Source of the DNA: a virus
Strand: one strand, 5' to 3'
Virus record (IMG/VR): IMGVR_UViG_3300013093_000206
Span: 1-28,114 of that record
Length of the DNA: 28,114 bases
In this document: in pieces, positions 1-28,114 of the stretch
How the letters are laid out: each line of letters starts with the position of its first letter
Position numbering within the stretch: position 1 is the first letter of the stretch
Notes under the pieces: generated by a model
What the model saw: the letters and a program-made list of their open reading frames with translations, nothing else
Told to the model about the DNA's origin: nothing
Database searches by the model: none
Program-made: the position numbers and the translations under genes

Positions 1-2
1 CT

Positions 3-926
3 ACGGCTGAGTTTAACCTTCCTCCTCACAACTGGAGCCTTCCGCTACGCCCAAAGAACGTAGAATCTTTGGTTTCCAGCGCAGTTCCTGACGATAACTT
101 ACGTAGAGGTCGTTTCTGGCACTACGCAGATAGTCAACAGCAGTTGGCTACATCAGCTAGTAGCTCTGTTACTACTCAAAACAACCCAGGAAAATCAAAG
201 CAAGAATATGGATTCCAATTTTTATGGAACCCGTCCGATTACTCAACTAGCGTTACTTTAAACCCTGATGTAACCCCTGGTTCTTCCCAATACTGGTCTA
301 CTGCTTTGCCCGTGTTTCCTAGCGGTGAAGTTCTGTCAGTGAGCATTGTACTTGACCGCGTAAACGACTTTGCTTGTTTTGCTTCAGTGGCTAATGACTA
401 CATTACATCCTCAGACATTCTATCTGCAGCAACTGCAGCTACCCAAGCAGGGCTTCAAGCAGTTCCATCCAATGATGTTGTTGGTACTGCGGTTCAAAAC
501 TATCTAAGTACTTTAATTAACATAGATAAGGCTGCCCTAGCTGGGTTGCAAGATGACTTCGTTGGTAGATTCCAACAGTATTACGCAAACTCAGGTACAA
601 ACACTAACGACAAAATTGCAGACCTAATGCGTCGTGGAACCTACGCTGACCTTGAGTACATCTACAAGTGCGTTAATGGAGACGGCTGGGTTCGCTTAGA
701 CCAAACCACATCTGACATTGGATTCCTAGCTATGACCTTGGTAGAGATTGAGATTGGTCCTATGCGCTATCTAGGTTATCTCAATAACTTAAACGTTGAC
801 CATCAGATGTTCTCTGAAATGATGGTTCCTATTCGCACACAGGTAGACCTGCAGTTCCAGCTAATGGCCTCTGCAAGTGTGGCGCAAAATCAAGCACTTA
901 GCACAACCACGGGAGCTACTAAATGA
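3..926 (+). CDS. Contractile-tail tube/baseplate protein, CIS-tube-like (5' end missing)
   Basis: The frame is open from base 3. The residues coded before the first internal start (TTG at 69) read as normal protein (FNLPPHNWSLP), so the gene begins upstream; 307 residues are visible. The motif FQFLWNPSDY near visible residue 71 and the C-terminal PIRTQVDLQFQLM resemble the opening and closing strands of contractile-injection-system tube/baseplate proteins (Afp7-like family). Those proteins join the tail tube to the baseplate hub. The next genes encode a LysM/gpX-like protein, hub and spike, which is the usual order. No membrane segment or signal peptide is visible. The family call is moderate; a role in the tail is well supported by context. 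Confidence 0.6.
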   Translation, partial: TAEFNLPPHNWSLPLRPKNVESLVSSAVPDDNLRRGRFWHYADSQQQLATSASSSVTTQNNPGKSKQEYGFQFLWNPSDYSTSVTLNPDVTPGSSQYWSTALPVFPSGEVLSVSIVLDRVNDFACFASVANDYITSSDILSAATAATQAGLQAVPSNDVVGTAVQNYLSTLINIDKAALAGLQDDFVGRFQQYYANSGTNTNDKIADLMRRGTYADLEYIYKCVNGDGWVRLDQTTSDIGFLAMTLVEIEIGPMRYLGYLNNLNVDHQMFSEMMVPIRTQVDLQFQLMASASVAQNQALSTTTGATK

Positions 927-1207
927 CCATAGATATTAACTCGCGGTACTATTACTCAACCATCGACTACATTCAGCTTGTTGAGAACTCTGACAACACA
1001 CCTATTGTGTTCTATGAGTTTGATTCTATTGGAACTATTACCTACCGCATACATGTGTACACAGAGGGCGAACGCTTAGACGACATTGCATTTCAGTACT
1101 GGGGCCGTCCAAAAATGTGGTGGATGATTCCCGAGTACAACCCTCAACTAACAGACTTTACGAATATCACCCCTGGAACAGAGCTAAAGATTATCCTCAA
1201 TGTATAA
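923..1207 (+). CDS. LysM/tail-protein-X-like baseplate protein
   Basis: A 94-residue protein whose ATG overlaps the preceding stop as ATGA, implying coupled translation. The C-terminal half carries the pattern RLDDIAFQYWGRPKMWW, then an N-P turn and a P-G-x-x-L-K-I strand. This is the signature of P2 gpX/T4 gp53-like LysM-fold proteins of contractile baseplates. In known systems such a protein binds between hub and wedge and helps start tube assembly. It lies directly before the gpD-like hub gene, as in other myoviruses. The length is typical for a stand-alone LysM-like tail protein. Confidence 0.75.
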   Translation: MTIDINSRYYYSTIDYIQLVENSDNTPIVFYEFDSIGTITYRIHVYTEGERLDDIAFQYWGRPKMWWMIPEYNPQLTDFTNITPGTELKIILNV

Positions 1208-2531
1208 TTTTATAGAAATCCAATTCCCAGGCTCTGGACTACCTGTACTGTTTTCTTATCGTACGGTATTTAGTCAAGCTCGCTACGAGCATGAACAGTT
1301 GGTCATGTACATCAAAAACTGGGGACTTGAGTACTCTCGCATTCAAAACGGTACGCCTATTCACGTAACCATGCGGTCGCCCAACGGTACGCAAGAGTTT
1401 AACGGCTACGTTCACAGCGTAAAGCCCGACATTTCTCCTGCCAAGCACTTTGTAGAGGTAACTGCTTTGGGTGCTTCTTACGTAATGAAGCAGGCCTCTC
1501 AAAACATATGGGAGAACGTTACGGCTGACCAAGTTGTTACTGAAATTGCAAAAAAGTACGGGTTTGCTTACCACGCTATGCCTCATCCACGTGTCTACAG
1601 CCATCTTATTCAAGCTGGGGAAACTGACTGGGCTTTTCTTGTAAAACTAGCTAAACAGTCTGGTTATACTCTTAGAGCGCATAACACGGCTATTTACTTT
1701 GATGAGATGACCAACGACTTTAAGAATAATTTTGAGGGTGCATCTTACGCCGTCATGCGTGATGCAAACAACCCGCTGGGGACAAGCATGTACTCATTTA
1801 CCCCAGAAATTGGCGAAACCATAAATATGGATAACGCCGTAAAGGCCGCTACGTCAGTAGGTGGTGTTAACCTGGAATCAAATTCTGCAATCGTTACCAC
1901 CAATCAAAATCGACCAACAACGTCCCGTCTTACAGCAAAGACTGAGTTCTTTGACCGATTTTCTCCACACGTAGTCGTGCCTAACACTAACGTCGCTAAC
2001 GCTGAAGCCATTGCTGCTGACGAGCGCGCTAGATATCCTTACCGCGGCCATGCTAAGGTAATTGGCAACGCAACTTTAAGACCAGACTTGCCTATTTATC
2101 TAGATGGATTAGGCAAAGAGTACTCAGGGTATTGGACTATCCTTTCTACGGAACACGTATTTGAAGAGTACATGTACACCGTAGAGTTAGAAGTAGGTTC
2201 GGATTCTTTGGGCACGTTAAACTCGTCCTTTACTGGAAGCCCTGTAACTGCACCTGTTGCTGTTCCAAAACGCAAGGTCATTCCTAACGTTCAACAGTCC
2301 AATAAATTACCCACTGCTGTTCTTACAGATAACACCAAAGCTGTGAACAACAGCAATAAAGCAACTGGGTTTGCCACTACAAAAAATAGGTCTCAACCAA
2401 AGATATCCAATACATCCCTGACCTCATCCCCCAAATGGTCTAGTACTTCTGAAAATTTAAGGACTGTACAGACAAAAAATAACCTATCATCGGCTGCAGT
2501 CAATAAGCTAAGGAGTGCAGGTGTCCGATAA
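1200..2531 (+). CDS. Baseplate hub protein, phage late control D (gpD/gp27-like)
   Basis: 443 residues; the ATG at 1200 overlaps the previous stop by 8 bases. The N-terminal two thirds show hub features: a strand-rich start, a segment reading NGYVHSVKPDISP, the helix pair around NVTADQVVTEIAKKYGF, and GETDWAFLVKLAKQSGYTL. That last stretch closely follows the E-(S/T)-D-x-x-F-L-x-x-L-A-x-x-x-G motif of gpD/VgrG-type hubs. Such proteins form the trimeric centre of the baseplate between tube and spike. The last roughly 100 residues (from about 340) are rich in Ser, Thr, Asn and Lys and look like a flexible tail. The separate OB-fold spike gene follows immediately, supporting the assignment. Confidence 0.82.
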   Translation: MYNFIEIQFPGSGLPVLFSYRTVFSQARYEHEQLVMYIKNWGLEYSRIQNGTPIHVTMRSPNGTQEFNGYVHSVKPDISPAKHFVEVTALGASYVMKQASQNIWENVTADQVVTEIAKKYGFAYHAMPHPRVYSHLIQAGETDWAFLVKLAKQSGYTLRAHNTAIYFDEMTNDFKNNFEGASYAVMRDANNPLGTSMYSFTPEIGETINMDNAVKAATSVGGVNLESNSAIVTTNQNRPTTSRLTAKTEFFDRFSPHVVVPNTNVANAEAIAADERARYPYRGHAKVIGNATLRPDLPIYLDGLGKEYSGYWTILSTEHVFEEYMYTVELEVGSDSLGTLNSSFTGSPVTAPVAVPKRKVIPNVQQSNKLPTAVLTDNTKAVNNSNKATGFATTKNRSQPKISNTSLTSSPKWSSTSENLRTVQTKNNLSSAAVNKLRSAGVR

Positions 2532-2913
2532 GTACTACGGCCTATACCGCGCTATCTGCATGGATAATTCAGACCCTGATGGCTCAAACAGAATTAAGGT
2601 AACTATCCCTGCTTTGGTATCGGGAGCAGACTCCCGAGGTTCCAGCATTACCACTGGCTGGATTCCTGGATGTCTTCCTGTAGTTGTGGACTCAGACCAC
2701 GGAACCAACGGCGGGTTGAGCATCACATCGTCGGGCAGTAGTGCAAGCAATACAGGGTCAGGTGGCACGCCCCCACATACCCACACCATGGCTCATACCC
2801 ACACAATCACCTTAACACCACACGTCAAAGTGCCTGAACTTAACCAAGTTGTCTGGGTTATGTTTGAGCAGGGCGACATTAACTTTCCAGTATGGATGGG
2901 AGTCTACCTATGA
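2521..2913 (+). CDS. Baseplate spike protein, gpV/gp5 OB-fold, with His-rich loop
   Basis: 130 residues. I place the start at GTG 2521 because AAGGAG (2510-2515) lies 5 bases upstream; the GTG at 2515 would overlap that ribosome site. The N-terminus (YYGLYRAICMDNSDPDGSNR) and the C-terminal VPELNQVVWVMFEQGD are the first and last parts of the gp5/gpV/VgrG OB-fold, which caps the hub and leads membrane penetration. A Gly/Ser-rich stretch (about 62-83) and the block HTHTMAHTHT (86-95) sit between them. HxH repeats bind iron in other phage spike and fibre tips; a metal site here is inferred. No long beta-helix needle is encoded, so the needle tip may be another protein. Confidence 0.78.
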   Translation: MSDKYYGLYRAICMDNSDPDGSNRIKVTIPALVSGADSRGSSITTGWIPGCLPVVVDSDHGTNGGLSITSSGSSASNTGSGGTPPHTHTMAHTHTITLTPHVKVPELNQVVWVMFEQGDINFPVWMGVYL

Positions 2914-3311
2914 CAGAATCAGCTATATCATTTCCGTTCTCTATTGATAGCCGAGGCTCTATTGCCTACACCACGGACATCAACAAGATATGGGAAGACC
3001 GCGTACGGCTAGTTCTATTTACTAGCGAGCACGAGCGTGTTATGCGCCCCACCTTTGGGACTCAAATTAGAGACCTGGTGTTTGAAAGCAACTACTCAAC
3101 AACTACTGCCGCGGAAAGAGTTGTGGCTGGAGCTTTTGCTCGATGGCTTCCTGCCCTAAAGCTGAAAAATGTAATTGCCCTCCCAGACGACGTTAACGGA
3201 GGTTTAATCATTCAAGTTAATTATACTTTACCTAACGGTACTCCAGGTAGCCTGATGGCTCCTACCACAACGGCCAACCTTAATCGCTACGGCGACGTAG
3301 TTACACAGTAG
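2910..3311 (+). CDS. Baseplate wedge protein, gp25/gpW-like
   Basis: 133 residues starting at ATG 2910, which overlaps the spike stop (ATGA) and has GGGAG at 2898-2902. An in-frame ATG at 2892 has no comparable ribosome site. The segment DINKIWEDRVRLVLFTSEHER followed by RPTFGTQIRDLVFE matches the conserved core of gp25-like wedge proteins, including the R-P-x-F-G-(T/S) motif. Gp25 proteins anchor the wedge to the sheath initiation point and are universal in contractile tails. Position between spike and baseplate-J genes is standard. Confidence 0.85.
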   Translation: MTESAISFPFSIDSRGSIAYTTDINKIWEDRVRLVLFTSEHERVMRPTFGTQIRDLVFESNYSTTTAAERVVAGAFARWLPALKLKNVIALPDDVNGGLIIQVNYTLPNGTPGSLMAPTTTANLNRYGDVVTQ

Positions 3312-3319
3312 GAGAACGC

Positions 3320-4801
3320 ATGACTAACAACTATACCCCGCAGGTGGATTACACCTCTCGTGACTATGCGGCTATCAGCGCTGACCTACAGAACCTTATC
3401 CCTAACTACCTGCCAGCATGGACTAACCGCGACCCATCTGACTTTGGTATCACGCTTATTGAGCTGTTCTCATATATGGGAGACATGCTGTCGTACTACA
3501 TCGACCGCTCAGCTAACGAAGCCTTTTTAACTACTGCTAGCCAGCGTCAAAGTGTTCTTCAAATTGCTAACATCTTGAACTACAGCCCCAAGCCTCTTGT
3601 AGCCTCTACCGTTCAAGTTACCTTCAGCAACTCAACCACCTCTAGCATTACTGTTCCAGCTGGAACCCAGTTAGCCACAACAACTGTGGTCAACAGCCAA
3701 AATCAACAAATTATCTTTGAAACCATTTTGGACGTTATTGTGCCAGCAGCATCGGGTGGCGTACCAGGTTCAGAAACAACAACGGTACGTGAGGGTCAAA
3801 CTATTTCTTCTGACCCTATCCAGCTATCTGACGGACTTGCTAACCAAATATATCAGTTAGTACAAAGCCCAGTGGTAGGCGACCAAATTACCGTGACGGT
3901 AGATGGCTCTCCTTACCAACAGGTTACTAACCTGTTTGATTCTGGTTCAAACGATGCTGTTTACTCTACAAGCGTTGACGCTAATAACAATACCTATATT
4001 ATTTTTGGCGACAACATCAGCGGTCAGATTCCTCCGCTAAACTCTCAAATCCAGTTTACTTACGTTGTTGGAAGCGGAGCCGCTGGAAACGTTGCAGCTG
4101 GCTCAATCAATAAAATTCTTAACCTTAACGTCAGTGGATTGACGGTTTCGCAAGCATCTGCCTCTACAGGTGGCGCTGACGCCGAGTCAACTGATTCTAT
4201 TAAGAACAACGCTAACTCAGCAATCGCTACCCTTAACCGCGTTGTGTCTTTGGAAGATTACGCAAATAAGGTAACCAGCGGAGTTGCAAACGCCAACAAG
4301 GTAAACGCTGTTTCTAGTGTTTACACAGCAGTTACCCTGTATGTAGCTCAAAAAGGTGACCCTGGAATTGACCCATTAACCTCGAGCCCAACGACTAACT
4401 TTGTTACTTTATCCGCGGCAACTAGCGCTTACTTGCAAGGACTTACCCCGCCTAACGTAACCGTAACAGTCTTGCCACCAACCTACGTACCTATTGACGT
4501 TACGGTAGCAATTACAGCCCCAAGTAACGTTAGAAACAGCACGGTTCAGACCGCAGCAACCGCCGCTATCAACAACCTTCTGACCTTTGACGCCACTTAT
4601 TTTGGCGAAACTGTTAAAGTAGATGATATACGAACAGCTTTATACGGCCTAAATAGTCATAACACGCAGGTCTCAAACATAAGCTTTACGACAGTAGCAC
4701 GCTCTGGAAACTCAGGGGCTGCCGATGTTGTTTGCGCTCCTAATGAGATACCAGAGTCAGGAACAATTACCGTTACCGTCACAGGTGGAATCTCGAGCTA
4801 A
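3320..4801 (+). CDS. Baseplate wedge protein, baseplate J family (gp6-like)
   Basis: 493 residues with AGGAG (3310-3314) 5 bases before ATG 3320. The N-terminus (VDYTSRDYAAISADLQNLIP) and the segment DFGITLIELFSYMGDMLSYY are typical of actinophage and cyanophage J-like wedge proteins. Further on, GGADAESTDSIKNNAN and the S-L-E-D-Y-A pattern match the core baseplate-J motif (GGxDxES...YE). The protein would form the wedge ring around the hub and connect to the tail fibres. Length is normal for the family. The Ser/Thr/Val-rich middle (about 100-260) looks like inserted beta domains. Codon use resembles the neighbours. Confidence 0.85.
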   Translation: MTNNYTPQVDYTSRDYAAISADLQNLIPNYLPAWTNRDPSDFGITLIELFSYMGDMLSYYIDRSANEAFLTTASQRQSVLQIANILNYSPKPLVASTVQVTFSNSTTSSITVPAGTQLATTTVVNSQNQQIIFETILDVIVPAASGGVPGSETTTVREGQTISSDPIQLSDGLANQIYQLVQSPVVGDQITVTVDGSPYQQVTNLFDSGSNDAVYSTSVDANNNTYIIFGDNISGQIPPLNSQIQFTYVVGSGAAGNVAAGSINKILNLNVSGLTVSQASASTGGADAESTDSIKNNANSAIATLNRVVSLEDYANKVTSGVANANKVNAVSSVYTAVTLYVAQKGDPGIDPLTSSPTTNFVTLSAATSAYLQGLTPPNVTVTVLPPTYVPIDVTVAITAPSNVRNSTVQTAATAAINNLLTFDATYFGETVKVDDIRTALYGLNSHNTQVSNISFTTVARSGNSGAADVVCAPNEIPESGTITVTVTGGISS

Positions 4802-4810
4802 GGATAGGCA

Positions 4811-5173
4811 ATGACGACACTTACACCGTATTACCCAGGGAACATCGCGCCCTTTACGACGCATGTTAACGTCACTGAAATCATTGACGCCTCGCACCCT
4901 AACAAAATTCAGGTTGAAGTAGTTGCTCTTGAGTCTACCTTGGGAACAAATCCAGCTTTGGCTGGTGCCTTTAACGGCTCATTGACTACGTCGTCAAGCA
5001 CAAGCAATCCAAATGTATCCTCTAACATCTACATTACTAGCGGTACTCAGTTTAACTCTGTGTCCGACCGTATTACTAACGTAGAAAACTTAGCTGTTGC
5101 TGCCTACGCGGCAGCTGGTGCCCCCACACAAGTGAACAATTTATATGCACTAGACGTTTTTGGCGGAATCTAA
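4811..5173 (+). CDS. Small structural protein of the baseplate/fibre region, family unknown
   Basis: 120 residues, ATG 4811 preceded by AAGGAT at 4800-4805. After the N-terminus it has the phrase NVTEIIDASHPNKIQVEVVA and ALESTLGTNP, a pattern I associate with short linker regions in phage fibre and adaptor proteins; this is memory of a pattern, not a named family. The rest is Ser/Thr/Asn-rich and beta-like, ending in a short helix (about 88-103). No enzyme motif, cysteine or membrane segment is seen. Placement between the J wedge and the tail-I/receptor-binding gene suggests a small baseplate connector or fibre-attachment protein. Confidence 0.45.
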   Translation: MTTLTPYYPGNIAPFTTHVNVTEIIDASHPNKIQVEVVALESTLGTNPALAGAFNGSLTTSSSTSNPNVSSNIYITSGTQFNSVSDRITNVENLAVAAYAAAGAPTQVNNLYALDVFGGI

Positions 5174-5187
5174 CTAAAGGATAAATC

Positions 5188-7488
5188 GTGGCAACGTACG
5201 GCATCGATTACTACGGAAAATCGTTTTATGGCAATAAGAGTCTTGCCAACTTTGACGCGACCCCATTTACAGCCAGCCCAATTGACTATGGCAAGATTTA
5301 CCTTTCATGGAACACCCCTACAGGTGACTGGTCAGGCATTCGCCTTATTAGAAACACTTACGGATTTCCTGAGACAGCCGATGACGGAGTTGTTCTTGTA
5401 GATGCTTTGTATGGAGCAGTGTCCCCTGATTTCTACGACCCATCTCCAGTAGGTTACGCAGGTACGTTACCTACGGGCCAGTACTTCTATTACTCAATCT
5501 TTGTAAAAGACACTGGCACTGGCCAATGGTTGCGTGCAGGAAACGCCGCTGGCTTATCTGTCAAGAGCTATGACTCAGGTACAACCATGTATAACTACTT
5601 ACCTGACATATATAAAGTACCTAATCTTGACGATGCGGTAGACGGTTCAGATAACCCAACGCTTCAAGGATTCTTAAACCTATTTGGATTTTACTACGAC
5701 ATATTCAGAACAGAAACAGAAATCATCACAGACCGATATAACATTCAAAAGGTCCCTGGCAGCTTACTTCCAGGAATGATGCAACAGTTTGGTCTTCAGT
5801 TTCAACCTGAACTAGGGTTTAAGAGGGCTCGTTCCTTACTGGCAAATACTGTCCACATCAACCAGTCAAAAGGCAGCCTTACTGGAGTACAGGACTACAT
5901 AAAGGCCTTTACTGGTAACGCGGCTACTATTACTATGGGCAAGAACTTAATGCTTGACATCAACGACTCGTCCTTTGAGCAAAGCATTGGCTCATGGACA
6001 GCTACGAATGCCACACTTTCGCACTACACGCCACCTTCTATTAGCGCATGGGCTATCAGTGCAAGCACAAGCACAAGCGTTCTAACTCTTACTGTAAGCA
6101 ATACCTCGGAGTTCACAACAAGCAGCACTGTAGAGGTATACGGCGCAACTCAGATTAACGGCTCGTATACCGTTACTGGCGTAACAACAAGCGCAATAAC
6201 AATGGTGACTGCTACCCCATACTCCACAGCTCAATCTGGCACTGGTGGCTACGTCTCCTATCGAGCCCCATACAATGAGACCAGTAACCCTTATTCCAAC
6301 AACTCACGCCTTGGTTCGCTAAAGGTTGTTGCCGCTGGCTCTTCAACAATTACCTTAAAGTGCTTAAACACCTCATCAGCAATTGCTGTAGGTAACGTAC
6401 AAAACAAAGTAGTTACTACTACCTACTATCAAACCCCCGTTACCCACGGCATTCCTGTTACCTCAGGTACCACCTACACCTTTAGCTACAAGGCATGGTC
6501 AGATGCCACTGCTCGTAGCTTTACGGCAGGTATGAGCTGGTACGACCGAACAGGCACAATCATCGGCAGCGCCTCTGTTTCATCCCCTACCACATCTACC
6601 ACCACAGGGTGGACTACGTTGTCACAAAGTGCCAGCGCCCCTAGCGGTGCCATTTTTGCTGTTCCACAGATTACGATTGCCAGCCCATCAACCAGTCAAG
6701 TCCATTACATTGATGCGGCTCAGTTTGAGGCGTCAGCTTCAGCTACATACTTCCAAGAGTCTCGTCAACTTCAGGTAAATGTACAAGCTGACCGAGTCAA
6801 CGAACTCAAGAACCCTAACTTTGAGTACAGCACAGTTGCCCCATGGACAGCTACTAATGGAACCCTTGAAATAGCAGCAGACGAGCTTGTATCAAGCGAC
6901 TCGCCCAATATCCCAATTAGTGGTGGAGCTGGGGAAATTTACTCCACATCTACCTCAGCCGTAACTGTCAGCTCTGCCGCTACCTCTGCGGACTACATGC
7001 CTATTCTTCCAAACGATTCCTACACCTTTAGCGGGTACGTACGCATGTCTAGTGACGGTACCCCTACGGCTCAAACGGTTTTTGTGGAGATTGACTGGTA
7101 CGACAGCACCAACACCCTCATCTCTTCAGATTTTAGCGCCAACTTCACCGTACCGCTAACGCCGTTTACCCGTTTCTCGTTTACAGCAACTTCCCCATCT
7201 GCGGCAGCTTCGTGCGTGGTTAAGCTTCAATGGCCTAATCCAAGCAAGTCAGGAATTGCTATCTTGATGGACTCCTTTATGCTAGAGCGCTCAGCTTTTG
7301 TAGGAGACTACTTTGACGGCTCAAACGGATACGCCGACTTAGGAGACGTAACATGGCAAGGCACAACCAATAACAGCCGTAGCCATTACTACCGCAACCG
7401 CTTTGCTACTCAGACCTTGCTCCAAGAAACGCTACCTAACTATGTGAACCTTGGAACAAATTTTGCACTTCTTTACGCCCAGCCTTAG
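5188..7488 (+). CDS. Tail protein I-like baseplate protein fused to carbohydrate-binding modules
   Basis: 766 residues, GTG start with AAAGGA at 5176-5181. Residues about 30-127 look like a fibronectin-III-type domain. Residues 133-250 (YNYLPDIYKVPNLDDAV, then GFYYDIFRTETEIITD) resemble P2 gpI/gp7-like tail proteins that link the baseplate to fibres. From about 252 to 525 and again from 536 to 710 there are two related beta-sandwich modules, each opening with Asn, Phe-Glu and the shared WTATN, like family 4/9 carbohydrate-binding modules. A Ser/Thr-rich Ig-like segment (285-358) interrupts the first. The end (DYFDGS and WQGTTNNSRSHYY) is the usual close of such modules. The protein likely contacts host surface glycans. 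Module borders are estimates. Confidence 0.72.
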   Translation: MATYGIDYYGKSFYGNKSLANFDATPFTASPIDYGKIYLSWNTPTGDWSGIRLIRNTYGFPETADDGVVLVDALYGAVSPDFYDPSPVGYAGTLPTGQYFYYSIFVKDTGTGQWLRAGNAAGLSVKSYDSGTTMYNYLPDIYKVPNLDDAVDGSDNPTLQGFLNLFGFYYDIFRTETEIITDRYNIQKVPGSLLPGMMQQFGLQFQPELGFKRARSLLANTVHINQSKGSLTGVQDYIKAFTGNAATITMGKNLMLDINDSSFEQSIGSWTATNATLSHYTPPSISAWAISASTSTSVLTLTVSNTSEFTTSSTVEVYGATQINGSYTVTGVTTSAITMVTATPYSTAQSGTGGYVSYRAPYNETSNPYSNNSRLGSLKVVAAGSSTITLKCLNTSSAIAVGNVQNKVVTTTYYQTPVTHGIPVTSGTTYTFSYKAWSDATARSFTAGMSWYDRTGTIIGSASVSSPTTSTTTGWTTLSQSASAPSGAIFAVPQITIASPSTSQVHYIDAAQFEASASATYFQESRQLQVNVQADRVNELKNPNFEYSTVAPWTATNGTLEIAADELVSSDSPNIPISGGAGEIYSTSTSAVTVSSAATSADYMPILPNDSYTFSGYVRMSSDGTPTAQTVFVEIDWYDSTNTLISSDFSANFTVPLTPFTRFSFTATSPSAAASCVVKLQWPNPSKSGIAILMDSFMLERSAFVGDYFDGSNGYADLGDVTWQGTTNNSRSHYYRNRFATQTLLQETLPNYVNLGTNFALLYAQP

Positions 7489-7497
7489 TATTGGTCT

Positions 7498-7752
7498 ATG
7501 ACCACCTTATTTCTAGTTTCAGGCTCAGTTGCCTTTTTCGTTGCTGTGATTGAGCAAATCGTTAGCCTACGAACATTCAAAGCACTGCTGTCGTTGTTAC
7601 TGGCTGCGGGTGCCTGTGGAATTGTTGGAGGCTTGACCATCCGAGAGTTTGTTATCTACACCATCGCTGGCGGGTTCTTTGGACCCATGCTTGCCCTCGG
7701 CGCTGACAAATTGTCGACATTTGCTCCAGCATTGGTCCGTTCTCGGGAGTAG
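7498..7752 (+). CDS. Small membrane protein, possible holin
   Basis: 84 residues with two hydrophobic segments (about 3-19 and 28-46) and a weaker Gly/Phe/Ile-rich third (about 50-66), ending in a charged tail (LVRSRE). No recognisable enzyme motif. There is no convincing Shine-Dalgarno sequence before ATG 7498, only 9 bases after the tail-I stop, so it may depend on readthrough translation. Small proteins with this topology after tail genes are often holins or other lysis proteins, but no lysin gene is visible in this window, so the role is a guess. Confidence 0.45.
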   Translation: MTTLFLVSGSVAFFVAVIEQIVSLRTFKALLSLLLAAGACGIVGGLTIREFVIYTIAGGFFGPMLALGADKLSTFAPALVRSRE

Positions 7753-7761
7753 GTGTATCAT
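7732..7761 (+). promoter_or_regulatory. Candidate sigma-A-type promoter before the replication module
   Basis: TTGGTC (7732-7737), an 18-base spacer and TATCAT (7756-7761) resemble a -35/-10 pair. It lies at the end of the membrane-protein gene and would start transcription about 18 bases before ATG 7786. The position, at the switch from tail to replication genes, makes a promoter plausible. It is read by eye only. Confidence 0.45.
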
Positions 7762-7766
7762 GTCCA

Positions 7767-7783
7767 GTCTCTAAAAGGGAGAC
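7767..7783 (+). promoter_or_regulatory. Short hairpin overlapping the ribosome site of the 7786 gene
   Basis: GTCTC (7767-7771) pairs with GAGAC (7779-7783) around a 7-base loop. The 3' arm includes part of the GGGAG ribosome site of the gene at 7786. If transcription starts near 7768, the hairpin would sit at the extreme 5' end of the mRNA and could limit translation or protect the transcript. Five base pairs is short, so this could be chance. Confidence 0.3.
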
Positions 7784-7785
7784 AC

Positions 7786-8388
7786 ATGGACAACCAAACC
7801 TATATCGTCGTCGCTGGAAGCGGCGAGACAAGTCGTAACAACGTAGAAGCCCTGCTGGGCGATTACTTTATCCTGCTCAAGCAGAAGAAGAACATCCCTG
7901 TTTTGGTATTGGTCGCTGGAAAGAAAACTTCCATAGGCCAAAATTGGGCTGCCCAATATGCCAAGGAGAAGAACATCGAGACCGTTCTCTTTGTTGAAAC
8001 TGAGATAGCTGCTAACAGCATGAACGGCGTCTCCTTCGATGTATCAGAAGACCCAGTCGCTGGAGCCATCAACCTTGTAGGAGACCGCGGCCAAGCCTTC
8101 TTGCTTTGGGAAGATGCGGACGGCGATATAGCCGAAACCCTCTCACGACTCTCTAACGCGGGAATCCCCTGTTTTGACCTGACCAACGGCTTATACGAAC
8201 TGACCCCAGGTGCCGTTCTAAAGGCCCCTACAGCCCCTGTAGAGCCCGTAGAGGCTCCCAAGGATATTCCATCAGTTCCTGAAAAGCCTAAAGCCTCTAC
8301 GGTCGTTACAGACACGAATCGGGATTCCGCTATCCGTCAAGCCGCCTTGGACTTCGCTGAAGCCATCATCAAGGCACTTAATGCTTAG
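7786..8388 (+). CDS. Rossmann-like protein, possible SLOG-family nucleotide sensor
   Basis: 200 residues from ATG 7786, chosen because GGGAG ends 4 bases upstream; the frame also extends to GTG 7753, which would lie inside the promoter. The first 140 residues alternate strands and helices: TYIVVAGSGETS, then IPVLVLVAGKKTSIGQNW followed by an Ala-rich helix, then AFLLWEDADGDIAETLSRL with IPCFDLTNGL. This layout resembles SLOG/YspA-like Rossmannoid domains, which bind nucleotide-derived ligands. A Pro/Val/Glu-rich linker (about 148-172) joins a C-terminal helix. It is the first gene after the candidate promoter, so it is probably made early. The SLOG call is tentative; a plain conserved phage protein is the alternative. 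Confidence 0.4.
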   Translation: MDNQTYIVVAGSGETSRNNVEALLGDYFILLKQKKNIPVLVLVAGKKTSIGQNWAAQYAKEKNIETVLFVETEIAANSMNGVSFDVSEDPVAGAINLVGDRGQAFLLWEDADGDIAETLSRLSNAGIPCFDLTNGLYELTPGAVLKAPTAPVEPVEAPKDIPSVPEKPKASTVVTDTNRDSAIRQAALDFAEAIIKALNA

Positions 8389-9283
8389 CCTTCGCGCTAC
8401 TGGACTCTACGCGTACATTTGCCAGAATCCTGACGAGTCGCTTTCGGCTGTCTCCATCGCCAAGCACTTTAAGGAAGGCGAGAAGGCTATTCGCACCGCC
8501 CTCAATGAATTGCGGGATGCGGGATTAATCACGACTCGGACAATACGGACATCTGCGGGTCAGCTCATCAAGGTGACTGAGCTGGTAGTGGACTCCCAAA
8601 ACCGAACGGCGGAAAACGGCGGATACACACAGCTGTCTGAGCCCTATAGCCAGAACAGCCTATTTACAGAAATAGCTAGTTCTTCTAATAGAGCTAGAAG
8701 CTTTGCAAATTGTAAAACGGAGTTTTACGAGGAAGAAACCTTTCATGAGATTGGAGAAAAGATGGGCTACGAGTTCTTCGGCAAGACGTCTTCGTCGGAC
8801 GACGACTCAGTCAAGGAACGCTCTCGTTATGAGGCTAAGCGGGCAGAAGAAAAACGGCAAGCCCAGCTCAAACGCCATGAAGACAAGGTTGAGTACCGTG
8901 ACCGTAAGCGAACTGACCCCACGCTATGGACTTCGTCCGATACAGCTCGGGAGTTTGCCAACATGCTCCACGAACGCTGGGACATTCCTCCGTGGCAAGT
9001 AAGCAGTACTCCTTTAGCCGCCGCCATCTACAGCGCTAGGGTAAAGTTCCAAACTGACGGGGCCGTGGAGCTTCGGATGTTGAAGATGTTCTTTGCTCAA
9101 GAGAACGTGAAGGCTATGAAAGACCCGAACGTCATGTGGCGATACTTCATCACGTCCTTCGGTTCTTTGGCCGAACGTGCTAAGCTGGAGATGCCCGACC
9201 CTGAGAAACAGCGACGGGCAGAAGAACGAGCCGCTATTGTTAACGCGTCACTATTCGAGAACTACGAGGACACAGATGTATAA
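8381..9283 (+). CDS. Winged-helix DNA-binding protein, likely replication initiation or loader partner
   Basis: 300 residues; ATG 8381 overlaps the preceding stop by 8 bases. The N-terminal 70 residues form a winged helix: a first helix at TGLYAYICQN, SLSAVSIAKHFKEGEKAIRT as helix-turn-helix, then LRDAGLITTRTIRT as helix and wing. The middle (about 145-175) is a highly charged Arg/Lys/Glu helix, and the C-terminal part (about 180-265) is helical. Phage proteins with an N-terminal winged helix directly before a DnaC-like ATPase commonly bind the origin or assist helicase loading. That context is the main argument here; no catalytic motif is present. Confidence 0.6.
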   Translation: MLSLRATGLYAYICQNPDESLSAVSIAKHFKEGEKAIRTALNELRDAGLITTRTIRTSAGQLIKVTELVVDSQNRTAENGGYTQLSEPYSQNSLFTEIASSSNRARSFANCKTEFYEEETFHEIGEKMGYEFFGKTSSSDDDSVKERSRYEAKRAEEKRQAQLKRHEDKVEYRDRKRTDPTLWTSSDTAREFANMLHERWDIPPWQVSSTPLAAAIYSARVKFQTDGAVELRMLKMFFAQENVKAMKDPNVMWRYFITSFGSLAERAKLEMPDPEKQRRAEERAAIVNASLFENYEDTDV

Positions 9284-9971
9284 ACCAGAAGAGCTAAAGG
9301 TCAAGCGTGCTGCTTGGCTCAAGTTGTCGGGCGTCCCTAAGTCCTCTCTTGGTTGGCGACTAGACGACTGCGTAGACCTTGACGAGTCAGTTGCTAAGAC
9401 CTTGCAAGCATGGGTAGGCCACGTAAAGAACGGCCGTGTTATCCGAGCTAGCGGTCAAAAGCTTTGCGGTCGCGGATTGCTTCTTCATGGCGACCCAGGC
9501 TTTGGTAAGACCACTGTTGCTTCCGCCATTTTGCAGGAGATGATTACCAAGTTCATGCTTGTCTCCTTTGATGCAGAAGAGACCGTAGTAGTACGACCTG
9601 TTTACTTTGCTTCCTACAACTCCATAGTTGCACTTCGCGGCTCTATCATTGGCGATGAAGTATCTGACGCCGAGATGAAGTTGAACCAAGGCATTATGGG
9701 AGAGTGCAAAGACGACGCATACAACATTCGTGTACTTGTTATCGACGACGTTGGTAAGGAGCACATGAGTCAAAGTGGTTGGCAACGCAGTCTCTTACAC
9801 GATATCTTGCGAAGCCGCTACGCAAAAGGACTACCAACTATCGTAACGACTAACATCAGTACAGAAGACTGGGCTAACGTTTACGGTGAAGCTACAGGTA
9901 GTTTCATCAATGAAGCTTTTTACCTTATCGCAGTTCAAAGTGAGGTTGGTGATTTAAGATTAAAGGCATGA
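9276..9971 (+). CDS. DnaC/IstB-like AAA+ helicase loader
   Basis: 231 residues. Start at ATG 9276, with GAGGA at 9266-9270, overlapping the winged-helix stop; an open frame reaching back to 9177 is only the shadow of that gene. Walker A is GDPGFGKTT (72-80), Walker B is VLVIDDVGKE (153-162) and sensor I is TTN (191-193), the arrangement of DnaC/IstB loaders. Such proteins deliver the DnaB-type ring helicase to single-stranded DNA. The helicase lies two genes downstream and a DNA-binding partner just upstream, so origin loading is the expected role. The C-terminus is slightly short for the family. Confidence 0.82.
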   Translation: MYKPEELKVKRAAWLKLSGVPKSSLGWRLDDCVDLDESVAKTLQAWVGHVKNGRVIRASGQKLCGRGLLLHGDPGFGKTTVASAILQEMITKFMLVSFDAEETVVVRPVYFASYNSIVALRGSIIGDEVSDAEMKLNQGIMGECKDDAYNIRVLVIDDVGKEHMSQSGWQRSLLHDILRSRYAKGLPTIVTTNISTEDWANVYGEATGSFINEAFYLIAVQSEVGDLRLKA

Positions 9972-10252
9972 CAAGCAAGAGACTGCTACAAGTGTTCCTC
10001 ACTCCTGGACCAGGAGTTTATGAGGTTAGCATGGGCGATGACGATAAGCTCTATTGCAATTGTTCTGGCTTTGTTGCAAAGAAGGCTTGTAAGCACACAC
10101 GGTTTGTTAACAGCCGTATTGAGGATAACGGCGGCACATACCCGCTAGAGATATCCGACCGAGCACAGGCAGAGGACGCCGAACGTGCACAAGAGTCCGA
10201 TGAGGCTTTCCGTAGTTTCGTTATCAGGTTTGGAAAAATAGAGGTCTACTAA
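9968..10252 (+). CDS. SWIM-type zinc-finger small protein
   Basis: 94 residues, ATGA overlap with the loader gene. It contains C30-x-C32 and C41-x-H43 (YCNCSGFVAKKACKHTRF), which is the CxC...CxH pattern of SWIM zinc fingers. These short zinc domains usually mediate DNA or protein contacts. The rest is charged, with an acidic helix around 68-80. No catalytic domain accompanies the finger, unlike SWIM domains in helicases or transposases. Placement between loader and helicase suggests an accessory role in replication start. The motif is clear; the role is inferred. Confidence 0.6.
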   Translation: MTSKRLLQVFLTPGPGVYEVSMGDDDKLYCNCSGFVAKKACKHTRFVNSRIEDNGGTYPLEISDRAQAEDAERAQESDEAFRSFVIRFGKIEVY

Positions 10253-10255
10253 ACA

Positions 10256-10681
10256 ATGTATAAAGGGGATTTGAGTAACGCCCTACCAAGACGTTACCTC
10301 GTGCACCTTGATTTAGTGCGTACCTCCACGCCTGAAATCAAAAAGCTGCTTGGAGTGATACCTACTCTCAAGCAGAACTACAGCTATAACAACGCCCTGC
10401 TCAGTCGCTTCTACCTGCACACAACCAAGGTAGGTGACACGCTTGAGTTGTTCTCCACTGACTTGAAGCAAGAAGAGTTAGATGACATGATGGATTACTT
10501 AGACCGCATTGGTACTAATCCATTTCGCTATTACACCGCATACGAATCGGTAGACCACGTGGTTGCAGAGCTCCCGTACAGACCTGAACTTGTAGGTGTT
10601 GTTGATATTCCACAACGCTTGCTAAGGTACGGACATTGGGGTTTGCAGTACACAGAACTATTTGGAGGACAACGTGACTAA
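10256..10681 (+). CDS. Unrecognised protein in the helicase operon
   Basis: 141 residues with ATG 10256 and only a weak, distant ribosome site (GAGG 10241-10244), so it may be coupled to the previous gene 3 bases upstream. The sequence looks like a compact mixed alpha/beta protein: a strand RRYLVHLDLVRTSTPEIKKL, a Tyr-rich segment near 40-55, then helices around 85-100. There are no cysteine pairs, nucleotide-binding loops or membrane segments. It lies between the SWIM protein and the replicative helicase and overlaps the helicase start. I do not recognise the family. Confidence 0.6.
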   Translation: MYKGDLSNALPRRYLVHLDLVRTSTPEIKKLLGVIPTLKQNYSYNNALLSRFYLHTTKVGDTLELFSTDLKQEELDDMMDYLDRIGTNPFRYYTAYESVDHVVAELPYRPELVGVVDIPQRLLRYGHWGLQYTELFGGQRD

Positions 10682-11918
10682 CGAGACTCGGCTTCTACAC
10701 AAAGCCATTGCAGACCGCAACCTCTCGCCACTGTTCTCCCGTAACATCACGGACAACTGGTTTCGAGATGATAACGACCGTCGCCTCTTTCAGTTCTTGC
10801 GTAAGCACTTTGCTAGTTACAGCGAGTGCCCAAGTATTACTGCCATCAAGGAGAACTTTCCAAACTACGATGACCAAGTCGTTGTTGATGACAAGATTGA
10901 GTATTTGATTGATGCGGTTATTACTAACCGTCGTCGAGAAGCAACTATTAAGGTAGTAGAGCAAGCTATCGCCACCCTTGATAAAGAGGGCCACGAAGAA
11001 GCGCTTGTAGCCATACAAGGCGGCTTGGCCGCAATTGACCAAGAGGGTTTTAGTTTTAGCAAAGACGTCGACTTGACCGTTAACGCCGAAGTTCGTTACC
11101 AAGAGTACTTAGACCGTAAGAACCGACCTGACTCAATGCTTGGTTACGCCACAGGCTTCCCTTCCATTGACCAAACCCTCAGCGGTATTCAGAAGGGTCA
11201 GCTTATTGTTCTTGCAGCTTTGCCCAAGACAGGTAAGTCCACGCTACTCATGCAGATGGCGTTGAACATGCACGCAGAGGGTCACTCCATCCTGTTTGCA
11301 TCTCTTGAGATGACGGCTTTTGAGCAAGCACTTCGTTATGACTCTATGCGTTCAAAGCTTGCCTACCAGCGTCTTTCTACAGGTACCATGACCAGCGAGG
11401 AAGAAGCTCGTTACCTGCGTAACTTAAAGAACCTGAACGACTACGAAGCTGGCTTCCACGTCATTAACAGCGAGAGCGGCAGAGGATTTACCTTGACCAA
11501 CATCGCCAATAAGATTCAGACCATCCAACCAGATGTAGTCATCATTGATGGTACGTACTTGATGGTGGACGAGAACGGCGAAAAAGAAGGCTCACCACAA
11601 GCGATTACCAACATCACTCGTGGAAGCAAGCGCCTAGCTATGTCTGCCGAAGTACCTATCCTCATGTCAACTCAGTTCCTTGAGAGCAAGACCAAGGGCG
11701 GTAAGGCTGACATGTACTCCATTGGTTACTCTTCTTCCTTTGGCCAAGATGCTGACGTTGTCTTTGGCCTAGAGAAGCAAGACGAAAACATCTCCGATAT
11801 GCGTACCTTGAAGATTATGGCTAGCCGTAACTCTGGACCTGCCGAGATTGAACTTACCTTTAACTGGGATAGCGGAACCTTCCGTGAGATTGACGAGTCA
11901 GATTTGAACGTCGACTAA
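10674..11918 (+). CDS. DnaB-like replicative DNA helicase
   Basis: 414 residues. GTG 10674 is preceded by GGAGG (10664-10668) with 5-base spacing, so it is preferred over TTG 10662, which lies in the ribosome site. A helical N-domain (about 1-125) precedes a RecA-like core with GFPSIDQTLSGIQKGQLIVL, Walker A ALPKTGKST (182-190), the DnaB phrase FASLEM (208-213), Walker B VVIID (288-292) and the STQ segment near 332-334. It would unwind DNA 5' to 3' at the fork. The next gene is the primase, sharing one base (TAATG), so helicase and primase are made together. Confidence 0.87.
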   Translation: MTNETRLLHKAIADRNLSPLFSRNITDNWFRDDNDRRLFQFLRKHFASYSECPSITAIKENFPNYDDQVVVDDKIEYLIDAVITNRRREATIKVVEQAIATLDKEGHEEALVAIQGGLAAIDQEGFSFSKDVDLTVNAEVRYQEYLDRKNRPDSMLGYATGFPSIDQTLSGIQKGQLIVLAALPKTGKSTLLMQMALNMHAEGHSILFASLEMTAFEQALRYDSMRSKLAYQRLSTGTMTSEEEARYLRNLKNLNDYEAGFHVINSESGRGFTLTNIANKIQTIQPDVVIIDGTYLMVDENGEKEGSPQAITNITRGSKRLAMSAEVPILMSTQFLESKTKGGKADMYSIGYSSSFGQDADVVFGLEKQDENISDMRTLKIMASRNSGPAEIELTFNWDSGTFREIDESDLNVD

Positions 11919-12850
11919 TGACTACCAACGAGATGGAAGACATCCTCGCCCGCTTAGGGATTGAGGTAACTGGCACACGTGGTAACGAAGTTCAAGCTCG
12001 TTGCCCTGGACACTTAGAACTAACAGGCAAAGAAGACCGCAACCCTTCGTGGTCTATCAACGCTGATACTGGTGCTCACATCTGCTTCTCTTGTGGATTC
12101 AAAGGAGGCTTACAGTTTCTTGTTAACTACATTGGTGGCGTAGAGTTAGATACGCAGGAGTGGCTTGAGGACAGTTCTAATCATTTGCGCTTAGCGTTTA
12201 ACTCGTTGCTTAAGAACATGAACCCAGAGCCTGAGAAGATTGATTACTTAGAAGAGTCCATGCTTGCCATCTACACGGCACCGCCCGCAGAGGCGCTCAA
12301 GAGTCGTGGCATTTCCTCTATGGCGGCTGAGCACTACGAGATTCTGTGGGACCCGCGCCATGACAGCTGGATTATTCCTATCCGTGACCCGCGCAATAAC
12401 AAGTTACTGGGATGGCAGGAGAAGGGGAACAACAGCCGTTTCTTTAAGAACCAACCTACAGGCGTTAAGAAGAGCCGTGCTCTCTTTGGTTATGGCCAGT
12501 ATTCAGGTGGGTACATGATTCTGGTTGAGTCGCCGTTAGATGTGGCTAGGTTGGCTTCTGTAGGTCAACTAGGTGGCGTTGCGGCTTATGGAGCTTTAGT
12601 TTCCAAAGAGCAGCTGACCCTTATCCAAAGCGCTGACCGCTTGATTATTGCCATGGATAACGACGACGCTGGACGCAAGTCGTCAGGACAGTTGTTTGAT
12701 TGGGCAAAAAGCATTAGTCTTGGAGTCTGGTTCTTTGATTACACAGGCGTCGACGTCAAGGATGTAGGCGGCATGAGTAAGTCAGAGATTGATGCTGGCA
12801 TCGCTAATGCCAAGTACAGTCTGAGAGGAAAGTCAGTTGTCTACGGATGA
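11918..12850 (+). CDS. DnaG-like primase (zinc finger plus TOPRIM)
   Basis: 310 residues, about half the size of bacterial DnaG and typical of phage primases. The N-terminal zinc site is C29, H32, C56 and C59 (CPGH...CFSCG). The TOPRIM acidic residues are E204 in LVESPLDVA and D247/D249 in AMDNDDAGR. It makes RNA primers for the fork and lacks a C-terminal helicase-interaction domain, so contact with the DnaB-like protein may use other surfaces. The start shares a base with the helicase stop, and the zinc mini-protein gene overlaps its end. Confidence 0.87.
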   Translation: MTTNEMEDILARLGIEVTGTRGNEVQARCPGHLELTGKEDRNPSWSINADTGAHICFSCGFKGGLQFLVNYIGGVELDTQEWLEDSSNHLRLAFNSLLKNMNPEPEKIDYLEESMLAIYTAPPAEALKSRGISSMAAEHYEILWDPRHDSWIIPIRDPRNNKLLGWQEKGNNSRFFKNQPTGVKKSRALFGYGQYSGGYMILVESPLDVARLASVGQLGGVAAYGALVSKEQLTLIQSADRLIIAMDNDDAGRKSSGQLFDWAKSISLGVWFFDYTGVDVKDVGGMSKSEIDAGIANAKYSLRGKSVVYG

Positions 12851-12989
12851 AGATAAGATACGTAAGGTATCTATAGCCCTTCGCATGATTAGCGGGCAAT
12901 GTCCCCACACTGGTAAGTTTCGTCTCAAGTCGGATTGCGTGACCTGTTTAGCAGAGCGCGCCATAGAAGCATTGGACAGCATGGAATGA
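12837..12989 (+). CDS. 50-residue zinc-ribbon-like mini-protein
   Basis: A small open frame filling the gap between primase and dNMP kinase. TTG 12837 is preceded by AGAGGA (12824-12829) and the stop overlaps the kinase start as ATGA, the coupling used throughout this operon. The product is mostly helical with CPHTG and, after ten residues, CVTC, giving Cys/His ligands enough for one small zinc knuckle. The C-terminus is a helix (AERAIEALDSME). I do not recognise a family. The TTG start is the weakest part of the call, since no nearer ATG with a ribosome site exists. Confidence 0.6.
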   Translation: MSTDEDKIRKVSIALRMISGQCPHTGKFRLKSDCVTCLAERAIEALDSME

Positions 12990-13528
12990 TTATCGGACTA
13001 ACTGGATTTGCACAGTCAGGCAAGGACACTGTTGCCAAGATTCTTATAGAGAAGTACGACTTTCAGCGGGTGGCGTTTGCTGACCCTATCCGTGAACTGC
13101 TGTATGAGATGAACCCCAAGATAACACTAGGGTACGACATCCACAGCACCCTACAGCTTTTGGTTGACCAAGAAGGATGGGATACAGCTAAGCAAAACCC
13201 TGAAGTCCGCTCCATGTTGCAGAACTTAGGAGTAGGCGCTCGCAAGGTCTTTAGTGAGAACTTCTGGGTACAACAAGCAATGCGCCGTGTTCATTTTGAG
13301 GAGAACTGGGTTATTACTGATGTCCGCTTTGAGAACGAAGCCAAGGCTATTAAGAAGTACGACAACTCTCAGATATGGCGCATTAAGCGCAATGGCGTTG
13401 GCCCTGTCAACGGCCACGTCTCTGAAAGAGAGCTGGACGGCTATCCCGTTGACCAAATCTTCATGAACTCAGGCTCTATTGAAGACTTGGAGCTATTGAT
13501 AAAAACCAGAATGATGGCCCATGTATGA
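12986..13528 (+). CDS. Deoxynucleoside monophosphate kinase (T4 gp1-like)
   Basis: 180 residues from ATG 12986, which overlaps the mini-protein stop. The P-loop GFAQSGKDT lies at residues 7-15. ADPIRELLYE follows, and the segment NWVITDVRFENEA is the strand plus LID-like region of phage dNMP kinases, which convert dNMPs to dNDPs. In T4 this enzyme recycles nucleotides from degraded DNA. Length is slightly below the 240-residue T4 protein but normal for other phages. It would supply precursors for the polymerase encoded downstream. Confidence 0.78.
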   Translation: MIIGLTGFAQSGKDTVAKILIEKYDFQRVAFADPIRELLYEMNPKITLGYDIHSTLQLLVDQEGWDTAKQNPEVRSMLQNLGVGARKVFSENFWVQQAMRRVHFEENWVITDVRFENEAKAIKKYDNSQIWRIKRNGVGPVNGHVSERELDGYPVDQIFMNSGSIEDLELLIKTRMMAHV

Positions 13529-15114
13529 CCTTTACAGGAACGTTACTTCCCTATCAGCCTGAAGCTGTAGACCGTATGTGCGAGCGCAAGAAGATGCTCG
13601 TAGCTTACGACCTTGGCTTAGGTAAGACTGTGCTGACCATTTCCGCTTTAGAGCGATTGATGGATGAGGGCAAAATTACAGAGCCAGGCATTATCATATG
13701 TTTATCCTCGCTGAAATATCAGTGGGCTAATCAGATTGAGAAATTTACCAGTGGTTCTTCACGTCCTTTGGTCATTGATGGAACGCCAGCTAAACGAAAA
13801 GCCCAATACGAAGAGGCATATGACTGGGGACACTCCCTCGTTGACTACGTCATTCTTAACTATGAGCAAGTTGTTAACGACTGGGACTACGTCGCAAAAC
13901 TCCCTAGAGGATTTGTAGTACTCGACGAAGCAACAGCTATTAAGTCATTTCGCTCAAAGCGGTCTAAGACTGTTAAGCGTCTTGCTAACGCTCCTTACAA
14001 GTTTGCCCTCACAGGCACGCCAATTGAAAACGGCAAACCCGAAGAGTTGTACAGCATCATGCAGTTCGTTGATGACTCTGTGCTAGGTCGCTTTGATATC
14101 TTTGACCAAGCCTTCATTGTTCGTAACACATGGGGTGGCGTAGACCGTTACCGCAATTTGCCTGTCCTGCACACTAAGCTAAAGACTGCTTGCGTACGTA
14201 AAGCACAGACTGACCCAGATGTTGCGCCGTTCCTGCCTGAGTCCATTCACAAGGACCCTTTGGAGATATTCTTTGACCGTAAGGCGTCCAAGCTCTACGA
14301 GCGCATCAAGAACGATTTGCTTACTGACCTAGACGAAGCACAGGCATTGTTCGGCTCATCCTTCAACGTTTTGGCTCACTACGGGCACGAACAGCAATGG
14401 GGCGGAGCCGCTGATGAGATTCGTGGTCGTCTTATGGCAAAAATTGGGGCACTCAAGATGCTGTGCTCTCACCCTGACCTAGTTAAAGACAGCGCTATTA
14501 AGTTCCACCAGATGAACGGCGAAGGTTCTGCATACGCAGCTGGTCTTTCCGATGACGGACATTTAGAGGGCATCACCTCTTCACCAAAGTTAGATATGCT
14601 AACTGAGTATGTAACAGCTCACTTAGATATGAACCCTGCTAACAAGGTAGTTATATTTGCATCTTATGTTGGCATGCTGGAGAAGATTGCCGAAGCTTTA
14701 GGTCCTGAGCGTTGTCGACTATACTCAGGTCAGATGGATGCCAAGACCAAGGAGGACAACAAGATTGCGTTCAACACTCAAGAAGAAATTCGGGTACTCA
14801 TTTCTAGCGATGCTGGCGGTTACGGTGTTGACCTTCCTGCTGCTAATCTACTGGTTAACTATGATTTACCCTGGTCATCAGGAGGAGCAATTCAACGTAA
14901 TGGACGAATAAAGCGGGCTTCATCGACTTGGCCTACTATCGTCATTCAAGATATGATTATGAAGAATTCTATTGAAGAGCGTCAACACCAAGCGTTGATG
15001 CAAAAGACGTCTATCGCTAATGCAGTGGTAGATGGCTTAGGAATTGACGATGACGGCGGGGTGCCTATCACCCTGACAAGCCTGCGTCAGTTTCTCCAAA
15101 CCTCGAATGTATAG
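13525..15114 (+). CDS. SNF2-family DNA helicase/translocase
   Basis: 529 residues; ATG 13525 overlaps the kinase stop. Superfamily-2 motifs appear in order: Q-like PYQPEAV (9-15), motif I DLGLGKT (29-35), motif II LDEAT (133-137), motif III LTGTP (162-166), and in the C-terminal RecA lobe VIFASYVGMLEKI, GGYGVDL and motif VI IQRNGRIKR. This is the SNF2/Rad54-type pattern, with DEAT in place of the more common DEAH. Phage SNF2 proteins are ATP-driven DNA translocases thought to remodel forks or strip bound proteins, a role that fits between replication and recombination genes. The gene ends 4 bases before a candidate promoter region. Confidence 0.85.
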   Translation: MTFTGTLLPYQPEAVDRMCERKKMLVAYDLGLGKTVLTISALERLMDEGKITEPGIIICLSSLKYQWANQIEKFTSGSSRPLVIDGTPAKRKAQYEEAYDWGHSLVDYVILNYEQVVNDWDYVAKLPRGFVVLDEATAIKSFRSKRSKTVKRLANAPYKFALTGTPIENGKPEELYSIMQFVDDSVLGRFDIFDQAFIVRNTWGGVDRYRNLPVLHTKLKTACVRKAQTDPDVAPFLPESIHKDPLEIFFDRKASKLYERIKNDLLTDLDEAQALFGSSFNVLAHYGHEQQWGGAADEIRGRLMAKIGALKMLCSHPDLVKDSAIKFHQMNGEGSAYAAGLSDDGHLEGITSSPKLDMLTEYVTAHLDMNPANKVVIFASYVGMLEKIAEALGPERCRLYSGQMDAKTKEDNKIAFNTQEEIRVLISSDAGGYGVDLPAANLLVNYDLPWSSGGAIQRNGRIKRASSTWPTIVIQDMIMKNSIEERQHQALMQKTSIANAVVDGLGIDDDGGVPITLTSLRQFLQTSNV

Positions 15115-15117
15115 GAC

Positions 15118-15126
15118 TGGTATACT
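15118..15126 (+). promoter_or_regulatory. Extended -10 promoter for a leaderless gene
   Basis: TGG followed by TATACT (15121-15126) is an extended -10 element. The A of ATG 15133 is 7 bases after the hexamer, where transcription would normally start, and no ribosome site exists. Leaderless mRNAs are common in Actinobacteria. No good -35 is seen, as expected for extended -10 promoters. A similar TGGTAGGCTAGA is found at 24937-24948. Confidence 0.55.
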
Positions 15127-15132
15127 AGAACA

Positions 15133-15300
15133 ATGCCTAACGCACCTAAGACCCCAACACGCACTATTCGCGTACCTGACGACCTCTGGAGGGCTGTACA
15201 GGCCAAAGCCAAGAGCAACGGCGTAACTGTTACCAGCGTCATTATTAAATCCCTAGATGCTTACCTAGCTGAAGTTGACACAAAGGGCGTTTCAAACTAA
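15133..15300 (+). CDS. Ribbon-helix-helix (CopG/Arc-like) DNA-binding protein
   Basis: A 55-residue open frame in the gap after the SNF2 gene. The start TRTIRVPDDLWRAVQAKAKS is the classic beta strand and first helix of ribbon-helix-helix repressors. VTVTSVIIKSLDAYL forms the second helix. These proteins dimerise and read DNA through the paired strands. The candidate extended -10 element just upstream implies a leaderless transcript, so the gene may have its own control. Near palindromes such as those at 24425-24436 or 24870-24879 are possible targets, but no link is shown. Length is typical of the family. Confidence 0.72.
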   Translation: MPNAPKTPTRTIRVPDDLWRAVQAKAKSNGVTVTSVIIKSLDAYLAEVDTKGVSN

Positions 15301-15305
15301 TCTTT

Positions 15306-15322
15306 CCCCTATAACCAAGGGG
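15306..15322 (+). promoter_or_regulatory. Hairpin masking the ribosome site of the 15329 gene
   Basis: CCCCT (15306-15310) pairs with AGGGG (15318-15322) around a 7-base loop. The 3' arm is the core of AAGGGGG (15317-15323), the ribosome site of ATG 15329. The stem is short but GC-rich and could lower translation initiation unless opened. It is not followed by a proper U-run, so it is not read as a terminator. Confidence 0.4.
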
Positions 15323-15328
15323 GTTTAT

Positions 15329-15736
15329 ATGGACATCAACCAAGTCCGAGAATTAGTACGACAAGCAGCTGCTCTCAAGGAGCAGACTGACTTACTTACC
15401 AAGCGTCAGTCAGAGATTAAAGCTCGCCTTACCGAAGTTGTAGACGAGCTGGGTGAGGTCGATGGCCGTGGTCACATTACCTTTGAGGTAGATGACAGCG
15501 TTAGTGGCATCAAGTCAATTTCTAAGCAGCGCCGTGTCAGCCAATCTATTGACATGGATGTTGCAGAATCAATCCTTGCTGCTAAAGAACTTACAGCTGA
15601 CTGTGTTAAGCAAGTTCCCGTCCTAGATGAAGACGCAATCATGGCTGCCTACTATCAAGGCAAGCTCACAGAAGAGGACATCGACAAGATGTTTCCTAAG
15701 AAGGTTTCCTACGCGTTCCTTATGAATAGGGGATAA
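15329..15736 (+). CDS. Unrecognised protein with N-terminal coiled coil
   Basis: 135 residues from ATG 15329, 5 bases after AAGGGGG; an in-frame ATG at 15275 lies inside the ribbon-helix-helix gene and lacks a ribosome site. Residues about 5-40 form a charged helix suited to a coiled coil (RELVRQAAALKEQTDLLTKR). A beta hairpin follows (GHITFEVDDSVSG), then acidic helices around 80-120. No cysteines pairs or nucleotide-binding loops. Its position between two DNA-binding regulators suggests a nucleoprotein or scaffolding role, but the family is unknown to me. Confidence 0.6.
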   Translation: MDINQVRELVRQAAALKEQTDLLTKRQSEIKARLTEVVDELGEVDGRGHITFEVDDSVSGIKSISKQRRVSQSIDMDVAESILAAKELTADCVKQVPVLDEDAIMAAYYQGKLTEEDIDKMFPKKVSYAFLMNRG

Positions 15737-15738
15737 GT

Positions 15739-16191
15739 ATGGAGGACGACCTTATTGACTCAGCGTTTGCTGGCTTGGATGTTTACTATCCAGGTAGCAA
15801 GCGTAAGCGTCGTGATGTCGTAAAGCCTGAGCCTAAGGTTCAGGAAAGTTGGGATTCCAAGCCCTATATCAAAACACTTCCCAGTGGTAAAGACATTGAG
15901 ATGTTTGCTATTGGTGCCTTGGCACAAGCTTTAGGGCGACCACTGATAACTATACGTGCATGGTTTAAGTGGGGCTATTTGCCTGAGTCGCCCTATCGTC
16001 TTCCAACTAAGAAGGACAAAACAGGAGTCGACCGTAAAGGTCGTCGCTTGTACACCAGGCCAATGATTGAGGCTGCAATCTCAATCTTTACAAGGAATGG
16101 ACTTATGGACAATCCGCGTATAGACTGGTCTAAACACCCAACCGTTGCCAAGGAAATTGCTGACGCTTGGGACAACTTAATCGAACAATAA
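15739..16191 (+). CDS. MerR-like helix-turn-helix DNA-binding protein
   Basis: 150 residues with a basic N-terminal patch (SKRKRRDVVK). Residues 56-80 (FAIGALAQALGRPLITIRAW then WGYLP) and the later GRRLYTRPMIEAA give the two halves of a MerR/excisionase-type winged helix: helix-turn-helix, then wing. It lacks a long coiled-coil dimerisation helix and a ligand domain, so it is not a classical metal-responsive MerR. It probably acts as a phage transcription or replication factor. It precedes the ssDNA-binding candidate by 22 bases. Confidence 0.62.
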   Translation: MEDDLIDSAFAGLDVYYPGSKRKRRDVVKPEPKVQESWDSKPYIKTLPSGKDIEMFAIGALAQALGRPLITIRAWFKWGYLPESPYRLPTKKDKTGVDRKGRRLYTRPMIEAAISIFTRNGLMDNPRIDWSKHPTVAKEIADAWDNLIEQ

Positions 16192-16213
16192 ACATACTAA
16201 CTAAGGAAACCCA

Positions 16214-16882
16214 ATGGCCATTAGCCGAACAGAAGAAGAAAACTACTTGGTAGCAGACGAGACACTTGATGCTCGTCCTGCACAATCAACAGCAACCTCA
16301 GCAGCTAGCAGCATTGCAGCTGGCTGGGATGCAGCAACCACAACGTCAGCACCAACTGACGGTTATCCAGTGGACTTTAAGCAGTCTGAGGACCCTCAGA
16401 TTATTAAGTTCATTGACCCAGACGGCCCGTTCGCTGTCTACAAGCTTCACTTCTTACAGAACAAAGCTGGCAAGAAGTCATACATTTGCATGGGAGAAAA
16501 GTGCCCACTCTGCACAGTGCTAAAGCACCGCCCAGAAGACAAGAAGGCATTCAGCATTATTAACTTCAGTGCACCAGACGGACCACAGCGTCAACAACTT
16601 GTGGCAACACCACGTCTTTACAAGACAATCCATGCCGCTCACTTCTCACCTCAAGGTCCATTGACCAAGAACTACTGGGCGATGAGCCGCACTGGCAAGA
16701 TGCAGACAACTGTTTACCACATGAACTCTGTCAAGGCTCGTGACCTCAATGAAGATTGGGGCCTGAACGAGGCTGAGGTAGAGGCTGCAGTTCCTACGTT
16801 CAAGCCTTACGACCGCAGTATCATCAAGGAGAGCTCTTACCAAGAACTTCTTGAAATTGCTCAAGAGCTTGTAAACGAATAA
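16214..16882 (+). CDS. Putative zinc-containing single-stranded DNA-binding protein
   Basis: 222 residues with a strong ribosome site (AAGGAAA from 16203). The first 50 residues are Ala/Ser/Thr-rich and probably flexible. A cysteine knuckle follows: C92, C97, C100 and possibly H105 (CMGEKCPLCTVLKH). Beta-rich segments surround it, and the C-terminus is acidic. This resembles gp32-type phage ssDNA-binding proteins, which carry a zinc knuckle and acidic tail. The position directly before DNA polymerase and the strong ribosome site fit a protein needed in bulk. A weak promoter-like CATACT (16193-16198) lies upstream. A generic zinc-binding replication protein is the alternative. Confidence 0.55.
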   Translation: MAISRTEEENYLVADETLDARPAQSTATSAASSIAAGWDAATTTSAPTDGYPVDFKQSEDPQIIKFIDPDGPFAVYKLHFLQNKAGKKSYICMGEKCPLCTVLKHRPEDKKAFSIINFSAPDGPQRQQLVATPRLYKTIHAAHFSPQGPLTKNYWAMSRTGKMQTTVYHMNSVKARDLNEDWGLNEAEVEAAVPTFKPYDRSIIKESSYQELLEIAQELVNE

Positions 16883-16898
16883 GGAACACACTAGCTGT

Positions 16899-16945
16899 CC
16901 AGAGGCGTAGTTTTAACCCCTTTCTCTACGCCTCTGGGCTTTTTA
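16899..16945 (+). terminator. Intrinsic terminator between the ssDNA-binding candidate and DNA polymerase
   Basis: CCAGAGGCGTAG (16899-16910) and CTACGCCTCTGG (16926-16937) form a perfect 12-bp stem with a 15-base loop, followed by GC and five T. It would cut transcription after the preceding gene so that the polymerase is made at a lower level. The loop also carries ACCCCTT (16916-16922), which complements AAGGGGT (16945-16951), the polymerase ribosome site. Confidence 0.85.
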
Positions 16946-16956
16946 AGGGGTAATAC

Positions 16957-18933
16957 ATGGGGCTTATACTTAATCAAGAACAATTAGATGAGATGGTTCA
17001 GCACTATCTTCAGCAAGATGCGTTTGCATTTGACGTGGAAACTATGGGAGACCGTCGAGGCGATACTCCTATCAATGACGTAGTATGGATTAGCTTTGCT
17101 ACATACGGTCGCGTAGATGTTATTCCTATGGGCCATCCCAATGGTGAGTTCCTACGCTTAGACCGCCCCCTTACAGGTCAGGGACAGAAGCGTGTAGACG
17201 CAGGTCATGAACCTCGTGAAAGCGACTACTCACGCAACGAAAAGAAGGCAACCAAAGTATTTGCGCCTGCGCCTGAGCAGATGTTTCCAGGCGAGGTGTT
17301 TAAGGCGTTAGAGCCCTTGATGTTTAATGACACGATTCTTACTATTGGTCACAACCTAGCGTTTGACCTTACCTCAGTTGCCAAGTACTACGGTGGCCGT
17401 GTACCTACTGGCCCATACTTTGACACCATGATTGCATCGTTCCTCTATGACACCCGTAACAAGGGTCGCTGTGGTCTAGCAGACTGCTTGAAACGCGAGC
17501 TTGGCTACGAGATGGTTAAGGGCGTGGGCAAAGAGATTGAAGCTCACTCGTTCATGGATACCTATAAGTATGCAGCACTAGATGCTAAGTACACATTTTT
17601 GCTGTGGAAGGCTGTCCTCCCTAAGCTGGCAGAGGCTGGCGTAGAGAAGGTCATGCGCTTAGAGATGGATGTCCTAGCTGTGCTGTGTGACATGAAGCTA
17701 ACTGGTGCTCCTATCGATATGCCTAGCCTTGCTAAGCTACAGGTTACCCTTGAAGCAGAACTTGATATCAAGCGCGCATCCATCTATAAAGAAGCTGGTA
17801 AGCAGTTCAACATTAACTCCATCCCTGAACGCCAAGAGATTTTGTACAAGCCTAAAACAGAGGGCGGACGTGGTCTGAAGACTAAGGTCTTGACCCCCAA
17901 GGGCGAGGAGAAAGATAAGGAAGGTAAAGAGCTAGAGTACACAGACTACTCAACCTCATCTGATGCTCTTGCTGAGAACAAGGAACGTGACGCTCTATGT
18001 AAGCTCCTTGTCGAATACTCAGACTTGAACAAATTGCTGACAACCTATGTAATTCCCTACCTTGGCGGAGACGTCACCAAGACCACCAACGGCAAAGCTA
18101 TTACCGAGTACCGTGATAGCTTGTTAATCAACGGTCGCATCCACTGTGACTTTGTGCAGAACGGCGCGGAGACAGGTCGCTTTTCTAGTCGTAACCCTAA
18201 CTTGCAGAACGTACCTAACCCTGCCACAGCGCACGGTAAGGCTATTCGTAACCTGTTTATTGCCCCTGAGGGCTACAAGCTAGTCGTAGCAGACTACTCG
18301 CAGATTGAACCGCGCATCATTGCTGACTTCTCTAAGGACCCCATCATGGTGGATTCATACTTGAACAAGGAAGACATCTACATGACGGTAGCTAATACCA
18401 TGGGCGTTAACCGCGCCGCTGGTAAGACGCTGGTCCTATCTATGGCTTACGGCGTAGGTCCCGACAAGATTGCCCGCAGTATTGGCTGTACGGTGACAGA
18501 GGCTAAGAAGCTGCTCAACGACTTTGCTGAAAAATTCTCTGCCGTAGGCCTATATAAGCTCAAGGTCATTGGCGTGGCACGCAAGAATAAATATGTAACC
18601 ACCGCCACAGGGCGCCGCCGCTACCTGCCAGACATCACGTCTGCCTTGCGGGACAAAAAGGCCAGCGCTGAGCGTCAGGCGTTCAATACGGTTATCCAAG
18701 GCACCGCCGCTGACGTCATGAAGATAGCCATGGTACGGGCCCATAAAATGATTCCAGAAGGTGCTAAACTCCTCCTTACAGTACACGACGAACTTGTGAC
18801 ATCCTGCCCAGAGCATCTAGCTGAACAGACTGCCGAAGCTATTCGTGAGGCAATGGAAGGCGTATCTATGCTCAAGACTATTCCGCTGATTGCGGATGTA
18901 AAGATTGTTGACCGATGGGGTGAGGCCAAGTAA
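16957..18933 (+). CDS. polA: Family A DNA polymerase with 3'-5' exonuclease
   Basis: 658 residues; ATG 16957 is 6 bases after AAGGGG (16945-16950). Exonuclease residues are D26 and E28 (FDVET), D137 (GHNLAFD) and Y205/D209 (YAALD). Polymerase motif A is DYSQIEPR (446-453), with Pro where most family members have Leu. Motif B has R486, K490 and Y498 in the usual 4-residue register, and motif C is VHDELV with H610, D611 and E612. The residue matching E. coli F762 is L494. There is no 5'-3' exonuclease domain. This is the replicative polymerase of the phage. The gene follows a terminator and shares a base with the next gene. Confidence 0.93.
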   Translation: MGLILNQEQLDEMVQHYLQQDAFAFDVETMGDRRGDTPINDVVWISFATYGRVDVIPMGHPNGEFLRLDRPLTGQGQKRVDAGHEPRESDYSRNEKKATKVFAPAPEQMFPGEVFKALEPLMFNDTILTIGHNLAFDLTSVAKYYGGRVPTGPYFDTMIASFLYDTRNKGRCGLADCLKRELGYEMVKGVGKEIEAHSFMDTYKYAALDAKYTFLLWKAVLPKLAEAGVEKVMRLEMDVLAVLCDMKLTGAPIDMPSLAKLQVTLEAELDIKRASIYKEAGKQFNINSIPERQEILYKPKTEGGRGLKTKVLTPKGEEKDKEGKELEYTDYSTSSDALAENKERDALCKLLVEYSDLNKLLTTYVIPYLGGDVTKTTNGKAITEYRDSLLINGRIHCDFVQNGAETGRFSSRNPNLQNVPNPATAHGKAIRNLFIAPEGYKLVVADYSQIEPRIIADFSKDPIMVDSYLNKEDIYMTVANTMGVNRAAGKTLVLSMAYGVGPDKIARSIGCTVTEAKKLLNDFAEKFSAVGLYKLKVIGVARKNKYVTTATGRRRYLPDITSALRDKKASAERQAFNTVIQGTAADVMKIAMVRAHKMIPEGAKLLLTVHDELVTSCPEHLAEQTAEAIREAMEGVSMLKTIPLIADVKIVDRWGEAK

Positions 18934-19424
18934 TGGGTCTGTTTGATTGGTTTAAGCGTGAAAAGGAAGAGCAGTACGTCATCGAGTCTACGACTATTCC
19001 TCTAACTACCCTGGTACGTTGGTACTTGTACGACATGCAGATTGAAGACCCAGAGTCTATTGCTGCTGAACTAGGTATTAACAGTATTAGCGAAGAGGGC
19101 GCTGAAAAAGAACGCCAAGATAGTGACGAGCGCATGCTTCCTATCAGTATGTTCACGGACTACGCTGCCATGGTCGCAGATATCAACGCTCAGGCTATTG
19201 CCGTTATTAAAGAGCGTGGTCTCAAGGATGCTCTTAAAGAAGACCTAGTAGAGCTAGATGAAGAAGAGATTCAGATTATTGAGGAGTATGCCGAAGCCAG
19301 CTACGAGGTTTTCCAACAAATTGGATTTACTGCTATCATGTCAGCATTATCAATAGCTTTTAGTACAGGACTGCTCCTACCTGGAGCGGCATGGGCAGGT
19401 GAGGTAACAACAGATGAGCAATGA
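18933..19424 (+). CDS. Unrecognised acidic protein with hydrophobic C-terminal segment
   Basis: 163 residues, ATG overlapping the polymerase stop (TAATG). The N-terminus GLFDWFKREKEEQ is amphipathic. The middle is rich in Glu/Asp, including VELDEEEIQIIEEYAEASYE (about 109-128). Residues about 131-155 are hydrophobic (FTAIMSALSIAFSTG then LLLPGAAWAG) and could cross or lie on a membrane. No enzyme motif is present. Position between polymerase and RecA suggests a replication role, perhaps anchoring, but this is speculation. Confidence 0.55.
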   Translation: MGLFDWFKREKEEQYVIESTTIPLTTLVRWYLYDMQIEDPESIAAELGINSISEEGAEKERQDSDERMLPISMFTDYAAMVADINAQAIAVIKERGLKDALKEDLVELDEEEIQIIEEYAEASYEVFQQIGFTAIMSALSIAFSTGLLLPGAAWAGEVTTDEQ

Positions 19425-19800
19425 CTGGTGGTCACGCAAGATGGGGAGTCCAGCTCCTCGACAGGCACTTCCTCCAACACAACAGCAGCAGCAGCAACCA
19501 GTACAACCGCCAAATCCTGGCTATGTAGCTGTTAACCCTACGGTTTCAATTGAGCCGCAGGTTCTACCGCCAAGTGCTTTGAACCCACAACGCTGTCCTG
19601 GATGTGGCAGTGGTAACTATGTTAAGCCTTCGCCTGAACTCAAGGCACGCTGCTATGATTGCGGCTACCCTATTCAACAGTCAGGTTCTGGATTAGGTAA
19701 GGGAATTACTAGCGGACCTCAAGCTAGTGGCCCTGCTCAACCAGCAAAACAAGTTGCAACAGGCGGATTTAACCCACAGACTATCATTGGACATATTTAA
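19414..19800 (+). CDS. Zinc-ribbon protein with Gln/Pro-rich linker
   Basis: 128 residues, starting 11 bases before the upstream stop. Residues 21-35 are a Gln/Pro-rich stretch coded partly by CAG repeats. A zinc ribbon follows: CPGCGSGNY and, after about 15 residues, CYDCGYP, giving two CxxC pairs. The C-terminus is Gly/Pro/Ser-rich and ends NPQTIIGHI. Most of the chain is probably disordered around the ribbon. RecA starts on its stop codon (TAATG), so the two are made together; an accessory or loading role for RecA is possible but unproven. Confidence 0.6.
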   Translation: MSNDWWSRKMGSPAPRQALPPTQQQQQQPVQPPNPGYVAVNPTVSIEPQVLPPSALNPQRCPGCGSGNYVKPSPELKARCYDCGYPIQQSGSGLGKGITSGPQASGPAQPAKQVATGGFNPQTIIGHI

Positions 19801-20858
19801 TGGCTACAGCAGAACTAGACAAATTCGTACTCAAGATTAACAAGAAGCTTGGCGCTGGAACTATCGTCAAGGGCTCAGAGATTCGTGACAATATCCTAGA
19901 ACGATTCCCTAGCGGTTCATTAGCGCTAGACGTTGCACTGGGTGGCGGATGGACTGTCAACCAGTGGCATGAGATTGTAGGAGAAGCATCTAACGGCAAG
20001 ACTGCTATTGCCCTGAAGACCATCGCTGCTAATCAGAAGCGCGACCCAGAGTTCACCGCTGTGTGGATTGCTGCAGAGCAGTGGGTTCCTTCATACGCAG
20101 ATATGTGCGGCGTTGATACCTCACGCGTTTATGTCATTTCTACTAATGTCATGGAAGACGCCATGGATGCTGTTATCGAATTGGCTGAGAGCCGCAACGT
20201 AGACTGCATCGTCATTGACTCACTTCCTGCCCTTGTGCCAAGTGCTGAGGATGACCGTGAGATGGGCGAGTCCACCGTTGGCCGTGCCGCTATCGCATCT
20301 AACAAGTTCTTCCGTAAGGTAGGCAAGGCAAGCAAGCGCAGTCTTGTAGACCAAGACCGACCATTCATTGGAATTATGATTAACCAGTGGCGCTCAAAGA
20401 TTGGCGTCATGTATGGCGACCCACGTACTACCCCAGGCGGCTTGGGCAAGGATTACTCGTTCTTTACCCGTATTGAGGTAAAACGCGATGACTGGATTGA
20501 GGTAGGCACTGGCGATAACAAGCGTCGTGTAGGACAGACCATCAAGATTCGTACCTTGAAGAACAAGTCCTCTGCTATCAATCCACCAGCATATGTTGAC
20601 TTTTACTTTGCCGAGGGCGGGGATTTAATGCCAGGCGATTTTGATGCGGGCAAGGAAATTGTTGCTTTAGGCATCCTTAACCGCGTTATTACTCGAGCGG
20701 GTGCTTACTATCGTTACGGCGATAGACAGTGGCAGGGCGGAGATGCTATCCTAAAGTCCTTGAGAGAAGAGATTGACCTTAGGGAAACACTGGAGAAAGA
20801 TGTTCTTCGGAGCATCTTGGAGAGCTCTAAGTTTGTCGCAGAGTCCGATGAGGACTAA
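19800..20858 (+). CDS. recA: RecA-family recombinase
   Basis: 352 residues, near bacterial RecA length. Walker A is GEASNGKT (61-68) where bacteria have GPESSGKT. The catalytic glutamate is E93 in AAEQW, Walker B is CIVIDS (136-141), and the DNA-binding loop L2 region reads NQWRSKIGVMYGDP then TTPGG (195-214). The N-terminal oligomerisation helix is present. It promotes strand exchange and in phages drives recombination-dependent replication with the nuclease and resolvases encoded next. ATG shares a base with the preceding stop. Confidence 0.9.
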   Translation: MATAELDKFVLKINKKLGAGTIVKGSEIRDNILERFPSGSLALDVALGGGWTVNQWHEIVGEASNGKTAIALKTIAANQKRDPEFTAVWIAAEQWVPSYADMCGVDTSRVYVISTNVMEDAMDAVIELAESRNVDCIVIDSLPALVPSAEDDREMGESTVGRAAIASNKFFRKVGKASKRSLVDQDRPFIGIMINQWRSKIGVMYGDPRTTPGGLGKDYSFFTRIEVKRDDWIEVGTGDNKRRVGQTIKIRTLKNKSSAINPPAYVDFYFAEGGDLMPGDFDAGKEIVALGILNRVITRAGAYYRYGDRQWQGGDAILKSLREEIDLRETLEKDVLRSILESSKFVAESDED

Positions 20859-21186
20859 GGGACAGAAAGAGTCACGGAAACACGAGGACCGACTCGCTAA
20901 AAAGATTGGCGGGAAACGCAACGCTGGGAGCGGTGCTTTTTGGAGTCGGAAGGGCGATGTTCGTTCAGACGACCTGTTGGTCGAGCATAAGTGGACGGGC
21001 AAAACCCAGTTCACCGTCAAAGCGGTGGAGCTGGAGAAGATTGTCACAGAAGCAATTCTGGATAGTCGGACACCTGTCCTTGGATTCCATTTGAACGGCA
21101 ATAACTACGTTATGCTGACTGAAGATGATTACCTGGAGCTCCGCCATTACCTCCAGGAGTGTACGTGTACAAGGGAGACCCCCTAG
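20848..21186 (+). CDS. PD-(D/E)XK nuclease resembling Hjc-type Holliday junction resolvase
   Basis: 112 residues from ATG 20848, inside the end of recA; an in-frame ATG at 20773 would put 25 more residues within recA. The motif series is E13 (RKHEDRLAKKIGG), the glycine turn NAGSGAFWSRKGD with D37, then LLVEHKW with E46 and K48. This is the Hjc/PD-(D/E)XK fold signature, and the small size fits a stand-alone resolvase or endonuclease. It would cut junctions made by RecA. A different small nuclease of the same fold is possible. Confidence 0.7.
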   Translation: MRTKGQKESRKHEDRLAKKIGGKRNAGSGAFWSRKGDVRSDDLLVEHKWTGKTQFTVKAVELEKIVTEAILDSRTPVLGFHLNGNNYVMLTEDDYLELRHYLQECTCTRETP

Positions 21187-21473
21187 ACCGTTGGTATTAT
21201 CACGCTAAGTGCAGTGGCATGGACACAGAGATGTGGTTCCCGCCCAGAGACAAAGCTAAATACAAACCAATTGCTGATAAGGCTAAAGCTATTTGCTTTG
21301 GCAAAGATGGCAAGTCCGAGTGCCCAGTGCGTAAGGAATGTTTGCTATCTGCCATAGAGATTGATGAACAGCACGGCATCTTTGGCGGCATGAGCCACCG
21401 AGAACGAAATGCTTTACAACGTAAGGCAACTCGTAATAAGATGACCGTAGAAGAGTGGATTAACAAAGAATAG
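21165..21473 (+). CDS. WhiB-family Fe-S transcription factor, atypical cysteine spacing
   Basis: 102 residues. GTG 21165 has AGGAG (21155-21159) 5 bases upstream; GTG 21159 would overlap that site. Conserved features are C16 (KCSGMDTEMWFP), C44, C53 and C59 (AKAICFG...CPVRKEC), the helix ending EHGIF-like QHGIFGGMS (69-77), and a basic C-terminus. WhiB proteins bind a 4Fe-4S cluster and act on the host sigma factor; they are actinobacterial. The usual middle spacing is CxxC, but here it is C-x8-C. GIFGG replaces the common GVWGG. It lies within the recombination genes and could regulate late transcription or exclude other phages. Confidence 0.88.
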   Translation: MYKGDPLDRWYYHAKCSGMDTEMWFPPRDKAKYKPIADKAKAICFGKDGKSECPVRKECLLSAIEIDEQHGIFGGMSHRERNALQRKATRNKMTVEEWINKE

Positions 21474-21480
21474 GGGCACG

Positions 21481-22335
21481 ATGGCACAGAAGCCTACAGG
21501 AGCGTTTAAGCAGTTCCTAGATACGACTAAGAAAGAGAGTCGAGTACTAGGAAAGCTGGAGCGTCACTTCCTTGCTACGCCGCGTGTTAATGACCGACGT
21601 ACCGACGTCCTGCATCCATCTGAGATGGCCAAGGACAGTTGGTGCTATCGTGCTTCTTACTTCCACCTTACTGGCCTGCCACCTGCAAAAGCCAAACGCA
21701 AGCTATCCATGCAAACTGATGGCGTGTTTGAAGAAGGCCATGCCATCCACCATAAGTGGCAACAACGATTCAAGGATATGAACGCCATCTACGGCCTTTG
21801 GGAATGCGTAGAGTGCGATGAATTTTTCTGGGGTATGCCAGGAGACCACAACGGCAACCCTAATAGCGTTAAGTACAAGGAAGTCCCATTGGACTATCCA
21901 CAGATGCGTATTGCTGGCCACGCTGACGGCTGGCTTGTAGGGTTTGATGACCCACTACTGCTAGAGATTAAGTCAGTGGGCGAAGGTACGATTCGCTGGG
22001 AGTCACCTGACCTTTTATACAAGCATGACGGAGACTTCAAGAAGATATGGGCTGCCCTTGATGCCCCGTTCCAAAGCCACATCATGCAAGCACAGATTTA
22101 CATGAAGCTCATTGAGCTAATTGGTTTTGACCAACCTGCCCCACAAGAGGCCTGTTTCATATACGAGTCCAAGCCTACTCAGGAGTACAAAGAGCTCATC
22201 ATTCCTAAGAGCGATTTTGGTATCAACGAGAAATTTGACGCGGCACAAATGATTGTGGATGCAGTTGCCAAAGGTACCCCTCCTGTGTGTAATATAGGTG
22301 GTCCAGAACTATGCAGTAGTTGTAAGGAGTACTAA
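21481..22335 (+). CDS. Cas4/RecB-like PD-(D/E)XK exonuclease with cysteine cluster
   Basis: 284 residues. Nuclease motifs: EEGHAIHHKW (84-93), IAGHADGW with D149, LLLEIKSV with E162 and K164, and QAQIYM with Q203 and Y207, the RecB-family order. C55 near the N-terminus and C270, C278 and C281 near the end match the Cas4/AddB layout that holds a 4Fe-4S cluster. An extra CxxC (C109, C112) lies between. The enzyme would resect DNA ends to make single strands for RecA. No cas genes or CRISPR are seen, so it is a phage recombination nuclease, not an adaptation protein. Confidence 0.82.
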   Translation: MAQKPTGAFKQFLDTTKKESRVLGKLERHFLATPRVNDRRTDVLHPSEMAKDSWCYRASYFHLTGLPPAKAKRKLSMQTDGVFEEGHAIHHKWQQRFKDMNAIYGLWECVECDEFFWGMPGDHNGNPNSVKYKEVPLDYPQMRIAGHADGWLVGFDDPLLLEIKSVGEGTIRWESPDLLYKHDGDFKKIWAALDAPFQSHIMQAQIYMKLIELIGFDQPAPQEACFIYESKPTQEYKELIIPKSDFGINEKFDAAQMIVDAVAKGTPPVCNIGGPELCSSCKEY

Positions 22336-22811
22336 TGATTACGCTAAACACAGGTACAGCAAGTGCAGAAGCAGTTGCAAAGCTAATCACACAAGGTTAC
22401 GGAGCCACTACTACCTACAACGATAGTATCCCCGTAATCCCTGACGACCTTACAGACATTGAAGACCAAGAGCTGATGCGCCTATTCCAGCATTTTGTTG
22501 AATACAACAACTTCCTGCTCCTACAGATTTCCTGTGCTCGCATTGACGAAGAGAACGCCACCAAGGATTTCGACCGCTATGAGGCATCGATGTTATTGCA
22601 GGCAGTCAAGGGCGAGACCGTGGCCCGTACTAAGGCCAAGGTAATATCCAGCCCTGAAGGACAGGCGTTAGAGGACGAGCTAGCAGTTCGTCGCAACTAC
22701 CATTCATTGCTTAAGAGCATCCAGGACGGCGTTACCGAAAGCACCAAGGTAATCAGCCGTGAACTGTCACGCCGTACTGCGAACCCAGGATTCACGAGCC
22801 GTAAGTTCTAA
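22335..22811 (+). CDS. Unrecognised helical protein between nuclease and resolvase
   Basis: 158 residues, start TAATG-coupled to the nuclease and stop coupled to the resolvase in the same way. After a flexible first 30 residues it is mostly helical: DLTDIEDQELMRLFQHF, then a long charged stretch around 95-150 with likely coiled-coil character. No cysteine cluster or P-loop. The tight coupling on both sides suggests a recombination accessory or mediator protein, but no family is recognised. Confidence 0.6.
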   Translation: MITLNTGTASAEAVAKLITQGYGATTTYNDSIPVIPDDLTDIEDQELMRLFQHFVEYNNFLLLQISCARIDEENATKDFDRYEASMLLQAVKGETVARTKAKVISSPEGQALEDELAVRRNYHSLLKSIQDGVTESTKVISRELSRRTANPGFTSRKF

Positions 22812-23362
22812 TGCCCCTCAAGATATTCGATGGCGGGTTGCCTGCTGTCGCACGGGAGCAACCCGTGTTCATGGGGATTGACCAGTCATATAGCGGGTTT
22901 GCTATAACTGTCTTGTTTGGAGATACCTACAGGACAACAGTCTATAAGTCTGACAAGGGCGGCATTGAGCGCCTAAAAGATATACAAAGCCACCTAATGA
23001 ACATCCTGTATTCATACGAGGGTGTTGTTGATGTAGCTATGGAAGGCTATGCCTTCGGTTCCCAGATGGCCAATATGCTGGGAGAGCTGGGCGGGATGGT
23101 TAAGCTCACCCTCCTAGATTTTGGTATCTATCCACTTATTGTTCCGCCTACCAACCTCAAGAAGTATGTAACAGGTAAAGGTAACGGCATATCTAAAAGC
23201 CAAATGCTATTACAGGTATATAAATGCTGGGATGCAGAGTTCACGGATGACAACGCCGCTGACTCGTTTGCCCTAGCCAAGTTGGTCTCAGGCGATGCCA
23301 AGTTCGCATATCAGAAAGAGGTCTATGCTAAACTTCAGGACCCCAAGTTCAGGGAGAAATGA
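22811..23362 (+). CDS. RuvC-like Holliday junction resolvase
   Basis: 183 residues with the RNase H-like RuvC catalytic set: D24 in GIDQSYSG, E78 in AMEGYAFG and the C-terminal DDNAADSFALA with D147 and D151. The order and spacing match phage RuvC-type resolvases. It would cut four-way junctions left by RecA-driven recombination or branched replication before packaging. An Hjc-like nuclease is encoded 1.6 kb upstream, so two unrelated junction enzymes appear in one module. Confidence 0.82.
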   Translation: MPLKIFDGGLPAVAREQPVFMGIDQSYSGFAITVLFGDTYRTTVYKSDKGGIERLKDIQSHLMNILYSYEGVVDVAMEGYAFGSQMANMLGELGGMVKLTLLDFGIYPLIVPPTNLKKYVTGKGNGISKSQMLLQVYKCWDAEFTDDNAADSFALAKLVSGDAKFAYQKEVYAKLQDPKFREK

Positions 23363-23550
23363 TGGAGCTAGACCTTCCTAGACCCGAAGACGTTAACTTC
23401 GGGGGTATGCGCCGTAAAGAGCAGACCAAGTACTACCATGAGCGTGTCCGAGAGCTGCTCAGCCTAGTTTTAGAGTCTGATGACTTGCCTGAGAAATTCC
23501 GCCACGCATTAGAAATAATTAACGACTACACCTTCTACCTAGGAGACTAA
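23359..23550 (+). CDS. Small hypothetical protein
   Basis: 63 residues; ATGATG start overlaps the resolvase stop. The sequence is helical and charged (RRKEQTKYYHERVRELLSLV), with a short aromatic end (NDYTFYLGD). No cysteine or nucleotide-binding motif. It opens a run of four very small genes and I do not recognise it. The coupled start and matching codon use support its being real. Confidence 0.5.
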   Translation: MMELDLPRPEDVNFGGMRRKEQTKYYHERVRELLSLVLESDDLPEKFRHALEIINDYTFYLGD

Positions 23551-23552
23551 TC

Positions 23553-23690
23553 ATGGATGAGCTGAACGAGGACCTGTTTGACGAAGACTTTGAAGTCGAC
23601 GGCATTGACTGGGAAGACGATGATATTGACTGGGATGAAATAGACGAGTTTGACGAAGACGACGAAGAGGATGAGGACGACGATGAATGA
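23553..23690 (+). CDS. Hyperacidic 45-residue protein, possible DNA mimic
   Basis: A short open frame starting 3 bases after the preceding stop, with AGGAG (23541-23545) upstream of ATG 23553. Of 45 residues, 31 are Asp or Glu and none is Lys, Arg or His. Three Phe/Ile-Asp turns and two Trp (DWEDDD, DWDEID) break the acidic run. The stop overlaps the next start by 8 bases. Such charge density is typical of phage DNA mimics (for example Ocr) that block restriction or other DNA-binding enzymes, or of acidic chaperone tails. The function is inferred from composition only. Confidence 0.6.
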   Translation: MDELNEDLFDEDFEVDGIDWEDDDIDWDEIDEFDEDDEEDEDDDE

Positions 23691-23853
23691 CGGAGACGAG
23701 TTCTACATCTGGCTTCGTAACGGTATAGCCCGCGGTTGGATAACCGAGCCGTTCTGCTGTACCCATGACGGCGGCCCTATCAGTGATGAAGAGAGCGCGG
23801 AGTTTGACGAGTTTGGCGAGGCTTGCCTTCACCACCTCAAGATTTTAATATGA
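23683..23853 (+). CDS. Small conserved-looking phage protein, function unknown
   Basis: 56 residues from ATG 23683, 5 bases after GAGGA; an in-frame ATG at 23650 would lie in the acidic gene. The sequence FYIWLRNGIARGWITEPFC followed by CTHDGGP and a late EACLHH reads like a small protein I have seen in actinophages next to replication genes. C/H residues could bind metal. No function can be assigned. It shares ATGA with the next gene. Confidence 0.55.
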   Translation: MNDGDEFYIWLRNGIARGWITEPFCCTHDGGPISDEESAEFDEFGEACLHHLKILI

Positions 23854-24059
23854 GACCTATCCGCGAGCTGCGGCCTGATTACACAGGCAACATGGACCAT
23901 GCAGACGAGGTTCGCCATGTCTGCGATTGTGGTTCCTTTGTTTGGAATATCAAGGCATCCTTTGATGACTTCGAGCTGGCGACATACTTCACCGACATGG
24001 AGTGTGCCGCCTGTGGGTCGTACGCCAAGGCTCCAACCCCTTTAGACAGACATATTTAA
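23850..24059 (+). CDS. Small zinc-ribbon-like protein
   Basis: 69 residues; ATG 23850 overlaps the previous stop and no separate ribosome site is seen, so translation is probably coupled. CDCGSF (C35, C37 of the chain approximately) and CAACGSY later form CxC and CxxC pairs, the likely ligands of one zinc ribbon, separated by an acidic helix (SFDDFELATYF). The role is unknown. It ends the mini-gene cluster and is followed by an inverted repeat. Confidence 0.55.
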   Translation: MRPIRELRPDYTGNMDHADEVRHVCDCGSFVWNIKASFDDFELATYFTDMECAACGSYAKAPTPLDRHI

Positions 24060-24073
24060 GCCTGCTTGTAATA

Positions 24074-24106
24074 CTTATTAGACCGTATTACTACTCGTCT
24101 AATAAG
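24074..24106 (+). promoter_or_regulatory. Perfect 10-bp inverted repeat before the SpoVS gene
   Basis: CTTATTAGAC (24074-24083) and GTCTAATAAG (24097-24106) surround a 13-base spacer. The right arm runs into AGAGG, the ribosome site of ATG 24115. There is no U-run, so it is more likely an operator or a translational control hairpin than a terminator. It is the only clear structure in this 55-base gap. Confidence 0.5.
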
Positions 24107-24114
24107 AGGTCTAA

Positions 24115-24402
24115 ATGTCTGAAGTAACACCTGCTCCAGAAGAGCAATTCCTGCGTGTTTCAGCAGGTTCTAACCCCCAGGCCGTAGCTTCGGCCATCGC
24201 CCATTCCATCTATGAGACCCGCACCTGTAAAATTCGTGCGGTTGGCGCTGGTGCCGTTAATCAGGCCACCAAAGCTATCGCTATCGCCCGTGGGTATACA
24301 GCCCCTCGAGGCATCGATATCGCCTACGTCCCAGGCTTCACTACTATTCAGAGCCACGATGGGGATATATCCGCCATGGTTTTAACCGTTATTGTCCTGT
24401 AA
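24115..24402 (+). CDS. spoVS: SpoVS-family (Alba-like) protein
   Basis: 95 residues. After a short leader, LRVSAGSNPQAVASAIAHSI, then IRAVGAGAVNQATKAIAIAR, then TAPRGIDIAYVPGF align in order with Bacillus stage V sporulation protein S, including the GAGAxNQAxKAxAIARG core and AP-x-G-x-D. SpoVS has an Alba-like nucleic-acid-binding fold and affects sporulation and cell division in Bacillus; its molecular role is not well settled. The gene has its own gap, hairpin and ribosome site, so it may be controlled separately. In a phage it could act as a nucleoid or RNA-binding protein. The family call is strong. Confidence 0.88.
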   Translation: MSEVTPAPEEQFLRVSAGSNPQAVASAIAHSIYETRTCKIRAVGAGAVNQATKAIAIARGYTAPRGIDIAYVPGFTTIQSHDGDISAMVLTVIVL

Positions 24403-24420
24403 GGCTGATACAGTTAATAA
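24392..24420 (+). promoter_or_regulatory. Candidate weak promoter before the 24444 gene
   Basis: TTGTCC (24392-24397), a 17-base spacer and TAATAA (24415-24420) resemble a -35/-10 pair, placed at the end of the SpoVS gene about 24 bases before ATG 24444. The -10 matches the consensus poorly. Low confidence. Confidence 0.3.
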
Positions 24421-24424
24421 ACCC

Positions 24425-24436
24425 CCTTTGCAAAGG
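24425..24436 (+). promoter_or_regulatory. 12-bp palindrome over the 24444 ribosome site
   Basis: CCTTTGCAAAGG is a perfect palindrome whose right half is part of AAAGGAAA, the ribosome site of ATG 24444. It also lies just downstream of the weak promoter candidate, where an operator would sit. A shorter relative, CCTTGCAAGG, occurs at 24870-24879. Confidence 0.4.
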
Positions 24437-24443
24437 AAACCAA

Positions 24444-24770
24444 ATGTCAGATAAAGCCCCAAAGAGTGCTTTCCCAACCATGGACGAAAGCGCTACAAAG
24501 AGCGTACAAAACGCTTCTGCAGCACCTTCTAAGAACACCAAGCTCATGCCTAAGAAGGGTGCACAAGCTGGCGACCCAGCCCGTGAAGCTAAGCCTGCAC
24601 GTAAGGAAAGCCTTCGTGAGCGTCAAGGCGCTCGCTACGCAATTCGCGTAAAAATGTCTGGTGGAACCTCGCCAGAAGCTGGTGCAACACAGGCTAACGG
24701 ACGAATAATTCCTCCAGCCGTAAATCGCACACAGCCTAACTTCTCAAGCGGAATGGCTGATTACAACTAA
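24444..24770 (+). CDS. Basic low-complexity protein, function unknown
   Basis: 108 residues rich in Lys, Arg, Ala, Ser and Pro, probably disordered, with a central charged segment (ARKESLRERQGARYAIRVK). No cysteines or enzyme motifs. The ribosome site (AAAGGAAAC) closely resembles that of the ssDNA-binding candidate, suggesting strong expression. A strong terminator follows its stop by 17 bases. Basic disordered proteins of this type are often DNA-binding or virion-associated; no specific role is supported. Confidence 0.55.
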   Translation: MSDKAPKSAFPTMDESATKSVQNASAAPSKNTKLMPKKGAQAGDPAREAKPARKESLRERQGARYAIRVKMSGGTSPEAGATQANGRIIPPAVNRTQPNFSSGMADYN

Positions 24771-24787
24771 GTCCTTTCCCAGCAATT

Positions 24788-24817
24788 AACCCCCTGCCTT
24801 ATGGTCGGGGGTTTTTT
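24788..24817 (+). terminator. Strong intrinsic terminator
   Basis: AACCCCC (24788-24794) pairs with GGGGGTT (24807-24813), with an inner GCC/GGT pairing around TTAT, followed by six T (24812-24817). It ends the transcript of the preceding genes and separates them from the control region downstream. Confidence 0.88.
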
Positions 24818-24820
24818 GTT

Positions 24821-24860
24821 GTCCATTGATGACCATTGGTGTCTATCTATGTCGTTTGAT
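24821..24860 (+). repeat. Four tandem degenerate 10-bp repeats (iteron-like)
   Basis: Four consecutive 10-base blocks align without gaps: GTCCATTGAT, GACCATTGGT, GTCTATCTAT and GTCGTTTGAT. Positions 1 (G), 3 (C), 6 (T) and 10 (T) are identical in all four, and most others in three. The period equals one helical turn, so a protein could bind the same DNA face each time. It lies in the largest non-coding gap of the window, beside a terminator, a palindrome, an A/T-rich tract and a promoter. An origin or multi-site operator is the likely use. Confidence 0.55.
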
Positions 24861-24869
24861 GCTCAAGAA

Positions 24870-24879
24870 CCTTGCAAGG
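24870..24879 (+). repeat. Perfect 10-bp palindrome in the control region
   Basis: CCTTGCAAGG lies 9 bases after the tandem repeats and before the A/T-rich stretch 24887-24898. It resembles the palindrome at 24425-24436 but is two bases shorter. It could be a dimeric regulator site. Confidence 0.35.
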
Positions 24880-24894
24880 CTCTGTCAAAAAATT

Positions 24895-24915
24895 TTTACA
24901 AAAGTGTCGTGTAAA
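24895..24915 (+). promoter_or_regulatory. TTTACA/TGTAAA inverted repeat, candidate operator
   Basis: TTTACA (24895-24900) and TGTAAA (24910-24915) form a perfect dyad with a 9-base spacer, lying just upstream of or overlapping the promoter candidate. It borders the A-run/T-run AAAAAATTTTT (24887-24897). Such dyads commonly bind dimeric regulators. It is a pattern only. Confidence 0.35.
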
Positions 24916-24916
24916 G

Positions 24917-24945
24917 TTATGAAACTTACAAAGGTATGGTAGGCT
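24917..24945 (+). promoter_or_regulatory. Candidate promoter for the 24982-26240 genes
   Basis: An extended -10, TGG then TAGGCT (24940-24945), has TTATGA (24917-24922) 17 bases upstream. Transcription would start near 24952, giving a leader of about 30 bases with AAGGAAA before ATG 24982. The stretch TGGTAGGCTAGA resembles TGGTATACTAGA at 15118-15129. A new promoter is expected here because a strong terminator lies upstream. Confidence 0.5.
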
Positions 24946-24981
24946 AGAGTCGTAACTGTCCATCACACGAAGGAAACGATT

Positions 24982-25236
24982 ATGGATGCTTCACTAAAGT
25001 CTGAGTTCACCAACCTGATAAACAAAACCAAGAACTGCCCCGTGTCTCGATGGTTAGAGACAATTGCTAAGGATGAGCGAGAATTCTTTGAAAAGGAAGT
25101 CTTCTCAGCCAAAATCCAACGCCACATGCTACTAGAAAAGCTACAAGCAACTTACGGTGTTGACTTTAGCGTTAGCTCATTGCGTAACCACCTCGTCAAA
25201 GCCTGCTCATGCTACAAGAATAAGGAATCTAAATGA
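24982..25236 (+). CDS. Small HTH-like protein, possible DNA-binding
   Basis: 84 residues with a strong ribosome site (AAGGAAA). The pattern PVSRWLETIAKDEREFFEKE, then MLLEKLQATYGVDFSVSSL, RNHL and a C-terminal CSCYK resembles short phage helix-turn-helix proteins in which a W-L-x-x-x-x-x-D-E-R helix is followed by a recognition helix S-x-S-x-L-R-x-H and a CxC end. The lone CxC cannot complete a metal site by itself. It is coupled (ATGA) to the phosphoesterase gene. A terminase-small-subunit-like or regulatory role is possible, neither proved. Confidence 0.5.
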   Translation: MDASLKSEFTNLINKTKNCPVSRWLETIAKDEREFFEKEVFSAKIQRHMLLEKLQATYGVDFSVSSLRNHLVKACSCYKNKESK

Positions 25237-26240
25237 CATTAACGTCCGACATGCGGGCCGAGTTCCTGCATCTGCTAACCTCAGATGTAGAGCGCCCCAT
25301 TGATTTCAGCCAAGTAGTACCGAGCAAGGTTGAGGTCAAGGCCCCTAAGAACACCAAGAAGACAACCGATATGAAGGTTGCCCTGCTTGTTCCCGATACC
25401 CAATTTGGTTTTAGAATTGATGAGAACGGTGTAGCTGACCCGTTCCATGATGAGCGTGCACTAGATGTATACAGCCAGATTATGCAGTATGTTCAAGGAA
25501 CCTACGGCATTGACCAAATTGTAAACCTAGGCGACACGATTGATATGCCGTCAGTCAGCAAGCACTTGCAAGAGACCGCGTTTCAGAACGCGTTTCAAGC
25601 ATCGTTGCAAGCTGGATATCTGTTCCTTGCAGAGCAGCGCGCAGTTGCCCCAAATGCTGAAATAGTATTTCTTGAGGGTAACCACGATTGCCGCCTATAC
25701 AAGTATCTGCTCAACAACGCCCCACAAGCCGCGATGTTAAAGCGGGCTGGGGACATTGACCGCTGGCCAGTTAACAGCCTTCCACACCTATTGCGTATGG
25801 ACGAGCTCAAGGTTAATTACGCAAGCGGATATCCAGCTGGAGAGCACCGCATTGTTGGCGACTTGATTGCCAAGCACGGTGACATTGCCAAGAGCAACGG
25901 CTCAACAGCAAGTCAGCACCTCAATAAAAACCATACTATTAGTACAGTCTTCGGGCACACGCATCGTATGGAAATTGCCTATCACACAAGCCATCACCCA
26001 GACGAGCCGAAGCGAAGCGTTGCGTTTAGCCCTGGTTGCCTGTGCCGTGTAGATGGCGCAGTACCTTCAGTCAAGGGCGGAACAACCCCTAACGAGAAGG
26101 CTGTTCGTTACTGGGAGAACTGGCAGCAAGGATTGGGCGTCTGCTTCTATACAGAAGACGGCCGATTTGATATTAAGCCTATCCATATCTTAGATGGTTG
26201 GGCATTCTTCGAGGGAATTGAGTTTAGAGCTTCGAAGTAG
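25233..26240 (+). CDS. Calcineurin-like metallophosphoesterase
   Basis: 335 residues, start overlapping the HTH-like stop. Metal-binding motifs are in order: D55-x-Q57 (LVPDTQFG; Gln replaces the usual His), G100-D101 (NLGDTID), GNHD (149-152), H215 (KHGD) and GHTH (241-244). Length and order match phage metallophosphoesterases. The first 45 residues look like a flexible extension. Members cut phosphodiester or phosphoester bonds in nucleic acids, nucleotides or proteins; the substrate here cannot be told. The Gln at the first motif occurs in some phage members and may alter metal choice. Confidence 0.82.
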   Translation: MTLTSDMRAEFLHLLTSDVERPIDFSQVVPSKVEVKAPKNTKKTTDMKVALLVPDTQFGFRIDENGVADPFHDERALDVYSQIMQYVQGTYGIDQIVNLGDTIDMPSVSKHLQETAFQNAFQASLQAGYLFLAEQRAVAPNAEIVFLEGNHDCRLYKYLLNNAPQAAMLKRAGDIDRWPVNSLPHLLRMDELKVNYASGYPAGEHRIVGDLIAKHGDIAKSNGSTASQHLNKNHTISTVFGHTHRMEIAYHTSHHPDEPKRSVAFSPGCLCRVDGAVPSVKGGTTPNEKAVRYWENWQQGLGVCFYTEDGRFDIKPIHILDGWAFFEGIEFRASK

Positions 26241-26258
26241 TAACAAGCCCCGTATCAT
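26231..26258 (+). promoter_or_regulatory. Candidate promoter of a leaderless downstream unit
   Basis: TATCAT (26253-26258) ends 7 bases before the A of ATG 26265, so transcription could start at the start codon. TTCGAA (26231-26236) with a 16-base spacer is a weak -35. The hexamer also forms the loop of CCCC-GTATCAT-GGGG (26248-26262). GGGG lies only 2 bases before ATG, too close for a normal ribosome site, supporting leaderless translation. Confidence 0.42.
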
Positions 26259-26264
26259 GGGGTT

Positions 26265-26798
26265 ATGCCTTCGTCACATCAAAACATACAAAACCTGGGT
26301 GCAGGTGGTATGTATGGAACCAACACCGTTTACGGCGGTGGTGGTCAACCTGTTGCACGAAGCGAATTAGATTGGCTACGCATTGGAGTTGGGCAGGAAC
26401 CTTCTGCCCAATATCCAGACGGTTACTTAGGCACGATTCGTTCACGTCGTGATGACCGTGGTCGTCCAGCAAGCACATCAGACAAGATGCTGGATAGTCT
26501 CAAGACACGCACAGCGCAGCGTTCATATCAACGCGGTGTGCACAAAGGTGAGCGCGTAGACCCAGGCGATTATTATTATCCTTCAGAGTTAAAACCTGAC
26601 CGTGGCATCAAGCGCCAGATGAGAGGCGTACGCGACGGAAACGTTATTCGTTCTCGTAAGAATTCAGAGAACATCCGCCTCACCCCTGCTCCACATTTGC
26701 CTAACGATGGTAAAGCAAACCTGCGTAGCACTTCACCAGGTGAGATTAATCCACGCCGTGTAGACCAGTTCTCACGCCTACGTCCGCAGTGGAGCTAA
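26265..26798 (+). CDS. Basic Gly/Arg-rich protein, function unknown
   Basis: 177 residues. The N-terminus has a Gly/Asn/Tyr-rich stretch (GAGGMYGTNTVYGGGGQP), followed by many Arg/Lys residues (IRSRRDDRGRP, KTRTAQRSYQRG) and a Pro/Arg-rich end. It looks largely disordered and nucleic-acid-binding. No catalytic or zinc motif. It starts a run of six similar small genes and may have its own leaderless transcript. Candidate roles include DNA condensation or an internal virion protein; neither is shown. Confidence 0.6.
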   Translation: MPSSHQNIQNLGAGGMYGTNTVYGGGGQPVARSELDWLRIGVGQEPSAQYPDGYLGTIRSRRDDRGRPASTSDKMLDSLKTRTAQRSYQRGVHKGERVDPGDYYYPSELKPDRGIKRQMRGVRDGNVIRSRKNSENIRLTPAPHLPNDGKANLRSTSPGEINPRRVDQFSRLRPQWS

Positions 26799-26799
26799 C

Positions 26800-27159
26800 A
26801 TGCCAAACATGGCCGATGGCGTTTATTCACGCAAGCCTTGGGTAGCTCCACCAGAGGCAGCTTATCCACCCCAGCAATATCTAGGACCATTTCCTAGCAA
26901 TCAAGAGCGCCTACTTACCCAAGCATTGGCATCACAGACCATGCAGGGCGCCGATTTGCAGAATTTTGTACGTCCCCCATTGCCTCAAGTGGAGTTATTC
27001 CCACCGAAATACGGGTATACCACTACAGAAATCGGCATTAAGGACATAATTGAGTTACCTGGAAGAGCTCCAGCGCAACAGCGTGTCGAATCTGATTACA
27101 GCCAGACGCCTAATGCGACGGAGTCATCCAGCCGTAACGACTTAGGAGTGAGCATTTAA
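26800..27159 (+). CDS. Pro-rich protein, function unknown
   Basis: 119 residues starting 1 base after the previous stop. Rich in Pro and Gln in the first half (WVAPPEAAYPPQQYLGPFP) with a helix around 33-52, then VRPPLPQVELFPPKYGY and a short helical segment (IGIKDIIELPG). No known domain. Its stop shares a base with the next start. The Pro-rich repeats suggest a protein-binding or structural role alongside the neighbouring genes. Confidence 0.55.
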   Translation: MPNMADGVYSRKPWVAPPEAAYPPQQYLGPFPSNQERLLTQALASQTMQGADLQNFVRPPLPQVELFPPKYGYTTTEIGIKDIIELPGRAPAQQRVESDYSQTPNATESSSRNDLGVSI

Positions 27160-27383
27160 TGGCATCAGGATTAATGACTGACTCAACAGGTGACGGCATG
27201 TATGGCAGCGAAGACGTTGACTACGCCACACAGCAGTCGTTAAAGAACACAATGTACAACGGCTCAAAGAATTGTAAGAACTGTGGTTACCAGCTTCATC
27301 CACAGGATGCGTTGTACTCAGAACTTTGTCCATCTTGCACCAAGCGCAAGGCGGTAAAACATATGAAAGGACGGATGGCATGA
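27159..27383 (+). CDS. Zinc-ribbon small protein
   Basis: 74 residues with ATG sharing a base with the previous stop. CKNCGYQ and, about 15 residues later, CPSCTKRK form a four-cysteine zinc ribbon in the C-terminal half, ending in a basic tail (KRKAVKHMKGRMA). The first 40 residues are acidic and Gly/Thr-rich. Similar ribbons bind DNA or RNA polymerase in other proteins. Family unknown. Confidence 0.6.
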   Translation: MASGLMTDSTGDGMYGSEDVDYATQQSLKNTMYNGSKNCKNCGYQLHPQDALYSELCPSCTKRKAVKHMKGRMA

Positions 27384-27589
27384 CCGTTCGTAAAGCTATG
27401 TCGGAGAACGTTTCGCTTGAAGAAGGCGCGACAGACGGTAAATATCGCAAGCGCCGTCCTAATACAACAGTAGCCCCAGGCATGGGTGACCAAGACGTGG
27501 TCAAGAACCGTGCTGGCCTACATCCATATTGGAATTATGGTTTCGTCAACAGCGAAGAACCTAACAAAGTAAACCCAGCAGGTAACTAA
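27380..27589 (+). CDS. Small hypothetical protein
   Basis: 69 residues from ATG 27380, overlapping the zinc-ribbon stop as ATGA; the frame reaches back to 27326, but that part would lie within the upstream gene. It has a basic patch (GKYRKRRPNTT) and an aromatic segment (GLHPYWNYGFVN). No cysteine pair or enzyme motif. Not recognised. Confidence 0.5.
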   Translation: MTVRKAMSENVSLEEGATDGKYRKRRPNTTVAPGMGDQDVVKNRAGLHPYWNYGFVNSEEPNKVNPAGN

Positions 27590-27590
27590 T

Positions 27591-27803
27591 ATGAAGCCAA
27601 TTAAAGACCGCGCCAATGACCCCAAGCGCACTATTGCAGCACATCAAGACAAGATGGCGGCGCTAGGAAAAGCTACTGGCTGGGAGCACGTTTCATCAGA
27701 CCCTAGATTCGGCAACGTAATCGGCAAGGTCGGAGAGTCCCGCGTTGCATACACTGGCCAGCCGCACGTTGTATCAGACGTGTACGACAAGGAGGCATAC
27801 TAA
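27591..27803 (+). CDS. Small hypothetical protein
   Basis: 70 residues, ATG 27591 one base after the previous stop. Begins with a basic helix (IKDRANDPKRTIAAHQDK), followed by Gly and His-containing loops (WEHVSSDPRFGNVIGKVGE) and a beta-like end. No motif recognised. Its stop shares a base with the next start. Confidence 0.5.
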   Translation: MKPIKDRANDPKRTIAAHQDKMAALGKATGWEHVSSDPRFGNVIGKVGESRVAYTGQPHVVSDVYDKEAY

Positions 27804-28114
27804 TGGCAGCAAAGAAGGCCGTAGCGCCTAAGAAGACAGAGAAGCCAGCTTCACCTACATTTACCTTTGGCAAGAAAGCAGAAGAACTAGCTAATCGTAA
27901 GGCAGAAGCTAAGTCACAGCGCGAAAGCGCGACCACTGTTAGTGGAAAAGAATCTGCTAACAAGCCTGTTATTCCAGCTGGCAATATTAAGCAGACACCA
28001 TTTGCTAAGACAACTGCTAAAGCAAAAGGCGTTTCATCACTTGGTAAAGCTATTAAGAAGGACACCAACTCACGAGTTGAGCGCATGATTGCAGAGTCAC
28101 CAGACCCAGAGGCA
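27803..28114 (+). CDS. Lys/Ala-rich protein (3' end outside window)
   Basis: The frame opens at ATG 27803 (TAATG overlap) with GGAGG (27791-27795) upstream, and stays open to the last base; 104 residues are visible. The N-terminus is very rich in Lys, Ala and Pro (AAKKAVAPKKTEKPASP), followed by charged helices and another Lys-rich patch (KTTAKAKGV). This is histone-H1-like composition and suggests nucleic-acid binding, but the missing end may hold a domain that changes the view. Confidence 0.6.
   Translation, partial: MAAKKAVAPKKTEKPASPTFTFGKKAEELANRKAEAKSQRESATTVSGKESANKPVIPAGNIKQTPFAKTTAKAKGVSSLGKAIKKDTNSRVERMIAESPDPEA

Follow-up and report, generated by a model that had tools for sequence, protein, structure and literature searches.

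An array of five imperfect 10-bp direct repeats separates an intrinsic terminator from the promoter of a conserved phage operon and recurs at the same place in distantly related phages. We favour, with moderate confidence, the explanation that they form an operator array bound side by side, with one protein protomer per helical turn. The repeats were found in a 28,114-base IMG/VR virus record, probably a fragment and here called the window. As an earlier note on this DNA had stated, they sit in its largest clearly non-coding stretch, a gap of 211 bp (24771-24981). A phased direct-repeat operator as such is a known kind of element, to which the window array would add an instance. Phages of uncultivated aquatic actinobacteria are abundant, and little is known about the timing of their genes; an array kept in place over large divergence offers a concrete, testable operator, together with a candidate binder and a target operon.

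The gene content of the window points to an actinophage. Its DNA polymerase I is nearest to those of Streptomyces phages of the BRock type (~ 40% identical), homologues of its metallophosphoesterase occur chiefly in phages of Mycobacterium, Streptomyces, Microbacterium and Clavibacter, and the protein encoded at 15739-16191 matches, among annotated phage records, only Streptomyces phages. All transcription in the window is on one strand. For comparison we used long related contigs of 59-98 kb. The window's own phage is represented by three near-identical contigs only (the window, L002 and L003, the latter two with gaps identical to that of the window), and the set of phages that carry the array amounts to three to four lineages. 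Neither the gap, at the DNA level, nor the 108-aa gene that precedes it has a relative in the annotated phage collection, and an RNA search gave no Rfam match and no tRNA. A phage-encoded SpoVS-like protein (24115-24402) is kept in all relatives compared.

From 5' to 3', the gap contains the terminator, the 10-bp repeats, the palindrome CCTTGCAAGG, the tract AAAAAATTTTT, a TTTACA/TGTAAA dyad, the promoter and the ribosome site, followed by the ATG (Table 1). The strong terminator immediately 5' of the repeats is absent from the earlier note. It is a GC-rich hairpin followed by a T tract and placed 3' of a gene, as is characteristic of intrinsic terminators, and such hairpins, GC-rich and with a T tract, occur at the same position in relatives; the RNA of 24780-24822 folds with -25.4 kcal/mol (z -6.1). 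The transcription unit of the 108-aa gene ends there. The order of 108-aa gene, terminator, promoter, ~ 80-aa gene and metallophosphoesterase recurs in tens of viral contigs, even in phages whose phosphoesterases are only ~ 50% identical, so the gap is firstly a junction between two transcription units. Most close relatives share this layout, which is that of terminator/promoter junctions between phage operons; unlike the junction itself, the array is an addition, present in some lineages only.

Table 1. Positions of the gap features, the flanking genes and a candidate regulator in the window.
Feature	Position	Strand	Basis
Upstream gene, 108 aa, unknown function	24444..24770	+	ORF; homologues in at least 80 viral contigs
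Intrinsic terminator, AACCCCC...GGGGGTT and T tract	24788..24817	+	RNA fold; same place in relatives
Array, five imperfect 10-bp direct repeats, consensus approximately TTGATGTCCA	24816..24865	+	Tandem scan, shuffles, relatives
Palindrome CCTTGCAAGG	24870..24879		Sequence; centre TTGCAA
A6T5 tract AAAAAATTTTT	24887..24897		Sole A4+T4+ run in the window
TTTACA/TGTAAA dyad	24895-24900, 24910-24915		Sequence
Promoter, weak -35 TTATGA (24917-24922), -10 TAGGCT (24940-24945) preceded by TGG	24917..24945	+	Match to relatives
Shine-Dalgarno-like AAGGAAACG	24970..24978	+	Sequence; 3 nt 5' of ATG at 24982
First operon gene, 84-aa helical protein	24982..25236	+	Alignment of 33 sequences; model pLDDT 88
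Second operon gene, metallophosphoesterase	25233..26240	+	phrog_20266 at 7.6e-72
Candidate binder, MerR-like winged-helix protein, 150 aa	15739..16191	+	Alignment, modelled wHTH core, PDB fold matches

The first protein of the downstream operon belongs to a widespread phage family. Its all-helical model has no PDB fold match, and Pfam, PHROG and NCBIfam gave no match either. C19, W24, H70, C75 and C77 are invariant in the family alignment and may point to a metal site. The second protein is of a phosphoesterase class implicated in counter-defence in a mycobacteriophage (PMC12287305).

The four 10-bp blocks that had been described as lying in exact tandem are present at 24820-24859 (TGTCCATTGA, TGACCATTGG, TGTCTATCTA and TGTCGTTTGA) and, with a mean pairwise identity of 0.67, are the top 4 x 10 block in the window. 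A shifted frame gives five units (TTGTTGTCCA TTGATGACCA TTGGTGTCTA TCTATGTCGT TTGATGCTCA, 24816-24865), which keep a strict 10-bp register, the poorest copy being that at 24846-24855. None of 2000 shuffles of the gap reached the array score at a period of 10, and 1 of 2000 did so at any period from 7 to 12. Among shuffles of the whole window, the corresponding counts were 0 of 100 and 10 of 100. The array is significant for the gap, and less so when any period and place are allowed, because of this last count. Treated as RNA, it folds no better than shuffles (z values of 0.6, 0.1, -0.8 and 1.5). We therefore rejected a role at the RNA level, and the array, if active, acts as DNA.

Operator arrays of the BldC/excisionase kind have at least two direct repeats, spaced by roughly one turn and close to a promoter, and this is the arrangement found here. 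With one repeat per turn all units face the same side of the helix, as would be convenient for a protein binding head-to-tail. Under the operator explanation, the upstream unit stops at the intrinsic terminator, and a sigma70-type promoter with the -10 TAGGCT starts the operon that encodes the 84-aa protein and the metallophosphoesterase. The five repeats would serve as a strip for a protein sitting head-to-tail, one protomer per helical turn; the protomers would share one DNA face, and the bound protein would set the output of the promoter. We infer this binding and control, as well as the sign of the control and the identity of the binder. No second array was found in the window, nor was one found elsewhere in relatives, and a dispersed operator was rejected. 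The earlier suggestion of a master control region is supported as to the control region, given the terminator, the array, the promoter, the conserved operon and the array in distant relatives. It is not supported as to "master", with one array per genome placed before one operon.

Our initial view that the repeats were unique to the window phage was wrong, as they also occur in G011, L096-L106 and G003. Scanning whole relatives for tandem repeats, we found TAGTTGTCCA TGGTTGTACA TAGATGTCCA TGGTTGTCTA at 78250 of G011, where they directly follow an Hsp20 gene and lie upstream of the genes for the small protein and the phosphoesterase. The array also stands at the syntenic place in L096-L100 and L103-L106 and is partial in L004/G003, which have two to three units immediately after the terminator; L005 and near-identical contigs retain one unit. 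Whole genomes were scored with a 3-unit motif built from the window alone. In G011 (95 kb) the top site is that at 78250, upstream of the same operon (score 25.1, next 11.5), and in G003 (59 kb) it is at 37394, in the homologous 115-bp gap (score 15.9, next 10.4), whereas in five genomes that lack the array the highest scores are 12.3-14.4, at other places. Local tests in the gaps agree with this scoring. The array has outlasted large divergence, because the small protein of G011 is only ~ 30% identical to that of the window and the phosphoesterase 48%. In L096-L100 and L103-L106 the units vary mainly at the same positions (TGTnCATnGn), with TGT, CA and G kept; variation that is confined mainly to fixed positions is as expected of a read-out surface. 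The array is absent from most relatives that have the same operon. The earlier note named conservation of the repeats as a check; they keep the same place in distant lineages and are missing from most relatives. Judged by sequence comparison, the array is a shared and patchily distributed element with one fixed place, occurring once per genome.

The same observations bear on whether the repeats have a function at all. They could be a decayed, functionless tandem duplication (a minisatellite) in a tolerant gap, inherited or exchanged between relatives. The copies are only 67% alike and most relatives do without them, as would suit such a remnant. Similar 10-bp arrays, many of them near-perfect and slippage-type, occur in unrelated bacteria, and a scrambled motif comes close to the motif itself in its number of unrelated viral matches (10 vs 14). 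We nevertheless consider a minisatellite rather unlikely, given that in two divergent genomes the highest-scoring site of the whole genome is the array before the same operon, and that its units vary mainly at wobble positions around a kept TGT, CA and G. The unrelated viral matches were discarded as background and, together with the bacterial arrays, they imply that likeness outside this phage group means little.

The bacterial arrays are intergenic, of a kind such as (TGTTCATCGG)n, and occur in many unrelated phyla, including Holophagaceae, Leptospiraceae, Acidobacteria, Verrucomicrobia and others (L202-L267). They often end in TTCATCGGTGG, and a 19-base pattern gave 66 matches. Slippage may be behind many of them. 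Our literature search found nothing on 10-bp arrays of this kind.

The promoter that had been placed after the repeats is unlisted in a consensus scan of the window and was recognised instead through relatives. Its -10 matches TGTGnTAGGCT-type sites at the same position in L004, L077, L083, L084, L088 and L102; L094 has TGTGCTAGTCT there, further relatives match too, and a TGTGnTAGnCT-type -10 is kept at the right position in many relatives. From the end of the array to the -10 there are 74 bp in the window and 29-47 bp in others, so the spacing to the promoter is not fixed. Members of the L096-L106 clade have 6 to 17 bp between the end of the array and the promoter TTGCAA-(17/18)-TATAGT, and this position just 5' of the -35 is the usual place of an activator or repressor. 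L096 and L103 also have the TTGCAA of the window palindrome 3' of the array, and there it is probably the -35 box. Past the array-linked promoter, L096 (4980-5150) and L103 (4894-5070) have a short leader that includes a GC-rich hairpin (GCCCCCTGCAAATATTTTTGCAGGGGGC) as well as another promoter-like site, possibly giving a short RNA.

Further features named in the earlier note, the palindrome, the A/T tract and the dyad, are all present. The palindrome and the dyad are unremarkable alone: 10-bp palindromes are common (16 in the window vs 27 expected), and the 6-bp dyad is near expectation (1 vs a mean of 0.35 per 125 bp). The A6T5 tract is unique in the window, lies 43-53 bp upstream of the -10 and is possibly curved or UP-like DNA.

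The note had read the whole as a candidate replication origin, in which an initiator such as the winged-helix protein at 8381, here called DnaD-like, would bind the repeats as iterons and open the A/T tract. We regard this as very improbable. Like the iteron origins of phages and plasmids, the gap has short, helically phased direct repeats (period 10) and a neighbouring A/T tract. The DnaD-like protein has matches among replication initiation families, and the 50-bp neighbourhood at 24887 ranks fourth among the least stable places of the window, with stability over 30 bp and 100 bp unremarkable. However, the array sits in a gap between a terminator and a promoter. It also does not track the replisome: most relatives that share the helicase, primase, polymerase and DnaD-like gene are without it, and it is absent in G012, G007, G009 and G010 and from most gaps. 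Nor does the skew signature of an origin appear here. Cumulative GC skew reaches its minimum not at the gap but at 8467, just within the DnaD-like gene (8381-9283) at its start, and the minimum also falls at the start of the DnaD-like gene in G004 and just before that gene in G012. The other relatives are without a clear pattern, and in none does the skew switch consistently at the gap. Taken alone, skew is a weak argument, because transcription on one strand may shape it. An operator is more likely than an origin because distant relatives carry the same repeats at the same place. The DnaD-like protein is plausibly a replication protein, and its locus is a possible place to look for the origin.

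Fold matches and a modelled core make the MerR-like winged-helix protein of 15739-16191 the first candidate binder of the array. Its PDB fold matches are nearly all MerR-type, including BldC, RacA and RdfS, with a middling best Z of 5.8, and its homologue in phage GiJojo is annotated as MerR-like HTH, so that it can be classed as a phage-encoded MerR-like winged-helix protein. It has no Pfam or PHROG match, and a PDB sequence search with the MerR-like alignment returned nothing useful. The earlier note missed this protein, which makes a third candidate beside the DnaD-like protein and the ribbon-helix-helix protein at 15133. The alternatives as binder are the latter, which is possible, or a host response regulator. 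Genes for the MerR-like and the ribbon-helix-helix protein occur in phages with and without the array alike, and therefore gene content singles out no binder. Identification by gene presence was likewise given up: no gene is common to the array-carrying phages yet absent from the others, in a comparison for which the window covers part of a genome.

The MerR-like protein BldC binds direct repeats head-to-tail (PMC5859096), and on its long site the molecules are one DNA turn apart (PMC5859096, PMC11963761). BldC operators of Streptomyces (Schumacher et al. 2018, PMC5859096) resemble the window array in their variable number of direct repeats upstream of promoters and in being read by a winged-helix protein sitting head-to-tail, and the window phage encodes a MerR-like protein. 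Unlike the 10-bp TTGATGTCCA-like units here, BldC sites have the 9-bp consensus AATTnnnnC; the array does not match it, and we rejected the label of BldC site. The phage protein is also larger (150 aa, with extra ends), and is a candidate binder only. RdfS has been modelled to bind head-to-tail along DNA, and the excisionase filaments of RdfS and lambda Xis likewise place winged-helix protomers about one per turn, these proteins being also transcription factors (PMC11963761). RdfS is without a consensus motif, in contrast to the array here, whose unit can be recognised in different clades, and no integrase or attachment site was seen adjoining the window array. Elsewhere, L188 and L265 have a TGTnCA-type array near an integrase with an Arm-DNA-bind_3 domain, L188 also with an AlpA gene, and these arrays are possibly arm-type sites.

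Sites of OmpR/PhoB-kind regulators are tandem 10- or 11-bp direct repeats next to the -35. As a sub-case of the operator, the array could be a landing site for such a host response regulator, through which the phage would read the state of the host, for example nutrient stress. Response regulators that bind direct repeats are mentioned in PMC5859096, the tandem repeats of the L096-L106 clade, standing just 5' of the -35 box, are similar to such sites in their overall layout, and the patchy distribution of the array would fit differing hosts. Yet no such array is tied to any host regulon and the unit matches no regulator site that could be checked here, which leaves this sub-case unlikely.

A second phased class was seen among the genomes compared, with CTGAGA repeats spaced at exactly 11 bp in the non-coding DNA immediately upstream of minus-strand genes. 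These arrays are at 55879, 58329, 59445 and 60277 of the reverse complement of G010 (the contig of L068; L166-L170) and at 54686 of G003 (L146); CTGAGA pairs number 9 at a spacing of 11, 6 at 22 and 0 at the other spacings from 7 to 23. It is a rather unlikely extension of the operator reading that this actinophage group uses phased arrays of at least two unit types, 10-bp TGTnCA and 11-bp CTGAGA, the latter before several operons of the other genome arm, each type being read by its own filament-forming phage protein and the phosphoesterase operon being included. One of the genes behind the CTGAGA arrays encodes a Sigma70_r2 domain. At 3304 of G007 (L156) there is a non-coding 11-bp array of four CGTTATCAATT-like copies, with two more boxes nearby.
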